Positions 1 through 64,000 of a stretch of DNA of 64,000 nt are shown here, piece by piece. The stretch lies in assembly GCF_003058265.1 (NCBI RefSeq), contig NZ_QBUK01000001.1, positions 186,001-250,000 on the forward strand. The letters run 5' to 3'. The position numbers and the translations under genes were made by a program. Each line of letters starts with the position of its first letter. Within the stretch, counting starts at the first letter, position 1. A model generated the notes under the pieces. The model had not been told where the DNA came from, did not search any database, and worked only from the letters and a program-made list of their open reading frames with translations. Origin of the DNA: Flagellimonas amoyensis (GTDB lineage: Bacteria; Bacteroidota; Bacteroidia; Flavobacteriales; Flavobacteriaceae).

Positions 1-1
1 T

Positions 2-397
2 CTAAATTTGGAAGCTTCGGGCGGGGTAAAGTTGGGTACTTCGGAGGTGACTTCGTTTGATTTTGTCATGGGAGGTTTCGGGAATGATTTTGTGAACAAT
101 TTTGTGCCTTTTTTCGGATATGATTTCCTCAGTATTCCAGGGAACAGTTTTGTGAAGGCATATGGCAGGTTGGACTACAACTTTGCCCCAAAGAACCATG
201 TCCTTTTCACGGCCAACTTTGCCAATGTGGACGATGACCTGTTCAGGACAGGCGACTGGTTCACCCAGCCCAATTATTCAGGCTACGGGGTGGGTTACGG
301 GTTTGAGTCGTTCTTGGGCCCGGTACAGATTTATTACTCGTGGTCGCCGGAGATAAAAAATGACAGTATTTTCTTCAGTGTAGGGTATTGGTTCTAA
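2..397 (+). CDS. C-terminal fragment of outer-membrane barrel protein (possibly patatin-like/Omp85 type)
   Basis: This open frame enters from the left window edge and ends at a TAA, so only about 131 C-terminal residues are visible. The sequence alternates aromatic and small residues like transmembrane beta strands and ends in a terminal strand finishing GYWF, with the C-terminal aromatic typical of beta-barrel assembly signals. Similar ends occur in the Bacteroidetes patatin-like phospholipases that carry a C-terminal Omp85-like barrel, and that is my best guess. The catalytic part lies outside the window, so the family is not proven. Another outer-membrane barrel protein is equally possible. 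Confidence 0.5.
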   Translation, partial: LNLEASGGVKLGTSEVTSFDFVMGGFGNDFVNNFVPFFGYDFLSIPGNSFVKAYGRLDYNFAPKNHVLFTANFANVDDDLFRTGDWFTQPNYSGYGVGYGFESFLGPVQIYYSWSPEIKNDSIFFSVGYWF

Positions 398-537
398 TGT
401 GAAGAATATACCAAAACCCCCAATATTCTTAATAATTTGCCAAAAAACCATTCTGGGGCTATGAAAAAAAAGGAAGTATAGTTAAAGTCCGTTAAAAACT
501 CATTTTCCTACAAAACCTTGGCGTATATTTGTCCCAC

Positions 538-640
538 ATAAGGGGTGGTTCCCTTATAACTTTAAGTATTGGTTTTTCATAATTTAAAGTTTGGTTGGTT
601 ATTTAGGAAAAGCCCAGTTTTAAGACTGGGCTTTTTTTTT
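538..640 (+). ncRNA. Candidate small structured RNA
   Basis: The 336-base gap between the barrel gene and the DUF3108 gene holds a self-contained transcription-unit-like arrangement. A Bacteroidetes -7 box TATATTTG lies at 524-531 with TTTT at 503-506 in the -33 position. Three possible stems follow: AAGGG (540-544) with CCCTT (551-555), ACTTTAA (559-565) with TTAAAGT (584-590), and a terminator at 608-640. No reading frame of useful length lies between. The predicted transcript would be about 100 bases. I do not recognise the family. The alternative is a long 3' untranslated region of the upstream gene. Confidence 0.35.
608..640 (+). terminator. Intrinsic terminator
   Basis: AGCCCAGT (611-618) pairs with ACTGGGCT (625-632) around a six-base loop and is followed by a run of T. 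It ends the candidate small RNA and/or the upstream barrel-protein transcript. Confidence 0.8.
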
Positions 641-733
641 GCATACTATTTTGGAACAAGTTTTGTTTAAGTATATGTAAACCAAGTGCCCCGAACACCG
701 ATTTTGTTAATTTTATACCAGTAAAAAGCACAT

Positions 734-1513
734 ATGAAAAAGATACTGCCCTTACTTTTCCTACTTCTGGCCGTACCTGTTATGGCTCAAAAGTCCCAAC
801 CCGCTTTCAAGTCGGGTGAATGGTTGAAGTTCAGGATACACTATGGATTGCTCAATGCCAGTTATGCCACATTGCACCTGAGCTCCGAGACCCTGGACAG
901 TATTCCTGTGTACCATGTGGTGGGCAGTGGGAAAACGACAGGCTTCGCCAGCATATTCTTCAAAGTGGACGATACTTACGAGAGCTATTTTGGCAGAAGG
1001 AACGGAAAGCCCTATAAGTTTGTCCGTAAGATAGACGAGGGCGGCTACACCAAGGACATCGAGATCAATTTTCATTACGATGAAAAGAAAGCCGTATTGA
1101 ACGACTACAAGAACGGCACCCAGATGGACATTCCCGTGCACGATCAGGTCCAAGATCTGATTTCCGCTTCCTACTATTTGAGGAGCAACTATAACCTTGA
1201 GGAATTTGAGGAAGGACAGACCATAAACCTGGACATGCTCTTTGATGATGACGGGGTGTTTCAGTTCAAGTTGAAATATTTGGGAAAAGAAGTCATCAGA
1301 ACCAAGTTTGGAAAAGTGGAATGTCTTAAATTTAGGCCTTATGTTCAATCAGGTCGTGTTTTCAAGGAAAAGGAGAGTCTTACCCTTTGGGTATCCAACG
1401 ATTTGAACAAGATTCCCATCCGCATCAAGGCAGATTTGGCCGTTGGGTCGCTAAAGGCGGACTTGGAAGCATACAATGGACTGAGGAACCAGTTTAAAAT
1501 TATAATGAATTAG
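734..1513 (+). CDS. DUF3108 domain-containing secreted protein
   Basis: A 259-residue protein with a clear signal peptide (MKK, a leucine-rich core, cleavage near VMAQ at about residue 19). The rest is one beta-rich domain matching my memory of the DUF3108 family in Bacteroidetes, with an early segment SGEWLKFRIHYG and a middle segment around YTKDIEINFHYDEKK. The family is periplasmic or outer-membrane associated and its biochemical role is unknown. It is the first gene of a close co-directional run (TDO 13 bases on, then an M23 lipoprotein and pgi). No catalytic motif is visible, so no function is assigned. Confidence 0.8.
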   Translation: MKKILPLLFLLLAVPVMAQKSQPAFKSGEWLKFRIHYGLLNASYATLHLSSETLDSIPVYHVVGSGKTTGFASIFFKVDDTYESYFGRRNGKPYKFVRKIDEGGYTKDIEINFHYDEKKAVLNDYKNGTQMDIPVHDQVQDLISASYYLRSNYNLEEFEEGQTINLDMLFDDDGVFQFKLKYLGKEVIRTKFGKVECLKFRPYVQSGRVFKEKESLTLWVSNDLNKIPIRIKADLAVGSLKADLEAYNGLRNQFKIIMN

Positions 1514-1526
1514 TAGATCAGCATTG

Positions 1527-2504
1527 ATGAAGAATGGTGAGAAAATCCAGTCCCAGATCAACAAACTTGAAGAAAAGTACAAAAACTCGGGCCAGGACCT
1601 GAGCTCCTATCTGGACGGGCTCCTCTACCAACGATACCTTACCTATTGGGACTATATCCACTTGGACACCCTTTTGAGCATCCAAGTGCCCCGAACCCAT
1701 TTTCCGGACGAGGAGATCTTCATCATGTACCACCAGATCACGGAGCTCTATTTCAAGCTCATTCTCCACGAACAAAAGCAGATCGTTGAGGACAAATCAC
1801 AGGATGTCCAGTTTTTTATAGAAAAAGTGAACAGGACCAACAACTATTTCAAGGCGTTGATCTCCTCGTTCAGTATCATGATCAAGGGCATGGAACGCGA
1901 ACAGTTCCTGCGTTACCGCATGGCACTGCTCCCGGCCAGTGGTTTTCAATCTGCCCAATACAGGATGATCGAACTCTACGCTACCCCATTGGAACACTTG
2001 GTGCACCACTCGGTAAGGGATTCCTTTTCTTCCGAGGATGGCATTGAGGAACTCTTTGAGCAGATCTATTGGAAAAAGGGGGCGACCGATCTGGCCACAG
2101 GACAAAAAACATTGACCCTGAAACAGTTCGAAATCCGATACACCCCAAGACTTCTTCGGATAGCCAACCAGGTGAAGGACAGCACCATATACCACAAATA
2201 CCTCCAGCTCCCCGATGCTTCCAAGAACAATGAAGCGTTGATAAATGCGTTAAAGGAATTGGACCAGAACGCAAACGTAAACTGGCCGCTGATGCACATG
2301 GGCTCGGCATACCGATATTTGGCGAGGGAGGGCAAGGATGTGGAGGCCACTGGAGGCACCAATTGGAAGGAGTTTTTGCCGCCCAGTTTTCAGAAAGTAA
2401 TATTTTTCCCAAATTTGTATTCCGAAGAGGAACTGGAGACATGGGGAAAACAATGGGTGGATCATATTTTTAACCCGGCAAACAAAGAATACAAGGAATA
2501 TTAG
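1527..2504 (+). CDS. Tryptophan 2,3-dioxygenase family protein
   Basis: A 325-residue cytoplasmic haem protein of the tryptophan 2,3-dioxygenase family, which opens the indole ring of tryptophan to N-formylkynurenine. The family signature is visible near residue 55: THFPDEEIFIMYHQ, then ELYFKLILHE, with the histidine of MYHQ and the following helix forming the substrate and haem pocket. The later arginine-rich stretch EREQFLRYRMALLPASGFQS is also characteristic. ATG 1527 is preferred over an in-frame TTG one codon earlier. The gene sits between a DUF3108 gene and an M23 lipoprotein gene. No other kynurenine-pathway gene is in the window, so its pathway partners are elsewhere or absent. Confidence 0.9.
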   Translation: MKNGEKIQSQINKLEEKYKNSGQDLSSYLDGLLYQRYLTYWDYIHLDTLLSIQVPRTHFPDEEIFIMYHQITELYFKLILHEQKQIVEDKSQDVQFFIEKVNRTNNYFKALISSFSIMIKGMEREQFLRYRMALLPASGFQSAQYRMIELYATPLEHLVHHSVRDSFSSEDGIEELFEQIYWKKGATDLATGQKTLTLKQFEIRYTPRLLRIANQVKDSTIYHKYLQLPDASKNNEALINALKELDQNANVNWPLMHMGSAYRYLAREGKDVEATGGTNWKEFLPPSFQKVIFFPNLYSEEELETWGKQWVDHIFNPANKEYKEY

Positions 2505-2511
2505 GATAGTG

Positions 2512-3789
2512 ATGCAAAAATTTATTGGGGCAATCTTGACACTGATGGTATTGGTGTCGTGCAAACAGGCCAAGGAACCGGTCGATGAAGTGGCAATTGT
2601 GGAAACGATAGAAAAACCTCCCGTCCTTCATTATGGGTTCAATTTGGAAGAGTTCAACGTGGTCCACGATACCGTACGGTCGGGCGACAGCTTTGGCGAA
2701 CTCATGCTTCGAAACAAAGTGGACTACCCCAAGATCGCTGCCATCTCCGAAAACTTTCGGGATACCTTCGATGTGCGCAAAATCAAAATAGGCAACCCCT
2801 ACCTTATCCTCAAGACCAAGGACACCTCCGACGTGGCCAAAGTCTTTATCTACCAAAATGACAAGATCAATTATACGGTTGTTGATTTAAGGGACAGTGT
2901 GGTCGCCTATAAGAGCAAGCGCAAGGTAAAACTGGTGGAAAGGGAAGTGGGCGGCATCATCGACAACAATCTTTCCGTGACCATGGACAATTTGGGGGTG
3001 GATTACAGCGTCACCATTGGCCTTTCCGAAATCTATGCCTGGACCATCGACTTTTTCAAACTGGAAAAGGGCGACAAGTTCAAGGTCATCTTTGATGAAC
3101 GCTACATCAACGACAGTATCTATGCAGGTCGTGGCCGCATAAAGGCAGCTTATTTTGAGCACAAGGGACGGCCCATCTACGCGTTTCCATACGTGACCGA
3201 TTCCGTGAACAATATTTTGGACTACTATGATCAGGATGCCAACAACCTGAGGAGCACTTTCCTTAGGGCTCCCATCAAGTTTGGTTACAGGCTGTCCTCC
3301 AGATACAACCTAACCCGAAGGATAGCCTATTACGGATACAAAGTGCGTCCCCACAAAGGAACGGACTATGCAGCTCCGATCGGCACACCCATCATTGCCA
3401 CAGCGGATGGAACTGTTGAGGAATCTACCCGAAGGGGCGGCAATGGAAAATATGTAAAGATCAAACACAACAGCATCTACAGTACCCAATACCTCCACAT
3501 GAAGGCCCAGAATGTGAAAAGAGGCGATTTTGTACGTCAAGGGGACGTTATTGGTTGGATAGGGATGACGGGGAACACCGGCGGACCCCACGTGTGCTAC
3601 CGTTTTTGGAAAAATGGTAAGCAAGTGGATCCCCTGCGGGAAGAGCTGCCATCAGCAGAACCGATCGTGGATTCCCTCCGTATCCAATACATGGATCATA
3701 TTGACCCTCTCAGGACGCAATTGGACTGTATCGAATTTATGGAACCAGCCCCGGAACCTGAAGAAACTTTAATAACCTATAACCCATAA
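2512..3789 (+). CDS. M23 family peptidase, lipoprotein
   Basis: A 425-residue protein with a lipoprotein signal (LVSC, lipidated Cys17) and a C-terminal M23/LytM peptidase domain at about residues 270-380. M23 enzymes cut peptide cross-links of peptidoglycan. Visible motifs are HxxxD (His281, Asp285), the catalytic-type His329 in YLHM and the GPH motif at His360. The usual HxH is here H-V-C, so the third zinc ligand would be Cys362. Residues 40-270 resemble the N-terminal part seen in flavobacterial members of this group. The start is ATG 2512, one codon after an in-frame GTG. Its stop overlaps the pgi start by one base (TAATG), indicating translational coupling. Confidence 0.88.
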
Positions 3790-5420
3790 TGGCACTTCCC
3801 AACATAGACCCCACAACCACCAAAGCCTGGAACCAACTTTTAGCACATTACGAGCAACAGAAGAACACGCAGATAAAAGAACTGTTTGCTTCGGATGAGG
3901 ACCGTGGAACAAATTTTAAGTTGGTCTGGAACGATTTTTTGGTGGACTATTCAAAGAATAGGATCACTGAGGATGCCCTGTCATTGCTTTTTGGACTTGC
4001 CGAAGAGGTTGGACTGAAAGGGGCCATCAAAAGCTATTTTGAAGGAGACCTTATCAACCAGACCGAGGGTAGGGCTGTTCTGCATACGGCACTTAGGGCA
4101 AAAAAGGGAGATAAAATTTTTGTGGCCGGGGAGAACATCGTGGATGAGGTCTTCGAAGTGAGGGAAAAGATCAAATCCTTTTCCGAAGAGGTCATTTCTG
4201 GAAAAAGAAAGGGCTTTACGGGCAAGGCCTTTACCGATGTGGTCAATATTGGCATCGGGGGGTCCGACCTTGGACCGGTAATGGTCACCGAGGCCCTAAA
4301 ATTTTACAAGAACCATTTGAAGATGCACTTTGTGAGCAATGTGGACGGAGACCACGTACATGAAGTGCTGAAGGAACTTGACCCAGAGACCACACTTTTT
4401 GTGATCGTCTCCAAAACGTTCACCACACAAGAGACACTCAGCAATGCACTGACCATTAAGAAGTGGTTTTTGAAGAGTGCTGCCGAGAAAGATGTGGCCC
4501 TTCATTTTGCTGCGGTTTCCACCAATCTGGAAAAAATCGGGGAATTTGGCATAGCCGATGAAAATGTGTTCCCGATGTGGGATTGGGTAGGAGGGCGTTT
4601 TTCCCTTTGGAGTGCCGTTGGGCTTTCCATAGCGCTTTCCGTGGGGCACAAAAATTTTGAAGAACTATTGGAAGGGGCGCACGAAATGGACCTTCATTTC
4701 AGGGAAACCCCATTTCAGGAGAACATACCCGTTGTTTTGGCGCTCATCAGCGTTTGGTACAATAACTTTTTTGGCGCCGAAACGGAGGCCATCATTCCTT
4801 ATACACAATACCTCCACCGCTTTTCGGCCTATTTGCAACAGGGCATCATGGAAAGTAACGGTAAGAGCGTGGACCGGAACGGGAACAGGGTTTCCCATCA
4901 GACCGGGACCATTATTTGGGGAGAGCCCGGTACCAATTCACAACATGCCTTCTTCCAACTGATCCACCAAGGGACCAAACTGATTCCCACGGATTTTATC
5001 GGTTTCAAGGAATCCCTTTATGGCGATAAGGACCACCACGACAAACTGATGGCCAACTTTTTTGCCCAGACCGAGGCCTTGATGAACGGAAAGACGGCGG
5101 AAGAGGCCAAGGCAGAATTGAAAAAGCTTCCCGAAGAGCAGCTCAAGGCCCTTTTCCCCTTTAAAGTATTTGAGGGCAACAAGCCCACCAATACCATCTT
5201 GATCCAAAAACTGACCCCCAAGAGCCTGGGCGCCCTGATTGCCCTTTACGAGCATAAAATATTCGTTCAGGGAATCGTGTGGAACATCTTCAGCTATGAC
5301 CAATGGGGCGTGGAATTGGGCAAGCAATTGGCCAATACCATTCTTTCCGAGATGGGAAATTCAGAAATCGGCAAGCACGATAGCTCAACGCTACATCTTC
5401 TGCAATTTTTTAAGGAGTAG
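3789..5420 (+). CDS. pgi: Glucose-6-phosphate isomerase
   Basis: A full-length 543-residue phosphoglucose isomerase, interconverting glucose 6-phosphate and fructose 6-phosphate in the cytoplasm. Family hallmarks are the phosphate-binding GIGGSDLGP segment near residue 156, SKTFTTQET, the signature [26 protein letters not shown] with the active-site histidine, and a C-terminal GKQLA segment carrying the lysine. Length and motif order are normal. It is the last gene of the DUF3108-TDO-M23-pgi run and starts on the stop codon of the M23 gene. The following intergenic region carries a promoter for the TonB receptor. Confidence 0.97.
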
Positions 5421-5462
5421 GCTGCGAGGTTTCTATTTGTGAATAAAAACCCTAAACAATTG

Positions 5463-5492
5463 TTTGTCAGCTAACTTTGTTTGTTAATTTTG
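5463..5492 (+). promoter_or_regulatory. Bacteroidetes-type promoter for the TonB receptor
   Basis: TTTG at 5463-5466 and TAATTTTG at 5485-5492 are separated by 18 bases and match the Bacteroidetes TTTG / TAnnTTTG pattern. A second TAnnTTTG box (TAACTTTG, 5472-5479) overlaps. The predicted start near 5499 gives a leader of about 95 bases before the receptor gene. Confidence 0.55.
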
Positions 5493-5593
5493 TGTTAATC
5501 AAAACGTTCTTTTTTAACCTTGGCTTAATCGCGGTGTGTCAAAAATGGATCACATTTGCAGGGCTAATTAATTACTTAAAACACTAAAATTAA

Positions 5594-8209
5594 ATGAAAA
5601 GAATCTACTTGGCTTTTGCGGCTGTTTTGATGTCCGCAATGGCATTTTCACAAGGAACTCTTACTGGTACGGTCACAGACGGGGAACTGGGCGGTCCGCT
5701 TCCAGGAGCAACTGTGATGGTGAGGGGAACCAGCACAGGTACATCAACTGATTTTGATGGAAACTTTACTTTGGAAGTAAACCAAAGTTCCGGAACACTG
5801 CTCATTTCCTACATTGGATTTGTGAGCAAGAGCGTTCCTTTTACCACTACAGGTAGTGTTGGCACTATTGCCCTACAACCAGATGCAGAGGAATTGGAAG
5901 GTGTTGTAATAGTTGGGACAGGGATTATCGATTTGGCCAAAGACAGGCAGACTCCCATAGCTGTATCGACAGTAAAAGCTTCTGAGATTGCATTGAAAGG
6001 TGGCAATCAGGAATTTCCTGAGTTGTTAAAATCAACGCCTTCAGTTTATACTTCTAAAAGTGGTGGAGGTTTTGGAGATGCCCGGATTCAGGTTCGTGGT
6101 TTTGACCAATCGAATACGGCCTTTCTTATAAATGGACAGCCCATTAATGGAATGGAGGATGGTAATATGTACTGGTCCAACTGGCAAGGGGTAACTGATG
6201 TCGCAAGTGCAATTCAAATACAAAGAGGTCTTGGGTCTTCCAAATTGGCCATATCCTCTGTTGGAGGTACGGTTAATATAGTAACAAAGACCATAGACTC
6301 TCAAGAAGGTGGTTTTGTTCAAGCGATGGTAGGTAACAACAACTATTTAAAGACCACAGCGTCATACTCCTCAGGAATAAGTGAAAAGGGTTGGGCATTC
6401 ACAACGCTTTTAGGACATTGGCAAGGCGATGGGTACAATGATTATATGTCGGGAAGTGGTCAGACCTATTTCTTTTCTGTTGGATATTCTCCAAATGAAA
6501 ACCATACCTTCAATTTTTTGATTACTGGGGCTCCGCAGAATCATAATCAACGAAATCGTTATACCATTGCTACCCTTTTGGAAAAAGGGTTGACCTATAA
6601 TGATCAATGGGGTATTTTGAATGGGAAATTTATGAATGTCTCAGGTAACTACTATCATAAGCCTATTGCCAATCTTTCTTGGGATTGGAACATTAGCAAT
6701 AAATCGCAACTTTCAACAGTGATTTATGCTTCCTATGGACGAGGAGGGTCAGTTGGTTTAAGGACTTTTGCTTCTCAAGGAGAGGACAATTTTGATTTAA
6801 CTGGACAATATAATTATAACAGATCATTAGCACCTAATGAAGATGGCCTTATCATTGCACGGAGAAATGACAATAGCCGTAGTGCTGATATACTCCGTTC
6901 CAGTGTTAACGAGCATAGGTGGTTCGGGGTTGTAAGTAATTTTAATCACAAGATAAATGACCAATTGAACTTTAACGTAGGTTTTGATGGAAGGTCGTAC
7001 CACGGTGAGCACTATAGAAGAGTAGTAGACTTTTTAGGTCTAGATGGTTGGGATGATGATACGAATAACGTACAGTTGGGATCAGATTATGTAGTGACCG
7101 AGGCGTATAGTGTCAATTCATGGAAGGCAACTTTCCATGATACTCCAAGGAATCAACGCATAGGATATGACAACCCTGAAAATATTAGATATTTGGGTGT
7201 TTTTGGGCAATTAGAATATGCTAAGGATAAATTGTCAGCCTTTGTTCAAGGGGCTGTTTCAACACAGTCCAACCAGCGTTTTGACTATTTTAATTATGCA
7301 GTTGGGGATGAGAAATCCGAAAAAGTAACCAACGAAGGCTTTAATATTAAAGCTGGTGCCAATTATAATCTTAATGAATATCATAATGTGTTTGTAAATG
7401 CTGGGCATTACTCTCGTCAACCTTATCAAGATAATATGTTCCTCAATTTCAGGAACGATGTTAACCCTTTGTTGACAAATGAAAAAATAACTGGATTTGA
7501 AGCTGGCTATGGTTTCAGAAGTTCTATTTTCTCAGCAAATGTGAACCTTTACCAAACTACTTGGGATGATAGGGTTGTGAGTGGCTCATTGAGTACTGGT
7601 GAAGGCTTTTATCAATTTCAAGGGGTAAAGCAGTTGCATAAAGGGGTCGAAGTTGATTTTGCTCTAAGGCCTATGCAGAACCTAAGGTTTAATGGATATA
7701 CTTCTATTGGAAAATGGGAATATGATGGCAATGCTACCCAAACTGTATATGATGATAACCAAAACGTAATAGCTGAAGGCGATCCACTTTATTTGGATGG
7801 AGTAAAAGTAGGTGATGGAGCACAATTTACTATTGGTGTAGGAGGACGTTACGAATTCTTAAAAGGGTTAAGTATAGATGCCGATTACAACCATTATGAC
7901 GAATTGTATGCGGGATTCCTTCCAACAGATGACGAATTCACCGTTCCTGATAACCGAGGATCTGTGAAGTTGCCATCTTATGGGTTATTGGATGCAGGCC
8001 TAACCTATGACTGGAACGTAAATCAGAACTATAAATTGGTTTTGAGACTAAATGTAAATAATGTTCTAGATGAAGAGTATATTTCTGAATCCTTGACCAA
8101 TATCCATGCAGAGGCAGGCGATGTGACTTATAAAGGGGTCAATGTAGCGAATCAAGCGTATTTTGGGTTTGGTAGGACTTGGAATATGAGCATTCGTCTA
8201 AAGTTTTAA
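5594..8209 (+). CDS. TonB-dependent receptor with CarboxypepD-reg-like domain
   Basis: An 871-residue outer-membrane active transporter. It has a signal peptide (cleavage near MAFSQ, residue 20), a carboxypeptidase-regulatory-like beta-sandwich at about 24-95 (GTVTDGELGGPLPGATV), a plug at about 105-240 with VRGFDQSNTAFLINGQPING, and a C-terminal barrel ending in WNMSIRLKF. No SusD partner follows, so it is not a classical SusCD pair. It has its own promoter and terminator. Its base composition looks more AT-rich than pgi upstream and the four-helix gene downstream. The substrate cannot be read from the sequence. Confidence 0.93.
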   Translation: MKRIYLAFAAVLMSAMAFSQGTLTGTVTDGELGGPLPGATVMVRGTSTGTSTDFDGNFTLEVNQSSGTLLISYIGFVSKSVPFTTTGSVGTIALQPDAEELEGVVIVGTGIIDLAKDRQTPIAVSTVKASEIALKGGNQEFPELLKSTPSVYTSKSGGGFGDARIQVRGFDQSNTAFLINGQPINGMEDGNMYWSNWQGVTDVASAIQIQRGLGSSKLAISSVGGTVNIVTKTIDSQEGGFVQAMVGNNNYLKTTASYSSGISEKGWAFTTLLGHWQGDGYNDYMSGSGQTYFFSVGYSPNENHTFNFLITGAPQNHNQRNRYTIATLLEKGLTYNDQWGILNGKFMNVSGNYYHKPIANLSWDWNISNKSQLSTVIYASYGRGGSVGLRTFASQGEDNFDLTGQYNYNRSLAPNEDGLIIARRNDNSRSADILRSSVNEHRWFGVVSNFNHKINDQLNFNVGFDGRSYHGEHYRRVVDFLGLDGWDDDTNNVQLGSDYVVTEAYSVNSWKATFHDTPRNQRIGYDNPENIRYLGVFGQLEYAKDKLSAFVQGAVSTQSNQRFDYFNYAVGDEKSEKVTNEGFNIKAGANYNLNEYHNVFVNAGHYSRQPYQDNMFLNFRNDVNPLLTNEKITGFEAGYGFRSSIFSANVNLYQTTWDDRVVSGSLSTGEGFYQFQGVKQLHKGVEVDFALRPMQNLRFNGYTSIGKWEYDGNATQTVYDDNQNVIAEGDPLYLDGVKVGDGAQFTIGVGGRYEFLKGLSIDADYNHYDELYAGFLPTDDEFTVPDNRGSVKLPSYGLLDAGLTYDWNVNQNYKLVLRLNVNNVLDEEYISESLTNIHAEAGDVTYKGVNVANQAYFGFGRTWNMSIRLKF

Positions 8210-8229
8210 TAAAACATCATACAACAGAA

Positions 8230-8256
8230 AACCCTGCCCATCGGCAGGGTTTTTTT
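8230..8256 (+). terminator. Intrinsic terminator after TonB receptor
   Basis: AACCCTGCC (8230-8238), loop CATC, GGCAGGGTT (8243-8251), then a T run. Confidence 0.9.
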
Positions 8257-8297
8257 ATACATAAATTCCGTATTTTTAGGCCACACAAACTACACCG

Positions 8298-8735
8298 ATG
8301 GAAGTTATCAAGAACCTTCACTCTTACATGGCCTACGTTGTACTGGCCGTACTCGTTTTTGCAGTCGTCAACGCCCTGATGGGCTGGTTGGGCAAAAAAG
8401 ACTTTACCATGCACAAGGATTTGCGCATCAGTCTCTTTGCATTGATCCTGAGCCACATCCAACTATTGGTGGGCCTATTGCTGTATTTTGTTTCGGCCAA
8501 TGGCCTGAAGGCCATCCAAACCTTGGGTATGGGCGGACTGAATGCCCCTGCACGTCTCTTGGCCTTGGAGCACCCTTTCATCAACATCATTGCCTTGGCT
8601 TTGATCACCATCGGATGGTCCAGACACAAAAAGTTTATGGAGAGCGATAGAAAGTTCAAGACCATTTCCATTTTCTACGGACTTGGCCTTTTGTTGATCC
8701 TCAGCCGTATCCCTTGGGGGCAGTGGTTTAACTAG
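8298..8735 (+). CDS. Four-helix membrane protein, cytochrome b-like
   Basis: A 145-residue integral membrane protein with four predicted helices (about residues 10-30, 43-66, 88-104 and 121-138). Histidines occur at or near helix ends (LHSYM, MHKDL, SHIQLL, EHPFINI). Short flavobacterial proteins of this type are often labelled cytochrome b. The histidines could bind haem, but this is inference. A well-kept reading frame between a receptor terminator and the accessory region suggests it is the last core gene on this side. Confidence 0.65.
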   Translation: MEVIKNLHSYMAYVVLAVLVFAVVNALMGWLGKKDFTMHKDLRISLFALILSHIQLLVGLLLYFVSANGLKAIQTLGMGGLNAPARLLALEHPFINIIALALITIGWSRHKKFMESDRKFKTISIFYGLGLLLILSRIPWGQWFN

Positions 8736-9766
8736 ATTGACTCTTAGAGTAATAATTCTTTTTCTTTTTGGACTTGACCTTTAATTAATCCCAAATGATT
8801 AATGGAAAATGAATAGAAAGATATTCTTAACCTATTTGTGACCATACAAATAGCTTGTTAAGTTTGGATTATTGAATCTTCGTTTTTTTGTAGCTTCTCT
8901 TTTCAAGGCTCTCTTGGGGAACAATCCATCAATGGATATACTCCTATCATGCTAATTAGCGAACAGCTCCCTCTATATAAACAACTGGCTTCATTTCCAT
9001 TTGTGAGTCCAATATGACCAACCGAAGAACAGTGAGTCTGTTCCGAAATAAATCGACCATTCAGTCCACATTTAATTCAAGACAGGGTCACCATACTTTT
9101 ATCAATATTCTATTATTGTTTTCTGTTTTACAATAATGTTGTATTAAGTGAATGGTTTAACGCATTTCCATGTTTTTTGTTTAAAAAATCAAATTTGTAA
9201 GCATAAGGCTACATTATTAACATTATTTTAATACATAAAACTAAAGCTTAATACGCTAAAATAGTAGCTTAGTCTATGCCTATCTAAATAAGACAATTAA
9301 AAGGACAAAGGGATAACGGCAAATCTGTTACAAGGAATTTATTCCCAAAGCCGCCGATTGAACATGTTAGATAGCTTTTTCTATCATTTTTTTAGACTCT
9401 GGTAAGTGTCCTATCTGTTGAACAGTTTTTCGGAAATTTAAATGGTTAATAGAAATGAGAATTACAAAGAAAGAAACAACCAATTTTGTTTTTACTATGC
9501 TATAAATAGTATACGTTCATTCTTTTAGGCCAATTAAAATTATTTGAAAACACACAATACGAATAAAGGTAGGCACAGGAGCTCTATATAATTGAGGTGG
9601 ACTGGAAAAAACCACAAAACCTTCATTGCCGACCATACAATATTGAGGGACTTAAATATGGAAGAAAAAGTGGTGATAAACATAATTAGTATCTGAAAAA
9701 AGAACTCACACATCAACACTATTTGTCACCTGTATGGTATCCATATTGGATGCGATATAAATGTTT
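8736..9766. other. One-kilobase AT-rich gap without recognisable genes
   Basis: I find no open frame of useful length, no tRNA, no double-glycine leader and no copy of the leader element found further right. Stop codons are dense in all frames. A weak hairpin GATAG/CTATC followed by a T run lies near 9370-9395. The stretch marks the boundary between core genes and the peptide cluster and may be decayed sequence or a long regulatory region. Confidence 0.5.
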
Positions 9767-9830
9767 TTGCTTTCGCGAAGCATGGACTGAAACCTTGACG
9801 GTCGTTAAATGTTCAGGGCAAGTTAATCTT
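9767..9830 (+). promoter_or_regulatory. Leader element copy 1, possible pseudoknot RNA
   Basis: First of four near-identical 63-64-base elements, ending 15 bases before the peptide start. Stem A: TGCTT/AAGCA around TCGCG. Stem 1: GACTG (9785-9789) with CGGTC (9799-9803), including one G-U pair. Stem 2: CCTTGA (9793-9798) with TCAGGG (9813-9818), including one G-U pair. Stems 1 and 2 interleave as an H-type pseudoknot with linkers of 3, 0 and 9 bases. Confidence 0.7.
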
Positions 9831-9845
9831 ATTGTTCTTATTAAT

Positions 9846-10085
9846 ATGAAGAATTTGAAATTATTTACGGAGACTCTTAAGTCCAATGCTGTGCTCACTT
9901 CCAATCAGCAAAAAGAAATCAAGGGAGGATATTACACCAATTATGAGGATTGTGCAGTTGATTGCCAAAATGGAGGAGGAGGTACTGATCTTCCTCCTGG
10001 ACCTCATTACGGCAATCAACCACTTCCTGCTTCAGGTGGTTGTTGGGAAGAAAGGCCTGGTTATTGGAGCTGTAGGGATAGCTAG
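9846..10085 (+). CDS. Double-glycine leader peptide 1, four core cysteines
   Basis: A 79-residue precursor. The leader (residues 1-28) has a hydrophobic pattern followed by SNQQKEIKGG, the type cut by C39 peptidases after the double glycine (Gly27-Gly28). The predicted mature part of 51 residues is glycine- and proline-rich with Cys36, Cys40, Cys66 and Cys76, consistent with two disulfides. ATG 9846 is chosen because it places the start 15 bases after the leader element, as in the other cassettes; an upstream extension of the frame would read through that element. Possible role: secreted bacteriocin or signalling peptide. This is inference from the leader and from the nearby exporter. Confidence 0.8.
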   Translation: MKNLKLFTETLKSNAVLTSNQQKEIKGGYYTNYEDCAVDCQNGGGGTDLPPGPHYGNQPLPASGGCWEERPGYWSCRDS

Positions 10086-10099
10086 TCTTTTTATTTGAT

Positions 10100-10130
10100 A
10101 ATAGCGGGTCTTTCAATAGGTCCCGCTATT
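10100..10130 (+). terminator. Hairpin after peptide gene 1
   Basis: AATAGCGGG (10100-10108) pairs with CCCGCTATT (10122-10130) around a 13-base loop. Only a short T stretch follows, so termination may be partial, allowing some readthrough into the nucleotidyltransferase gene. Confidence 0.6.
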
Positions 10131-10174
10131 TAAATTACTTAAGGTAACAAATCAAACTATGTTCAGTATTTTCT

Positions 10175-11488
10175 ATGGTTTTACAGCTAAAAGATACAAT
10201 AGGAGAAATTTTAGGAAGAACGATAGATGAAGCAATAGAAACCAAAACTATTTTTTTGGTAGGAAGTAGCACGCAATCAAATTTGAAGTCTTTTAAGGGT
10301 AAGCAGTCGGATGTCGACATACTAATTTTGAACAACTCATTGACTGGTCAAATAAGCAATGTCGATAATGGTCTGAGATATGATATTTCAATAATAAAGG
10401 ATGATATTATTGGTTTGTTGATCTCAGCTTTTCATGGAAATAAAACTGCGGGCAAGGTGTTTTCTTCTATGAATGCTTTCCAGATTATTGATGACAATGA
10501 TGGGAAAGGAGATGTATTTGCTTCTAATGTTAATAAACTATATAAAATATTCACTAATTCAAGCTTGCCCAATTTTATTGCGAACAGTATTTTTTTACAT
10601 AACATTAAAGTTAATTTGGATGACATTGCTGGGGAAAATGATATAGATTCACATTTCGCTCATCAGCGGTTTTCCAATCATTTATTGGATTATGTAGCTT
10701 CCCTAGTTTATCCTTTCCGAATAGAAGGTAAGTATAGGGGCAAAATTTTCAGACAAAACATCGAAGGATTTGACAGATTTTTGGAAGAAATAAAAGGGTC
10801 TTCACATGGTCATTTTTTGGCAACAAAATTCTTCAACCGTTTTGTGCCTATATTGGAATGTGAGTACTATGGTCTTGAATATTCTCTGGAACTTAAGAAA
10901 GAGATTGTTTCAGGTAATATTAAAAGCTTTTATTTTGGTTATGATAGCATAGTTTCTGAAAAAACAATATTGTTTTTGCCCGGAGAGGAATGGTCAAAGT
11001 ATTCTAATAAAAGAACATTTAAGCATACTGGTATTAGCAACATCGTTCCATGTCTATCTATAGAACAACATGATTTTTATATTCAAATCCTCACTACTGT
11101 ATCCAAACTTTTCTTTCCAAGTAAACTAAACGAAAGAAAAAATGCCCTCATCTTTATTTTCAAGCTATTTCACGGCAGTGGTTTAGGGGAGGGTATTAAT
11201 GGCACAATTCGAGCCGGTGTAGTCCTTAAGTCTGTAATTTCATTGTCTCAAACTAATCTAGAAGTAGATTCAATAAAGTTTAAGGATTGGTTGGATAATA
11301 CTGCAGTTTCATTTTCCAAAAATAAACCAAATAATACTATTGATGCTTCAATGGAAGAGTCGATACAAACCCTGACAAATTTTATTGATGGGTTTGAATC
11401 GCATAGGGAAAAGGAAATTATAGCAAGTTATAGCTTTTTTGGAATAATGAAAGCACTAAGAATTAGAATAGAAGATTTAGAATTCTAA
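10175..11488 (+). CDS. Nucleotidyltransferase-fold protein of unknown role
   Basis: A 437-residue soluble protein. Near the N terminus is the DNA polymerase beta-type nucleotidyltransferase signature: Gly30-Ser31, then SDVDILIL with Asp46 and Asp48. Asp70 in LRYDISII is a candidate third metal ligand. This fold transfers NMP groups to diverse acceptors, and also occurs in toxins, antitoxins and antibiotic-modifying enzymes. The remaining roughly 350 residues match nothing I recognise. The gene is strongly AT-rich and lies between peptide gene 1 and the VKOR fusion, in the same direction. Peptide modification, immunity and an unrelated cargo gene are all possible, and I cannot choose between them. 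Confidence 0.6.
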   Translation: MVLQLKDTIGEILGRTIDEAIETKTIFLVGSSTQSNLKSFKGKQSDVDILILNNSLTGQISNVDNGLRYDISIIKDDIIGLLISAFHGNKTAGKVFSSMNAFQIIDDNDGKGDVFASNVNKLYKIFTNSSLPNFIANSIFLHNIKVNLDDIAGENDIDSHFAHQRFSNHLLDYVASLVYPFRIEGKYRGKIFRQNIEGFDRFLEEIKGSSHGHFLATKFFNRFVPILECEYYGLEYSLELKKEIVSGNIKSFYFGYDSIVSEKTILFLPGEEWSKYSNKRTFKHTGISNIVPCLSIEQHDFYIQILTTVSKLFFPSKLNERKNALIFIFKLFHGSGLGEGINGTIRAGVVLKSVISLSQTNLEVDSIKFKDWLDNTAVSFSKNKPNNTIDASMEESIQTLTNFIDGFESHREKEIIASYSFFGIMKALRIRIEDLEF

Positions 11489-11627
11489 TCGATTCTACTT
11501 GTATAATGCGCTTGCATACTTAATTGTAAGATAACACCTATTAAAAAATTTATGTAAACACATATTTTTTGAAAGATTATTCTTATATTACCGTATCTCC
11601 CCCTAATTTTAAAACATATAGGCTTCA

Positions 11628-13208
11628 ATGGACAATTGTACATCCGTTACCAAGAATTTATTGGATAAACTTCAATTAGATTACACGACTCGATATCTAG
11701 AAGAAAATATTCTTTCGCACCCGGAACACCCCAGTTTGTTGGCGGTTTCGGATACTTTGGCAAAGTATCGTATAGAAAATCTTCCTGTCAAAGTGGATGG
11801 CCCAAAACTTAAGGAACTTCCACTACCTTGCATTGTACAGCTGTCTGACCATGGTGGTATGTTTCATGTTTTGACACATCATTCCACGTACGAATCCATT
11901 TTTTTGAATGATAAAGGGAAAAAAGTGGTCATTCCCAACAAGGAATTTTTGTCTAAATGGACTGGAGTTTGTCTTTTGGCCGAAACAACAGGGGATTCTG
12001 GAGAACCTGGTATCACAGAGAAGTTGGACGAAAGAAAAGCAAAGACCATTTTTAATGGAGTTGGAGTGTTGTTTATGTTGATTTGGGCAGTTTTCAGCTT
12101 TTTTAATTCCCAACGTACACCAGAAGTGAATCCATTTTTGGTCGGGGCATATACATTACTTAAATTATTGGGACTTGCCATGGGAACAATGTTGCTCTGG
12201 TATGAAGTGGACAAATACAATCCCACACTTCAAAGTTTCTGTTCTGGAGGAAAGAAGATAAATTGTGATTCAGTCCTGAATTCCAAATATGCAAAAATAC
12301 GCAATGCAAATTTGAGCCTTGGTCTAATCGGTTTTTCCTATTTCTTTGGCACCCTGGCCTTATTATTCGTTAGTGGTTTTCAGATTGCATCTTTGGCACC
12401 TTTGGCTTATCTGAGTTTTGCCGTCCTTCCAATGGTGGTTCTCTCCGCGTATTATCAAGGTGTGGTCATCAAGCAGTGGTGTAGGTTCTGTATCGTTGTG
12501 CAAGCGGTATTGCTTTTGGAGGCTTCAATCGTTTTCTTGGGTGGATTTCATTTAATCGGGTTGGAACCTACATCTATGCTCTTATTGATGGTTTTGCTCA
12601 CTATGCCCATCCCCATATGGAACTGGCTCAAACCATTGCTCGAAAAAGAAAAAGAGGCCAATCTGTATAAACGGGGACTCCAGAAGATAAAGAACAATCC
12701 AGATGTATTCTTGGGATTGTTGCAAAAAAGCCGAAAAATAAAGACCAGTATTGAAGGGTTGGGGATTACCTTAAAAAATGATGCTGCAAGATACGATGTA
12801 GTCAAAGTATGTAACCCCTATTGCGGACCTTGCGCGAATGTACACCCTCTGCTGGATGATTTGTTGCGGGAAGGCAAGATCAACTTACAGGTCCTTTTTA
12901 CGGCTTCCATTGATGAAGCCGATAGAAGGAACAAGCCTGTAAAACATTTCTTGGCCTTGAATGAAATGGATAAAGAACTGGCCCACAAAGCTATGGATAG
13001 CTGGTACCTGGCCAAGGACAAGAATTACGAGCAATTTGCCAAAGCGTATAAAATGAACGGAGAACTCCAACAGCAAGACCATAAAGTATCGGCCATGAAC
13101 GAATGGTGCATAGCAGAAAAAATAACACATACCCCTACCATCTTCATCAATGGATACGAGTTGCCCAAGGAATACAGTGTTGAAGACATTAAAGGAATTC
13201 TTGGTTGA
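11628..13208 (+). CDS. C39-like / VKOR / thioredoxin fusion membrane protein
   Basis: A 526-residue three-part protein. Residues 1-120 resemble the C39 domain of the neighbouring exporter: both contain LPLPCIV and then a segment of the type EFLS(K/R)W. On alignment the catalytic His and Asp are replaced, and only Cys4 may remain, so it is probably non-proteolytic and leader-binding. Residues 138-335 form a six-helix VKOR domain with loop cysteines Cys205/Cys213 and the CRFC active site (Cys285/Cys288). Residues 385-526 are a thioredoxin-like domain with CGPC (Cys399/Cys402) and a cis-proline-type THTPTIF. VKOR fusions form disulfide bonds outside the cytoplasm. Beside genes for cysteine-rich leader peptides, the likely job is oxidising those peptides. 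Confidence 0.88.
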   Translation: MDNCTSVTKNLLDKLQLDYTTRYLEENILSHPEHPSLLAVSDTLAKYRIENLPVKVDGPKLKELPLPCIVQLSDHGGMFHVLTHHSTYESIFLNDKGKKVVIPNKEFLSKWTGVCLLAETTGDSGEPGITEKLDERKAKTIFNGVGVLFMLIWAVFSFFNSQRTPEVNPFLVGAYTLLKLLGLAMGTMLLWYEVDKYNPTLQSFCSGGKKINCDSVLNSKYAKIRNANLSLGLIGFSYFFGTLALLFVSGFQIASLAPLAYLSFAVLPMVVLSAYYQGVVIKQWCRFCIVVQAVLLLEASIVFLGGFHLIGLEPTSMLLLMVLLTMPIPIWNWLKPLLEKEKEANLYKRGLQKIKNNPDVFLGLLQKSRKIKTSIEGLGITLKNDAARYDVVKVCNPYCGPCANVHPLLDDLLREGKINLQVLFTASIDEADRRNKPVKHFLALNEMDKELAHKAMDSWYLAKDKNYEQFAKAYKMNGELQQQDHKVSAMNEWCIAEKITHTPTIFINGYELPKEYSVEDIKGILG

Positions 13209-13212
13209 AAAA

Positions 13213-13237
13213 GGCCCAAGAAATTGCTTCTTGGGCC
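13213..13237 (+). terminator. Hairpin after VKOR fusion gene
   Basis: GGCCCAAGAA (13213-13222), loop ATTGC, TTCTTGGGCC (13228-13237): a perfect ten-base-pair stem just after the stop codon. No T run follows on the plus strand, so it may be a weak terminator or a transcript-end stabiliser. Confidence 0.45.
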
Positions 13238-13247
13238 ATGAACAAAA

Positions 13248-13310
13248 TTGCTTTCGCGGAGCATGGACCAAAACCTTGATGGTCCCTAAATGTTCAAGGC
13301 AAAGTTAATT
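13248..13310 (+). promoter_or_regulatory. Leader element copy 2, possible pseudoknot RNA
   Basis: Same element, ending 15 bases before peptide gene 2. Stem 1 is GACCA (13266-13270) with TGGTC (13280-13284), an A-U pair where copies 1, 3 and 4 have G-C. Stem 2 is CCTTGA (13274-13279) with TCAAGG (13294-13299), fully Watson-Crick. Linker lengths match copy 1. It follows the VKOR hairpin directly. Confidence 0.7.
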
Positions 13311-13325
13311 TTAATTTGTGTTTTT

Positions 13326-13535
13326 ATGAAAAAAACAAGTTTGACATTGCTGAATTTGGATGCTAGTGATTTGCTTCAAAGAGAGCAACTCAAGACAGTC
13401 TTGGGTGGTGCCGGTGGCAAATATACCTGTGAGGAAATCTGGGCTATTCCGTTATGTTGTCACCCAAATTGGACCTCGGTTTGCGGATTTACTCCACCAG
13501 GAGCCATGTGCAACAACGGGGTTTGCATTATGTAG
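13326..13535 (+). CDS. Double-glycine leader peptide 2, six core cysteines
   Basis: A 69-residue precursor whose leader ends REQLKTVLGG (Gly27-Gly28). The mature part of 41 residues holds six cysteines: Cys35, Cys44-Cys45, Cys53, Cys62 and Cys67, spaced C-x8-CC-x7-C-x8-C-x4-C. Peptide 4 has the same order with different loop lengths, suggesting a shared disulfide fold. ATG 13326 is preferred to an earlier in-frame start that would lie inside the leader element. The gene is a single-gene cassette with a leader element in front and a strong hairpin behind. It is probably a substrate of the C39 exporter. Confidence 0.82.
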   Translation: MKKTSLTLLNLDASDLLQREQLKTVLGGAGGKYTCEEIWAIPLCCHPNWTSVCGFTPPGAMCNNGVCIM

Positions 13536-13540
13536 AAATA

Positions 13541-13575
13541 AAATAACCCAAGGAGCTATGCTCCTTGGGTTATTT
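13541..13575 (+). terminator. Strong hairpin terminator after peptide gene 2
   Basis: A sixteen-base-pair perfect stem (13541-13556 with 13560-13575) with a three-base loop. The A/T-rich stem base supplies the short T run. Confidence 0.8.
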
Positions 13576-13626
13576 ATAGTTGGACAATTAACCTTTATTG
13601 GCAACAATAAGAGGAAGATGAAAAAA

Positions 13627-13690
13627 TTGCTTTCGCGAAGCATGGACCGAAACCTTGACGGTCTCTAAACGTTCAGGGGCAAAGTTAATT
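13627..13690 (+). promoter_or_regulatory. Leader element copy 3, possible pseudoknot RNA
   Basis: Same element, ending 17 bases before peptide gene 3. Stem 1 is GACCG (13645-13649) with CGGTC (13659-13663), fully Watson-Crick. Stem 2 is CCTTGA (13653-13658) with TCAGGG (13673-13678), one G-U pair. The nine-base linker TCTAAACGT is A/U-rich like the others. Confidence 0.7.
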
Positions 13691-13707
13691 CTAATGATTT
13701 TTTTACT

Positions 13708-13887
13708 ATGAGAAAATTGAGTTTTGAATCGGATCAACTTCTTGGCAGGGAACAATTGAAGACGGTGAAAGGTGGTGCCCACATACCATGTGACGAACAC
13801 TATGATTGTCCTGCCGGACAAGGTTGCTGTTTTGATGTGGGATTATGTTTTATTGATTCTTACATCGAAGAACGTTGTAATAATTAG
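13708..13887 (+). CDS. Double-glycine leader peptide 3, six core cysteines
   Basis: A 59-residue gene short enough to be missed by length filters. The start MRKLSF is 17 bases after leader element copy 3 and the frame ends at TAG 13885-13887. The leader ends REQLKTVKGG (Gly22-Gly23), nearly identical to peptide 2. The mature part of 36 residues has Cys28, Cys34, Cys40-Cys41, Cys47 and Cys57 (C-x5-C-x5-CC-x5-C-x9-C). This is the cysteine order of inhibitor cystine-knot peptides, although the CC-to-C5 loop is a little longer than usual. Two tandem features, the same leader element and a terminator, support it as a real gene. Confidence 0.82.
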   Translation: MRKLSFESDQLLGREQLKTVKGGAHIPCDEHYDCPAGQGCCFDVGLCFIDSYIEERCNN

Positions 13888-13896
13888 GAATTTTAG

Positions 13897-13928
13897 ATAA
13901 AGGGCTGATTGCGACATCAACCCTTTAT
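13897..13928 (+). terminator. Hairpin after peptide gene 3
   Basis: ATAAAGGG (13897-13904) pairs with CCCTTTAT (13921-13928), extended inside by TGAT/ATCA, followed by a T-rich stretch. Confidence 0.65.
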
Positions 13929-14066
13929 TCTTTGGTTTATAGTTCTAAATATCACTGGTCATTTTTTTGAACAGAAATATATTGGTCAAAGAATGCTTAG
14001 TTGAGGATTCTAATGCAGTACTTGAATGAAGAAGTCCAAGTAAGAGACTCAGGACCATAAATGATA

Positions 14067-14130
14067 CTGCTTTCGCGGAGGATGGGCTGAATCCTTGACG
14101 GTCTTTAAATGTTCAAGGTAAAGATTAATT
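14067..14130 (+). promoter_or_regulatory. Leader element copy 4, possible pseudoknot RNA
   Basis: The most diverged copy, ending 19 bases before peptide gene 4. Stem 1 is GGCTG (14085-14089) with CGGTC (14099-14103), kept by two G-U pairs despite two substitutions. Stem 2 is CCTTGA (14093-14098) with TCAAGG (14113-14118). The 5' hairpin has one mismatch here. Linkers are again 3, 0 and 9 bases. Confidence 0.65.
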
Positions 14131-14149
14131 CTAAAATATCACTTTTACT

Positions 14150-14359
14150 ATGAATAAACTAAATTTAAACATTGGGATGATTTTAAGTCGGGGTCAACAG
14201 AAATCAATTTATGGAGGAGGGCCGTATGATGAACCGTGTAATCAATATTGGCATACTTGCTGTACTTCAAATGATGAATGTATGGACCCTACGACTGAAG
14301 CTCCTGATGATGGTTCATATTCTGTTTGTGAGGGGAACTATTGTGTATCATATAATTAA
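14150..14359 (+). CDS. Double-glycine leader peptide 4, six core cysteines
   Basis: A 69-residue precursor with leader ending RGQQKSIYGG (Gly22-Gly23, then a third glycine). The acidic mature part of about 46 residues has Cys30, Cys37-Cys38, Cys44, Cys60 and Cys65 (C-x6-CC-x5-C-x15-C-x4-C), the same order as peptide 2. It lies immediately before the exporter gene but is separated from it by a terminator hairpin. The leader is more diverged than those of peptides 2 and 3, matching its more diverged upstream element, so the cassettes have probably diverged as units. Confidence 0.82.
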   Translation: MNKLNLNIGMILSRGQQKSIYGGGPYDEPCNQYWHTCCTSNDECMDPTTEAPDDGSYSVCEGNYCVSYN

Positions 14360-14405
14360 GATTTTACTATTCTTGATTTATGGAGCCATTTTTTTCATTA
14401 ATGAT

Positions 14406-14440
14406 GAACCTCGATTGTTAATTTGTCGAGGTTCGCTTTT
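14406..14440 (+). terminator. Hairpin terminator between peptide 4 and exporter
   Basis: GAACCTCGA (14406-14414) pairs with TCGAGGTTC (14426-14434), followed by GCTTTT. The exporter starts at 14452, so its message comes from readthrough or from a promoter I cannot see. Confidence 0.7.
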
Positions 14441-14451
14441 CCCAATTCACC

Positions 14452-16668
14452 GTGTCTTATAATTTAAAAAGTGAAAAGTCTTTTCCATTCTATAAACAGC
14501 CGGATGCAAAAGACTGTGGCCCTACTTGTCTGCGCATTATTGCCAAACATTATGGCAAGCTGATTTCATTGCAGGAGATCAGGGAAATCTCTGAGACCAC
14601 AAGGGAGGGAAGTAACTTGCTCAAGCTCAGTGATGCCGCTGAGGCCGTTGGGTTCAAATCCATTGGTGTAAAGATTGACTATGACCAGTTAACGGAAGTT
14701 CCGTTACCCTGTATCGTACACTGGAACAAGAACCATTTTGTAGTGGTCTATGCCATTAAAAGGGATATCATCTATATTTCAGATCCCTCCTATGGACTTA
14801 TCACCTACACCAAAGAAGAGTTTCTGTCCCGTTGGATCGGCAACAATGCCACAGAACAGACCAAAGAGGGCATTGCCCTGCTGTTGGAGGTCACCCCAAA
14901 GTTCCATAAACTGCATTGGGAGAGTACGGACAAAAAATCGTTGCGTTTCCTGTTCCAATATCTGTTCAAGTACAAGAGTCTGTTGGCCCAATTGTGTATT
15001 GGACTTTTTGTTGGGAGCCTGTTACAGCTCATCTTCCCCTTCCTGACACAGAGCATTGTGGATGTCGGGATCCAGAACCGGGACGTCAATTTTATCTATG
15101 TGGTACTGGCCGCACAGGTGATGCTCTTTTTGGGCAGGACCAGTGTTGAGGTTTTCCGTAGTTGGATCCTGCTGCACCTTAGTACCCGTATCAACATATC
15201 CCTTGTCTCCGATTTCTTTATCAAGTTGATGGCGCTGCCCATCGCCTATTTTGACACCCGCATGACAGGGGACATCATGCAACGCATCAATGACCATAAC
15301 CGGATAGAGAGCCTTTTGACGGGCTCTACACTGAGTACGTTGTTCTCCATGTTCAACTTAGTGGTCTTCGGGGCGGTGTTGATCTATTACAGTCCTTCCA
15401 TCTTTGGAATATTTGCCGTTGGCAGTATACTGTACATTCTTTGGATCACCTACTTCCTGAAAAGACGAAAGGAACTGGACTATAAGCGGTTTTCCCAATT
15501 GAGCCAGGAACAGAGCACGGTCATAGAGCTTGTCAACGGCATGCAGGAAATAAAGATGCACAATGCGGAAAGACAAAAGCGCTGGAAATGGGAGTTTGTA
15601 CAGGCCCGCTTGTTCAAGGTTTCCATCCAAAGCTTGAAATTGGAACAGACCCAGGGTGTGGGCTCCTCGGTCATCAACGAACTCAAGAACATCATCATCA
15701 CTTTTACCTCAGCAGTTTTGGTCATTGAAGGGAACATCACCTTGGGGATGATGCTCTCCATCCAGTACATCATTGGACAGCTCAACTCCCCTATCGGACA
15801 AATGGTTGGGTTTATCCGTTCCTATCAAGATGCGAAGATTAGTATGGAACGCTTGGCCGAGATCCACGAAAAGAAAGACGAGGAGGACAGGGAAAAACAA
15901 TTGATCAAAACGATCAAGCCCAACCAGGACATCAAACTGAAAAAAGTATCCTTCCGTTATCTGGGCAGTGATGAAAATGTAATCGAGGATCTGAACATGA
16001 CCATTCCGGCCAACAAAGTGACGGCGATAGTGGGGGCCAGTGGTAGTGGCAAGACCACCTTGATGAAACTGTTGCTGAAGTTTTATGTGCCCAACAAAGG
16101 GAATATCCGGTACGGGGAACACTATCTGGAAAGTGTCTCGCATAAGGCATGGCGGGACCATTGCGGGACAGTGATGCAAGAAGGATATGTTTTCAATGAC
16201 ACCATCGCCTATAATATTGCCGTGGGCGAGGATACCATCAATCAGGAACGCTTGATCAGAGCCACAAAAATTGCCAACATCCATGATTTTATCCAATCTC
16301 TCCCCTTGGGCTTCAACACCAAGATAGGGAACGAAGGTGTCGGTATAAGTACAGGGCAGAAGCAACGACTTTTTATAGCCCGTGCGGTTTACAAAGACCC
16401 ACAACTATTGTGCTTTGATGAGGCGACCTCTGCGTTGGATGCCAAAAATGAACGGGTCATCATGGAAAATCTGGATAACTTTTTCAAAAACAGGACGGTC
16501 ATCATCATTGCCCACAGGTTGAGTACAGTGAAACATGCAGACCAGATTGTGGTAATGGAAGAGGGAAGGATAAAGGAGTCAGGGACGCATCAAGAGCTGT
16601 TACAACTCAATGGGGCATACTATAATTTGGTAAGCAATCAATTGGAGCTTGAAAGACTGAACAATTAA
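14452..16668 (+). CDS. C39 peptidase-containing ABC exporter (PCAT)
   Basis: A 738-residue protein that both cuts double-glycine leaders and pumps the mature peptide across the inner membrane. Residues 1-130 are the C39 peptidase: Gln16, Cys22 in DAKDCGPTC, His95 in NHFVVV and Asp111 in SDPSYG. Six transmembrane helices follow at about 160-440. The ATPase domain has Walker A GASGSGKTT (about 527-535), an unusual signature STGQKQR in place of SGGQ, Walker B LLCFDEATSALD (about 652-663) and the H-loop in IIAHRLST. The start is GTG 14452, since no ATG fits and the peptidase motif begins soon after. The HlyD-like partner follows after three bases. Confidence 0.95.
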   Translation: MSYNLKSEKSFPFYKQPDAKDCGPTCLRIIAKHYGKLISLQEIREISETTREGSNLLKLSDAAEAVGFKSIGVKIDYDQLTEVPLPCIVHWNKNHFVVVYAIKRDIIYISDPSYGLITYTKEEFLSRWIGNNATEQTKEGIALLLEVTPKFHKLHWESTDKKSLRFLFQYLFKYKSLLAQLCIGLFVGSLLQLIFPFLTQSIVDVGIQNRDVNFIYVVLAAQVMLFLGRTSVEVFRSWILLHLSTRINISLVSDFFIKLMALPIAYFDTRMTGDIMQRINDHNRIESLLTGSTLSTLFSMFNLVVFGAVLIYYSPSIFGIFAVGSILYILWITYFLKRRKELDYKRFSQLSQEQSTVIELVNGMQEIKMHNAERQKRWKWEFVQARLFKVSIQSLKLEQTQGVGSSVINELKNIIITFTSAVLVIEGNITLGMMLSIQYIIGQLNSPIGQMVGFIRSYQDAKISMERLAEIHEKKDEEDREKQLIKTIKPNQDIKLKKVSFRYLGSDENVIEDLNMTIPANKVTAIVGASGSGKTTLMKLLLKFYVPNKGNIRYGEHYLESVSHKAWRDHCGTVMQEGYVFNDTIAYNIAVGEDTINQERLIRATKIANIHDFIQSLPLGFNTKIGNEGVGISTGQKQRLFIARAVYKDPQLLCFDEATSALDAKNERVIMENLDNFFKNRTVIIIAHRLSTVKHADQIVVMEEGRIKESGTHQELLQLNGAYYNLVSNQLELERLNN

Positions 16669-16671
16669 GAT

Positions 16672-17970
16672 ATGCCGGAGAATAAGGATATAGAAAAATT
16701 GGAGTTGAGGTCGGAGGAAGTACAGGAAATCCTAGCCAATCCTCCCTCATGGTTAGTGCGTTGGGGCATTACATTGATTTTTGTGTTAACTGTGATTGTC
16801 CTAATGTTATCCTTCCTGATCAAATACCCTGATTTTGTGACCGCTAAGGTCATTGTGACCACGGAAAGGCCAATGGAGCAGATTGTGTCCCGTTATTCAG
16901 GTGCCTTGGAGGAAATCTACATTGCGAATGGGGACACTGTGACATCGGGCCAGCGTTTGGCTGTTTTTCGGAATACGGCCAATGTGGAGGATGTGTACAG
17001 ACTAAAGAGCATTTTGGACACAGCACAGAAAAGTTCCTCAGAGCTTTTGTTCCCTGTGGAATCCGTTTCGCAATTTGTACTGGGGGACATAGAAACAGCC
17101 TATATCAATTTTGAGAAAAGTTATGTGGAATACCAATTATTGAAAGACCTGGACCCATACACCACCCAGCTTTTGGGCAATCGCCGATCCTTGGAAGAAA
17201 TCAAACTAAGGCTCACAAGCCAGATGGCGCAAAAAAGGGTGTTGGAACAGGAATATGAACTGGAAAAGAGGGATTATGAACGTAATGGACGCCTATATGA
17301 AAAAGGCGTCATTTCCCAACAGGAATTTGAATCCAAAACGCAGGAGTTTCTTCAAATGGAAAAAAATCTCAGTGCCATGGCCATTTCCATTTCCCAGTTG
17401 CGGGAGGCCATTGCGTCCGCCGACCAGACACTTAAGACAACAAGGATCACTAAGCAAGAGGATGATATACGCCTGTTGGCAAATCTGTCACAATCGTTCA
17501 ACGCATTGAACAGGGCACTTAGAGAATGGGAGCATAATTATGTGCTGTCCTCATCGATAGAAGGAGTGGTGGGTTTCCAAGAATTTTGGGGTGAGAACCA
17601 GTATATTGGTTCAGGTGAAGTGGTCTTTTCCATCCTTCCGACAGACACGGAAAAGTTGGTGGGAAAACTAGTCCTTCCCTCTCAGAATGCAGGCAAAGTG
17701 GTCCAAGGTCAGAAAGTGTTGGTGAAACTGGACAATTTTCCATACCAACAATATGGCATGTTAGTGGGCAAAGTGGAAAACATATCGGTATCCCCTAACT
17801 CGGAGGGAAATTATTTCATCTATATTTCACTTCCCCAAGGAACAAAAACGTCCTATAACAGAAAATTGCCTTTTGAACAGGAGCTATTGGGCAATGCGGA
17901 GATCATTACCGAAAATCTTAGTGTGTCTGAAAGGATATTTTTTAAGTTTAAAGATTTATTTAAGTATTAA
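16672..17970 (+). CDS. HlyD family secretion adaptor
   Basis: A 432-residue membrane-fusion protein linking an inner-membrane exporter to an outer-membrane channel. It has a short cytoplasmic N terminus, one transmembrane helix (about residues 27-50), a first lipoyl half near SGALEEIYIANGDTV, a coiled-coil hairpin at about 100-270, and a second half followed by a beta-barrel domain near GKLVLPSQNAGKVVQGQKV. Bacteroidetes bacteriocin exporters commonly pair such a protein with a C39 ABC exporter. It starts three bases after the exporter stop, so the two are certainly co-transcribed. No TolC-type channel gene is present in the window. Confidence 0.93.
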   Translation: MPENKDIEKLELRSEEVQEILANPPSWLVRWGITLIFVLTVIVLMLSFLIKYPDFVTAKVIVTTERPMEQIVSRYSGALEEIYIANGDTVTSGQRLAVFRNTANVEDVYRLKSILDTAQKSSSELLFPVESVSQFVLGDIETAYINFEKSYVEYQLLKDLDPYTTQLLGNRRSLEEIKLRLTSQMAQKRVLEQEYELEKRDYERNGRLYEKGVISQQEFESKTQEFLQMEKNLSAMAISISQLREAIASADQTLKTTRITKQEDDIRLLANLSQSFNALNRALREWEHNYVLSSSIEGVVGFQEFWGENQYIGSGEVVFSILPTDTEKLVGKLVLPSQNAGKVVQGQKVLVKLDNFPYQQYGMLVGKVENISVSPNSEGNYFIYISLPQGTKTSYNRKLPFEQELLGNAEIITENLSVSERIFFKFKDLFKY

Positions 17971-18065
17971 AACCAATACCATAAAATATAAACATAAGAT
18001 TTTCATGCACTTGAAAATATTCGTGATTATAAGACTTGATAAATGATTAAAAAAGGTACAAGTAT

Positions 18066-19103
18066 TTATTCAACCTCCTTGACCAAAAAAATATAGGCAG
18101 GGAAATGGTCGCTGTAACCTCCTGTGTAACTTCCGCCGGAATGCGTTCGTAGTGGATATCCCTTGTACTTTCCCTTGCTTGTCTTAAGAAATGACGGGGA
18201 ATAGATGCCCGCTTTCCAAAAGGAAAGCCCTTCCTTGTTCTCGTTCACAAGGTTTGGGGTCATGAAAAATTGGTCAAATAGGCTCCACTTGTCCTGATAC
18301 GCCAAGGAACCCACCCCTTTTCGGAACATTTTTTCCATGGGATTGTAAAGACTTAGGCTGTCCAGTTGTTGCACCTCGCCCTTGGTCCTCAATATGGATT
18401 TCAAGCTGTCGTCGATAGGGTCATCGTTCAGGTCGCCCATCGCAATGATCTTGGCGTCAGGGTCCAGTTCTTGGATGGAATCAATGATGCGCTTGTTCAA
18501 AAGGGCCGCTTTGATCCTGTTGGGTTGACTTTTAGAGGCGCCGCCCCTTCGGGAAGGCCAGTGGTTCACAATAAAATGTACTTCTTCTTGGTCCATGCTG
18601 CCTCCCACCACCAGTTGGTCACGGGTATAGGTCCGCTCCCCCAGATCATCGAAAAGCAAAAGCCTATGGCTTTTAAAGGAGGATGGTAAAAAAGAAGCCT
18701 TCTTGTACAGCAGCGCCACATCAATGCCCCGCATATCCGGGGAATCAAAATGCACAATGCCATAATCCTTGTCCCGAAGGGAAGGATGGGCTATCAAATC
18801 TTCCAAAACCCTTCGGTTCTCCACTTCGCACAGACCGATAACATCTGGAGAAGTCTTGGAAACGTCTTGGCCGATCTGGGAAAGCACCCGGGTCATGTTC
18901 CCGATCTTTTTTTGGTACAGCTCAGGTGTCCAATGATAGCGGCCCTCCGGCGTATGGTCCTCATCAAAGGTCAGCGTGTCGTTCTGTGTATCAAAAAGAT
19001 TTTCAAGGTTATAGAACGCAATGGTCCTTAAGGTGTATGTTTTGGACTTTTGTCCATGGAGTGAGGTCGATATTAATACAAGTAGGCATATTAATGATCG
19101 CAT
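18066..19103 (-). CDS. Secreted endonuclease/exonuclease/phosphatase family protein
   Basis: A 345-residue protein with a signal peptide (MRSLICLLVL to about HGQ) and one EEP fold domain. Visible family motifs are FYNLENLFD at the first strand, GLCEVEN with the metal-binding Glu, VNHWPSRRGG, GDLNDDP with Asp and Asn, and the C-terminal YSDHFP with the catalytic His. EEP enzymes cut phosphodiesters in nucleic acids or other substrates. It is divergent from a TonB receptor gene 97 bases away, which is followed by a DUF5689 lipoprotein. Flavobacteria often keep these three together, which suggests extracellular nucleic acid or phosphate use. The exact substrate is not determinable here. Confidence 0.88.
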   Translation of the reverse strand: MRSLICLLVLISTSLHGQKSKTYTLRTIAFYNLENLFDTQNDTLTFDEDHTPEGRYHWTPELYQKKIGNMTRVLSQIGQDVSKTSPDVIGLCEVENRRVLEDLIAHPSLRDKDYGIVHFDSPDMRGIDVALLYKKASFLPSSFKSHRLLLFDDLGERTYTRDQLVVGGSMDQEEVHFIVNHWPSRRGGASKSQPNRIKAALLNKRIIDSIQELDPDAKIIAMGDLNDDPIDDSLKSILRTKGEVQQLDSLSLYNPMEKMFRKGVGSLAYQDKWSLFDQFFMTPNLVNENKEGLSFWKAGIYSPSFLKTSKGKYKGYPLRTHSGGSYTGGYSDHFPAYIFLVKEVE

Positions 19104-19200
19104 TATGTTTTGATTTTTTGTCTAAAATAAGTAAGATTGTTTGCTTTTTATACCTCGTAAAGCAATTACAACCTCTTTTTTGTTAACCTACTTATACGCT

Positions 19201-21936
19201 ATGAGAACAGCTATACTCGTGGCGGTACTCTGTTGTTCCATGTCCCAATATGGACAACAACGTACTGTCATTACAGGGCATCTGCAAGAAAAGGGGACAG
19301 ATTTGCCCGTTCAGAACGCCTCCCTTTTGTTGGAGGGCACTTCAAATAAATTCAGTTCAGATCAGAACGGCCATTTCAAAATCGATGTGGAGCAAACAAG
19401 GGCATATATCCTTCGGATATATGCCCAAGATTTTATAGAGAAACGGTTTTCCCTCTATCTGGAAGGAATCCCTATTGATTTGGGCATCCTTTATCTGGAA
19501 AGGGACATTGTCCAGGAAAAAACGGATAACCTGATCACGTTGACGGATGGGGAATTGTTGGATGATGAGGAAACCGTTTCAGGGGCATTGGGGCTTCTGC
19601 AATCCACAAGGGATGTTTTTCTGACCCGGGCCGCCTTTGATTTTGGTCAGGCCTTTTTTAAGGTGCGGGGCTACGATTCACAAAACGGGAACGTGCTCAT
19701 CAATGGCATCCCGATGAACAAGTTTTTTGATGGAAGGCCCCAGTGGAACAACTGGGGCGGGCTCAACGATGTGTTGCGAAACCAAGAATATACCAACACC
19801 CTCTCCTTCAATCCCTATACTTTTGGGGGCATTTTGGGCAATACCCAAATCGATACCCGGCCTTCAGGGATGAGGCCCGGAGTCCGTTTGTCCAGTTCCG
19901 CCTCCAACCGCACCTATCGGGGCAGATTGATGGGCACGTACAGTTCTGGTTTGGGCAAGAATGGCCTGGCCTATACCGTCTCTGCCTCACGCAGATGGGC
20001 CAAGGAAGGGTTTGTGGATGGCACCCTTTATGAGGCCTACTCCTTTTTTGGGGCTTTGGAATACCAATTCAATCCACAGAACAGCATCACCTTCACCTCC
20101 ATTTTGGCAAAGAACAGAAGGGGACGCTCTGCAGCACTTACCGAAGAAGTTTTTGAACTGGTGGGCCATCAGTACAATCCCTATTGGGGAGAGCAGGATG
20201 GCAAGATTCGAAATTCAAGGGAACGCGACCTTTTCGAACCCCTGTTCTTGTTCAACCATACCCTGCAAATGGACAAACTTCAGTGGAACACGGGAGTCGC
20301 CTACCAATTCGGTACCCATGCAAGGAGCCGATTGGGCTATTTCAATGCCCCGAACCCAGACCCTACTTACTACCGTTATCTGCCCAGTTACCACATCAAC
20401 AGTTCCATTGGGGCCGATTTTATCAATGCAAATTTGGCAAAGGAAGCATTCTTGACAGACCCGCAAACGGTTTGGGAGCAACTATATATCGCCAATGGTG
20501 AAAATGATGGGAAGGCGGCCTATATTCTTTATGATGATGTGTCGGATGATGGAACGATTACAACATCCAGCAACTTGAATTATAGCCCGAACGATCGTTT
20601 TCAACTCAATTTTGGTGGAAATTTCAAGTCCACGGTATCGGAGAACTATGCCCAGATCACCGATTTGTTGGGGGCGGAATTTTATGAGGATATGGATGCT
20701 TTTTCCCAGACTTTGAACGATGTGGATGGAAGTCTGGAAAAGATGGCCGGGGACCGTTCCAGTTACCACTATCAATTGGATGCTTCGCAAGTGGAAACCT
20801 TTGCGCAAGGATCTTACACTGGAAATAAATGGACCGGTTTTGCCTCTGTTTCGTACGCCAGCTTCAATGCACAGCGAAACGGGCTGTTCAAAAATGAACG
20901 GTTTTTGGAAAATTCCTTCGGTCCTGGCGAGAAAGTAACATTTTCAAGTTTGGGCCTCAAGGGTGGTGTCGGCTATTTTCTGACAGGTAGACATTGGTTC
21001 ACGGCAAATGGGACAAAAATGGAAAGGCCACCGACCTTGCAGAACAGTTTCATCAACCCCAGGGAAAACAACGAAGTGGTCCCAGCACTTCAAAAGGAGA
21101 CCATTACCTCCGTGGACCTCAATTATTTTGTCCGGTTGCCCCAATTGACCGGACGGATAAGTGCCTTCTACACCCGATTCCAGAACACAACGGACATCAA
21201 TTTCTTCTTTGTGGACTCAGGTCTGGGGTCCGATTTCGTGCAAGAGGTCATTACGGATCTGGACAAACTACACAAAGGAATTGAATTTGGTTTGCAATAC
21301 GAACCTTCTTCCAACGTAAAAGTGACTGCTGTGGGCAATGTGGGGCAGTATGTGTATGCCAGTGACCCCAATGTGCGCATCAATTTTGACACCGCCGGAC
21401 CTGAGGAAGACCTGATCGATCCCGAAGGCACCATCGATTTGGGCATCGCTTCCTTAAAGGGGTTGAAATTGGCTCAAGGTCCGCAGAAGGCCTTTGCTTT
21501 GGGAGTGGAATACCGATCGCCAAAATATTGGTGGGCCGGGGCCACCGCCAACTATCTTACCAACAACTACATCGGCATTTCGACCATCACCAGGACCCAA
21601 AGTTTTTTGTTTGATCCGGAAACCGGGGAGCCATTTCCGGAAGCCACTCCAGAGAATTTGGAAAAATTGCTAAAGCAACGGAATATGGACGACATCTACC
21701 TCCTCAATTTGGTGGGCGGGAAATCGTGGATCGTGGGCAAAAAGTACATCAGTGCCTTTGCAAGTGTGGGCAACCTCTTTGATTCCATATTCAGGACAGG
21801 CGGTTATGAACAAAGCCGAAATGGAAATTTTGGGCAATGGCAGAAGGACAACCAGAGTGGTTCGCCCTCCTTTGGACCAAAGTATTGGTATAGCTATGGA
21901 AGAACCTATTTTTTGAATTTGGCGATAAGCTTTTAA
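19201..21936 (+). CDS. TonB-dependent receptor
   Basis: A 911-residue outer-membrane receptor. ATG 19201 gives a proper signal peptide (MRTAILVAVLCCS to about GQQ); an upstream in-frame start would add twenty unlikely residues. A carboxypeptidase-regulatory-like domain (about 22-105) precedes the plug (about 125-250, with NGIPMNKFFDGRPQWNNWGG) and a barrel ending YGRTYFLNLAISF. The plug pattern resembles that of the receptor at 5594-8209, so the two may be distant paralogues. It is divergent from the secreted nuclease gene and is followed after 10 bases by the DUF5689 lipoprotein gene. The cargo is probably something released or bound by those two partners. Confidence 0.92.
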   Translation: MRTAILVAVLCCSMSQYGQQRTVITGHLQEKGTDLPVQNASLLLEGTSNKFSSDQNGHFKIDVEQTRAYILRIYAQDFIEKRFSLYLEGIPIDLGILYLERDIVQEKTDNLITLTDGELLDDEETVSGALGLLQSTRDVFLTRAAFDFGQAFFKVRGYDSQNGNVLINGIPMNKFFDGRPQWNNWGGLNDVLRNQEYTNTLSFNPYTFGGILGNTQIDTRPSGMRPGVRLSSSASNRTYRGRLMGTYSSGLGKNGLAYTVSASRRWAKEGFVDGTLYEAYSFFGALEYQFNPQNSITFTSILAKNRRGRSAALTEEVFELVGHQYNPYWGEQDGKIRNSRERDLFEPLFLFNHTLQMDKLQWNTGVAYQFGTHARSRLGYFNAPNPDPTYYRYLPSYHINSSIGADFINANLAKEAFLTDPQTVWEQLYIANGENDGKAAYILYDDVSDDGTITTSSNLNYSPNDRFQLNFGGNFKSTVSENYAQITDLLGAEFYEDMDAFSQTLNDVDGSLEKMAGDRSSYHYQLDASQVETFAQGSYTGNKWTGFASVSYASFNAQRNGLFKNERFLENSFGPGEKVTFSSLGLKGGVGYFLTGRHWFTANGTKMERPPTLQNSFINPRENNEVVPALQKETITSVDLNYFVRLPQLTGRISAFYTRFQNTTDINFFFVDSGLGSDFVQEVITDLDKLHKGIEFGLQYEPSSNVKVTAVGNVGQYVYASDPNVRINFDTAGPEEDLIDPEGTIDLGIASLKGLKLAQGPQKAFALGVEYRSPKYWWAGATANYLTNNYIGISTITRTQSFLFDPETGEPFPEATPENLEKLLKQRNMDDIYLLNLVGGKSWIVGKKYISAFASVGNLFDSIFRTGGYEQSRNGNFGQWQKDNQSGSPSFGPKYWYSYGRTYFLNLAISF

Positions 21937-21946
21937 TCCATTGACC

Positions 21947-23470
21947 ATGAAAAATATACTTTTTAGACATATATCACTTTTTATTTTTGAATTATACACA
22001 ATTGTACAAGTGATCAATCCAAATGTCACATCGAGCGCAGTCGAGATGTTTTTGTCTGCCTTTCGACTGCGCTCAAGAGGACAAAAACAAAGCATCGGCA
22101 CAAACCTCCAGAACCACTGGTACAATTACGGATATACAATTTTTATTTTAATACTGGCCATGTCCTGTGTGGACGGAACAGATTTTGGACCACCAAAGGA
22201 AAATTGTAATCCCAATCTGAAGGCAAACATCAGCTTTGCTGGATTGGATTCGCTTTTAAGGGATGAAGTGATCCAGATTCATGAGGACCTTGTGTTGGAA
22301 GGCATTGTCATTTCTTCGGACAGGTCAGGGAACTTTTTCGGGGAAATATATGTACAAGACACTCCAACAAATCCGTCCCAAGGGGTACTGCTCCAAATAG
22401 ATTTGAGGGATTCCCACCTGTTTTTTCCACCGAACAGTAAGGTTTTGGTGAAGTTGAAGGGACTTTACTTGGGGAAAACGGGAGGAACGATGAAGTTGGG
22501 AAGTGCCTTCACCTCTTTTGGTAATTTGTCTGTGGGCAGATTGCCCAGCCTGAAGGTCATGGAACACCTGTTCCGTTCCTGTGAGGAGGTAAATCTGGAA
22601 CCTATGCTTACCACCATTTCAGAATTGGGCAGCATACCCGTGAACACCTTGGTGCGTTTGGAGGGATTGGAGGTGGTGGACAGGGAGCTTGGGGAAACCT
22701 ATGCAATTTCGGCAGAGGAAACGGAACGGCATCTTCAGGATTGTGTTGAAAATGAACTGGTTTTCCTCAATAGTGGGTACGCTGATTTCCAGGCCAATTT
22801 GCTTCCCGAAGGAAACGGGACTGTCACCGGAGTGCTGATCAAGGATGGCAAAACACCTCAATTGGTCATAAGGGACGTGACGGATCTTGAGTTGATAAAT
22901 GAACGTTGCCCCGAGATCATCACCGAATTTACGTCCACCCAAATTTTCATTTCAGAACTCGCCGACCCGGACAATAATGCAGGCGCGCGTTTTGTGGAAC
23001 TTTACAATTCGGCCTCGGAGCCCTTGGATCTGAACCTGTGGACACTTCGGCGGTACACCAACGAGAATACGGAGATCAGTTCCACCATCGACTTGTCTGG
23101 TTTGATCATTGGTGCCCAAAGTACGCTCGTGATTTCCCCCAATGCCCCAGAGTTTGAACTGGTCTATGGCTTCCTTCAAGATCTTGGCGTCTCCACCAAC
23201 AGCCCGGCAGACTCCAACGGGGATGACAATCTGGAATTGGTGGACCCTTTCGGTACTGTGATAGATGTCTTTGGAAGGATAGGCGAGGATGGTTCCGGCA
23301 CGGACCATGAGTTTGAGGATGGCCGCGCTGTACGGAACAGTAACATTACCGAAGGAAATACGGTCTATACCTTCTCGGAATGGACCATATTTAATGATAC
23401 CGGTGACGCGGGGACCATCAAACAGCCCCAAAATGCTCCACAAGATTTTACGCCTGGCATACGTGAGTGA
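21947..23470 (+). CDS. DUF5689 / lamin-tail domain lipoprotein
   Basis: A 507-residue protein. The N-terminal half (about residues 85-310) matches my memory of DUF5689, an OB-fold-like surface domain with EGIVISSDRSGNFFGEIYVQD. The C-terminal part (about 320-505) is a lamin-tail-like domain, IFISELADPDNNAGARFVELYN. The signal region is odd: the hydrophobic stretch and candidate lipobox (LAMSC) lie about 65 residues in, because a palindromic repeat has entered the 5' end of the reading frame. ATG 21947 is the most upstream ATG; an alternative ATG at 22046 lies inside the repeat and gives a more conventional signal peptide. A terminator follows. Confidence 0.82.
   Translation: MKNILFRHISLFIFELYTIVQVINPNVTSSAVEMFLSAFRLRSRGQKQSIGTNLQNHWYNYGYTIFILILAMSCVDGTDFGPPKENCNPNLKANISFAGLDSLLRDEVIQIHEDLVLEGIVISSDRSGNFFGEIYVQDTPTNPSQGVLLQIDLRDSHLFFPPNSKVLVKLKGLYLGKTGGTMKLGSAFTSFGNLSVGRLPSLKVMEHLFRSCEEVNLEPMLTTISELGSIPVNTLVRLEGLEVVDRELGETYAISAEETERHLQDCVENELVFLNSGYADFQANLLPEGNGTVTGVLIKDGKTPQLVIRDVTDLELINERCPEIITEFTSTQIFISELADPDNNAGARFVELYNSASEPLDLNLWTLRRYTNENTEISSTIDLSGLIIGAQSTLVISPNAPEFELVYGFLQDLGVSTNSPADSNGDDNLELVDPFGTVIDVFGRIGEDGSGTDHEFEDGRAVRNSNITEGNTVYTFSEWTIFNDTGDAGTIKQPQNAPQDFTPGIRE
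22031..22089. repeat. Palindromic REP-like element inside the DUF5689 gene
   Basis: GAGCGCAGTCGA (22033-22044) is inversely repeated as TCGACTGCGCTC (22063-22074), and TGTTTTTGTC is repeated as GACAAAAACA around it. Half of this palindrome recurs inside bioF near 61051. Elements of this type are dispersed in many flavobacterial genomes. It is unusual to find one inside a reading frame. Confidence 0.8.
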
Positions 23471-23487
23471 TGCTAAGCTAAAAAAGA

Positions 23488-23516
23488 AAAGCCCCATAAA
23501 ATGGGGCTTTGTTCTT
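23488..23516 (+). terminator. Intrinsic terminator after DUF5689 gene
   Basis: AAAGCCCCAT (23488-23497), loop AAA, ATGGGGCTTT (23501-23510), then a T-rich tail. It may also serve the convergent SYLF gene. Confidence 0.85.
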
Positions 23517-23532
23517 TATCAATGAGGGTTCC

Positions 23533-24063
23533 TTAAAACGCTTTATACCCAAACTTTTGTCCGCCTACCGAGGCATCGGCCATCAAGCCGGCCTTAGGCA
23601 GGGCAAACACGGCCACGCCATCCTTATATTTGGCATTGAAGGCCACGCCAGATTTCAGGGCCACGGCAGAGGTTTCCGCGGCAAATTGGAACTCACCGCC
23701 CTTAAAGCGTTCCAGGTCCACATCGGTCTCAAAAAAGATGACCTCGATGATGGCCTGTCCACCGGCCTGTAGCCCCACGTTCAATTTTTTTAGGTCGGCC
23801 ATGCCCACGGCACTGCCACCCTCATAAACGACCCCGTTCCCAGAGGCCCCGCCAATGATGAAGCCTCCCTTGCCCACATTGGGGAAGAGGGCATAACCTG
23901 CCGAATCCTCAAAAAAATCTTCCAGCCCCGGTTGGGCATTCAAAAGGGTCTGCTTTGCCTTTTGGGCATCGTCGATTATTTTTTGATCTTTTTTGCTCTG
24001 TGCCATGACACTAACTCCAAATAGCAGCGTCATAGCCAGTGCAATTGATTTTGCGATTTTCAT
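23533..24063 (-). CDS. SYLF (YSC84-like) domain secreted protein
   Basis: A 176-residue protein with a signal peptide (to about VMAQ, residue 22) and a SYLF domain filling the rest. Characteristic segments are DSAGYALFPNVGKGGFIIGG, then GQAIIEVIFFE and the C-terminal GLMADASVGGQKFGY. The eukaryotic relatives bind phosphoinositides, whereas the bacterial secreted members have no settled role. Length is normal for a single-domain bacterial member. It lies downstream of the DinB-like gene on the same strand, with a terminator between them. Convergent with the DUF5689 gene. Confidence 0.85.
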   Translation of the reverse strand: MKIAKSIALAMTLLFGVSVMAQSKKDQKIIDDAQKAKQTLLNAQPGLEDFFEDSAGYALFPNVGKGGFIIGGASGNGVVYEGGSAVGMADLKKLNVGLQAGGQAIIEVIFFETDVDLERFKGGEFQFAAETSAVALKSGVAFNAKYKDGVAVFALPKAGLMADASVGGQKFGYKAF

Positions 24064-24093
24064 AATACGTGTCTTTTAGTGTTTTACCAAAGG

Positions 24094-24127
24094 TAAAAAA
24101 CGAACCCCTTCCATTTTGGAAAGGGTT
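24094..24127 (-). terminator. Terminator of the DinB-like gene
   Basis: On the minus strand AACCCTTTCC pairs with GGAAGGGGTT through one G-U pair, followed by CGTTTTTT. The wobble works only for the minus-strand transcript, which fixes the direction. Confidence 0.75.
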
Positions 24128-24162
24128 TGCCAATAAGTGTTAAGGAAAAGCTATTGTTGTGC

Positions 24163-24771
24163 TTAGTTCGATGGGTAGTCGGCATGGGCCATGACCTCTT
24201 CCATTTGCAGCACATGGCGCTCGGTGTGGGCAGCAGTGAATATAATGAGTTGCAATGCATCCACCGTACCAAATGGGAAATCGCTGTTGAAGCGGTTTCT
24301 CAGGTCGTCATCAGTGGTTTTTACATAATCCATGAGTTCACTTCGCTTATCCAAAAAAGCTTGCAATGTTTCCTCGTGGGAACCAAATTTACCACTGGGC
24401 TCAAAAGCTTCGGAGGTTTTCACTTTGCTGCTCCTGTCCGTTACCATGGGCATGATCTGCTCATCCTTGAATACCAACGAATCTTTTAGCTCTGGTTTGG
24501 GGCCATCGGCCACGGACTTGTGCACCAAATCCCCAAAGGTGGTTTCCAGAATGGCAAGGTGTTCCACTCCTTCTGCAATGGACCAGGAGCCATCACCTGG
24601 TTTAAAGTTCAGTTGTTCATCGGTAAGGCCGTCCAAAACGGTCAACATGTGGTCCCGGGTTTCGGCCAAATGTTGGTTTGCCATCTTGCGCTCTTCCTCT
24701 GTAAGCTTTCCCGTATCTCTGCTAAAGCCGAAGAGGACCAACGCCAACATGGGTAGCATCATTTTTTTCAT
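24163..24771 (-). CDS. Secreted DinB family protein
   Basis: A 202-residue protein with an N-terminal hydrophobic signal (MKKMMLPMLALVLFG) and a DinB-type four-helix domain. DinB/YfiT-like proteins bind a metal through three histidines; here the candidates are in GVEHLA (about residue 67), HTERH (about 181-185) and nearby. The segment GDGSWSIAEGVEHLA is typical of the superfamily. Exported DinB proteins are common in Bacteroidetes with no defined function. Members elsewhere act as thiol transferases or hydrolases, so no reaction is assigned. Confidence 0.82.
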   Translation of the reverse strand: MKKMMLPMLALVLFGFSRDTGKLTEEERKMANQHLAETRDHMLTVLDGLTDEQLNFKPGDGSWSIAEGVEHLAILETTFGDLVHKSVADGPKPELKDSLVFKDEQIMPMVTDRSSKVKTSEAFEPSGKFGSHEETLQAFLDKRSELMDYVKTTDDDLRNRFNSDFPFGTVDALQLIIFTAAHTERHVLQMEEVMAHADYPSN

Positions 24772-25022
24772 TTCTACAGTGTTTTAGATTGTTGTGATTG
24801 TGTTTTTGGATTGCTCAATGTAATCCAATATAAAGATATGGTAAATATACACCCCTAAGAGGGTCAAATGCGCCAAATTGAGGGGTTCATCCATCCAAAA
24901 TGAAAAAATCTATGAAACCATGTATTGAAATAGGTTTAATCTATGATTTTATAATATTTTAATATGAATTGTCTATGCTGAAGAACGGCATTTTTGTAAT
25001 TTTATGGAGGCGAAAAATCTAA

Positions 25023-27272
<2,250 letters not shown>

Positions 27273-27321
27273 TTCTGGCAAATGATCTAAGTCTATAGAA
27301 AAAGAAAAGAAACTGCAAAAG

Positions 27322-27357
27322 ACTGCCATGACCGATTTAGGTTGTGGCAGTTTTTTT
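27322..27357 (+). terminator. Intrinsic terminator after katG
   Basis: ACTGCCA (27322-27328) pairs with TGGCAGT (27345-27351), helped by inner ACC/GGT, followed by seven T. Readthrough could still supply the ankyrin gene 18 bases later. Confidence 0.8.
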
Positions 27358-27374
27358 ATAACTTTCAAGACCTT

Positions 27375-27851
27375 ATGAGCAGTACCGAAGATTTTTTCAA
27401 CCATATCCGAAATGGCCATTTGGAGGCCATCAAATCCCAGTTGGAGACCACTCCCAAGCTCTTGGAGACCCAGGATCAAAGAGGTTCTACCCCGCTCTTG
27501 TTGGCTGCCTACTACGGGCACAAGGATTTGGTACACCTCTTATTGAAAAAAGGGGCCAAGGTAGATGCCAAGGACGGGTCCGGTAACACGGCACTGATGG
27601 GTGTCTGTTTCAAGGGCTATGTGGACATTGCAAAGCAATTGATCCATGCAGGGGCGAATGTGAACCACAAAAATGCCATGGGAGCCACTTGTTTGATCTA
27701 TGCGGTGACCTTCAACAGGGAAGATATAGCGGAACTGCTTTTGGCACATGGGGCCGATGTGTCCATCAAGGATGCCAAAGGAAAATCTGCTCTGGACCAT
27801 GCCAAGGAACAGGACATACAGCCATTGGTCAAACTTTTGGAAAATAAGTAA
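27375..27851 (+). CDS. Ankyrin-repeat protein
   Basis: A 158-residue protein with no signal peptide, made of about four ankyrin repeats after a short N-terminal segment. Clear repeat cores include GSTPLLLAAYYGHKDLVHLLL, GNTALMGVCFKGYVDIAKQLI and GATCLIYAVTFNREDIAELLL. ATG 27375 is used; an earlier in-frame GTG lies inside the katG terminator. Ankyrin proteins mediate protein contacts. Adjacent to katG it may help assembly or haem loading of the peroxidase, by analogy with Pseudomonas AnkB. Its stop codon overlaps the nitrilase start by one base. Confidence 0.88.
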   Translation: MSSTEDFFNHIRNGHLEAIKSQLETTPKLLETQDQRGSTPLLLAAYYGHKDLVHLLLKKGAKVDAKDGSGNTALMGVCFKGYVDIAKQLIHAGANVNHKNAMGATCLIYAVTFNREDIAELLLAHGADVSIKDAKGKSALDHAKEQDIQPLVKLLENK

Positions 27852-28627
27852 TGACCCAGATTCTACGTATAGCACTCATACAGTCCCATCTTCATTGGGA
27901 GAACCCGGAACAAAACAGAAAAATGTTCGGGGAGAAAATCCATTCCCTTTCTGAGGATGTCGATTTGGTGGTGCTGCCCGAAATGTTCACCAGTGGGTTT
28001 ACCATGCAGCCAGTGCATATTGACCCCTCCGAAGGAAAGAAAACGGTGGAATGGATGCAGCGATTGGCCCAACAAAAGAACACGGCCATAACGGGGAGTA
28101 TCGTATTTCAGGAAAATGGAAACCAATTCAATCGCCTCTTTTTTGTGGAACCTGACGGAAAGGCCAGTACATATAATAAAAAACACACCTTCACCTTGGC
28201 AGGGGAGGACAAGGTATATGAGGCTGGGAAACAAAAACTGATTGTGGAGTACAAAGGTTTTAAGATTTGCCCGTTGATCTGTTACGATCTTCGCTTTCCG
28301 GTCTGGGCCAGAAATGTGGAAGAGTATGATGTGCTGATCTATGTGGCCAATTGGCCAAAACCCAGAATAGAGGCTTGGGATACACTGCTCAAAGCCCGCG
28401 CCATTGAGAACATGGCGTACTGTGTTGGGGTGAACCGAATCGGCCAAGACCATTTACAGCATGAATATCCCGGACATTCGGCCGTTTATAATGAGTTGGG
28501 AAAACAGATAGCCTATTCCCACGAAGAGGAAACCCTATATGCCACATTGGACAAAGAGCAAATGGAATCTACCCGAAAAAAACTTCGCTTTTTAGAGGAT
28601 AGGGACAATTTTAGTTGGAAAGGATAA
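27851..28627 (+). CDS. Nitrilase family protein, omega-amidase (YafV/Nit2-like)
   Basis: A 258-residue carbon-nitrogen hydrolase with the expected Glu44-Lys110-Cys144 triad (LPEMF, YNKKHTF, LICYDLRFP). The length, the YNKKHTF segment and the RDNF ending resemble the YafV/Nit2 group, which hydrolyses alpha-ketoglutaramate or alpha-ketosuccinamate, toxic by-products of transamination. It is translationally coupled to the ankyrin gene (TAATG). Its last 17 bases overlap the end of the convergent Ig-like lipoprotein gene. Assignment to the family is firm, while the precise substrate is inferred. Confidence 0.9.
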   Translation: MTQILRIALIQSHLHWENPEQNRKMFGEKIHSLSEDVDLVVLPEMFTSGFTMQPVHIDPSEGKKTVEWMQRLAQQKNTAITGSIVFQENGNQFNRLFFVEPDGKASTYNKKHTFTLAGEDKVYEAGKQKLIVEYKGFKICPLICYDLRFPVWARNVEEYDVLIYVANWPKPRIEAWDTLLKARAIENMAYCVGVNRIGQDHLQHEYPGHSAVYNELGKQIAYSHEEETLYATLDKEQMESTRKKLRFLEDRDNFSWKG

Positions 28628-30230
28628 AACTTTCCTCCTTTTCCCAATTGGCCCGAATTTCGATCAAACCCGGATAGTAGCTGATGCGTTCGGGCTGTAT
28701 TTTGTTGAGGAAACTTCCCGTGTCCCATTTCCCGTTTCCGTTCTCGTCAAAAATAACACGGGCCACATAGTTGGACGGTTCAAGGCTGTTGAACTCAAAA
28801 ACTTGGGGTTCCGTGGCAATGATCTCGCGTAGCACATCCCCTTTTTCATTGGTCAATTGTACAATCACAGGATAGGTCACGCTACCGCCGAGGTTCATAC
28901 GGAGTACACCATAATCCGTTAGGCTACTGGTGGAAAAACTATAGTCCAGCGTATCGTTCTGCATTCCGAAAAAATCGGTTATGGCCCCCGGAAGAAACGA
29001 GAAACGGTACTTCTGGTTGGGTTCCACCTCAAAATCAAAATCTACTTTGTTCTCCAAGGTGTCCAGGGCATGGGTATAGGGAATCGGGATGGAATCACTG
29101 ACCATCAGCCCAACCTTGCTGGTGTCCACTTCGGTGATGGGCGTATTGGCGAGCAGGCTAAAAGTGTCTTCCAGATTGAACTTCCCACTGGCAGTGGTGG
29201 ACACTTTTAGGGAATCCAAAGGCAATTTTCTGGTCTTTACGGTGAAAGTGTCGATCATTTTCATCTTATCGTTGGTCACGGTAAAGAGGATGGAATCCAG
29301 ATCGGTGGGGGTCAACCAATAGTTCAGGGTGTCTTTGCCCCGCTCCTTTTGGATGGTGGTCCTCACAGAATCGGGCAAAACGGTCAAAGGGGCTATCCTC
29401 ATGTCCCTGTGGTCGCCCTGAAAACCAAAGATGATCTTGTTCTTGGCCACATAACTGGGAACGGAGGCGATATAATCCGGAACTTCCTTAAAAAGGCTCA
29501 GCACATAGGTGGAGTCCGTAGGTAAGGTGATCGTATCTTGGACATATCCGATCTTGTCCTGCTTTTGGTCGAACATGTTGTTCTTGTTCACATCTTTCAG
29601 CGCGATGAGGGCATATTTCCCTGCCTTGAGGTTTTTGAGCTCGAACAACGGAAGACTGTCCCCGGTATTGGAAATGTAAAGCGGTGGACTTTTATATATA
29701 GTGGAATCGGTATAGGTACTGTCCATTTCATAGAGCATCACACTGATGAACTCTTCCGCCTTTCGGTTATAGGCGTCCTTTACGGCACCTGAAACGGATA
29801 GGGAATCAATATAATCACCTGTGGAGAAAACATAGGTCAAAAATCGGTTGGGGTTGCCCTCATTGTTGTCCACAATGCTCTGCCCAAAGTTGATGGTATA
29901 AGTGGTGTTTTCCCGAAGGGTATCCTTTATGGTCAGTTCAATGTACTTGCTTGGCGTACCTTGGGGGGTGATCACCGCGGGATTCTTAAAAGGAGGGGAG
30001 ACCACCAATTGGTTCTGCACGTCCTGCAGTTTGATGAGCTCGTCAAAATAGAGACGTATTTTCTGGGCCTTGAAATTGATGCTGAAATTTTCGGGCTCCG
30101 TCCGCAACAATTTTGGGGGAGTTATGTCCTTGGGCCCACCACTCGGGGACCCTCTTTTGGCACATTGCCAAAGCGCCAGAACCATGAAGGCGAAGAAAAG
30201 AAATCCCAACACTTTTTTTAAGTACACCAT
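28611..30230 (-). CDS. Ig-like domain lipoprotein
   Basis: A 539-residue protein of the flavobacterial Ig-like group. It starts at ATG 30230 (an upstream in-frame start would precede the signal peptide). The signal ends at a candidate lipobox LWQC. The N-terminal domain, beginning SPSGGPKDITPPKLL, is a bacterial Ig-like (Big_5) fold, and further beta-sandwich domains follow, including a late segment resembling a carrier or prealbumin-like domain. It is presumably attached to the cell envelope. It lies downstream of comF on the same strand with a 65-base gap. Function unknown. Confidence 0.82.
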   Translation of the reverse strand: MVYLKKVLGFLFFAFMVLALWQCAKRGSPSGGPKDITPPKLLRTEPENFSINFKAQKIRLYFDELIKLQDVQNQLVVSPPFKNPAVITPQGTPSKYIELTIKDTLRENTTYTINFGQSIVDNNEGNPNRFLTYVFSTGDYIDSLSVSGAVKDAYNRKAEEFISVMLYEMDSTYTDSTIYKSPPLYISNTGDSLPLFELKNLKAGKYALIALKDVNKNNMFDQKQDKIGYVQDTITLPTDSTYVLSLFKEVPDYIASVPSYVAKNKIIFGFQGDHRDMRIAPLTVLPDSVRTTIQKERGKDTLNYWLTPTDLDSILFTVTNDKMKMIDTFTVKTRKLPLDSLKVSTTASGKFNLEDTFSLLANTPITEVDTSKVGLMVSDSIPIPYTHALDTLENKVDFDFEVEPNQKYRFSFLPGAITDFFGMQNDTLDYSFSTSSLTDYGVLRMNLGGSVTYPVIVQLTNEKGDVLREIIATEPQVFEFNSLEPSNYVARVIFDENGNGKWDTGSFLNKIQPERISYYPGLIEIRANWEKEESFILSN

Positions 30231-30295
30231 GCCTAAAACCAATGTGGGACAAAGAAACAACTAATTTGAAAACTGGGGCAAGGGATTCACAAATT

Positions 30296-31006
30296 TTAAC
30301 CCTGCTGCACCACGGCCATGCTCAATAAGGAAACTTCCATCTCTTCGATCTGGAGCAGGATCCTTGCGCAGGATTCCATGGTAGAACCCGTGGTGATTAC
30401 GTCATCCACCAGAAGCACATGCCTGAAATTGGCATTGCAGTCGGGGTTCAACTGAAAAGCCTCCTTGGAACTTTCCCAACGCAGATGCCTATCTTTTTTG
30501 GTCTGCGATGTTATGTTCACACCCTTTAGGAGGATATCGTCCCTATATTCGGCATGGAGATACTCCGCTATTTTTTGGGCAAAGAGCGCCACTTGGTTGT
30601 AGCCCCTCTTTTTTTGTTTTTTGGGGTGCAATGGAACCGGGACCACCACATCTATCTTTCCGAGCCCCGCATCATTTTGGAGGTGCGAACCGCACCAATC
30701 CCCCAAAAAGCTTCCAATCTCTTCTTGATTTTTGTATTTTAACCAATGGATCAAGTTTTTTACCAAGCCATTTTTGGGAAAAAAAATGAACGAAGCAGCC
30801 TTTTTTATCGGTATTCTACCATAAAATATACGATCTACTGCGTTTTCTTCCAGAAAGTTATGATCGGTGAGTGGCACATCATGTCGACAAACTGCACACA
30901 AAATGTGTTCTCCCCTAAATAATTGGGCATTACATCCAAAACATGCCCTCGGCAATAGGATGTTGTTAATCTCGTTTATTATCTTAGCCAACCTTTTTGG
31001 TGTCAA
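30296..31006 (-). CDS. ComF family phosphoribosyltransferase-like protein
   Basis: A 236-residue protein with an N-terminal zinc-finger-like CFGC...CAVC (about residues 22-40) and a C-terminal phosphoribosyltransferase fold with the PRPP loop LLVDDVITTGST. ComF proteins are needed for late steps of DNA uptake in transformable bacteria and bind the ComFA helicase, but occur widely. The start must be TTG 31006, since a stop codon lies two codons upstream and no ATG occurs before the zinc finger. It is divergent from the coiled-coil gene and their 5' ends are only 32 bases apart. Confidence 0.9.
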   Translation of the reverse strand: MTPKRLAKIINEINNILLPRACFGCNAQLFRGEHILCAVCRHDVPLTDHNFLEENAVDRIFYGRIPIKKAASFIFFPKNGLVKNLIHWLKYKNQEEIGSFLGDWCGSHLQNDAGLGKIDVVVPVPLHPKKQKKRGYNQVALFAQKIAEYLHAEYRDDILLKGVNITSQTKKDRHLRWESSKEAFQLNPDCNANFRHVLLVDDVITTGSTMESCARILLQIEEMEVSLLSMAVVQQG

Positions 31007-31038
31007 ATCTTATACGCGTTAGAGTAGTCTGTCAACCC

Positions 31039-31935
31039 ATGAACCCCCAAGATAACAATTTCAACTACAAGATTATCTTTGCTGCGCTTGTTGCGGTAAT
31101 CGTGGGTATTTTGATAGCCTTCTATTACAGTTATGCACAATCCAAGAACCAAATGTCCTTTTTGGAGCAGGAGAAATCCCTTTTGGTGAAGGACCTTACC
31201 CTGATGAAGGCCGAAGTGGACCGCTTGTCGGGGCTCAATGAGGTGAACGATATCGAACTGCAGACCTCAAGGTTCAAGGTGCAGCAATTGTTGGATTCCG
31301 TGGGCCGATTGAACTTCAGCATCACCAAATTGAAGGAAACCCGAAAAGAACTTCTCAAACTGGAGAACCGATTTGATAGCCTAAAACTCAAGAACAATTT
31401 TCTTAGGTACAACAATAGTCTTCTGGCCAATCGCTACGAAGAGACCCGCAAGCAGCTTGAGGATATGAGGGGAAGGGCCAGCAACATGGAGCGCACAGAA
31501 TCCTTGCTTCGGGAAACCAACAAGGAGCTCACCCGGGAGCTCAAGATCAAAAGCTACCTGAAACTGCAGGACGCCGAAGGGAGTGGCTTTAGGTTAAGGG
31601 CAGGTAGGCCCATCAAGACGAACAAGGCCTCCACGATTGAAAAATTGCGGGGCTGTGTCACCATTTTGAGTGACGCCAATGAAAAAGGGGACATCAAGAT
31701 CCTGTATCTCCAATTTATGGACCCGAGCATGGCCGTTATCGAGGACAATGCCAATACCATTTCCGTGAGCGGGAACACCTACAGCAAGAAAGTGGAGATC
31801 GTGTACACCGGAAAGGAAATCAGTATTTGCGATGCCATAACCGTTCCCGAGGCATCATTGGTGGAGGGAATCTACACCTTGAATGTGTTTGAGGACGAAA
31901 GATTGCTTGCCTCCACTGAATTTCAGTTGAAATAG
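31039..31935 (+). CDS. Single-pass coiled-coil membrane protein
   Basis: A 298-residue protein with one transmembrane helix (about residues 10-30), a long coiled coil (about 35-175) rich in Leu, Lys and Glu, and a compact C-terminal beta-rich domain (about 185-298). ATG 31039 places the helix near the N terminus; an earlier in-frame GTG would add fourteen residues. Flavobacterial homologues are often labelled chromosome partitioning protein ParA, but I see no Walker motif, so that label is not supported. It is followed after 36 bases by glyS. Confidence 0.8.
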   Translation: MNPQDNNFNYKIIFAALVAVIVGILIAFYYSYAQSKNQMSFLEQEKSLLVKDLTLMKAEVDRLSGLNEVNDIELQTSRFKVQQLLDSVGRLNFSITKLKETRKELLKLENRFDSLKLKNNFLRYNNSLLANRYEETRKQLEDMRGRASNMERTESLLRETNKELTRELKIKSYLKLQDAEGSGFRLRAGRPIKTNKASTIEKLRGCVTILSDANEKGDIKILYLQFMDPSMAVIEDNANTISVSGNTYSKKVEIVYTGKEISICDAITVPEASLVEGIYTLNVFEDERLLASTEFQLK

Positions 31936-31971
31936 CGTATTTCTTTTTGGGTAAAATTCTATTTTTGCCCA

Positions 31972-33513
31972 ATGGCAAATCAGGAAGACATTTTTAAGAA
32001 GGTAATCTCCCATGCGAAGGAATACGGCTACGTGTTCCAATCCAGTGAGATTTATGATGGACTCAGCGCAGTGTATGACTATGGACAGAACGGTGCCGAG
32101 CTAAAGAAAAACATTCGCGAATATTGGTGGAAGGCCATGGTGCAGCTCAACGAGAATATTGTGGGCATCGATGCCGCCATTTTTATGCACCCCACCACTT
32201 GGAAGGCCTCTGGCCACGTGGATGCCTTCAACGACCCCTTGATCGATAACAAGGATTCCAAAAAAAGATACCGTGCCGACGTTTTGATCGAGGACCATGT
32301 GGCCAAGATCGAAGCGAAGATCGACAAAGAAGTGGCCAAGGCCGAAAAATGTTTTGGTGACAGTTTTGATAAAGAACAATTTTTGTCCACCAACCAACGT
32401 GTCGTGGAATACCAGGCCCAGGCCGATACCATTCTGAAGCGCATGGCAAGGTCCTTGGAAAAAGAAGATCTTGCCGATGTGAAGGCCCTGATCGAAGAGT
32501 TGGAAATCGTTTGTCCCATTTCCGGTTCCAAAAACTGGACGGATGTAAAACAGTTCAACCTGATGTTCGGAACCAAATTGGGAGCCTCTGCCGACAGTGC
32601 CATGGACCTTTACCTTAGGCCAGAGACCGCACAAGGTATTTTTGTCAACTTTTTGAACGTTCAGAAAAGTGGGCGTATGAAGATTCCCTTTGGGATTGCC
32701 CAAACGGGGAAAGCCTTCCGTAACGAAATCGTGGCCCGTCAGTTCATTTTCCGGATGAGGGAGTTTGAACAGATGGAAATGCAATTCTTCATCAAACCGG
32801 GTACCCAAAAGGAGTGGTACGAGGCTTGGAAGGAAAAACGGATGAAGTGGCACCTTTCGCTAGGGATGGGAGGCGACAATTATCGTTTCCACGACCATGA
32901 AAAATTGGCCCACTACGCCGATGCCGCTGCAGATATCGAATTCAAGTTCCCATTCGGGTTCAAGGAGTTGGAAGGAATCCACTCCCGAACCGATTTCGAT
33001 TTGGGCGCCCACGAAAAATATTCCGGAAAAAAATTACAGTACTTCGATCCAGAGTTGAACGAAAGCTACGTGCCCTACGTCCTTGAAACCTCCATTGGTT
33101 TGGACCGTATGTTCTTGGCCGTTTTCTCCAATTCATTGCAAGAAGAGGAACTCGAGAACGGTACCACTCGTACCGTTCTGAAAATTCCCGCCGTGTTGGC
33201 GCCCAACAAAGTGGCCGTTCTTCCTTTGCTGAAACGTGACGGACTTCCTGAAGTCGCCCAAAAACTGGTGGATGATTTGAAATGGGATTTCAATGTGGAT
33301 TACGATGAAAAGGACGCCGTAGGCCGTCGTTACCGTCGTCAAGATGCAGCAGGAACGCCATTCTGTGTCACTGTGGACCATCAAACCTTGGAAGATGATA
33401 CGGTTACCATCCGCCATCGGGATACCATGGAGCAAAGTCGGGTGAAATTGTCCGAAGTGAAGGACATCATCTCCAAAGAGGTGGACATGCGCTACTGGCT
33501 GCAGAAAATCTAA
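31972..33513 (+). CDS. glyS: Glycine-tRNA ligase, single-chain dimeric type
   Basis: A 513-residue class II aminoacyl-tRNA synthetase of the homodimeric type, charging tRNA-Gly. Motif 2 is visible as FRNEIVARQFIFRMREFEQME and motif 3 as GLDRMFLAVFSNS, followed by the anticodon-binding domain (about residues 395-513). Length is normal. A TATTTTTG box ends five bases before the ATG. The last 28 coding bases have an imperfect second copy 1.3 kb downstream, beyond an inserted acyltransferase gene, which indicates past recombination at this gene end. The protein itself is intact. Confidence 0.97.
   Translation: MANQEDIFKKVISHAKEYGYVFQSSEIYDGLSAVYDYGQNGAELKKNIREYWWKAMVQLNENIVGIDAAIFMHPTTWKASGHVDAFNDPLIDNKDSKKRYRADVLIEDHVAKIEAKIDKEVAKAEKCFGDSFDKEQFLSTNQRVVEYQAQADTILKRMARSLEKEDLADVKALIEELEIVCPISGSKNWTDVKQFNLMFGTKLGASADSAMDLYLRPETAQGIFVNFLNVQKSGRMKIPFGIAQTGKAFRNEIVARQFIFRMREFEQMEMQFFIKPGTQKEWYEAWKEKRMKWHLSLGMGGDNYRFHDHEKLAHYADAAADIEFKFPFGFKELEGIHSRTDFDLGAHEKYSGKKLQYFDPELNESYVPYVLETSIGLDRMFLAVFSNSLQEEELENGTTRTVLKIPAVLAPNKVAVLPLLKRDGLPEVAQKLVDDLKWDFNVDYDEKDAVGRRYRRQDAAGTPFCVTVDHQTLEDDTVTIRHRDTMEQSRVKLSEVKDIISKEVDMRYWLQKI
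33484..33511 (+). repeat. Direct repeat, glyS 3' end copy 1
   Basis: The last coding bases of glyS (encoding DMRYWLQKI). It matches 34811-34838 at 26 of 28 positions. See the second copy for its interpretation. Confidence 0.9.
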
Positions 33514-33543
33514 ATCAACAACAGGCACATAGTCTGTACAAAA

Positions 33544-34638
33544 TTAAGCTTTGATCTGGATTGATTTTTTCTCTCTAAACTTTTCCTTGAGGTTTAAAAA
33601 GTGAGATTCAAAATATCTAAAAGATATGTGTGAAATCAATATCGTCAGGAGAACGCTGGAGATATTAATAAGAACAATTGTTTGCCAGTCTTTTAGTGAA
33701 ACTATGTTTTGAATTCTTAGAAAAACGAATAAGACAAAAGTAACAACGATCATGTGGTACATATAAATGCCATACGAAATCTGTCCCAGATAATTTAGAG
33801 CTTTCGATTTGATGGTAAATACGCTATCATTGGCAATATTCACAATGAAGAGGTTGAATATGATAAGTTCAAAACCATTGCGAGCCAAGTCATTTTGAAA
33901 GAAAAACAGATCTGTTGTGAAAAATAAAAAAAAGACAAGGTAAACGCATAACCTTAAATATGCCGAAGAGAAATGTACTTGAATGTTCATTCTTTGCATT
34001 ATGGCGACCACCCCTCCTGCCGACATAAAGAAATAGAAAAATCGAAACGACTTTAGGAAAGAGAAAAGAGGCGTGTGGAACAAGATGAAATAGGTGAAAG
34101 TGAAAATCAAAAGATATTTATAATACCTTTTGATAGGTAGTATGCTCAGCAAAGGGGCTACCATCAAATAAAATTGTTCCTCAATACCAATTGACCAAAG
34201 AACATCGAGGATTGCTCCAGGGCCGTAAAGCGACTTGAAAACATTCGGTAAAAACCCAATGCACCATGCCATACCCTCCAACACATTGTAATTTGTATCA
34301 TAAGGAACATTAAGGGCCGGTAGCAAATAGTGATAGAAGAAAAATCCAAAAAAGAGCACCAAATAATAAACAGGGTATAACCTTAGGATTCTTCGGGTAT
34401 AAAAATTCTTAATGTTTATCGAGCCAAATTTCTTTTTCTCATCATAGATCAACCCTATGATCAAATACCCGCTTAAGGCAAAAAAAACATGGACAGCAGC
34501 AGACCCTCTATGAAAGATGGGAGAGTCTGAAAAGTTTGGCAACCCTACGGTGTTGGAAATCAATGGAATATGACCAATTACAACACATAGCGCTAAAAAA
34601 CCACGTAACGGATCAATGTTACTAATTCTGTTTTTCAT
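33544..34638 (-). CDS. Membrane acyltransferase (acyltransferase 3 family)
   Basis: A 364-residue integral membrane protein with about ten predicted helices and the acyltransferase-3 opening NIDPLRGFLALCVVIGHI, carrying the conserved Arg and His near the first helix. Family members transfer acetyl or other acyl groups to sugars of lipopolysaccharide, exopolysaccharide or other glycans. The gene runs against glyS and is clearly more AT-rich than its neighbours. It sits between two copies of the glyS tail, so it was probably acquired by an insertion at the end of glyS. No glycan genes are adjacent, and the acceptor is unknown. Confidence 0.9.
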   Translation of the reverse strand: MKNRISNIDPLRGFLALCVVIGHIPLISNTVGLPNFSDSPIFHRGSAAVHVFFALSGYLIIGLIYDEKKKFGSINIKNFYTRRILRLYPVYYLVLFFGFFFYHYLLPALNVPYDTNYNVLEGMAWCIGFLPNVFKSLYGPGAILDVLWSIGIEEQFYLMVAPLLSILPIKRYYKYLLIFTFTYFILFHTPLFSFLKSFRFFYFFMSAGGVVAIMQRMNIQVHFSSAYLRLCVYLVFFLFFTTDLFFFQNDLARNGFELIIFNLFIVNIANDSVFTIKSKALNYLGQISYGIYMYHMIVVTFVLFVFLRIQNIVSLKDWQTIVLINISSVLLTILISHISFRYFESHFLNLKEKFREKKSIQIKA

Positions 34639-34810
34639 GTAGATAGGGGTTGGATTTTAGCTCGAAAGGTAACCTATAAATATATCTTCAATAACTAATA
34701 ATCTATGATTTACCGATTAATTGGATTAACGTCTTATTTGAAATCTGTAAAGTAGGTTTTATGATGTTATTGCAAAGTACATTTAATACATTAATATAGT
34801 TTTACAGACT

Positions 34811-34838
34811 GACATGCACTACTGGTTGCAGAAAATCT
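34811..34838 (+). repeat. Direct repeat, displaced copy of the glyS 3' end
   Basis: It encodes DMHYWLQKI followed by TGA and differs from the true glyS end at two bases, one silent. No reading frame leads into it. It most likely marks the far edge of a DNA insertion of about 1.3 kb that carried or regenerated a glyS tail. Confidence 0.85.
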
Positions 34839-34892
34839 GATTTTTCAAATTGACCTTTTTAAGTTATGAGCTGCAATGTTTCCTCGGGGAGA

Positions 34893-35549
34893 CTATTGTT
34901 GGTTTTCCTTTTGTTTTTTATACAGGAGATAGGAATGTACAATGGGGACCAATGCCAGGACTCCGGTAATGGACATGAACACGATAAAGTTGGTTTTTTG
35001 ATCTAAGATCAAACTGAAAAGTACCACCACAATACCCCCAACAAACCAGATTTTGCCCGCCGTTTTGTGGGTTTCCTTCCAAACGTACTCGCTCTCCAGT
35101 GTCCATGGAGTTCGGATGCCGATAAAATAATTGGCCTTCAAGGTCTTGAAATAATTGCCAAGAATGATAAAAAGCACGCCCATCATCAGCAGGATATAGC
35201 TGGGATTGGACCAAGTTTGGTTCTTGGCCGTGTAGAGGACGATGAGCGCCAGTATGGACATGAAAACGGTCAGCAAAAGCTTTAGCGTATAGTACTTGTT
35301 GCCCATTTTGTGCAATTGCTTTTTCGGGTCGATGTAGGGAACAACCAAGAAGATCACATAGATCAGCAAGGGCATCATGATGGGGATCATGATGAGTTCC
35401 GATTTGTCGCCATAGCGGTCCACCTCTCCTTTGATGTTGTAGTGCAAGGGCACCTGTTCGGGCAGTTGGTTCCATATATAGGCCAGGTACAGAAAGGGAA
35501 GCAACACAATGCCGATCAGGGGCAGTTCTTTGGTTAGTTTCATGGTCAT
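34893..35549 (-). CDS. SdpI/DUF1648 family membrane protein
   Basis: A 218-residue membrane protein with an N-terminal DUF1648 helix pair (segment PLHYNIKGEVDRYGDKS) and a C-terminal SdpI-type domain (GNYFKTLKANYFIGIRTPWTL), about six helices in all. SdpI in Bacillus gives immunity to the SdpC toxin and acts with the ArsR-type repressor SdpR. Here an ArsR-type gene lies directly upstream and the two overlap by four bases (ATGA), which supports ATG 35549 as start. No SdpC-like toxin gene is present. It may serve general envelope protection. Confidence 0.88.
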   Translation of the reverse strand: MTMKLTKELPLIGIVLLPFLYLAYIWNQLPEQVPLHYNIKGEVDRYGDKSELIMIPIMMPLLIYVIFLVVPYIDPKKQLHKMGNKYYTLKLLLTVFMSILALIVLYTAKNQTWSNPSYILLMMGVLFIILGNYFKTLKANYFIGIRTPWTLESEYVWKETHKTAGKIWFVGGIVVVLFSLILDQKTNFIVFMSITGVLALVPIVHSYLLYKKQKENQQ

Positions 35550-35800
35550 TTCTTTAAAGTTAGTATCCAATTGAGCAAATCTTCCAAAATGGTGGTGTTG
35601 AGGGAATATTCCACAAACTGTCCCTTTTTTTCGCTGGTCACCAAGTTGGCCTGGCGCAAAATGTCCAAGTGGTGCGAAATGCTGGGCTTGGAAATATTGA
35701 ACCGTTCGGCAATCTCCCCTGCGTTCATGTCCCTTTCCTTGAGCAGTTCCACGATCTGCCGTCGGGTTTCATCGTTCAGGGCCTTGAAGAGGGAATTCAT
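35546..35800 (-). CDS. ArsR family winged-helix repressor (SdpR-like)
   Basis: An 84-residue winged helix-turn-helix protein: ALNDETRRQIVELLKE, then the recognition helix region FNISKPSISHHLDILRQANLV, then the wing. No cysteine pair for metal sensing is present, so it is not an arsenic-type sensor. Translationally coupled to the SdpI-like gene, it is expected to repress its own operon, as SdpR does. The AT-rich interval upstream (35801-35892) would hold the operator. Confidence 0.9.
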   Translation of the reverse strand: MNSLFKALNDETRRQIVELLKERDMNAGEIAERFNISKPSISHHLDILRQANLVTSEKKGQFVEYSLNTTILEDLLNWILTLKK

Positions 35801-35892
35801 TTTATTAGTTATTTAGATAAATATCTAAATATTAAACGAGATTTCAAAACAACTTGAATTTTTTTAAAGGGTTGACCAAAAGAATTTTAAAA

Positions 35893-36417
35893 TCAACCTT
35901 CCCCCACCATCTCCACCAACTTGTTGATGGTATTCAGGTTTCTCGCCGTCATGGTCACGCCTGGCAAAGCCTTGCCGATTTTTTCCACCAATTTGGAACG
36001 GCCGATGCCTTCTGGCGCGTAGAGGTAAAATACCTTTTCGATTAGGATATACCGCTCGCTGTCAGCTTTTAAGGAATCCAACAGCGCTTCATCAAAAATC
36101 TCGGGTTCTTTGTCCAGAAAAAAATAATGGATGGTCTTCCCTTGGTCGCTGTCGTAGGGGCAATTGGCCACGGCACCCATGAGTTCGTCCCTATCCAGCA
36201 CAAAAATGTAGGGCACAAACCCAAACTGCTGTGCTATGAGTTCCCCAATTTCCTGTGTGGGCCTTTGTGCGCTTTCAAAAACCACATTCCCACTTTGGAT
36301 GTAGGTCCTGACATTGGAGAATCCATTGGATTCCATCAACAGTTTAAGTTCCTTCATGGGGACACTATGTTTCCCACCAACATTGATGCCTCTTAACAGC
36401 GCAATCCAAGTTTTCAT
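35893..36417 (-). CDS. DUF1697 domain-containing protein
   Basis: A 174-residue cytoplasmic protein matching the DUF1697 family from start to end: WIALLRGINVGGKHSVPM at the N terminus, VRTYIQSGNVVF, then a C-terminal segment TMTARNLNTINKLVEM. The family is widespread, of normal length here, and has no established function. It is monocistronic by its spacing to both neighbours. Confidence 0.92.
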   Translation of the reverse strand: MKTWIALLRGINVGGKHSVPMKELKLLMESNGFSNVRTYIQSGNVVFESAQRPTQEIGELIAQQFGFVPYIFVLDRDELMGAVANCPYDSDQGKTIHYFFLDKEPEIFDEALLDSLKADSERYILIEKVFYLYAPEGIGRSKLVEKIGKALPGVTMTARNLNTINKLVEMVGEG

Positions 36418-36463
36418 TTGATGTGTTTTTCTAAAATGGATAAAAAGGAAAAGGTAATCAATT

Positions 36464-37012
36464 TTACAGACTCTTCAAGAACGTGTCCGTATCCATGATC
36501 TGGGCAAATTCATCCTTCAGGTTGGCCAGTTCGGTGTGGTAGATGAGGTCGGCACCATACACTTTTCCGTTCACCCCCACTTTGTCAAAGGCCGCGGTGG
36601 CATCCGAGACCAAAACAACAGCAAAACCCATATTGGCCGCCATCCGTACCGAAGTGGAGATACAGTGTTCCACGGTTAGCCCAACCATCACAAGTTCGGA
36701 AATGCCCATGGCCCTGAGCTGGGCCTCAAGATTGGTACCGATAAAGGCACTGTTCACATTTTTGGCAAAAATGGGCTCACCGTTGATGGGCTGTACCAAC
36801 GGGTGTATCGTATTCCCCTTTTTGGTGGGGTGCAATGGGGAAGCGGGGTTGGTGGAATCGTGCTTCACATGGAACACGGGCCATTGTTTTTCCCTAAAGG
36901 CCAACAAGATTTTCCGGCAATTTTCCTCGGCCATGGGATTATTGCGCTCTGTGCCATAAAAGGCCATTTCCTGTAGCCCAAGTTGAATGTCGATCAGAAC
37001 AAGTGCCGTCAT
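36464..37012 (-). CDS. Isochorismatase-family cysteine hydrolase
   Basis: A 182-residue hydrolase. The triad is visible as Asp in LVLIDIQLG, a lysine in FAKNVNSAF and the nucleophile Cys in VGLTVEHCISTSVRMA. The family includes nicotinamidases, ureidoacrylate hydrolases and carbamoyl hydrolases; residues that would fix the substrate are not distinctive here. ATG 37012 is chosen because the protein fold begins directly after it, whereas an upstream in-frame start adds 31 residues without similarity. Its 5' end is 125 bases from the divergent xth gene. Confidence 0.88.
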   Translation of the reverse strand: MTALVLIDIQLGLQEMAFYGTERNNPMAEENCRKILLAFREKQWPVFHVKHDSTNPASPLHPTKKGNTIHPLVQPINGEPIFAKNVNSAFIGTNLEAQLRAMGISELVMVGLTVEHCISTSVRMAANMGFAVVLVSDATAAFDKVGVNGKVYGADLIYHTELANLKDEFAQIMDTDTFLKSL

Positions 37013-37137
37013 ACGGTTGTGTTTGGACTTAAAATTACGACAAAAGGAACAGTAATCTGTTTTTGGAATGGTGCCATTGTCAAATTCAATTTTAAGAAGA
37101 GGCATACAATGGCTATTTTTAGGAAAAATTTGAAAGG

Positions 37138-37902
37138 ATGAAGATTGTCTCCTACAACGTGAACGGTATCAGGGCCGCACTCAACAAAGGTTTTATGGAA
37201 TGGTTGCAAGCGGTGGATCCGGATGTGGTCTGCCTACAGGAAACCAAGGCCATGGTGGACCAAGTGGACACTGCTTTTTTTGAAGAAGCGGGATATGCCC
37301 ACCATTATTGGTTCAGTGCCCAAAAGAAGGGATACAGTGGCGTGGCCTTACTTTGTAAGGAACAGCCGGACCATGTGGAATATGGTACGGGAATCGATTA
37401 TATGGACTTTGAAGGACGGAACCTTCGTGCCGATTTTGGAGACCTTTCCATCATGAGCATGTACCTACCCTCCGGCACCAATTTGGACCGATTGGACCAT
37501 AAGCTGATGTACATGGCCGATTTTCAAAAATATGCCGATGAACTTCGGAAGGAATGTCCCAACCTGATTGTTTGTGGGGACTACAACATCTGTCACGAGG
37601 CCATCGACATCCACGATCCCGTGCGGAACAAAAATGTTTCCGGCTTTTTGCCCGTGGAGCGGGAATGGATCGGGAGCTTTATCAACAGTGGGTTTATTGA
37701 CAGTTTCAGACATTTCAACAAAGAGCCCGACAATTATACGTGGTGGAGCTACAGGGCCAATGCCCGGGCCAACAACAAAGGTTGGCGGTTGGATTACGGC
37801 ATGGTGGCAGAGCCCTTGGAAAAGAGGTTGAAACGCTCGGTGATCCTGTCCGAGGCCGTGCACAGTGATCATTGTCCCATTCTTTTGGAAGTGGAAAGAT
37901 AA
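37138..37902 (+). CDS. xth: Exodeoxyribonuclease III family DNA repair enzyme
   Basis: A 254-residue AP endonuclease/exonuclease III of the EEP superfamily, repairing abasic sites. The N-terminal KIVSYNVNGIRAAL, CLQETKA with the metal-binding Glu, CGDYNICHEAIDIHDP and the C-terminal SDHCPI with catalytic His are all present. Length is normal. No signal peptide, in contrast to the secreted EEP protein at 18066-19103. It precedes an aldo/keto reductase gene in the same direction with a 60-base gap. Confidence 0.93.
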   Translation: MKIVSYNVNGIRAALNKGFMEWLQAVDPDVVCLQETKAMVDQVDTAFFEEAGYAHHYWFSAQKKGYSGVALLCKEQPDHVEYGTGIDYMDFEGRNLRADFGDLSIMSMYLPSGTNLDRLDHKLMYMADFQKYADELRKECPNLIVCGDYNICHEAIDIHDPVRNKNVSGFLPVEREWIGSFINSGFIDSFRHFNKEPDNYTWWSYRANARANNKGWRLDYGMVAEPLEKRLKRSVILSEAVHSDHCPILLEVER

Positions 37903-37962
37903 CCTTGACGTAAAGGTCAATATTTTGGTTTAGTTACCTTTGACCGTCCTAAATTTGATACG

Positions 37963-39003
37963 ATGAAATATACCAGAATCCCGCATACCGACATCCGAGT
38001 AAGCAAAATATGCCTCGGTACCATGACCTGGGGCAGGCAGAACACCGAGGAAGAGGCCTACGAACAGATTGATTATGCCTTGGACCAAGGCGTGAATTTT
38101 TTTGACACTGCGGAGCTCTATCCCATTCCCGCAAAAAAGGAACTCTATGCGGTGACCGAGGAATTTATCGGAAACTGGCTCAAAAAGACTGGGAACAGGG
38201 ATAAAATCGTGTTGGGATCCAAGATTGCTGGAAAAGGACATGCCGCTACGCACATCAGGAATACCGGGTTCAGCAAGGAATCCATTGTAAGTGCGGTGGA
38301 AGGGAGCCTACAGCGGCTCCAGACGGATTATATCGACCTGTACCAACTGCACTGGCCCGAACGGAACACCAATTATTTTGGGCAAAGGGGATTCAATGCC
38401 CATATCATTGACGGTTGGGAGGACAATATCCATCAGGTGTTGGAGACCCTTCGCGACCTGATTGCCGAAGGAAAGATTAGGCACGTGGGGCTTTCCAACG
38501 AAACGCCTTGGGGGACCATGCGATTTTTAGAGGAGAGCAAAGTGCACCGGACCCTCCCGCGCATGTTGACCATCCAAAATCCCTACAACTTGTTGAACCG
38601 TCTGTTCGAGGTAGGACTTTCCGAAATATCGACCCGTGAAAAAATAGGATTGTTGGCTTATTCTCCCATGGCATTTGGAGTGCTCAGTGGAAAATATTTG
38701 ACCGAGATTCCCCCAAGAAAGGCCAGGGTCTCCCTATTTCCCAATTACAACAGGTACAGTGGGGAAACCGCCACCCAAGCCACGGAGAAATATGCCCAAT
38801 TGGCCCAAGAACATGGGTTGAGCTTGGCACAGATGTCGTTGGCCTTTGTGAACACGAGGCCCTTTTTGACGAGCAACATTATCGGGGCCACCAGCATGGA
38901 GCAGCTTCGGGAAAACATCGAGAGTATCGATGTGGACCTTTCGGATGAGGTGTTAGAAGGTATCGAGGCCATCCATAAAGCCATTCCGAACCCAGCACCT
39001 TAA
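37963..39003 (+). CDS. Aldo/keto reductase (Tas-like)
   Basis: A 346-residue NADPH-dependent oxidoreductase. The catalytic tetrad is visible: Asp and Tyr in FFDTAELYP, Lys in VLGSKIAG and His in LYQLHWPERN. A C-terminal NADP-binding stretch (SNIIGATSMEQLRENIES) is present. The size and the insert after the LHWPERN segment match the Tas-like branch found next to many bacterial genes. The substrate is unknown. Its last four bases overlap the convergent PQQ-type dehydrogenase gene. Confidence 0.92.
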   Translation: MKYTRIPHTDIRVSKICLGTMTWGRQNTEEEAYEQIDYALDQGVNFFDTAELYPIPAKKELYAVTEEFIGNWLKKTGNRDKIVLGSKIAGKGHAATHIRNTGFSKESIVSAVEGSLQRLQTDYIDLYQLHWPERNTNYFGQRGFNAHIIDGWEDNIHQVLETLRDLIAEGKIRHVGLSNETPWGTMRFLEESKVHRTLPRMLTIQNPYNLLNRLFEVGLSEISTREKIGLLAYSPMAFGVLSGKYLTEIPPRKARVSLFPNYNRYSGETATQATEKYAQLAQEHGLSLAQMSLAFVNTRPFLTSNIIGATSMEQLRENIESIDVDLSDEVLEGIEAIHKAIPNPAP

Positions 39004-41153
39004 TCTAAGGCATAGGCCCGGTATTCATCACCGGAAGCCGTTCCCATTTTGCCACCACCGCAGGCAATGACAAGGTATTGCTTCCCATCAATTTCATAGG
39101 TGATGGGTGTGGCGTATCCTCCTGCGGGCAATAGGTCTTCCCAAAGCATTTTACCGGTCTTCATATGGAATGCCCGTATTTTTTCGTCCTTGGTGGCCGC
39201 AATAAAAAGCACCCCACCTTTGGTGACCACGGGTCCGCCGTAATTTTCGAGGCCGGAAACAGGCACATTGGGGTCGTTCAGACTTTCCTCATGGCCCAAA
39301 GGGACTTTCCAAAGATATTCCCCTGTGTTCAGGTCGATGGCGTTCAAGGTGCCCCAAGGTGGTTTGACCACAGGATAACCTCTATCATCCTTGAAACGGG
39401 CAAAACTGGCCACAGAATAGGGCACATCGATTTTGATTTTTTCCACCCGATGGTCCTTTGCTTCTTCCATATCGGTCAAAAACTCGGTAATCGCATCAAT
39501 TTCAGCTTCGGAAAGATTGGGCATGCCGGGCATGGCACCCCTTCCTTTTTGAATGATGGTCTTGATGGAATCGGGCTGCAAACGCAATTTCACCTTTTGA
39601 AGTTCGGGGATTCCGGCAAGCCCCTCCAGCGCTCCGCCATGGCAGCGCGCGCAATGGATCTGGGCCAAGGACTGTCCCATACTCGAACCACCATCTCCGC
39701 CCACTTCCTTCATTCTGATGATCCAGGCCATTTCATTGCCGTTCACATACATGATGCCGTTTCGTGGGTCGATGGCAGCACCGCCCCATTCGGCACCTCC
39801 GTCTGCTCCCGGATACAAGAGGACCCCAGTAGTGTCCATCGGAACAAATTGCCCATTGGAAGTGATGGATTTGAATTTTTCCAAAACGGTTGGCGTGTCA
39901 TCACTTGTATTGCCCTTCACCAAATCATCCACAAAAGCTTTTTCGTTGGGGGCATACAACTCATTTTCGGTTAAAATTTGACGTGAGAAGGGTTCGGGTT
40001 TCAAGGGAAGCGGTTGTGTGGGATAGGCTTTTTCACCAATGAGTTTGGAACTTGGATAGGCTTTTTCCTCAATGGGAAACAGGGGCTCCCCAGTTTCCCG
40101 ATTGAATACAAAAACGTGTCCGCTTTTGGTCACTTGTGCCACAGCAGGAATGGTTTTTCCGTCTCTTTTGATTTCCAATAAGTTGGGCGGGGCTGGTGGG
40201 TCACGGTCCCAAATATCGTGGTGAACCATTTGAAAATGCCAGATACGCTCCCCGGTTTTGGCATTGAGAGCCAAAAGGGAATTGGCAAACAAATTGGCCC
40301 CTTCCCGATCTCCTCCATACCAATCAAAGGCGGCCGACCCCGTAGGAATATAGACGATGCCCCTTTCGTTGTCCAAGGCCATCCCGGGCCAATTATTGGC
40401 ACCCCCGACCGTTTTGTAGGCTTCGGCAGGCCAAGTATCGTGCCCAAATTCGCCGGGTTGTGGAATGGTGTGGAAGGTCCATACAATCTTACCCGTGAGC
40501 ACATCGTAGGCGCGAATATGCCCAGGGGAAGCGCCAGGCCCTTCGCCAACACGGGTGCCCTGGATCAATATATTTTCAAAAATGGCCCCAGGGGTATTGG
40601 ACACCACGGATTGTTTTTTGAGATTCCGGTCCAGACCATCCCGTAGGTCGATACTGCCATTATTTCCAAAGGAAGGAATCGGTTGGCCAGTTGATATATC
40701 GATGGCAAAAAGTTGTGGTCCCGAACTGAAAAAGATACGGCTGGGCTGATTGCCGTTGGATTTCCAATAGTTCAGTCCACGGTTCAGGCCCAATCCCGAT
40801 TCGTCTTTGGTAACGGGTTTGAATTTCCAGATTTCCTTGCCGGTAGTGGCATCTATGGCAAAAAGTTCAATGGTGGCATTTACTCCATACAGAACGCCAT
40901 TGATCATTAAAGGACTGGTCTGGATTTGGGTGGTCCTTCCTTCTTGAAGCCCACCACTTTTATAGCTCCAAGCCAATTTTAATTGGCCAACGTTGGCCGT
41001 ATTGATTTGGTCGAGATTGGAGTAGTGGGTGCGCTCGGGATCTCCTAAATAATGTTCCCAAGTAGTAAAGTAGTCTTTGGTTGAAGATGTGTTTTTTTCA
41101 TTGGAACAGGAAGCCAAAAGGGCAACCAATAGGAAAAGTGTAATTCGTTTCAT
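39000..41153 (-). CDS. PQQ-dependent dehydrogenase with cytochrome c domain
   Basis: A 717-residue lipoprotein (lipobox LLASC). Most of the chain is an eight-bladed beta-propeller of the quinoprotein alcohol/glucose dehydrogenase type, with repeated tryptophan-docking segments such as TGKEIWKFKP and TGKIVWTFHT. A cytochrome c insert near residue 500 carries the CARCH haem motif and a methionine-containing GAMPGMPNLS as possible sixth ligand. It would oxidise sugars or alcohols in the periplasm and pass electrons to the respiratory chain. PQQ-synthesis genes are not in the window. The start is ATG 41153, two codons after another in-frame ATG. Confidence 0.9.
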   Translation of the reverse strand: MKRITLFLLVALLASCSNEKNTSSTKDYFTTWEHYLGDPERTHYSNLDQINTANVGQLKLAWSYKSGGLQEGRTTQIQTSPLMINGVLYGVNATIELFAIDATTGKEIWKFKPVTKDESGLGLNRGLNYWKSNGNQPSRIFFSSGPQLFAIDISTGQPIPSFGNNGSIDLRDGLDRNLKKQSVVSNTPGAIFENILIQGTRVGEGPGASPGHIRAYDVLTGKIVWTFHTIPQPGEFGHDTWPAEAYKTVGGANNWPGMALDNERGIVYIPTGSAAFDWYGGDREGANLFANSLLALNAKTGERIWHFQMVHHDIWDRDPPAPPNLLEIKRDGKTIPAVAQVTKSGHVFVFNRETGEPLFPIEEKAYPSSKLIGEKAYPTQPLPLKPEPFSRQILTENELYAPNEKAFVDDLVKGNTSDDTPTVLEKFKSITSNGQFVPMDTTGVLLYPGADGGAEWGGAAIDPRNGIMYVNGNEMAWIIRMKEVGGDGGSSMGQSLAQIHCARCHGGALEGLAGIPELQKVKLRLQPDSIKTIIQKGRGAMPGMPNLSEAEIDAITEFLTDMEEAKDHRVEKIKIDVPYSVASFARFKDDRGYPVVKPPWGTLNAIDLNTGEYLWKVPLGHEESLNDPNVPVSGLENYGGPVVTKGGVLFIAATKDEKIRAFHMKTGKMLWEDLLPAGGYATPITYEIDGKQYLVIACGGGKMGTASGDEYRAYALD

Positions 41154-41210
41154 GCGCATTGGAAGGTTTCCTAAATATACCTTTAAAAAAGGAAGGAGAT
41201 AAAAAATGGA

Positions 41211-42569
41211 CTAAAAAAGGAAATGGACCACATCCTCGATTTTGGAAACCTTGCGGATTTGGATACCTGTATTTTTCAAGCCGATCTTGTTGTTTTTGGA
41301 AACAAAAATGGTGGAGAAGCCCAGTTTTTCAGCTTCCAGAATGCGTTGGTCCACCCGCTGCACGGGACGAATTTCCCCTGCAAGGCCCACTTCCGCAGCA
41401 AAACAGATGCCTTTTTCAATGGAGATGTCCGCATTGCTGGACAAGATGGCGGCCATAACGGCAAGGTCAATGGCAGGATCATCCACTGAAATGCCCCCGG
41501 TGATGTTCAAAAAGACATCCTTGGCGGCCAATTTAAATCCTGCCCGTTTTTCAAGAACGGCCAAGAGCATGTTCAAGCGTTTGGCATTGAACCCTGTTGC
41601 GGAGCGCTGCGGTGTTCCGTAAACCGCGGTACTTACCAAGGCTTGGATTTCGATCAACAACGGTCGCATGCCTTCGACGGTGGCCGCAATGGCAGTACCG
41701 CTGAGGTCATCCTCATTTTTGGAGATTAATACTTCGGAAGGATTGTTCACTTCCCTTAACCCACTGCCCTGCATTTCGTAAATGCCCAGTTCGGCAGTGG
41801 AACCAAAGCGGTTTTTTAGCGAACGAAGGATTCTGTAAACGTAGTTGCGGTCACCTTCAAACTGAAGTACCGTGTCCACCATATGCTCCAAAATCTTTGG
41901 CCCGGCAATGGTGCCATCTTTGGTAATGTGTCCCACCAAAATAACGGGCGTGTGGCTTTCTTTGGCAAATTTGATCAATTCGGCGGCGCATTCACGAATC
42001 TGTGAAATGCTTCCAGCAGCCGATTCAATATAATCGGTGTGCAAGGTTTGGATAGAGTCAATAACCACCAGATCAGGTTCCAAGGCTGCAATCTGTTGAA
42101 AGATGTTCTGAGTCTTGGTCTCGGTGAGGATGTAGCAATTGTCGCTATTGGGCAGGATGCGGTCCGCTCGCATCTTGATCTGCCGTTGGCTTTCCTCGCC
42201 CGAAACATATAATGTTTTATAGGGCAGTTTTAAGGCAATCTGAAGCAACAGGGTGCTTTTTCCGATTCCAGGTTCTCCTCCCAGCAAAGTCAGGGATCCG
42301 GGAACCAATCCACCGCCCAAAACCCGATTGAACTCTTGGTCCAACGTATCCAATCGAAGCTCCTTCTCATGGGTGATTTCCGAAACGCGAAGGGGTTTAC
42401 TGGCCTGTTTTACCGAAGTCGTGTCAGTTTTCCAACTCCTTTTTTCTTCCTTCTGGACCACCTCTTCCACAACGGTGTTCCATTCCTTGCAGGAGGAACA
42501 TTGGCCTATCCATTTGGCATATTGGGTGCCACAGTTTTGGCAAAAAAAAGCGGTTTTGGTCTTGGCCAT
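41211..42569 (-). CDS. radA: DNA repair protein RadA
   Basis: A 452-residue RecA-like ATPase that promotes branch migration during recombination. N-terminal zinc finger CQNCGTQYAKWIGQCSSC, Walker A GGEPGIGKST, the RadA-specific KNRFG motif, and a C-terminal Lon-protease-like domain (about residues 290-452) are all present. Length is normal. It follows no clear operon partner and is divergent from the beta-propeller gene across 230 bases. Confidence 0.97.
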   Translation of the reverse strand: MAKTKTAFFCQNCGTQYAKWIGQCSSCKEWNTVVEEVVQKEEKRSWKTDTTSVKQASKPLRVSEITHEKELRLDTLDQEFNRVLGGGLVPGSLTLLGGEPGIGKSTLLLQIALKLPYKTLYVSGEESQRQIKMRADRILPNSDNCYILTETKTQNIFQQIAALEPDLVVIDSIQTLHTDYIESAAGSISQIRECAAELIKFAKESHTPVILVGHITKDGTIAGPKILEHMVDTVLQFEGDRNYVYRILRSLKNRFGSTAELGIYEMQGSGLREVNNPSEVLISKNEDDLSGTAIAATVEGMRPLLIEIQALVSTAVYGTPQRSATGFNAKRLNMLLAVLEKRAGFKLAAKDVFLNITGGISVDDPAIDLAVMAAILSSNADISIEKGICFAAEVGLAGEIRPVQRVDQRILEAEKLGFSTIFVSKNNKIGLKNTGIQIRKVSKIEDVVHFLF

Positions 42570-42799
42570 TCCTCAATTTGGTGAATGGCCTAAAGATATG
42601 GATTTAGATGGACGAAAAGCTCTTTGGATTATTCGAAAGTAGGGTTTTTAGAAGGAGATGGTCTAACAATACATCAATAAAACCACAAAAGTGCCAATAA
42701 TTGATCTATACCGAAAAACCAAAAAAATTGTTAAATAACATTAAGTTTTTTTCTCCCTTAAATACTTTGGAAGCACCTAAATCCTTAAAACTTAACCAA

Positions 42800-44932
42800 A
42801 TGAATGCAATCCAAATTGCGTACTCGCCAGACGAGACCATCGTGGCCCTGGGCCACAAACAAGGACGAATTGACCTGTACTCGGTCAACAAAAAGTCCAA
42901 AGGCAAACCGGAAAAATCAATCTGTACCATCCATCATCACGAAGAGGACATTGTCCATTTGCGGATCACCGCAGATAGCCATGTCATTTCTGTCGATGGA
43001 GATGGTAAATGGGCCTATCATAAGGTTACCGGGGAACTTGTCCAAAAGGGAAAGACAAAAATGTCCTGCGTTTTGGCCCACTCGGATGTAAAGGGTAAGG
43101 TCATTTATATGGGGAGTGTGACTGATGATGGCGTTGAGCTTGTGAAAATCGATATCAGTTCCGGGAACAAGGTCCATGCCCCAAAGGAGGCGACGCATGA
43201 CATAGAGGCTGAGTTGTTGGATTGGGGCTGCAGACCCATCGCTTTGGATGAAAACAGGGCGGCGTTCTACATCCAGTTGGCAACACAGCAATTGATCATT
43301 GTGGATTTTGAAAAACAGAGCTTTGAAAACATTCCATTGAAATACAAACAACTGATCCCTGAGAATTTGGTCTCCGATCCGGTCATAGACATCAGTACTA
43401 CATTGGATCTTGGGGTCCGGTTGGACTACCACCCCCTTCAGAAAAATGAAGATGGGGACTATCAGCTTTCGGCAGAAGTGTTCCGATTGAGTACGGGGGA
43501 ACGGCAATATAGCATTCCCTGCGATGCCGTACCTAAAGACCATGTGGACCCTGTCCTTATCGATGGTGGCCAAGAATCGGAGGAATATAAAAAGGCCCGT
43601 GCCTCTTTTGCAAAAGGCCTTACCAACATACAGATAGAAGAAAACGGCAAGAGGGTATGGTTGGCCTCAAGATATCACAAACCAGGTGTCCTGTGTTTTG
43701 ATCTTGAAGCGAAGAAACATGTGGGAATGGTTTTTTCAGCCTATTCACCAGAACCAAAAACATTCAGCTTGGATGAGGCGTTTGAACTGGACCAAACCTT
43801 TAAGGTGTTGGGAGTGAGCCCATCGGGAAGTTATATCGGTTTTGGCCTACCAAACAATTGGGCCAGCCCTGAATTTGGCGATACATTTAAGGTGATAGAT
43901 TTGGAAAGTGACCAAAAGCAATCCAATAAAGGTGGAAAACAACCGCAACACATGAAAAAGGCTTTTTTGGTAAGTGATGAGTGGGCGGTGGTCAATTCGG
44001 GGTCAGAGTGTTTTTTGATTGATATTCACACTGGCGAAACTTTAAAACATTTCAGCTCAAAATACTTGACGATAAAGAATGGCGCCCTATCGCCCGACAA
44101 AAAACATATTGCTTTGGGTTGTGAAGCGTCAAATGGGTTTTTGTGGAACCTGGAAAGTGGGGAGGTGAGCGAGCTCTACTATCTGACCATCGGTGGTCCG
44201 GTGCTGGGCTGGTTGGATGACCAAAGGGTGGTTTTTACTTCGGGCCAGGGCGGTATCATAGAGGTAGATATAAAATTGTTCAAGGAAGAGGGATATGAAC
44301 AATCGGGGCATTATGGCCTGAAGCTAGACGGGGATGATGAATTGGAGGATTATGAAATCATGGAAATGCAGGTTGATGGTGCCTCAAGTGACATGCTCTC
44401 TTTCGAGGACAAAAGTATGGTACTGGAGATATTGGGTTATATAGGGGGAAGGTTGAATGAAGATTTTTGGTTCAACAAGTATGTTTTTAAAGGCTCCAAG
44501 ATCAAAACAGGTTCCATAAAGGCACGATGGGATGGTCCTCATGAACATGTTGATTTGATGGCTTGTGGCAATAAGATCATAGCAAAGGGAGAGGAGAATG
44601 TGTCCATCTATGTTGCCAAAACCGGTGAGAGAGTGAACCACTTTGTTTTGGATAAAAAGCATGATCAGGTTTTTGTGAACGTTGAAAAAAGCAAAGCCTA
44701 CATCTATACGGCTACGGGCAGCCTTTTCGAACTTGATGTGGAAAACAACCATAGAAAAACCATCTTGGACATGCCAAGAGTGAAAGGGTTTTCCATCACC
44801 AAAAACATCCTGTTGGCCCAAAAAGAAGACCATACCATCGAAGTGATGGATGTGGGCTCAGGAAAAAGTTTGGTGAAGGCTGCTGTCGTAAAAGGAAAAA
44901 AGAACAGTCTGGTAATTGAAAAAATAGGATGA
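42800..44932 (+). CDS. Large cytoplasmic WD40-like beta-propeller protein
   Basis: A 710-residue protein without signal peptide or membrane helix. It is built of repeated short beta strands resembling WD40-type blades, for example IQIAYSPDETIVALGHKQG, KNGALSPDKKHIALGCEAS and VLGWLDDQRVVFTSGQGG. Such proteins usually act as scaffolds. ATG 42800 is selected over an in-frame TTG 33 codons earlier, as similarity to the first blade begins immediately after it. It has its own terminator and sits inside an otherwise conserved gene block. I recognise no family for the whole chain. Confidence 0.7.
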   Translation: MNAIQIAYSPDETIVALGHKQGRIDLYSVNKKSKGKPEKSICTIHHHEEDIVHLRITADSHVISVDGDGKWAYHKVTGELVQKGKTKMSCVLAHSDVKGKVIYMGSVTDDGVELVKIDISSGNKVHAPKEATHDIEAELLDWGCRPIALDENRAAFYIQLATQQLIIVDFEKQSFENIPLKYKQLIPENLVSDPVIDISTTLDLGVRLDYHPLQKNEDGDYQLSAEVFRLSTGERQYSIPCDAVPKDHVDPVLIDGGQESEEYKKARASFAKGLTNIQIEENGKRVWLASRYHKPGVLCFDLEAKKHVGMVFSAYSPEPKTFSLDEAFELDQTFKVLGVSPSGSYIGFGLPNNWASPEFGDTFKVIDLESDQKQSNKGGKQPQHMKKAFLVSDEWAVVNSGSECFLIDIHTGETLKHFSSKYLTIKNGALSPDKKHIALGCEASNGFLWNLESGEVSELYYLTIGGPVLGWLDDQRVVFTSGQGGIIEVDIKLFKEEGYEQSGHYGLKLDGDDELEDYEIMEMQVDGASSDMLSFEDKSMVLEILGYIGGRLNEDFWFNKYVFKGSKIKTGSIKARWDGPHEHVDLMACGNKIIAKGEENVSIYVAKTGERVNHFVLDKKHDQVFVNVEKSKAYIYTATGSLFELDVENNHRKTILDMPRVKGFSITKNILLAQKEDHTIEVMDVGSGKSLVKAAVVKGKKNSLVIEKIG

Positions 44933-44981
44933 TGGCCAGAATAGAACACTGACAACGTATTATTCGATTCCGAGAAACACG

Positions 44982-45018
44982 AAAAGGGGTGGACTTTATC
45001 CAAGGCCATCCCTTTTTT
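44982..45018 (+). terminator. Intrinsic terminator after the beta-propeller gene
   Basis: AAAAGGGGTGG (44982-44992) pairs with CCATCCCTTTT (45006-45016), one G-U pair, then T. Confidence 0.75.
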
Positions 45019-45082
45019 ATGGATTTTTCAAATTGTTGAATACACAAGATCTAACCACCTGAAAATCTAAAGATCCAAAGTC

Positions 45083-46228
45083 TTAGTACCCAAAGTCTGC
45101 TTTCAGCGCATCTATCTTTTCCAGGGCCATATCTTTGGTCAAGAAATCAATTTCTTGCATTTGGAAGGCTTTTTCAAAGGTCTTGAATGCTTTTTTGGGC
45201 TCCCCGATCTCTTCATAATATTCTCCCTCAAAATAGAAACCCATCATGGTGTCGGGAAATTCCTTTTTGCAGAGTTCAGACAAAGGTTTCAGCGATTCGT
45301 AATCTTCCTTCTTTCGGCAAGCGGCATAAATGGCCATAATGTCGTTGAGTTCCACTTGCTTTCGGAAACCGAACAGCTTTTCCATGGTGTTGTAGCGGTT
45401 TTCCAAATAGTTGAACACAGGTTCTTCGGAGGTCAATATTTCTGTTTTGTATTCGGTGGGGCTGATGGGGCGGAATATTTTGAAGACGTTGTCAAATGCC
45501 TTTCCGATTCCATAGGCCACAATGGACGAATGGTCGGCATTTTCATATTCATCAAAGAAATAGTGTAGGCTTTCCTTGGTGATGGAATTGATGCTGTGGT
45601 TCATCTGAAGGATACGTTGCCTGTCGTCCGAAGGTTCTTTTTCCACGATCAGGTTATAGAAGATCACTTGGTCCAGAGCCGATAGACGCTCGGGTACCCG
45701 GTTCTCCATTTCAGTGGCCAGAGTGGGCGATATGCTCACATAGGAATTGAAGAGCGAACGGTCCTTGAACAGGTAGTAGTTTCCGAAATTGGCGGTGATG
45801 TCATAGCCAACGAACATTTTGAAAGGGGCAATGTTGTAGCTGGTCTCCAAATAAGGGATGAGTTCCGTGCCCAGAAACTCATAGAACATTTTTCCTTTAT
45901 CGGAAGGGAGTCCCGAAAATTCCTCGTAGGCACAATCTTCTAACCGGATATCGTTCTCGGCCTGCCCCACACCCACCACGATCACTTGGGGCATGCGGTC
46001 CAAACGGCTTTGGAACTTGGCATTGGCCACCACGAGGTCAAAAAGGTACTCGGCATCCAGTACGACCAACAATGGGTATTTTTTTTCTTCGGAATAGTCC
46101 TCGGGAAAATAATAGGAGACGTTCCTTCTCTCCTGCAGTTTGAAGGATTCAAAAATCTCCTGTTTGACCTGGGCGCCAACATTGAAGCACACCAAGCCCA
46201 ACAATAGGAATTGTAGTTTTTTGTTCAT
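45083..46228 (-). CDS. Esterase-like alpha/beta-hydrolase protein lacking the catalytic serine
   Basis: A 381-residue secreted protein (signal peptide to about residue 20). Residues 25-280 resemble the Esterase D/enterochelin esterase-like family: FPEDYSEEKKYPLLVVLDAEYLF, then the stretch where the nucleophile elbow GHSFGG is expected. Here it reads GYDITAN (141-147), with Asp143 in place of serine. The strand order and the later SISPTLA segment are otherwise kept. The C terminus (about 310-381) looks like tetratricopeptide-type helices. It is probably inactive as an esterase and may act as a binding protein. Upstream on the same strand lies the lysylphosphatidylglycerol-synthase-like gene, 25 bases away. 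Confidence 0.75.
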   Translation of the reverse strand: MNKKLQFLLLGLVCFNVGAQVKQEIFESFKLQERRNVSYYFPEDYSEEKKYPLLVVLDAEYLFDLVVANAKFQSRLDRMPQVIVVGVGQAENDIRLEDCAYEEFSGLPSDKGKMFYEFLGTELIPYLETSYNIAPFKMFVGYDITANFGNYYLFKDRSLFNSYVSISPTLATEMENRVPERLSALDQVIFYNLIVEKEPSDDRQRILQMNHSINSITKESLHYFFDEYENADHSSIVAYGIGKAFDNVFKIFRPISPTEYKTEILTSEEPVFNYLENRYNTMEKLFGFRKQVELNDIMAIYAACRKKEDYESLKPLSELCKKEFPDTMMGFYFEGEYYEEIGEPKKAFKTFEKAFQMQEIDFLTKDMALEKIDALKADFGY

Positions 46229-46252
46229 TGGTTAAGTTTTGTGCGGCTGGGG

Positions 46253-47218
46253 TTACCGATTTCTATTCAATAACGGTAATACGATGAAGGATATTGTGCC
46301 GAAAACGACCACCATGAGGGTCTGTGCGATCCACATGATCCACCCAAAGGCATCCCCGGAAACGGAGCTGATGCCAAAGATGCCCAAGGCTGCGCTCACG
46401 GCAATGGGGTACAGTCCAATTCCGCCGTTGGTGGTGGACATGGCAAAGGCACCGGCGACGAAGGCGACCAAAAGCTCACTCAAGGAAAGGGGTGTGGTCT
46501 CGGCCACAGTATGTTTTATCACCCAGAACATGCCCACATAGGCGACCCAGATGAAGAGGGTATGGAAAATGAACGGCCACTTTTTCTTCATTTTGAAAAG
46601 ACTGAGCACCCCCTCCAAAAGTCCGTTCAGAAAGGTTTTCAGTTTGCTGGCAAAGGGAGATTTGGATTTCCGTATGATGTATGTGGCCATAAAAAGACCG
46701 ACAATCCCCACCAACAAAATACCGATGGCACCAATGATGTTCACCCCTTTTTCTTCCAAAAAGGCAAGGATGATATCCGTTTGCAGTACCAAGGTGACCG
46801 TTACGATGAGCAATAGCATCAATAAATCGATGACCCTTTCGGTGACGATGGTGCCAAATCCTTTCTCAAAAGGCACTTTTTCATACGTGGTCAGTGCTGT
46901 GGCCCTTAAAATCTCACCGGAACGAGGTATCCCCAAATTGGCAAAATAGGAGATGAGGACAATCAGGATACTGTTCACTGTTTTTGGCCTGTAACCAAGG
47001 GGCTCCAAAAGGTATTTCCATCGGATGGCCCTGGAGATATGGCTAAAGATGGCCATGACCACCGAAAGAGCGACCCAAAAGGGGCTAGCGTTGGAAATGT
47101 AATGGATGATCTGCTTGCGTTCTTCGGGTGTGGTGGAATTGTAGGAATACCAGACCAAGAACAGCCCAAAGGCAATGGGAACTACTATTTTGAGAAATTT
47201 TTTCAGGGAGCTGCCCAA
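46253..47218 (-). CDS. Lysylphosphatidylglycerol synthase transmembrane-domain protein
   Basis: A 321-residue membrane protein with seven or eight helices, matching the UPF0104/LPG_synthase_TM family. The family is the flippase-like half of MprF but stands alone here, without the aminoacyl-transferase domain. The segment GIPRSGEILRATAL and the late motif TTNGGIGLYPIAVSA are typical. The start must be TTG 47218, since no ATG precedes the first helix. The panD stop codon lies two bases upstream, so the genes form an operon. Function in glycolipid or phospholipid transport is inferred only. Confidence 0.85.
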   Translation of the reverse strand: MGSSLKKFLKIVVPIAFGLFLVWYSYNSTTPEERKQIIHYISNASPFWVALSVVMAIFSHISRAIRWKYLLEPLGYRPKTVNSILIVLISYFANLGIPRSGEILRATALTTYEKVPFEKGFGTIVTERVIDLLMLLLIVTVTLVLQTDIILAFLEEKGVNIIGAIGILLVGIVGLFMATYIIRKSKSPFASKLKTFLNGLLEGVLSLFKMKKKWPFIFHTLFIWVAYVGMFWVIKHTVAETTPLSLSELLVAFVAGAFAMSTTNGGIGLYPIAVSAALGIFGISSVSGDAFGWIMWIAQTLMVVVFGTISFIVLPLLNRNR

Positions 47219-47220
47219 AA

Positions 47221-47571
47221 CTAGTTGAGTAGATTGGTGGCCTCGTTCGGGAAGACCAACGCAGGGTTGAACACCTTTGCTTTCTCAATGTCCATCCAAG
47301 CGTAGGTGATGAGGATGAGTACGTCGCCCACGGCCACTTTCCGGGCGGCGGCACCGTTCAGGGTCAGTTCACCAGACCCCCTAGGTCCGGGAATGGCGTA
47401 GGTCTCCAGCCGTTCACCATTGTTGTTGTTGACGATCTGCACTTTCTCGCCCCTGATGATGTTGGCTGCGTCCATAAGGTCCTCGTCAATGGTGATGCTG
47501 CCTATGTAGTTTAGGTCGGCCCCAGTAACTTTTACCCTATGGATTTTCGATTTTACAACTTCTACTTGCAT
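47221..47571 (-). CDS. panD: Aspartate 1-decarboxylase
   Basis: A 116-residue pyruvoyl enzyme making beta-alanine for pantothenate. The self-cleavage site Gly24-Ser25 lies in [14 protein letters not shown], which creates the pyruvoyl group from the serine. The substrate-binding region [13 protein letters not shown] and normal length are present. It follows panC after 12 bases on the same strand, so both genes for the beta-alanine branch of coenzyme A synthesis are together. Confidence 0.97.
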
Positions 47572-47583
47572 GGTGCAAAAATA

Positions 47584-48432
47584 TCAATTCAATCTTAGAT
47601 TATCAATTAAGCGTATGCCATCGGCATAAACGGCAATGAATGCCCTATATTTTTGTCCGTCCTGTTTTTTCAGCATGGGGGTCAGCGTGTCCTCGTCGGC
47701 TATCTCAAAATATTCCAAGCTGAACACGGTATTTTTCTCAAATTCCGATTTTACCCAATGCCGGATGCTACTTGCACTTTCCGTGCCAAATTTTGATCTG
47801 GCAGCCAACAGTGTTTCGTGGATCAGGCCGGCTTCTTCCTTGGTCGTTTGGGAGAGGCGTTCATTACGGGAACTCTTGGCCAATCCGTTGGCTTCCCGTT
47901 CTATGGGACAACCAATGATGGCATAGGGCAGTTTTTTGAGCTGCACCATTTTTCGAATGATCTGTAACTGCTGGAAATCCTTTTCGCCAAAATAGGCCCT
48001 GTCCGGGGCAACGGTTCGCAACAAAAGCTCCACAATGGTACCGACACCATTGAAATGTCCTGCCCGGAACTCGCCTTCCATCACTTTGTCCAGACCATCG
48101 AACTGGTAGGATTGGGATTTGACGGACTTGCCATAAATCTCATCAATGGATGGGGCAAAAATGACAATTTGATCGGATTCCCTTTGCAACAGCTCCACAT
48201 CCCTTTCCAAACTCCTGGGATATTTTTCCAGATCGTCCTTTTTGTCAAATTGGGTAGGGTTCACAAAAATACTGACCACTACCAAACCATTTTCGGAAAG
48301 TGCCTTTTTCACCAAGGATACATGCCCTGTGTGAAGTGCCCCCATAGTAGGCACTAGGCCGATGGAGATGTTTTTTTTTCTCTCGTCCTGTAAGAAGGAA
48401 ACAAGCTCCTTTTTGCGGTCGAATATGTGCAT
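47584..48432 (-). CDS. panC: Pantothenate synthetase
   Basis: A 282-residue enzyme joining pantoate and beta-alanine with ATP. PTMGALHTGHVSL carries the HIGH-like motif, and AKSSRNERLS the KMSK-like motif. ATG 48432 is used; the in-frame start four codons earlier is a TTG. The gene is read leftward from a divergent promoter region shared with the glgA-like gene, and panD follows. Length is normal. Confidence 0.96.
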   Translation of the reverse strand: MHIFDRKKELVSFLQDERKKNISIGLVPTMGALHTGHVSLVKKALSENGLVVVSIFVNPTQFDKKDDLEKYPRSLERDVELLQRESDQIVIFAPSIDEIYGKSVKSQSYQFDGLDKVMEGEFRAGHFNGVGTIVELLLRTVAPDRAYFGEKDFQQLQIIRKMVQLKKLPYAIIGCPIEREANGLAKSSRNERLSQTTKEEAGLIHETLLAARSKFGTESASSIRHWVKSEFEKNTVFSLEYFEIADEDTLTPMLKKQDGQKYRAFIAVYADGIRLIDNLRLN

Positions 48433-48451
48433 GGCGACATTCAAGAGCGTG

Positions 48452-48497
48452 CAAAAATACTATAAATACTGGTAATCAGCATAATTTTTGTACTTTT
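48452..48497. promoter_or_regulatory. Divergent promoters for panC and the glgA-like gene
   Basis: TACTTTTG at 48490-48497 faces right and TATTTTTG (plus-strand CAAAAATA at 48452-48459) faces left. Both fit TAnnTTTG and give starts about 13-32 bases before the respective start codons. Their -33 boxes are weak. Confidence 0.55.
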
Positions 48498-48534
48498 GCA
48501 GCTACGTTTTTCGGATAAACAAAAGAAAGTGTTT

Positions 48535-49344
48535 ATGAATGGTAAAAAGATATTGTTTGTATCTTCTGAATTAGTTCCATACCTCCCAGAGAATCCAGTT
48601 TCCTTAATGTCGTACGAAGCACCGAGAATGGTGAACAGCAATGGGGGGCAAATACGCATCTTCATGCCGAGATATGGAAACATCAATGAAAGAAGGCATC
48701 AATTGCATGAAGTCATACGCTTATCGGGGATGAACTTGGTCATAAACGACATGGACATGCCCCTGATCATCAAAGTGGCCTCCATTCCAAGGGAACGTAT
48801 CCAGGTGTATTTCATAGACAACGAGGAATATTTCAAAAGGAAGGCAACTTTCAAGGATTCGGAAGGAAATCTATTTCCGGACAATGACGAGCGGGCCATT
48901 TTTTTTGCCAAAGGCGTCGTGGAAACCGTCAAAAAGTTGAACTGGTCACCGGACATCATCCATGTACACGGATGGATGGCCTCCCTATTGCCCCTATATC
49001 TTAGAAAATACTATGCCGACGAACCGTTGTTCGCTGACAGCAAGATCGTTACATCGGTCTACGGAAAGGGATATGAGGGCGAACTGGACATCGAGATGAT
49101 CAATAAGGTTTCCTTTGATGGGATAGACAAGAGCGATATTTCTTCCCTTTCCCACCCCGACTATAATAATTTGTTAAAGGTTGCCGTAGATTATTCCGAT
49201 GCCGTTATTTTAGCCTCGGAGGATATGTCGGAGGATCTGAAGGACCATATAGCCAATCTTTCCAAACCCGTACTGCCCTATGTTTCGCTTCAGGAAGCAG
49301 AAGAGGCATACACAAATTTCTATAAAACGGAGGTTTTAAAATAA
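48535..49344 (+). CDS. Glycogen/starch synthase catalytic-subunit-like protein (short)
   Basis: A 269-residue cytoplasmic protein resembling only the N-terminal Rossmann domain of GT5 glycogen synthase: [17 protein letters not shown] and the phosphate-loop-like [15 protein letters not shown], then [17 protein letters not shown]. The C-terminal ADP-glucose-binding half is missing, with no frameshift visible, and DUF4270 begins five bases after the stop. Flavobacteria commonly carry this short form in this position, so it is probably not a local truncation. Whether it has synthase activity is doubtful. The start is ATG 48535. Confidence 0.83.
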
Positions 49345-49349
49345 ATTGC

Positions 49350-51176
49350 ATGAGATTTTCCAGAATCCTTAAAGTTTCAACCTTGGTTGGGACTTTGTTT
49401 CTACTGATAGCTTCCTGTGAAGACGAACTGAACACCATAGGTGAGGGTGTTGTAGGTGGTGAACCTTTTACCACTGGAAAGGTCGAATATGGAGTTTTTG
49501 CCTATAATAAAGGAATAACCGCAGTGCAGACCAATAGGTTGCCACTCTACCAGTTGGGAACCTTTACCGATCCTGTTTATGGGAAAAGGACGGCAAGCAT
49601 CATTTCGCAGGTCACCTTGTCCACTCAGAACCCTACCTTTGGGGATCTTACCCAGACTGCCGAGGACAATGCCGATTCTGACGACAGTGCAACCACGGTC
49701 AATGAAAATGAAACTGTAAAGGAGGTCTATCTCTATATCCCTTTTCAGTTGCCCCCTTCGGGAGACAGCGATGGAGATGGGGTTGATGATGAGTTTGAAG
49801 ATGGAGAGGATGTGGACGACCCCAATTCTGATTGGGACGGGGACGGTGTCACGGACAATCAAGAAAGGGTCATCGGGTCCAACCCTTTTGATCCCAACGA
49901 CGATGGTACAGGGGATGACTTTGTGGCCAACAACTATGTCAAAAGATATGATTTGGACAGTATATACGGAGATAGGACGGCAACCTTTAATTTGAGTGTT
50001 TCCCGCTCCAACTATTTTCTAAGGGATTTGGACCCGAATTCTGGTTTTCAGGAAGCGCAAGAGTACTATTCCAACCATGATTTTTCAGGTTTTATCGGGG
50101 AACTTATTGGCAGTGGTGAAGTTACCATCAGCAATGAGGACATCATTGTTTCCTATAAGGATGACGACCCAGAGACCGAAGATGTGGACGAATCTGATCA
50201 AATAGAGACAAAATTGGCCCCAGGAATCCGTATCCCGTTGAACAACGAATTTTTCCAGACGAACCTATTGGATATGGAAGGAAGGGCAGAACTGTTGAAC
50301 CACTCTAATTTCAGGAATTTTTTCAAAGGAATCCATCTTTCCGGGACAAATATGGAGGAGCTCATGTTCCTGTTGGATGTTACCGAGGCGACCATTACAG
50401 TTACCTATGAATATCAAGATTACGACACGGAAGAAGAGACCGTAGTGACCGCCGAAAAGGATTTTGTGCTTGGGTTGATGATGAGCACCAGCACTGGCAT
50501 TACAGGGAATGCAGTGAATGTTTTTGAAAATGAGATCTTCCCAACGGATATTGCGAATGCAATGGACAATGGGGAAAATGCACCTAGAATATATGTGAAA
50601 GGAGGGGCCACTTTGGCAGAGATCAGGCTTTTTGACGAATTGGAAAACGGAGGCTCCCAGCTTATAGATCAGATCAGGGCCAATAACTGGATCATCAACG
50701 AGGCCAATCTGGTGTTTTATGTGGATAGGGAAACCTTGGACAATTCGGGCGGGACCGTGGAGGAACCTCCCAGACTGTACCTTTTCAATGCAGAAACAGG
50801 ATTCCCATTGTACAATTCGGCCAATGAGGCAAATACCCCGAATACCACGCCAAACCCATTGGACTACTATACCAATCATGGAGGTGTCATACAGAAGGAA
50901 AGCGGGAAAGGCATAAAATACACCATAAGGATCACGGAGCACATCAACAACATCATTGTTCGGGATTCTTCCAATGCCAAATTGGCGCTTACATTGACAT
51001 CCAATATCTCTTTTCCCAATGTGCAAGAAGCAGTGGGCAATGGATCCGTTGAGGTGGATTATCCCGTAATGTCTGCCATTAGTCCTTTGGGCACAGTGCT
51101 TTATGGAAGCAATGTGGCTTCAGGGGAAGAGGGGAAAAAACTGAAACTCGAGATTTTCTACACAGAGGCCAATTGA
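49350..51176 (+). CDS. DUF4270 lipoprotein with thrombospondin-type calcium repeats
   Basis: A 608-residue lipoprotein (LLIASC). The opening [17 protein letters not shown] and the closing region ([33 protein letters not shown]) are typical of DUF4270, a family of surface proteins. An acidic insert at about residues 138-190 carries D-x-D-x-D-G-x2-D runs ([19 protein letters not shown]) of thrombospondin type-3/calcium-binding type. It is encoded five bases after the glgA-like gene and before glmS, a conserved flavobacterial order. The calcium repeats suggest a stiff, ion-dependent linker. Function unknown. Confidence 0.87.
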
Positions 51177-51307
51177 TGGCTACCACTTAAAGAGGATTTT
51201 TGGACGTTCGTCGTTTTAACGTAACGTATGCATTGAATTTGCACTAGAGATTTTAAATTTGATGATCACTATCCCCCAATAGTGGACATTGACTAAAAAA
51301 AAAGCTT

Positions 51308-53155
51308 ATGTGTGGAATTGTAGGTTATATTGGCCATCGGGATGCCTATCCCATTATTATGAAGGGCTTGCAAAGGCTCGAGTATAGAGGATATGATAGT
51401 GCTGGAATAGCACTTTACGACGGGGAGAACACCCATCTTTCCAAAACCAAAGGAAAAGTGGAAGACCTCAGACAAAAGACCGAGACCTCCATTTCCATTT
51501 CTGGCAAACTTGGGCTTGGCCACACCAGATGGGCCACCCACGGGGTCCCCAACGATGTGAACTCGCATCCCCATTTTTCCAATTCAGGGGATTTGGTCAT
51601 CATCCACAACGGTATCATAGAAAATTACGATTCCATCAAACAGGCATTGATCAAGCGGGGCTATACGTTTGAATCCGATACCGATACCGAAGTGTTGGTC
51701 AACCTTATTGAAGAAGTAAAGACAAAAGAAGGGGTCAAACTGGGCAAGGCCGTGCAGATAGCGCTCAACCAAGTGGTGGGAGCCTATGCCATTGCCGTTT
51801 TTGACAAGAACAAGCCCGATGAGATCGTGGTGGCCAAACTGGGAAGCCCATTGGCCATTGGCATCGGTGAGAACGAATATTTCATTGCATCGGATGCTTC
51901 CCCATTTATCGAATATACCAACAATGCGATATATCTTGAAGATGAGGAAATGGCGATTGTACGCATCGGCAAGGAAATCAAACTTCGCAAAATCAAGGAC
52001 GATGCCATAGCCTACCCGAACATTCTGGAGCTCCAGCTCAACCTTGAGGAAATTGAAAAAGGAGGGTATGAGCACTTCATGCTCAAGGAAATCTATGAGC
52101 AGCCCAGGGCCATATTGGATACCTATAGAGGACGTTTGTTAGCGGATAAGGGCATTATCAAAATGGCAGGTATCGACCAAAACCTGGAGAAGTTCCTCAA
52201 TGCCAACAGGATCATCATCGTGGCCTGTGGAACTTCATGGCATGCCGGACTAGTGGCAGAATACATTTTTGAAGATTTGGCCCGTATCCCGGTTGAAGTG
52301 GAATATGCCTCCGAGTTCAGGTACAGGAATCCGGTCATCACCGAAAAGGATGTGCTCATTGCCATATCGCAGTCGGGAGAAACGGCAGATACTTTGGCGG
52401 CCATCAAACTGGCAAAGGAAAAAGGCGCCTTCGTTTTTGGGGTGTGCAACGTTGTGGGGTCATCCATAGCTAGGGAAACCAACGCTGGGGCCTATACCCA
52501 CGCAGGACCTGAGATCGGTGTGGCCTCTACCAAGGCCTTCACAACCCAGATTACCGTGTTGACCCTTATTGCCCTGAAGTTGGCCCATGAAAAAGGGACT
52601 TTGTCGCAATCCAAGTACCACGAATTTTTGGCCGAATTGGAAAGTGTTCCTTCCAAAGTGGAAAAGGCACTTTTGTCCAATCCCATTGTTGAGGAAATCT
52701 CGGATATATATAAGGACTCGTCCAACTGCCTTTATTTGGGTAGGGGGTACAATTTCCCAGTGGCCCTGGAGGGAGCCTTGAAACTAAAGGAAATCAGCTA
52801 TATCCATGCCGAGGGGTATCCAGCAGCAGAAATGAAGCACGGACCCATTGCCTTAATCGATGAGCAAATGCCCGTAGTGGTGATTGCCACCAGAAAAGGG
52901 CACTATGAAAAAGTAGTGAGCAACATACAGGAAATCAAATCCAGAAAGGGAAGGATCATCGCCATCGTCACCGAAGGGGACGTATCTGTTAGGGAGTTGG
53001 CCGATCACGTGATCGAGGTGCCGGAAACCTCCGAAAGCCTTTCTCCGCTTCTGACCACCATACCCTTGCAGTTGTTGTCCTATCACATTGCTGTGATGCG
53101 TGGCTGCAATGTGGACCAGCCCAGGAATTTGGCCAAGTCGGTCACTGTGGAATAA
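51308..53155 (+). CDS. glmS: Glutamine-fructose-6-phosphate aminotransferase (isomerizing)
   Basis: A 615-residue enzyme making glucosamine 6-phosphate, first step toward peptidoglycan and lipopolysaccharide amino sugars. The N-terminal class II glutaminase begins with Cys2 (MCGIVGYIGH) after start methionine removal. Two sugar isomerase (SIS) domains follow (about residues 290-430 and 460-600), with the C-terminal KSVTVE end typical of the family. The leader region upstream shows no glmS-ribozyme-like arrangement that I can recognise. A strong terminator follows. Confidence 0.97.
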   Translation: MCGIVGYIGHRDAYPIIMKGLQRLEYRGYDSAGIALYDGENTHLSKTKGKVEDLRQKTETSISISGKLGLGHTRWATHGVPNDVNSHPHFSNSGDLVIIHNGIIENYDSIKQALIKRGYTFESDTDTEVLVNLIEEVKTKEGVKLGKAVQIALNQVVGAYAIAVFDKNKPDEIVVAKLGSPLAIGIGENEYFIASDASPFIEYTNNAIYLEDEEMAIVRIGKEIKLRKIKDDAIAYPNILELQLNLEEIEKGGYEHFMLKEIYEQPRAILDTYRGRLLADKGIIKMAGIDQNLEKFLNANRIIIVACGTSWHAGLVAEYIFEDLARIPVEVEYASEFRYRNPVITEKDVLIAISQSGETADTLAAIKLAKEKGAFVFGVCNVVGSSIARETNAGAYTHAGPEIGVASTKAFTTQITVLTLIALKLAHEKGTLSQSKYHEFLAELESVPSKVEKALLSNPIVEEISDIYKDSSNCLYLGRGYNFPVALEGALKLKEISYIHAEGYPAAEMKHGPIALIDEQMPVVVIATRKGHYEKVVSNIQEIKSRKGRIIAIVTEGDVSVRELADHVIEVPETSESLSPLLTTIPLQLLSYHIAVMRGCNVDQPRNLAKSVTVE

Positions 53156-53176
53156 TTTTACGACATATTTTAAAAG

Positions 53177-53204
53177 AAAAGGCGCCAATATTGGCGCCTT
53201 TTTT
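53177..53204 (+). terminator. Intrinsic terminator after glmS
   Basis: AAAAGGCGCCAA (53177-53188) pairs with TTGGCGCCTTTT (53191-53202), tight loop and T tail. Confidence 0.9.
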
Positions 53205-53360
53205 ATTGATACCGTATTTTTGAACATGGAATTTTGCCAAAAAAGTATTATGCATGCATAATTTTTTCCATATTTGTAGAAATCAAATGAAAAAAAATGT
53301 ATCTTCCACATACATTGCTTAACAGACACTTAAACCAAATTTAACTCAAATTCATAGCCA

Positions 53361-56123
53361 ATGAAAAGACTAATGTTCATTTTCCTTATGCTGATAGGTA
53401 TTGTCTCGCATGCACAGACAACCGTCCAGGGAAAAGTAGTTGATGTAAATAGCCAGCCCATCCCAGGGGCCAATGTGGTCTTGGTGGGAAAATCCGAAGG
53501 GACCGTTACGGACTTCGATGGGAACTTCACTTTCAATACCTCACAGACCCCACCGTTCCAACTTCGGATAACGAGTATCGGGTTTTCAGATTTTGTGGCA
53601 AACGTCACAACAAATAACCAGACCCTTTCCATTACCCTAGCTGAAGCCTCTACCTTGTTGGATGAAATCGTCATCTCGGCATCGAGGACACCCGAACGGA
53701 TTTTTGAATCCCCGGTTTCCGTGGAGCGTTTTGGTCTCAAGGAAATAAAGAACACCACCTCCGAATCCTTTTATGGAGGCTTGCAAAACTTGAAAGGAGT
53801 GGACATCAATACCAACAGTTTGACTTTCCAGTCCATTAACACAAGGGGTTTTGCCACTTTTGCCAACAACAGGTTCTTGCAGTTGGTAGATGGGATGGAC
53901 AACACCGCACCCGGTCTCAACTTCGTTTTGGGTAACTTGGTGGGGATGTCCGAACTGGATGTGCAGAGTGTGGAGATCCTACCCGGAGCCTCTTCTGCCC
54001 TGTACGGAGCTGGAGCCTTCAATGGTATCCTTTTTATGAACAGTAAAAACCCATTTGATTTCCAAGGGATCAGTGCTTACGCCAAAGGCGGGGTCACGGT
54101 ACAGGATGCTGCTGGGAGCAATTTTTATAAGGACTTTGGCATCAGAGCGGCACACGCCTTTAGCGATAAGGTCGCCGTTAAGGCCAACCTATCGGTGTTG
54201 ACCGGTGAGGACTGGCATGCCAATAGAACTATAGATTTGAACAATCCTGGGGCAGATCGCTCCAATCCTGCCTATGATGGATTGAACATCTATGGGGATG
54301 AAGTATCCACCAACTTGAACTTTGATGCGGCTGCTGGATTGCCCACAGGCACGGTAGGCTCGGCAGTAATTTCCAGAACAGGGTACAACGAAGCAGATTT
54401 GGCCGATTATGGAGCTGAAAGTGTAAAATCGGATTTTGCAGTGCACATACGTCCTTTTGCCAACGATTTTGAAATCATCCTGAACAGTAGAATTGGTCGT
54501 GGAACCACTATTTACCAAGGGGCCAACCGCTATGCGGTAAGTGGGTTTACCATGCAACAGCACAAGTTGGAAATCAAGAACAAGAATTTCTTCCTACGTG
54601 GATATATTGTTTCCGAAAATTCAGGGGATGCCTACGATACCCGTTTTGCGGCCATCAATATAAATAGGTTGTGGAAATCTGATGTACAATGGTTTACGGA
54701 TTATGCTTCCGCCTATATCCCTACCTATCTCGGAGGGATCCAACAAGGGGGATTGACTCCGGAACAAGCCTCGACACAAGCGCATATTGCTGGTAGACAG
54801 TCCGCAGATACAGGTAGATTGGTTCCTGGTACGGCAGCCTTTGAAAGTGCGTTCAACCAAGTGACCAACGATGGGGATTTGACCACAGGGGCTAAATTTA
54901 TCGATAAGACCAAATTCCGTCATGTCAATGGAAATTACAATTTTGCCCATTTGATAGACAACTGGGCCGATCTGCAAGTAGGAGGCTCTTTCAGGGAATA
55001 TGTGTTGAACTCCAACGGTACCATTTTTACCGATATTGATGGACCCATTTCCTATAATGAATATGGTGCCTATGTACAGCTTCAAAAGAAACTCTTGGAT
55101 GATCGGTTGAAGTTTACCGGTTCAGCCCGTTACGATAAAAACGAGTTCTTCGATGGGTTTGTTTCACCGAGGTTATCGCTTGCCTACACCGCTGGGGAAA
55201 ATAGAAACCACAACTTGAGGGTATCTGTACAGCAAGGTTTCAGGAACCCGACCACCCAGGATCTTTTTATTGGTCTGAATGCAGGTCGCGCCATTTTGGT
55301 GGGGTCGGCTCCTGCCAACTTGGATAGGGACGTAAGAACATTCAATGTAAGCCAAAGTGCACAGGATAATCTTGGGGTACCGGCAACCGTTCAGATTGTG
55401 GGCCGAGCCGCCTATGAAAATGCGTATTCTACCAGTTCATTACAAGCTGGGGCTCCTCAAGCAGTGAATACGCCATTGATCAAACCAGAAGAGATCACAG
55501 CTTTTGAGGTAGGGTATAGAGGCCAAGTGGGTAGATTTACCATAGACTTGAGTGGATATTACAACAGCTATTCCGATTTCTTGGCCAACACAACCACCGC
55601 TGTTCCGTTTTATGGACAGGCCGGTGACGGTGGACTATCCCTATTGGCACTTCAAAATGGGGATTATCAAATCTACCAGACCTATACCAACTCTGATGCG
55701 GATATCAATTCCTATGGGGGAACAGTGGGTGTGGACACCAAGATCGGAAACTTTGATTTTGGGATCAACTATACCTATGCCGAATTGGACATCGATGAAG
55801 GGAAATACCCAGACTTGAGGACCAATTTCAACACGCCAAAACATAAGGTGAAAGCTTCTTTCGGGAATGCAGCGCTCTTCAAAAACTTTGGCTTCAATGT
55901 AAACTACAGATGGAGCGACAGCTACTATTGGGAAGCATCCTTCGCCGATGGGGATATTCCTGCCTTTACCGTATTGGACGCACAGGTCAACTATTCCGTG
56001 CCGAGCATCAAATCAGTGTTCAAGGTGGGCGGCTCCAACTTGTTGGGAGATGAATACTTTACCGCGATCGGTACAGGTAACATCGGTTCCATCTACTATG
56101 TTTCTTGGGCCATAAACCCGTAA
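53361..56123 (+). CDS. TonB-dependent receptor with CarboxypepD-reg-like domain
   Basis: A 920-residue outer-membrane receptor with signal peptide (to about SHAQ, residue 19), a regulatory-like domain (about 22-95, VQGKVVDVNSQPIPGANVVL), a plug (about 100-230, RTPERIFESPVSVERFG and QSINTRGFATFANNRFLQLVDGM), and a barrel. The plug pattern resembles receptors of the outer-membrane BtuB/CirA type more than the other two receptors in this window. The barrel ends IYYVSWAINP, with a final proline, unlike the usual aromatic. It is not near a SusD gene. The substrate is unknown. Confidence 0.92.
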   Translation: MKRLMFIFLMLIGIVSHAQTTVQGKVVDVNSQPIPGANVVLVGKSEGTVTDFDGNFTFNTSQTPPFQLRITSIGFSDFVANVTTNNQTLSITLAEASTLLDEIVISASRTPERIFESPVSVERFGLKEIKNTTSESFYGGLQNLKGVDINTNSLTFQSINTRGFATFANNRFLQLVDGMDNTAPGLNFVLGNLVGMSELDVQSVEILPGASSALYGAGAFNGILFMNSKNPFDFQGISAYAKGGVTVQDAAGSNFYKDFGIRAAHAFSDKVAVKANLSVLTGEDWHANRTIDLNNPGADRSNPAYDGLNIYGDEVSTNLNFDAAAGLPTGTVGSAVISRTGYNEADLADYGAESVKSDFAVHIRPFANDFEIILNSRIGRGTTIYQGANRYAVSGFTMQQHKLEIKNKNFFLRGYIVSENSGDAYDTRFAAININRLWKSDVQWFTDYASAYIPTYLGGIQQGGLTPEQASTQAHIAGRQSADTGRLVPGTAAFESAFNQVTNDGDLTTGAKFIDKTKFRHVNGNYNFAHLIDNWADLQVGGSFREYVLNSNGTIFTDIDGPISYNEYGAYVQLQKKLLDDRLKFTGSARYDKNEFFDGFVSPRLSLAYTAGENRNHNLRVSVQQGFRNPTTQDLFIGLNAGRAILVGSAPANLDRDVRTFNVSQSAQDNLGVPATVQIVGRAAYENAYSTSSLQAGAPQAVNTPLIKPEEITAFEVGYRGQVGRFTIDLSGYYNSYSDFLANTTTAVPFYGQAGDGGLSLLALQNGDYQIYQTYTNSDADINSYGGTVGVDTKIGNFDFGINYTYAELDIDEGKYPDLRTNFNTPKHKVKASFGNAALFKNFGFNVNYRWSDSYYWEASFADGDIPAFTVLDAQVNYSVPSIKSVFKVGGSNLLGDEYFTAIGTGNIGSIYYVSWAINP

Positions 56124-56145
56124 AGATGAACCCTAAAACACATAA

Positions 56146-57795
<1,650 letters not shown>

Positions 57796-57812
57796 AACAG
57801 AATTGAGACGCC

Positions 57813-57843
57813 AGTATTTAGATGTTAGAATAATCTAAATACT
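57813..57843. repeat. Palindromic repeat between atpD and atpC
   Basis: AGTATTTAGAT (57813-57823) and ATCTAAATACT (57833-57843) form an eleven-base-pair stem with a nine-base loop, followed by repeated CTCAAAT units. No T run follows, so it is not a terminator. It looks like a dispersed flavobacterial palindromic element. Confidence 0.65.
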
Positions 57844-57871
57844 CAAATCTCAAATCTCAATACTAGAAAAT

Positions 57872-58150
57872 ATGTATTTAGAAATCGTATCCCCTGAAGC
57901 CACATTGTTCGCTGGAGAAGTGACCTCGGTCACCGTTCCCGGAGTAGATGGTGAGTTCCAGATGTTGGAAAACCACGCACCCATTGTCTCCCTGTTGCAG
58001 GAAGGCAAGGTGAAGGTAAAAGGCAACATTGTCATTGACGAAGCCTTTCAGGACAAGTTTTCCAAAGGAAGCAACGGAGAAACTGTTTTGCACATCACCA
58101 GCGGAACGGTTGAAATGAAGGACAACAAAGTGATTGTACTTGCTGATTGA
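57872..58150 (+). CDS. atpC: F1 ATP synthase subunit epsilon
   Basis: A 92-residue beta-sandwich-only epsilon subunit of the ATP synthase central stalk. The N-terminal domain YLEIVSPEATLFAGEVTSVTVPGVDGEFQMLENHAPIVS is clear. The usual C-terminal two-helix inhibitory domain is missing, which is typical of several Bacteroidetes. It sits 76 bases after atpD with a palindromic repeat in between. A strong bidirectional terminator follows. Confidence 0.95.
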   Translation: MYLEIVSPEATLFAGEVTSVTVPGVDGEFQMLENHAPIVSLLQEGKVKVKGNIVIDEAFQDKFSKGSNGETVLHITSGTVEMKDNKVIVLAD

Positions 58151-58173
58151 CGAGTGCAACCATGTACACAAAA

Positions 58174-58203
58174 AAAGGCCGCCCTTTTTGGGCGGCCTTT
58201 TTT
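58174..58203. terminator. Bidirectional terminator between atpC and the GNAT gene
   Basis: AAAGGCCGCCC (58174-58184) pairs with GGGCGGCCTTT (58190-58200), with A run before and T run after, so it can end both convergent transcripts. Confidence 0.9.
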
Positions 58204-58732
58204 ATTTCAATCCGATCAAATACCATTCCCTGCCGCCCGACCAATACACTTTTAAGGTCTCAAAACCAATGGCCGAATGGGCGGCCAGCGACCTTTTGTT
58301 CTGTCCATCCACCTCGGTGATGATGGTGTCAAAACCTGTCGGCAGTTTTTCTTTCATGGTAAGGTACAGGTTTCGGAATATTCCTTTTCCACGATGGCTT
58401 TTGGCCACACAGATCTGTCCCATCGCCATGTAATCCATCCGGTTTCCCCGGATTTCATCAATTTCGACGAACATGGACCGCAATACCTCGACAGTATCGC
58501 CAAATTTGGGATGCATGCACAGTGCATAAGCGACAACGGCATCATTCTCCACAGCAATGATATGGCCACATTCATCGTTCATGGCCTTTAGCTGTTCCAA
58601 GGTATGTTCCACAGTGACAAAGCCCTCCTTTGCGCTTTCCTCCGCGGAAATGTTTTTGGGTAAATTTTCTTGCTGGAGGGCCAGAATCTGTTCCAACTCC
58701 TCCAAGGTCGATGCCTGTTTATAGGAAACCAT
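58202..58732 (-). CDS. GNAT family N-acetyltransferase
   Basis: A 176-residue acetyl-CoA-dependent transferase of the GNAT fold. The CoA-binding motif A is visible as GQICVAKSHRGKGIFRNLY, followed by a C-terminal segment NKRSLAAHSAIGFETLKVY, the typical GF-x-x-x-x-x-Y end. ATG 58732 overlaps the M61 stop codon by one base (TGATG), indicating translational coupling; an upstream in-frame TTG is less likely. The acceptor is unknown. Confidence 0.9.
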   Translation of the reverse strand: MVSYKQASTLEELEQILALQQENLPKNISAEESAKEGFVTVEHTLEQLKAMNDECGHIIAVENDAVVAYALCMHPKFGDTVEVLRSMFVEIDEIRGNRMDYMAMGQICVAKSHRGKGIFRNLYLTMKEKLPTGFDTIITEVDGQNKRSLAAHSAIGFETLKVYWSGGREWYLIGLK

Positions 58733-60528
58733 CACTCCGCTTTGAGCCAATCTTTTCGTTGTTTCAGCACTTTGGAAGATGGGGATTGCTTTCTGTCCTC
58801 CATCAAACTGAACGAATAATCTGGGCTGGGGGACAATGTCATGGTCGTGGTCTTGCGTTCCCCAAATCTTGTATAGTTCACTTGCAGCGGTGTCCCCACT
58901 TGGAATTGCTTCAGGTAGTCCTCGAATTTTTGTCCCTCGGAAAAAGGAACGTCATTGATGTTCAGGATAATGTCACCATTGTCCAGACCCGCTTTGTAGG
59001 CAGGGCTTCCCATTTGGGTGTTCCTCAACAGGCTTGCTCCCAGACCATCGGCATTCATGGACACATAGGTACCCAAATAGGGTGTATCCTTAGGTTGTTC
59101 CAACAAAACGCCCACAGATGTCAACAAGGAAGCATAATCGGGCATTTCACTTTGGTAGATGTACTGATTAAAAAAGGAATCCCCAAAGTCCTTTCCTGCA
59201 TAGTCATTCAAGGCAGTATGAAGATTTTCAATGGTGTAGGGCACTTCGGGCTTGCCGTAAGTTTTCCAGACCGATTTCATAAAATCATCCAGATTCAACC
59301 CTTTTTCCCTTAGGGAAAGGTCCAATGCCAGACCTAGGACACTGCCGTAGGAATAATAGGAAATAAAGGTATTTTCACGGTTCACGGGCTCCACCGAGGT
59401 AGCAGCATCCACAAACGGGGCCTGATAGCTCATTTCAATCGGGTTGAAAAATTGAAGCGCAGGGGAGTTCCAAACATAATTGAAGGTGCCCGCCAAGCCC
59501 TCCACATATTCTTTTGGAGACATCAACCCTGCACGGCAGAGGATGAGATTGGTGTAGTAGCTAGTGAATCCTTCGGCGAACCACAGTTCCCCACTCATGT
59601 CCGCGGCCTCAAAATCAAAAGGTTCCAAAGATTTAGGACGGATGCGTTCCACGTTCCAAGCGTGGAAAAACTCATGGGAAACGGTTCCGATGTTTCGCTC
59701 CATGCCCCCATTGCCCAAACTGCGGGTACTGGTCACAATGGTCGAATTTCTGTGCTCCATTCCGTCCCCGGATGCATTTGGGATGTAACACGCCAGAAAA
59801 GTATAGGAACCATGATCAAAATCGGGGAGTTCCCCATAGACGTCCTTTTCGGCGAGGACCACCTTTTTGACCTTTTCAAAATAAGTGTCCGCTTCGGCCT
59901 CTGTGCCGTTATGGTGCAGGGCGAGGTTGATGGTCTTTCCGTCCACCTCAAAAGAACGCAGCATAAAATCGCTGATCTCCGTGGGACTGTCCATAAAATA
60001 GTACAGATCGGGCGCGGAATAGGTAGTGCCGGAAACCAAGGGCAATTGGGTGGCCACCTTCCAATTGAGATCTTCCCTCACAGCAAAGGTCACCTCGATC
60101 TTGCGCTCGCTCAGTTCCGAAGAGAACATAAAGGTAGCGGGAATGTTCAGGTGGGCATGGGTCTCATCGACTTGGGAATAGGTCCCATCCCCCCTATTGG
60201 CAAACAGCGTATATTCGATTTTTATGGTGCCATCATGTCCGGAAACCTCCCACTCATAAGGATTGGGGCGATTCACTTTCAACAGTTTTCCCTTACTGTC
60301 CATGGCCTTGAACCCGTACACGTTTTTGGCAAACTCGTGCAGGGCATATCTCCCTGGCGAGGTCCTGCTCATCCGAAAGGAAACCTTGTCCGTCTTCAGT
60401 TCGGGAAAAGTGGCCTGTACCACAGCTTCGTGGTGTGCCGCATTCTCAAAGGAAATGGTGTACGAATTGGTCTGTGCCATCCCTAAAAAGCAGGAAAACA
60501 ACACCAAAAAAGAAAAGGAAAACTTCAT
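58732..60528 (-). CDS. M61 family glycyl aminopeptidase-like metallopeptidase
   Basis: A 598-residue secreted protease (signal peptide to about GMAQ, residue 19). An N-terminal beta domain (about 20-200) precedes the zinc site His285-Glu286-x-x-His289 (HEFFH, followed by AWNVERIRP), with the third ligand Glu in GELWFAEGFTSYY. A PDZ domain closes the chain (about 490-580, SPAYKAGLDNGDIILNINDV). M61 peptidases remove N-terminal glycine or alanine. It is co-transcribed with the GNAT gene and divergent from bioF. The start is ATG 60528; an earlier in-frame start is a TTG. Confidence 0.93.
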   Translation of the reverse strand: MKFSFSFLVLFSCFLGMAQTNSYTISFENAAHHEAVVQATFPELKTDKVSFRMSRTSPGRYALHEFAKNVYGFKAMDSKGKLLKVNRPNPYEWEVSGHDGTIKIEYTLFANRGDGTYSQVDETHAHLNIPATFMFSSELSERKIEVTFAVREDLNWKVATQLPLVSGTTYSAPDLYYFMDSPTEISDFMLRSFEVDGKTINLALHHNGTEAEADTYFEKVKKVVLAEKDVYGELPDFDHGSYTFLACYIPNASGDGMEHRNSTIVTSTRSLGNGGMERNIGTVSHEFFHAWNVERIRPKSLEPFDFEAADMSGELWFAEGFTSYYTNLILCRAGLMSPKEYVEGLAGTFNYVWNSPALQFFNPIEMSYQAPFVDAATSVEPVNRENTFISYYSYGSVLGLALDLSLREKGLNLDDFMKSVWKTYGKPEVPYTIENLHTALNDYAGKDFGDSFFNQYIYQSEMPDYASLLTSVGVLLEQPKDTPYLGTYVSMNADGLGASLLRNTQMGSPAYKAGLDNGDIILNINDVPFSEGQKFEDYLKQFQVGTPLQVNYTRFGERKTTTMTLSPSPDYSFSLMEDRKQSPSSKVLKQRKDWLKAE

Positions 60529-60591
60529 TCTCAATACGGTTTATGAAGGACTAAGATACTGTTTAAAAACAGGAAGTACTACATTTGCCCC

Positions 60592-61743
60592 ATGGAGAAA
60601 TTGCCCAAAAAATTGCAGTCCAAACTTTCGGCACGTAAGGAAAATGGTTCCTTGCGCCATTTGCCATGGCAGGGCAACTCCATTGATTTTTCATCCAACG
60701 ATTATCTGGGCCTGGCCAAGAGTGAAAAAATTGCCCAAATGGCCCTTGATTTTTTGAAAAAGGCACCCCAAAAAAACGGTTCCTCGGGGTCCCGGTTGCT
60801 CTCGGGCAACCATCAACTTTATGCACGATTGGAAGATTTTTTGGCCGGCCATCATAACTCCATGGCCGCTTTGGTGTTCAACTCGGGCTATGATGCCAAC
60901 ATTGGTTTTTTTTCATCTGTTCCACAACGGGGCGATATGGTCTTGTATGATGAATTGGTCCATGCCAGTATCCGGGACGGAATCCAGATGGGGAATGCCA
61001 AAAGCTACAAATTTGCCCATAATGATATTGATGATTTGGCCCGTCATGTTGAGCGCAGTCGAAATATGGACGGCTTGGCGGAAATCTATATTGTGACCGA
61101 ATCCATTTTTTCCATGGACGGAGATTCCCTAGATCTAAAGCGTCTGGCGAATTTTTGCAGGGACAACGGCTGTTTTTTGGTGGTGGATGAGGCGCATGCC
61201 ACCGGAATTTATGGAAATGGTCGGGATTTGGTTGCGGAACAGGGACTGGAACAGGAAGTGTTTGCCCGCATCATCACTTTTGGGAAGGCGATGGGCTGCC
61301 ATGGCGCGGCCATTCTTGGAAGCGAATCCTTGAAGGAATATCTGGTGAATTTTTCGAGGAGCTTTATTTATACGACTGCACTTCCACCACATACCGTGGC
61401 CACCATTTTGGCGGCGTATCAATATCTTGGGGATGAAGGCGCAGCTATTTCCAAGCAGCTCCAGGCCAACATTGGGCATTTCAAGCAGGAAATGGAACGA
61501 TTGCAAATGACGGACAGGTTCATCAATAGCGATTCGGCCATACAATGCGCCCTGGTTCCCGGGAATGGCAAGGTAAAGGCCATTGCCAAACAATTGCAGA
61601 CAGCAGGATTTGATGTAAAACCCATTCTTTCCCCTACGGTGAAGGAAGGGGAGGAACGCCTGAGATTTTGCTTGCACGCATTCAATACAAAAGAAGAAAT
61701 AACGAAAGTTTTGACATTGTTGAACAATCTCATCAACCCATGA
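60592..61743 (+). CDS. bioF: 8-amino-7-oxononanoate synthase
   Basis: A 383-residue PLP enzyme that condenses alanine with a pimeloyl thioester in biotin synthesis. The PLP lysine is Lys232 in ITFGKAMGCHGAAIL; the GSRLLSGNH and VVDEAHATGIYG motifs are also present. A palindromic-repeat half-site lies in frame at about residues 151-160 (RHVERSRN), between DIDDLA and MDGLAEIYIVTE, in a surface helix region. The reading frame is intact. It is the first gene of an overlapping bioF-DUF2007-bioD run (ATGA overlaps). Confidence 0.95.
   Translation: MEKLPKKLQSKLSARKENGSLRHLPWQGNSIDFSSNDYLGLAKSEKIAQMALDFLKKAPQKNGSSGSRLLSGNHQLYARLEDFLAGHHNSMAALVFNSGYDANIGFFSSVPQRGDMVLYDELVHASIRDGIQMGNAKSYKFAHNDIDDLARHVERSRNMDGLAEIYIVTESIFSMDGDSLDLKRLANFCRDNGCFLVVDEAHATGIYGNGRDLVAEQGLEQEVFARIITFGKAMGCHGAAILGSESLKEYLVNFSRSFIYTTALPPHTVATILAAYQYLGDEGAAISKQLQANIGHFKQEMERLQMTDRFINSDSAIQCALVPGNGKVKAIAKQLQTAGFDVKPILSPTVKEGEERLRFCLHAFNTKEEITKVLTLLNNLINP
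61043..61068. repeat. REP-like half-palindrome inside bioF
   Basis: TTGAGCGCAGTCGAAA at 61049-61064 matches one arm of the palindrome at 22063-22076 in inverse orientation. It is translated as part of RHVERSRN without breaking the frame. Confidence 0.8.
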
Positions 61744-62126
61744 AAACGGAATTCTACACTTTGGGAACCTTTGAGTTCCCAGCCGATGCGGTCATCATCA
61801 AAGGTAAACTGGAAGCAGAGGGCATAGCCGTGTTCCTTAGGGACGAAGCGACCATCAATTCCGACCCCCTGATCAGTGCCGCCATAGGCGGGGTAAAGCT
61901 CCAAGTGTATTCGAGCGACAAGGAACTGGCCAAGCAAATCTTTGATGAGATCAGGAACTATGCCACTGATGATCAGGGCAACCCTATTGTCTGCCCCAAT
62001 TGCAAGGCCGCCAAATCTGAAATTTATTATTCCAGAAAGAATGTTTTTTATAAGCTCTTTCCTTTCTTTGAACCCAGAAAATATCAGTGCATGCAGTGCA
62101 ATTTTGTTACAAGACCTGCCAAATGA
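61740..62126 (+). CDS. DUF2007 domain protein with zinc-ribbon-like tail
   Basis: A 128-residue protein. The N-terminal 75 residues match the DUF2007 type (YTLGTFEFPADAVIIKGKLEAEGI and AAIGGVKLQVYSSDKELAKQI), a small ferredoxin-like fold proposed to be signal-related. The tail holds two CxxC pairs (CPNC and CMQC), suggesting bound zinc. It overlaps bioF by four bases upstream (ATGA) and bioD by four bases downstream, so it is co-translated with the biotin genes. Whether it acts in biotin metabolism is not known. Confidence 0.85.
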   Translation: MKTEFYTLGTFEFPADAVIIKGKLEAEGIAVFLRDEATINSDPLISAAIGGVKLQVYSSDKELAKQIFDEIRNYATDDQGNPIVCPNCKAAKSEIYYSRKNVFYKLFPFFEPRKYQCMQCNFVTRPAK

Positions 62127-62737
62127 AGCTATTTATTACCGGAATTTCGACCGAAGTGGGAAAAACTGTTGCATCCGCCATTGTGGTGGAAGCCCTTCAG
62201 GCCGATTACTGGAAACCCATTCAGGCCGGAGACTTGGACAACTCGGACAGCCATAAGGTGGAATCGCTTATTTCCAATGACAAGACCGTTATCCACCCCA
62301 ACAGCTATGCCCTCAATACCCCGATGAGCCCACATGCCGCCGCGGAAATAGATGGTGTCATGATAGATTTGGATGCCATTGCACCGCCTGTCACCGAAAA
62401 CCATTTGGTGATCGAGGGTGCGGGTGGTTTGTTGGTGCCTTTGAACGATGTGGATACCATTTTTGACCTGATTCAGCCCGATCACAAAGTGATCGTGGTG
62501 TCCAGGCATTACTTGGGCAGCATCAACCATACCCTACTGACCATCGAAAAATTGCAGCAAAAAGAAGTTCGGGTCGGGATTATTTTCAGTGGGGATGAGC
62601 ATCCCACTACCGAAGCGATCATCTTGAAAAAAACAGGGGCCGTTTTTTTGGGGCGGATCCATGAGGAGCCAAAATTCGATAAAAAGAAAGTGAGGGCATA
62701 TGCGGATAAGTTCCGTACGGCCCTGCTGTCATTCTAG
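62123..62737 (+). CDS. bioD: ATP-dependent dethiobiotin synthetase
   Basis: A 204-residue enzyme closing the ureido ring of dethiobiotin from diaminopelargonate, CO2 and ATP. The Walker-A-like loop TGISTEVGKT is at the N terminus; PIQAGDLDNSDS and VIEGAGGLLVPLND are typical. The start is ATG 62123, overlapping the DUF2007 stop. Its 3' end overlaps the convergent glycosyltransferase gene by nine bases. bioA and bioB are not in the window. Confidence 0.95.
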   Translation: MKLFITGISTEVGKTVASAIVVEALQADYWKPIQAGDLDNSDSHKVESLISNDKTVIHPNSYALNTPMSPHAAAEIDGVMIDLDAIAPPVTENHLVIEGAGGLLVPLNDVDTIFDLIQPDHKVIVVSRHYLGSINHTLLTIEKLQQKEVRVGIIFSGDEHPTTEAIILKKTGAVFLGRIHEEPKFDKKKVRAYADKFRTALLSF

Positions 62738-64000
62738 TCGCTGATAAATAAGCCCTCGCCCAACGGTCGCCGTAAGTTGGTAATGTTCCTCAAGGTAAGC
62801 ATCGATATAGGTGTTGTAGCTCACCAGTTTTTCGTAAAAGATTTTTTTTCCTTTTCGGGCCACCACGATGTTGGGCCGAATGGTTTCCATAATATACCGG
62901 AGTTCTTCCATGCCACTGTTCCTCGGATTGTCCAGATCGGAGAATAGCTCGTCGCGGGTAATGTTGCTCGGATGGATGGACACCTTTGTAGGCGGTGTTT
63001 CACCCAGCACCCAATAGCCGATATGGTACTCGGTGAAAAAGATGTTCTTCGTGTCCAATTGGTGCTTTGAAATATAGTTGGGAACGTCAATGCCCTCACC
63101 GTTGTAAAAAGATCCTTTCTTTATTTTGTTGGAAACGATGTTCACATACTCCAGATACGACTCCATCGGGATCAGGAACAGCAGCGCAATCACCAAGGGG
63201 CGATACGATTTTTTCAATTTTGGTAGTTTGCCAAAGGCCACGCCCAAAGGAATAAGGATAAACGGATAGAGTTGGATGAGATAGTGGCCGTTTACCTTCC
63301 CTGTTTGCATGAAGGAAAGCAGTATCCCAAGAATCACCACGGTCAGCAATTGGGATTCCCTGGACTTGAAATCGATGACCTTATACGCAAATCCGGCAAT
63401 CAAAAGCCCGAGCACAATGAACACGAACGGCAGTGTTTTTACGGGGGAATGGTATTTTCCGCCCGAATAGGCCAAAGGGGCTTCAAAAATGGACTCCCAC
63501 CAAACGTACAGGTTGTCCTGTAGGTAATAGGGCAGTGCAGTGACCAGCACAGTGAGACCGATCCCGATTCCCATAAAGAATAAATTCCGGATGCTACGGG
63601 ACAAGGTGTTCTTGGCAAACCCTTCGGACAAGAAATAGATCCCCAAGGTGAGTACAGGGTAGGCCATGTTCAATTTGGACATGATGGCGCACCCAAAAAG
63701 AAGACCGGCCACCAAATACCAGCCCCATTGCCTCTTGTACACAACCAGATATATGCCGATCACAAAGAAGAAGGTGCAGATATGTTCCGACATCACACCC
63801 TGTAGGCTCCCGAACAGACTTTGAAAGAACACACAGAAAACCGCTACCCAAAAAGCAATTTTTTTGGAGGCAATCTTTCGGGTGATGCCATAGGTGAACA
63901 AGGCGGTCACGGCCACCATGATGGCCCCAAAAAACCGGATGGCGAAGAAACTCTTCCCAAATAGCTTGATGATGATGGCAAAATATAGAAAAGTAATGGG
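62729..64000 (-). CDS. GT39-like membrane glycosyltransferase, N terminus beyond the window
   Basis: A fragment of about 423 residues open to the right edge. It shows about nine hydrophobic helices and the ArnT/PMT-like segments FAIRFFGAI, SKLNMAYPVLTLGIYF and a C-terminal soluble domain from about position 63130 leftward. The N-terminal catalytic loop (with the Asp of the DE/DD motif) is outside the window. Such enzymes add sugars from polyprenyl-phosphate carriers to lipids or proteins. The acceptor is not inferable. Convergent with bioD. Confidence 0.82.
   Translation of the reverse strand, partial: PITFLYFAIIIKLFGKSFFAIRFFGAIMVAVTALFTYGITRKIASKKIAFWVAVFCVFFQSLFGSLQGVMSEHICTFFFVIGIYLVVYKRQWGWYLVAGLLFGCAIMSKLNMAYPVLTLGIYFLSEGFAKNTLSRSIRNLFFMGIGIGLTVLVTALPYYLQDNLYVWWESIFEAPLAYSGGKYHSPVKTLPFVFIVLGLLIAGFAYKVIDFKSRESQLLTVVILGILLSFMQTGKVNGHYLIQLYPFILIPLGVAFGKLPKLKKSYRPLVIALLFLIPMESYLEYVNIVSNKIKKGSFYNGEGIDVPNYISKHQLDTKNIFFTEYHIGYWVLGETPPTKVSIHPSNITRDELFSDLDNPRNSGMEELRYIMETIRPNIVVARKGKKIFYEKLVSYNTYIDAYLEEHYQLTATVGRGLIYQRLE

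Follow-up and report, generated by a model that had tools for sequence, protein, structure and literature searches.

A predicted H-type pseudoknot precedes double-glycine peptide genes in Flavobacteriaceae and may take part in their translation

Small pseudoknots in mRNA leaders are familiar from the SAM-II and preQ1 riboswitches, and the Flavo-1 RNA motif forms an Rfam family of its own. The element described here differs from the two riboswitches in that it finds no match in Rfam and in the genes that lie downstream; with Flavo-1 it shares the character of a widespread structured element of Flavobacteriaceae. Flavo-1 is reported to occur indistinctly in sense or antisense orientation (PMC9723704), whereas the present element, besides having no Rfam match, is followed on its own strand by an open reading frame for a double-glycine (GG) peptide in 217 of 241 distinct copies. 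Two further systems invite comparison by description. The tisB leader of E. coli has a pseudoknot that is proposed to be required both for binding of 30S and S1 and for translating a small peptide, and whose stem 2 is backed by compensatory mutants (PMC7708055). The present element resembles it in combining a leader pseudoknot with a small peptide. The standby region of tisB, however, is placed 100 nt ahead of a ribosome-binding site that is sequestered (PMC7708055), while here the start is mostly 26-29 nt away across an A/U-rich gap, and the phylum is another. Finally, the bacteroidetocin clusters of Bacteroidales, with leaders of 15-16 aa, likewise adjoin a Cys peptide with a GG leader, a C39 ABC exporter and a thiol oxidoreductase; the portion of the account compared here mentions no leader RNA (PMC6671954). 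Unlike in those clusters, VKOR, C39-like and thioredoxin-like parts are here fused in one protein.

The window is a stretch of 64,000 nucleotides from Flagellimonas amoyensis, and a search of this organism's own genome returned four copies of the element. In the window, each of four copies is followed at 26-31 nt by a gene for a small peptide with a GG leader, and the cluster contains a C39 exporter alongside these genes (Table 1). All four peptides miss the family cut-offs. The initial annotation had proposed that the copies fold as an H-type pseudoknot with compensating changes, and its reading of the letters stands. Stem S1 is formed by GACTG/CGGTC, GACCA/TGGTC, GACCG/CGGTC and GGCTG/CGGTC in copies 1-4, some of the pairs being G-U wobbles, and stem S2 by CCTTGA with TCAGGG, TCAAGG, TCAGGG and TCAAGG. 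The linkers measure 3, 0 and 9 nt in all four copies, and the closing S1 pair of copy 2 carries the G-C to A-U exchange. The 5' hairpin P0 (TGCTT/AAGCA), claimed for three copies, is intact in copies 1-3, with GAGCA in copy 2, and on the plus strand no TAnnTTTG box stands before any copy, as had been said. On the minus strand, such a box is seen just 3' of the pseudoknot in copies 2 (13300) and 3 (13680).

Table 1. Copies of the element and surrounding genes in the window.
Feature	Position	Strand	Details
Copy 1 hairpin P0	9768..9782	+	TGCTT-TCGCG-AAGCA, accessory
Copy 1 pseudoknot	9785..9818	+	S1 9785-9789/9799-9803, S2 9793-9798/9813-9818; L1 AAA, L3 GTTAAATGT; ATG at 9846 after 27 nt
Peptide 1, 79 aa	9846..10085	+	leader end ...QQKEIKGG; below cut-off: TIGR04149 E 0.032, PF14406 E 0.0072
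C39-like + VKOR + thioredoxin-like protein, 526 aa	11628..13208	+	stop codon 40 nt before copy 2; Pfam VKOR 8.4e-17, Peptidase_C39 1.8e-8, Thioredoxin_4 1e-4 (just below cut-off)
Copy 2 hairpin P0	13249..13263	+	TGCTT-TCGCG-GAGCA
Copy 2 pseudoknot	13266..13299	+	S1 13266-13270/13280-13284, S2 13274-13279/13294-13299; 26 nt to ATG 13326
Peptide 2, 69 aa	13326..13535	+	leader end ...LKTVLGG, Cys-rich core
Copy 3 hairpin P0	13628..13642	+	TGCTT-TCGCG-AAGCA
Copy 3 pseudoknot	13645..13678	+	S1 13645-13649/13659-13663, S2 13653-13658/13673-13678; 29 nt to ATG 13708
Peptide 3, 59 aa	13708..13887	+	leader end ...LKTVKGG; NF047792/NF047798 below cut-off
Copy 4 hairpin P0	14068..14082	+	TGCTT-TCGCG-GAGGA, one mismatch
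Copy 4 pseudoknot	14085..14118	+	S1 14085-14089/14099-14103, S2 14093-14098/14113-14118; L1 AAT; ATG 14150 after 31 nt
Peptide 4, 69 aa	14150..14359	+	leader end ...QKSIYGG; no family match
C39-peptidase ABC exporter, 738 aa	14452..16668	+	Pfam Peptidase_C39 2e-34, ABC_membrane 8.4e-33, ABC_tran 2e-27
HlyD-family periplasmic adaptor, 432 aa	16672..17970	+	Pfam HlyD_3 2.4e-12

Support for the proposed fold extends well beyond these four copies. When five more from two congeneric genomes are added to the alignment, 98.6% of its 144 cells are paired against 87.1% after shuffling, every S1 and S2 cell is paired, and the covariation score reaches 0.465 as compared with a shuffled mean of 0.213 and at most 0.135 for slid alignments. 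Of the five measures used, one stays at chance: the count of further pair types (13 against 13.1, reached by 322 of 500 shuffles). In a pattern-free test on 53 distinct copies, the S2 pair that the pattern scan had left free is paired in all of them (27 on swapping), with all six pair types represented; the outermost S2 pair gains no support from this test (42 of 53, the same as swaps). Homologues in which pairing is lost would speak against the fold, as the initial annotation pointed out. Across 75 copies of less than 80% identity, drawn from 224 distinct cores and including a few rows out of register, the share of S1 and S2 cells that are paired is 90.6-97.3%. The covariation score of this set is 0.393, as compared with 0.185 after shuffling and no more than 0.156 for slid alignments (statistics that, like those above, ignore the kinship of copies within one genome or genus), and the count of pairs changed on both sides is matched by 15 of 500 shuffles. 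The matches had mostly been picked by a model containing P0 and S1 without S2. P0 is the weakest part: it covaries in the nine-copy alignment and less strongly in the divergent set, where 66.8% of its cells are paired. Since the interleaved base pairs persist while the letters change, we predict a pseudoknot fold for the leader RNA.

The geometry is compatible with such a fold, in which the linkers must be able to bridge the grooves: L1 spans 6 bp with 3 nt and L3 spans 5 bp with 9 nt, lengths that are conserved in the window's genus and deviate by about one base in some distant copies. Conservation extends beyond the pairs to the loop letters (L1 AAA, L3 TTTAAATGT, two L3 adenines at 100%), figures that are biased upwards since copies were partly anchored on these very letters. 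In the two stems, G-U pairs outnumber A-C by 106 to 18 among the 141 of 192 cores that pass an in-register filter, and by 159 to 68 in all 192; the peptide-sense strand is thus the one that is read.

The association with peptide genes is close. A peptide was counted as double-glycine when its leader reached GG by residue 45, and where several ATGs fitted, the one placing GG nearest residue 23 was chosen; the 241 copies were what remained of 255 distinct ones after 14 with an anchor score below 9 had been dropped, and 17 of 97 stretches from one search (L235-L251) were left out. The gap from pseudoknot to ATG is 26-29 nt in 162 of the 217 copies with a GG peptide and 24-32 nt in 197. Among 199 copies, adenine occupies -3 in 86%, -12 in 89% and -13 in 66%; at -6 it is not enriched (27%). 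All four positions are described as initiation determinants in work on Flavobacterium johnsoniae, in which the region from -20 to +20 is poorly structured (PMC6847099, PMC9976891). At least two relatives (L300 and L127) precede open reading frames with signal-peptide-like starts instead of GG leaders. An ATG within L3, present in 164 of 241 copies, was rejected as peptide start or fixed upstream reading frame, the three frames being used without preference (52, 48 and 52 of 152); in peptide 2, an in-frame ATG of this kind at 13290 would give 81 aa. A same-strand stop codon lies within 60 nt upstream of the start of 125 of the 241 copies, upstream genes being counted as mechanical open reading frames (at least 100 aa, or GG peptides), and in 68 of 237 copies P0 is preceded, at a distance of up to 25 nt, by the end of a hairpin of 6 bp or more, as against 1-4 in three shuffles.

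The element is best read as a putative new family of cis-acting mRNA pseudoknots. That this H-type pseudoknot RNA would serve as a translation-initiation element for exported-peptide cistrons seems to us an even bet, built on the paired stems, the sense-strand preference, the narrow start gap, the start context and the double-glycine link, all of which are seen in the sequences themselves. Further points in its favour are the operon-internal position of many copies, the share of protein-first loci that carry the element, the tisB precedent and a relative in another family (G727). On a polycistronic mRNA carrying the element between cistrons, with transcripts presumably running through from upstream genes, the pseudoknot would prevent pairing with upstream RNA, so that the A/U-rich gap stays single-stranded, and would present an edge near -27 at which the 30S subunit could dock. 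As translation in Bacteroidota generally starts without Shine-Dalgarno pairing, Kozak-like adenines would then direct initiation. Sitting just upstream of the ribosome footprint, the element might in this way raise translation of the peptide relative to that of the exporter genes of the same operon, its partner probably being the ribosome (30S, perhaps via bS1). The narrow gap could also reflect descent among paralogues, and the ATG in L3 counts against this role, since a start codon there would be unwelcome in an enhancer, even though it has no frame preference. So do the unsupported outermost S2 pair, the lack of enrichment at -6, the protein-first loci with no match and the relatives with signal-peptide-like starts.

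The conserved loop letters exceed the needs of a plain enhancer and could form a site for a ligand or protein. They would suit a regulated RNA switch, in which the pseudoknot, stabilised by a ligand or an RNA-binding protein, switches the cell's exported peptides on or off in concert, and so would the number of copies, which recalls a regulon: one genome (G129) has at least 12 and two g132 genomes have no fewer than 15 and 17, lower bounds because 12-17 candidates were scored per genome in the model scans. Yet no expression platform is visible, S2 mostly lying 26-29 nt from the AUG beyond an A/U-rich gap, these bacteria generally make no use of Shine-Dalgarno sites, and no Rfam family matches; we consider such a switch possible but rather doubtful. 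A similarly tentative suggestion is that the whole pseudoknot class forms one family-wide regulon, read by a single factor acting in trans, be it a ligand, a protein bound to the exporter or the 30S platform itself, and that this factor times production of all the C39-exported peptides of the cell, perhaps close to the exporter. The copies just 3' of upstream stop codons and the excess of hairpins before P0, which in the examples inspected have no T tract, would also fit an intercistronic processing or stability element, with cleavage upstream and the pseudoknot capping the 5' end of the peptide part of a polycistronic mRNA. Stability alone leaves the narrow AUG gap and the start context unexplained, and we find this reading unlikely.

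Covariation by itself does not separate coexisting stems from alternating ones, and S1 and S2, being interleaved, would covary equally as mutually exclusive hairpins of a switch. For the four window copies, a nested-folding program predicts different structures, at -14.0 to -18.1 kcal/mol, from which the pseudoknot is absent, as expected since the program cannot form one. Alternating hairpins would not need conserved linkers of 3, 0 and 9 nt or conserved linker letters; this arrangement seems quite improbable, and we infer that both stems exist at once. It is very improbable, in our judgement, that the element acts at the DNA level, as a dyad-symmetric promoter or operator; the initial annotation had kept a reservation about a promoter or operator. 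The excess of G-U over A-C on one strand, and pairing that is kept though letters differ among the copies of a single genome (G129), argue against it, and a promoter or operator is unlikely because 125 of the 241 copies stand near an upstream stop codon and TAnnTTTG is not enriched in front. Neither this box nor TTG-N16-21-TAnnTTY shows a position peak in 237 copies, so that a forward promoter was rejected; the flavobacterial sigma-A box TAnnTTTG occupies no set place on the sense strand, and between -75 and -25 no column shows clear conservation, relative entropy never exceeding 0.11 bits. What speaks for a DNA element is that an antisense TAnnTTTG box, read as CAAAnnTA, is position-locked directly 3' of S2 in 64 of 235 copies (0.27 shuffled; 10.9 expected from independent columns). 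An antisense promoter was rejected, no -33-like partner having been found for any of the 64. A LytTR-type operator was likewise discarded on reading: GTT repeats in copy 3 fit the consensus with wrong spacing, and there is no match in copy 1 or copy 2.

Taken as a candidate initiation element, the pseudoknot bears on how some Bacteroidota mRNAs might gain extra initiation strength, a question made testable by its being compact (34 nt core), recurrent, portable and set at a narrow distance from the AUG. It may also flag small peptide genes that protein models miss, such as the window's four. Against Rfam 15, the window yields no match at gathering cut-off (at E<=5, its region gives only CyaR, E 1.1, on the minus strand and below its cut-off), and neither do 20 loci with relatives. 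No viral contig matches the exact pattern, and carriage by phages was rejected on this ground. In the window's genus, 42 of 71 genomes match by BLAST at E<=1; accepting just 3 of these as real proved too narrow, since with the model diverged copies turn up in additional genomes of that genus. When sampling started from the protein, the element was found at 8 of 12 loci with a C39/VKOR/thioredoxin relative and not matched at 4, so the system can do without it. A model trained on one genus detects relatives in 44 of the 397 Flavobacteriaceae genomes (E<=1e-6), and other families rarely contain any. An order-wide scan gave 11 of 296 genomes at E<=1e-4, 10 within the family and one outside, and a class-wide scan 12 of 395 at E<=0.001. 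Nine of the latter belong to other families, and eight of these did not look real by eye. In the ninth (G727), which did look real, both the GG peptide and a gap of 27 nt are kept.

The interval from 9.8 to 18.0 kb of the window holds four small ORFs (59-79 aa) with double-glycine (GG) leaders, together with genes for processing and export. Each of the four is preceded by one copy of a predicted leader RNA element, in which a hairpin (P0) is followed, after 2 bases, by a 34-nt core where a 5-bp stem (S1) and a 6-bp stem (S2) interleave. The H-type pseudoknot geometry described in the initial annotation, with linkers of 3, 0 and 9 nt (the last being L3), is present in all four copies found in this genome. 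A simple ORF filter applied to the whole window returned the four peptides and one dissimilar ORF. The only hits of a genome search with TIGR04149 were two of the four peptides; since it misses the other two, this search is too weak to exclude further ones. The gene that separates peptide 1 from the VKOR protein is unexplained. It has no NCBIfam match and a Pfam hit to NTase-conflict below the cut-off (E 0.083), and perhaps encodes a nucleotidyltransferase.

Positions of the element copies and neighboring features in the window
Feature	Position	Strand	Remark
Core, copy 1	9785-9818	+	ATG 27 nt past core
Core, copy 2	13266-13299	+	ATG 26 nt past core
Core, copy 3	13645-13678	+	ATG 29 nt past core
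Core, copy 4	14085-14118	+	ATG 31 nt past core
ATG in L3 of copy 2	13290-13292	+	in frame with peptide 2
Unexplained ORF	10175-11488	+	437 aa
C39-like + VKOR + thioredoxin-like protein	between 9.8 and 18.0 kb		526 aa
C39-peptidase ABC exporter	between 9.8 and 18.0 kb		
HlyD adaptor	between 9.8 and 18.0 kb		
Dissimilar ORF	61479		
G+C-rich hairpin	13213-13237		terminator score on minus strand only
Hairpin	13541-13575		terminator score on minus strand only
Antisense TAnnTTTG box	13300-13307	-	directly 3' of S2
Antisense TAnnTTTG box	13680-13687	-	directly 3' of S2

Both predicted stems find support in three comparative tests: of pairs left free by the search pattern, of divergent copies, and of the bias between G-U and A-C oppositions. 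Two further genomes of the window's genus contributed five copies; in one of them the counted columns read CATTT/AAATG in P0, GTCAC/GTGAC in S1 and CCTTGG with CCAGGG or CCAAGG in S2, all pairing despite strong differences in letters. Across the nine genus copies, 7 of 16 pairs changed on both sides, with a covariation score of 0.465 against 0.213 for shuffled and at most 0.135 for slid alignments. Two S1 pairs and two S2 positions were free in the exact search pattern, which also did not involve the partners of the outer S2 positions; this permits a pattern-free test on 53 distinct copies. The S2 pair (10,31) was paired in all 53, with all six pair types represented, whereas 2000 swaps averaged 27.3 and never exceeded 39. 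The adjacent S2 pair was formed in 48 copies (41.6 in swaps) and the two free S1 pairs in 53 and 52 (45.6 and 42.4); the outermost S2 pair, at 42 against 42.0, equals the swap level and is thus without support. In 75 copies below 80% identity, pairing extended to 95.6-97.3% of the cells in S1, 90.6% in S2 and 66.8% in P0; both sides had changed in 149 cells (46 in shuffles), with a covariation score of 0.393 (0.185 shuffled, at most 0.156 slid). The compensating changes first read from four copies are therefore borne out well beyond them. A register filter that treats G-U and A-C alike kept 141 of 192 distinct cores, and these contained 40 G-U against 1 A-C in S1 and 66 against 17 in S2; in all 192 unfiltered cores the summed counts for both stems were 159 and 68. 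This excess of G-U on the sense strand counts against an antisense RNA or a DNA dyad, neither of which would be expected to favor it. Pairing is likewise kept between copies of a single genome (G129) that differ in letters: GACAC/GTGTC and GGCAT/ATGCC in S1, CTGTGA/TCACAG and TCGTGA/TCACGG in S2.

Downstream of 217 of 241 distinct copies stands an ORF (>=30 aa) whose residues 15-45 include GG. By eye, 11 of the other 24 have GS, GA, AG or a similar pair there, 2 run into the end of the record and 11 lack such an ORF. Between S2 and the ATG the sequence is A/U-rich and poorly conserved, although its length varies little (26-29 nt in 162 of the 217 copies, 24-32 nt in 197). When 199 copies with gaps of 22-33 nt were aligned on the ATG, A was found at -3 in 86%, at -12 in 89%, at -11 in 76% and at -13 in 66%, and at -6 in only 27%. 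Initiation features described for F. johnsoniae are A at -3, -6, -12 and -13, together with little structure between -20 and +20 (PMC6847099, PMC9976891). With a gap of 26-29 nt, the pseudoknot would end just outside the region due to be open. L3 contains an ATG in 164 of the 241 copies; its frames relative to the peptide are even (52, 48, 52), which favors a loop motif over a start codon.

Beyond the structure itself, no features are as constrained as the distance to the AUG and the start context; on this ground we favor, at about even odds, a role of the element in translation initiation. The closest working analogue known to us is the tisB leader pseudoknot, for which a requirement for 30S and S1 binding has been proposed (PMC7708055). 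Conservation in the loops could also reflect a ligand or protein that would act on the element, and the hairpins found upstream of many copies could reflect mRNA processing there: in 68 of 237 copies a hairpin with 6 bp or more has its end in the 25 nt before P0, compared with 1, 4 and 3 copies in shuffles. A terminator scan of the window gave no excess over shuffles (4 vs 3.8).

Many copies begin close behind an upstream same-strand ORF: 64 of 241 overlap its stop codon or start no more than 30 nt from it, in 125 the distance is at most 60 nt, and 206 have such an ORF within 600 nt. The C termini of the 70 nearest upstream ORFs listed, read by eye, belong mostly to exporters, adaptors, C39/VKOR-type proteins or other GG peptides. 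Neither TAnnTTTG nor TTG-N16-21-TAnnTTY is enriched within 200 nt upstream of 237 copies. The close stop codons, the lack of enriched promoter signals and the upstream hairpins make a segment of a polycistronic transcript the simplest reading of the element. In many copies (the 68 of 237 counted above) a G+C-rich hairpin separates the upstream stop codon from P0, for example in the window and in stretches L040, L041, L045, L087 and others. An antisense TAnnTTTG box (here TAACTTTG) follows S2 in two window copies; across relatives it stands at exactly that place in 64 of 235 copies, and no -33-like partner was found for any of the 64.

In the samples searched, the element is rare outside Flavobacteriaceae. 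R1, a covariance model of P0 and S1 only, matched 44 of 397 family genomes at E<=1e-6 (hand count of the listing) and 183 at E<=0.1, many of the latter being expected by chance; the fetched stretches gave 149 R1 matches in 94 sources. An exact pattern scan of a collection of 84,980 species returned 97 stretches. Among the 80 whose titles were listed, which held 133 R1 matches, all but three were named Flavobacteriaceae or genera that belong to this family; the exceptions were a Bacteroidia bacterium (L179), a Flavobacteriales bacterium (L196) and Roseivirga, a genus of Cytophagales (L201). No viral contig matched the pattern. Two genomes of other families carry a copy: in G727 (class scan) it lies 27 nt ahead of a GG peptide ORF, with an 8-nt L3 and a single disrupted S2 pair; in G912 (order scan, stretch L300) it precedes a 114-aa ORF with a Sec- or lipoprotein-signal-like N terminus and no GG leader. 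An element relative in stretch L127 precedes a 175-aa ORF of the same description. In the genus labeled g132, copies number at least 15 in G389 (inferred Tenacibaculum) and at least 17 in G1033, several within a few kb; those inspected in G389 precede differing peptides, and one was inspected in G1033.

Neither the window nor 20 loci with relatives match an Rfam 15 family; at E<=5 the region of the element gave a single hit, below the cut-off and on the opposite strand. Titles and abstract openings in the open-access journal literature on leader pseudoknots, RNA motifs, translation elements and double-glycine or bacteriocin peptides of Bacteroidetes and flavobacteria yielded no description. 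An F. psychrophilum transcriptome study reports 64 structured 5' regions, the conserved ones including pheA, hisG, ftsY, acsA, alaS and rimP (PMC9723704). Neither "bacteroid" nor "bacteriocin" occurs in the text of a paper on 50 bacterial genomes (PMC11109978).

In a sampling by protein, 18 of 71 genus genomes hold relatives of the C39/VKOR/thioredoxin protein, at 24 places in all. Three of these places were already known element carriers; of the remaining 21, 12 were fetched and 9 left. Eight of the 12 have it (9 matches, E<=5.7e-12), seven of them with protein identities of 28-40%, and four, including a 4.9-kb contig, do not. The element is not obligatory, since GG peptide ORFs are present in stretches L291 and L297 without a model match. 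A weaker match (R1 E 0.0011; E 3.8e-7 with R2, the model of the later order scan) lies at L120:39-101 and in L309, ahead of a roughly 500-aa ORF that by eye resembles a C39/VKOR-type protein.
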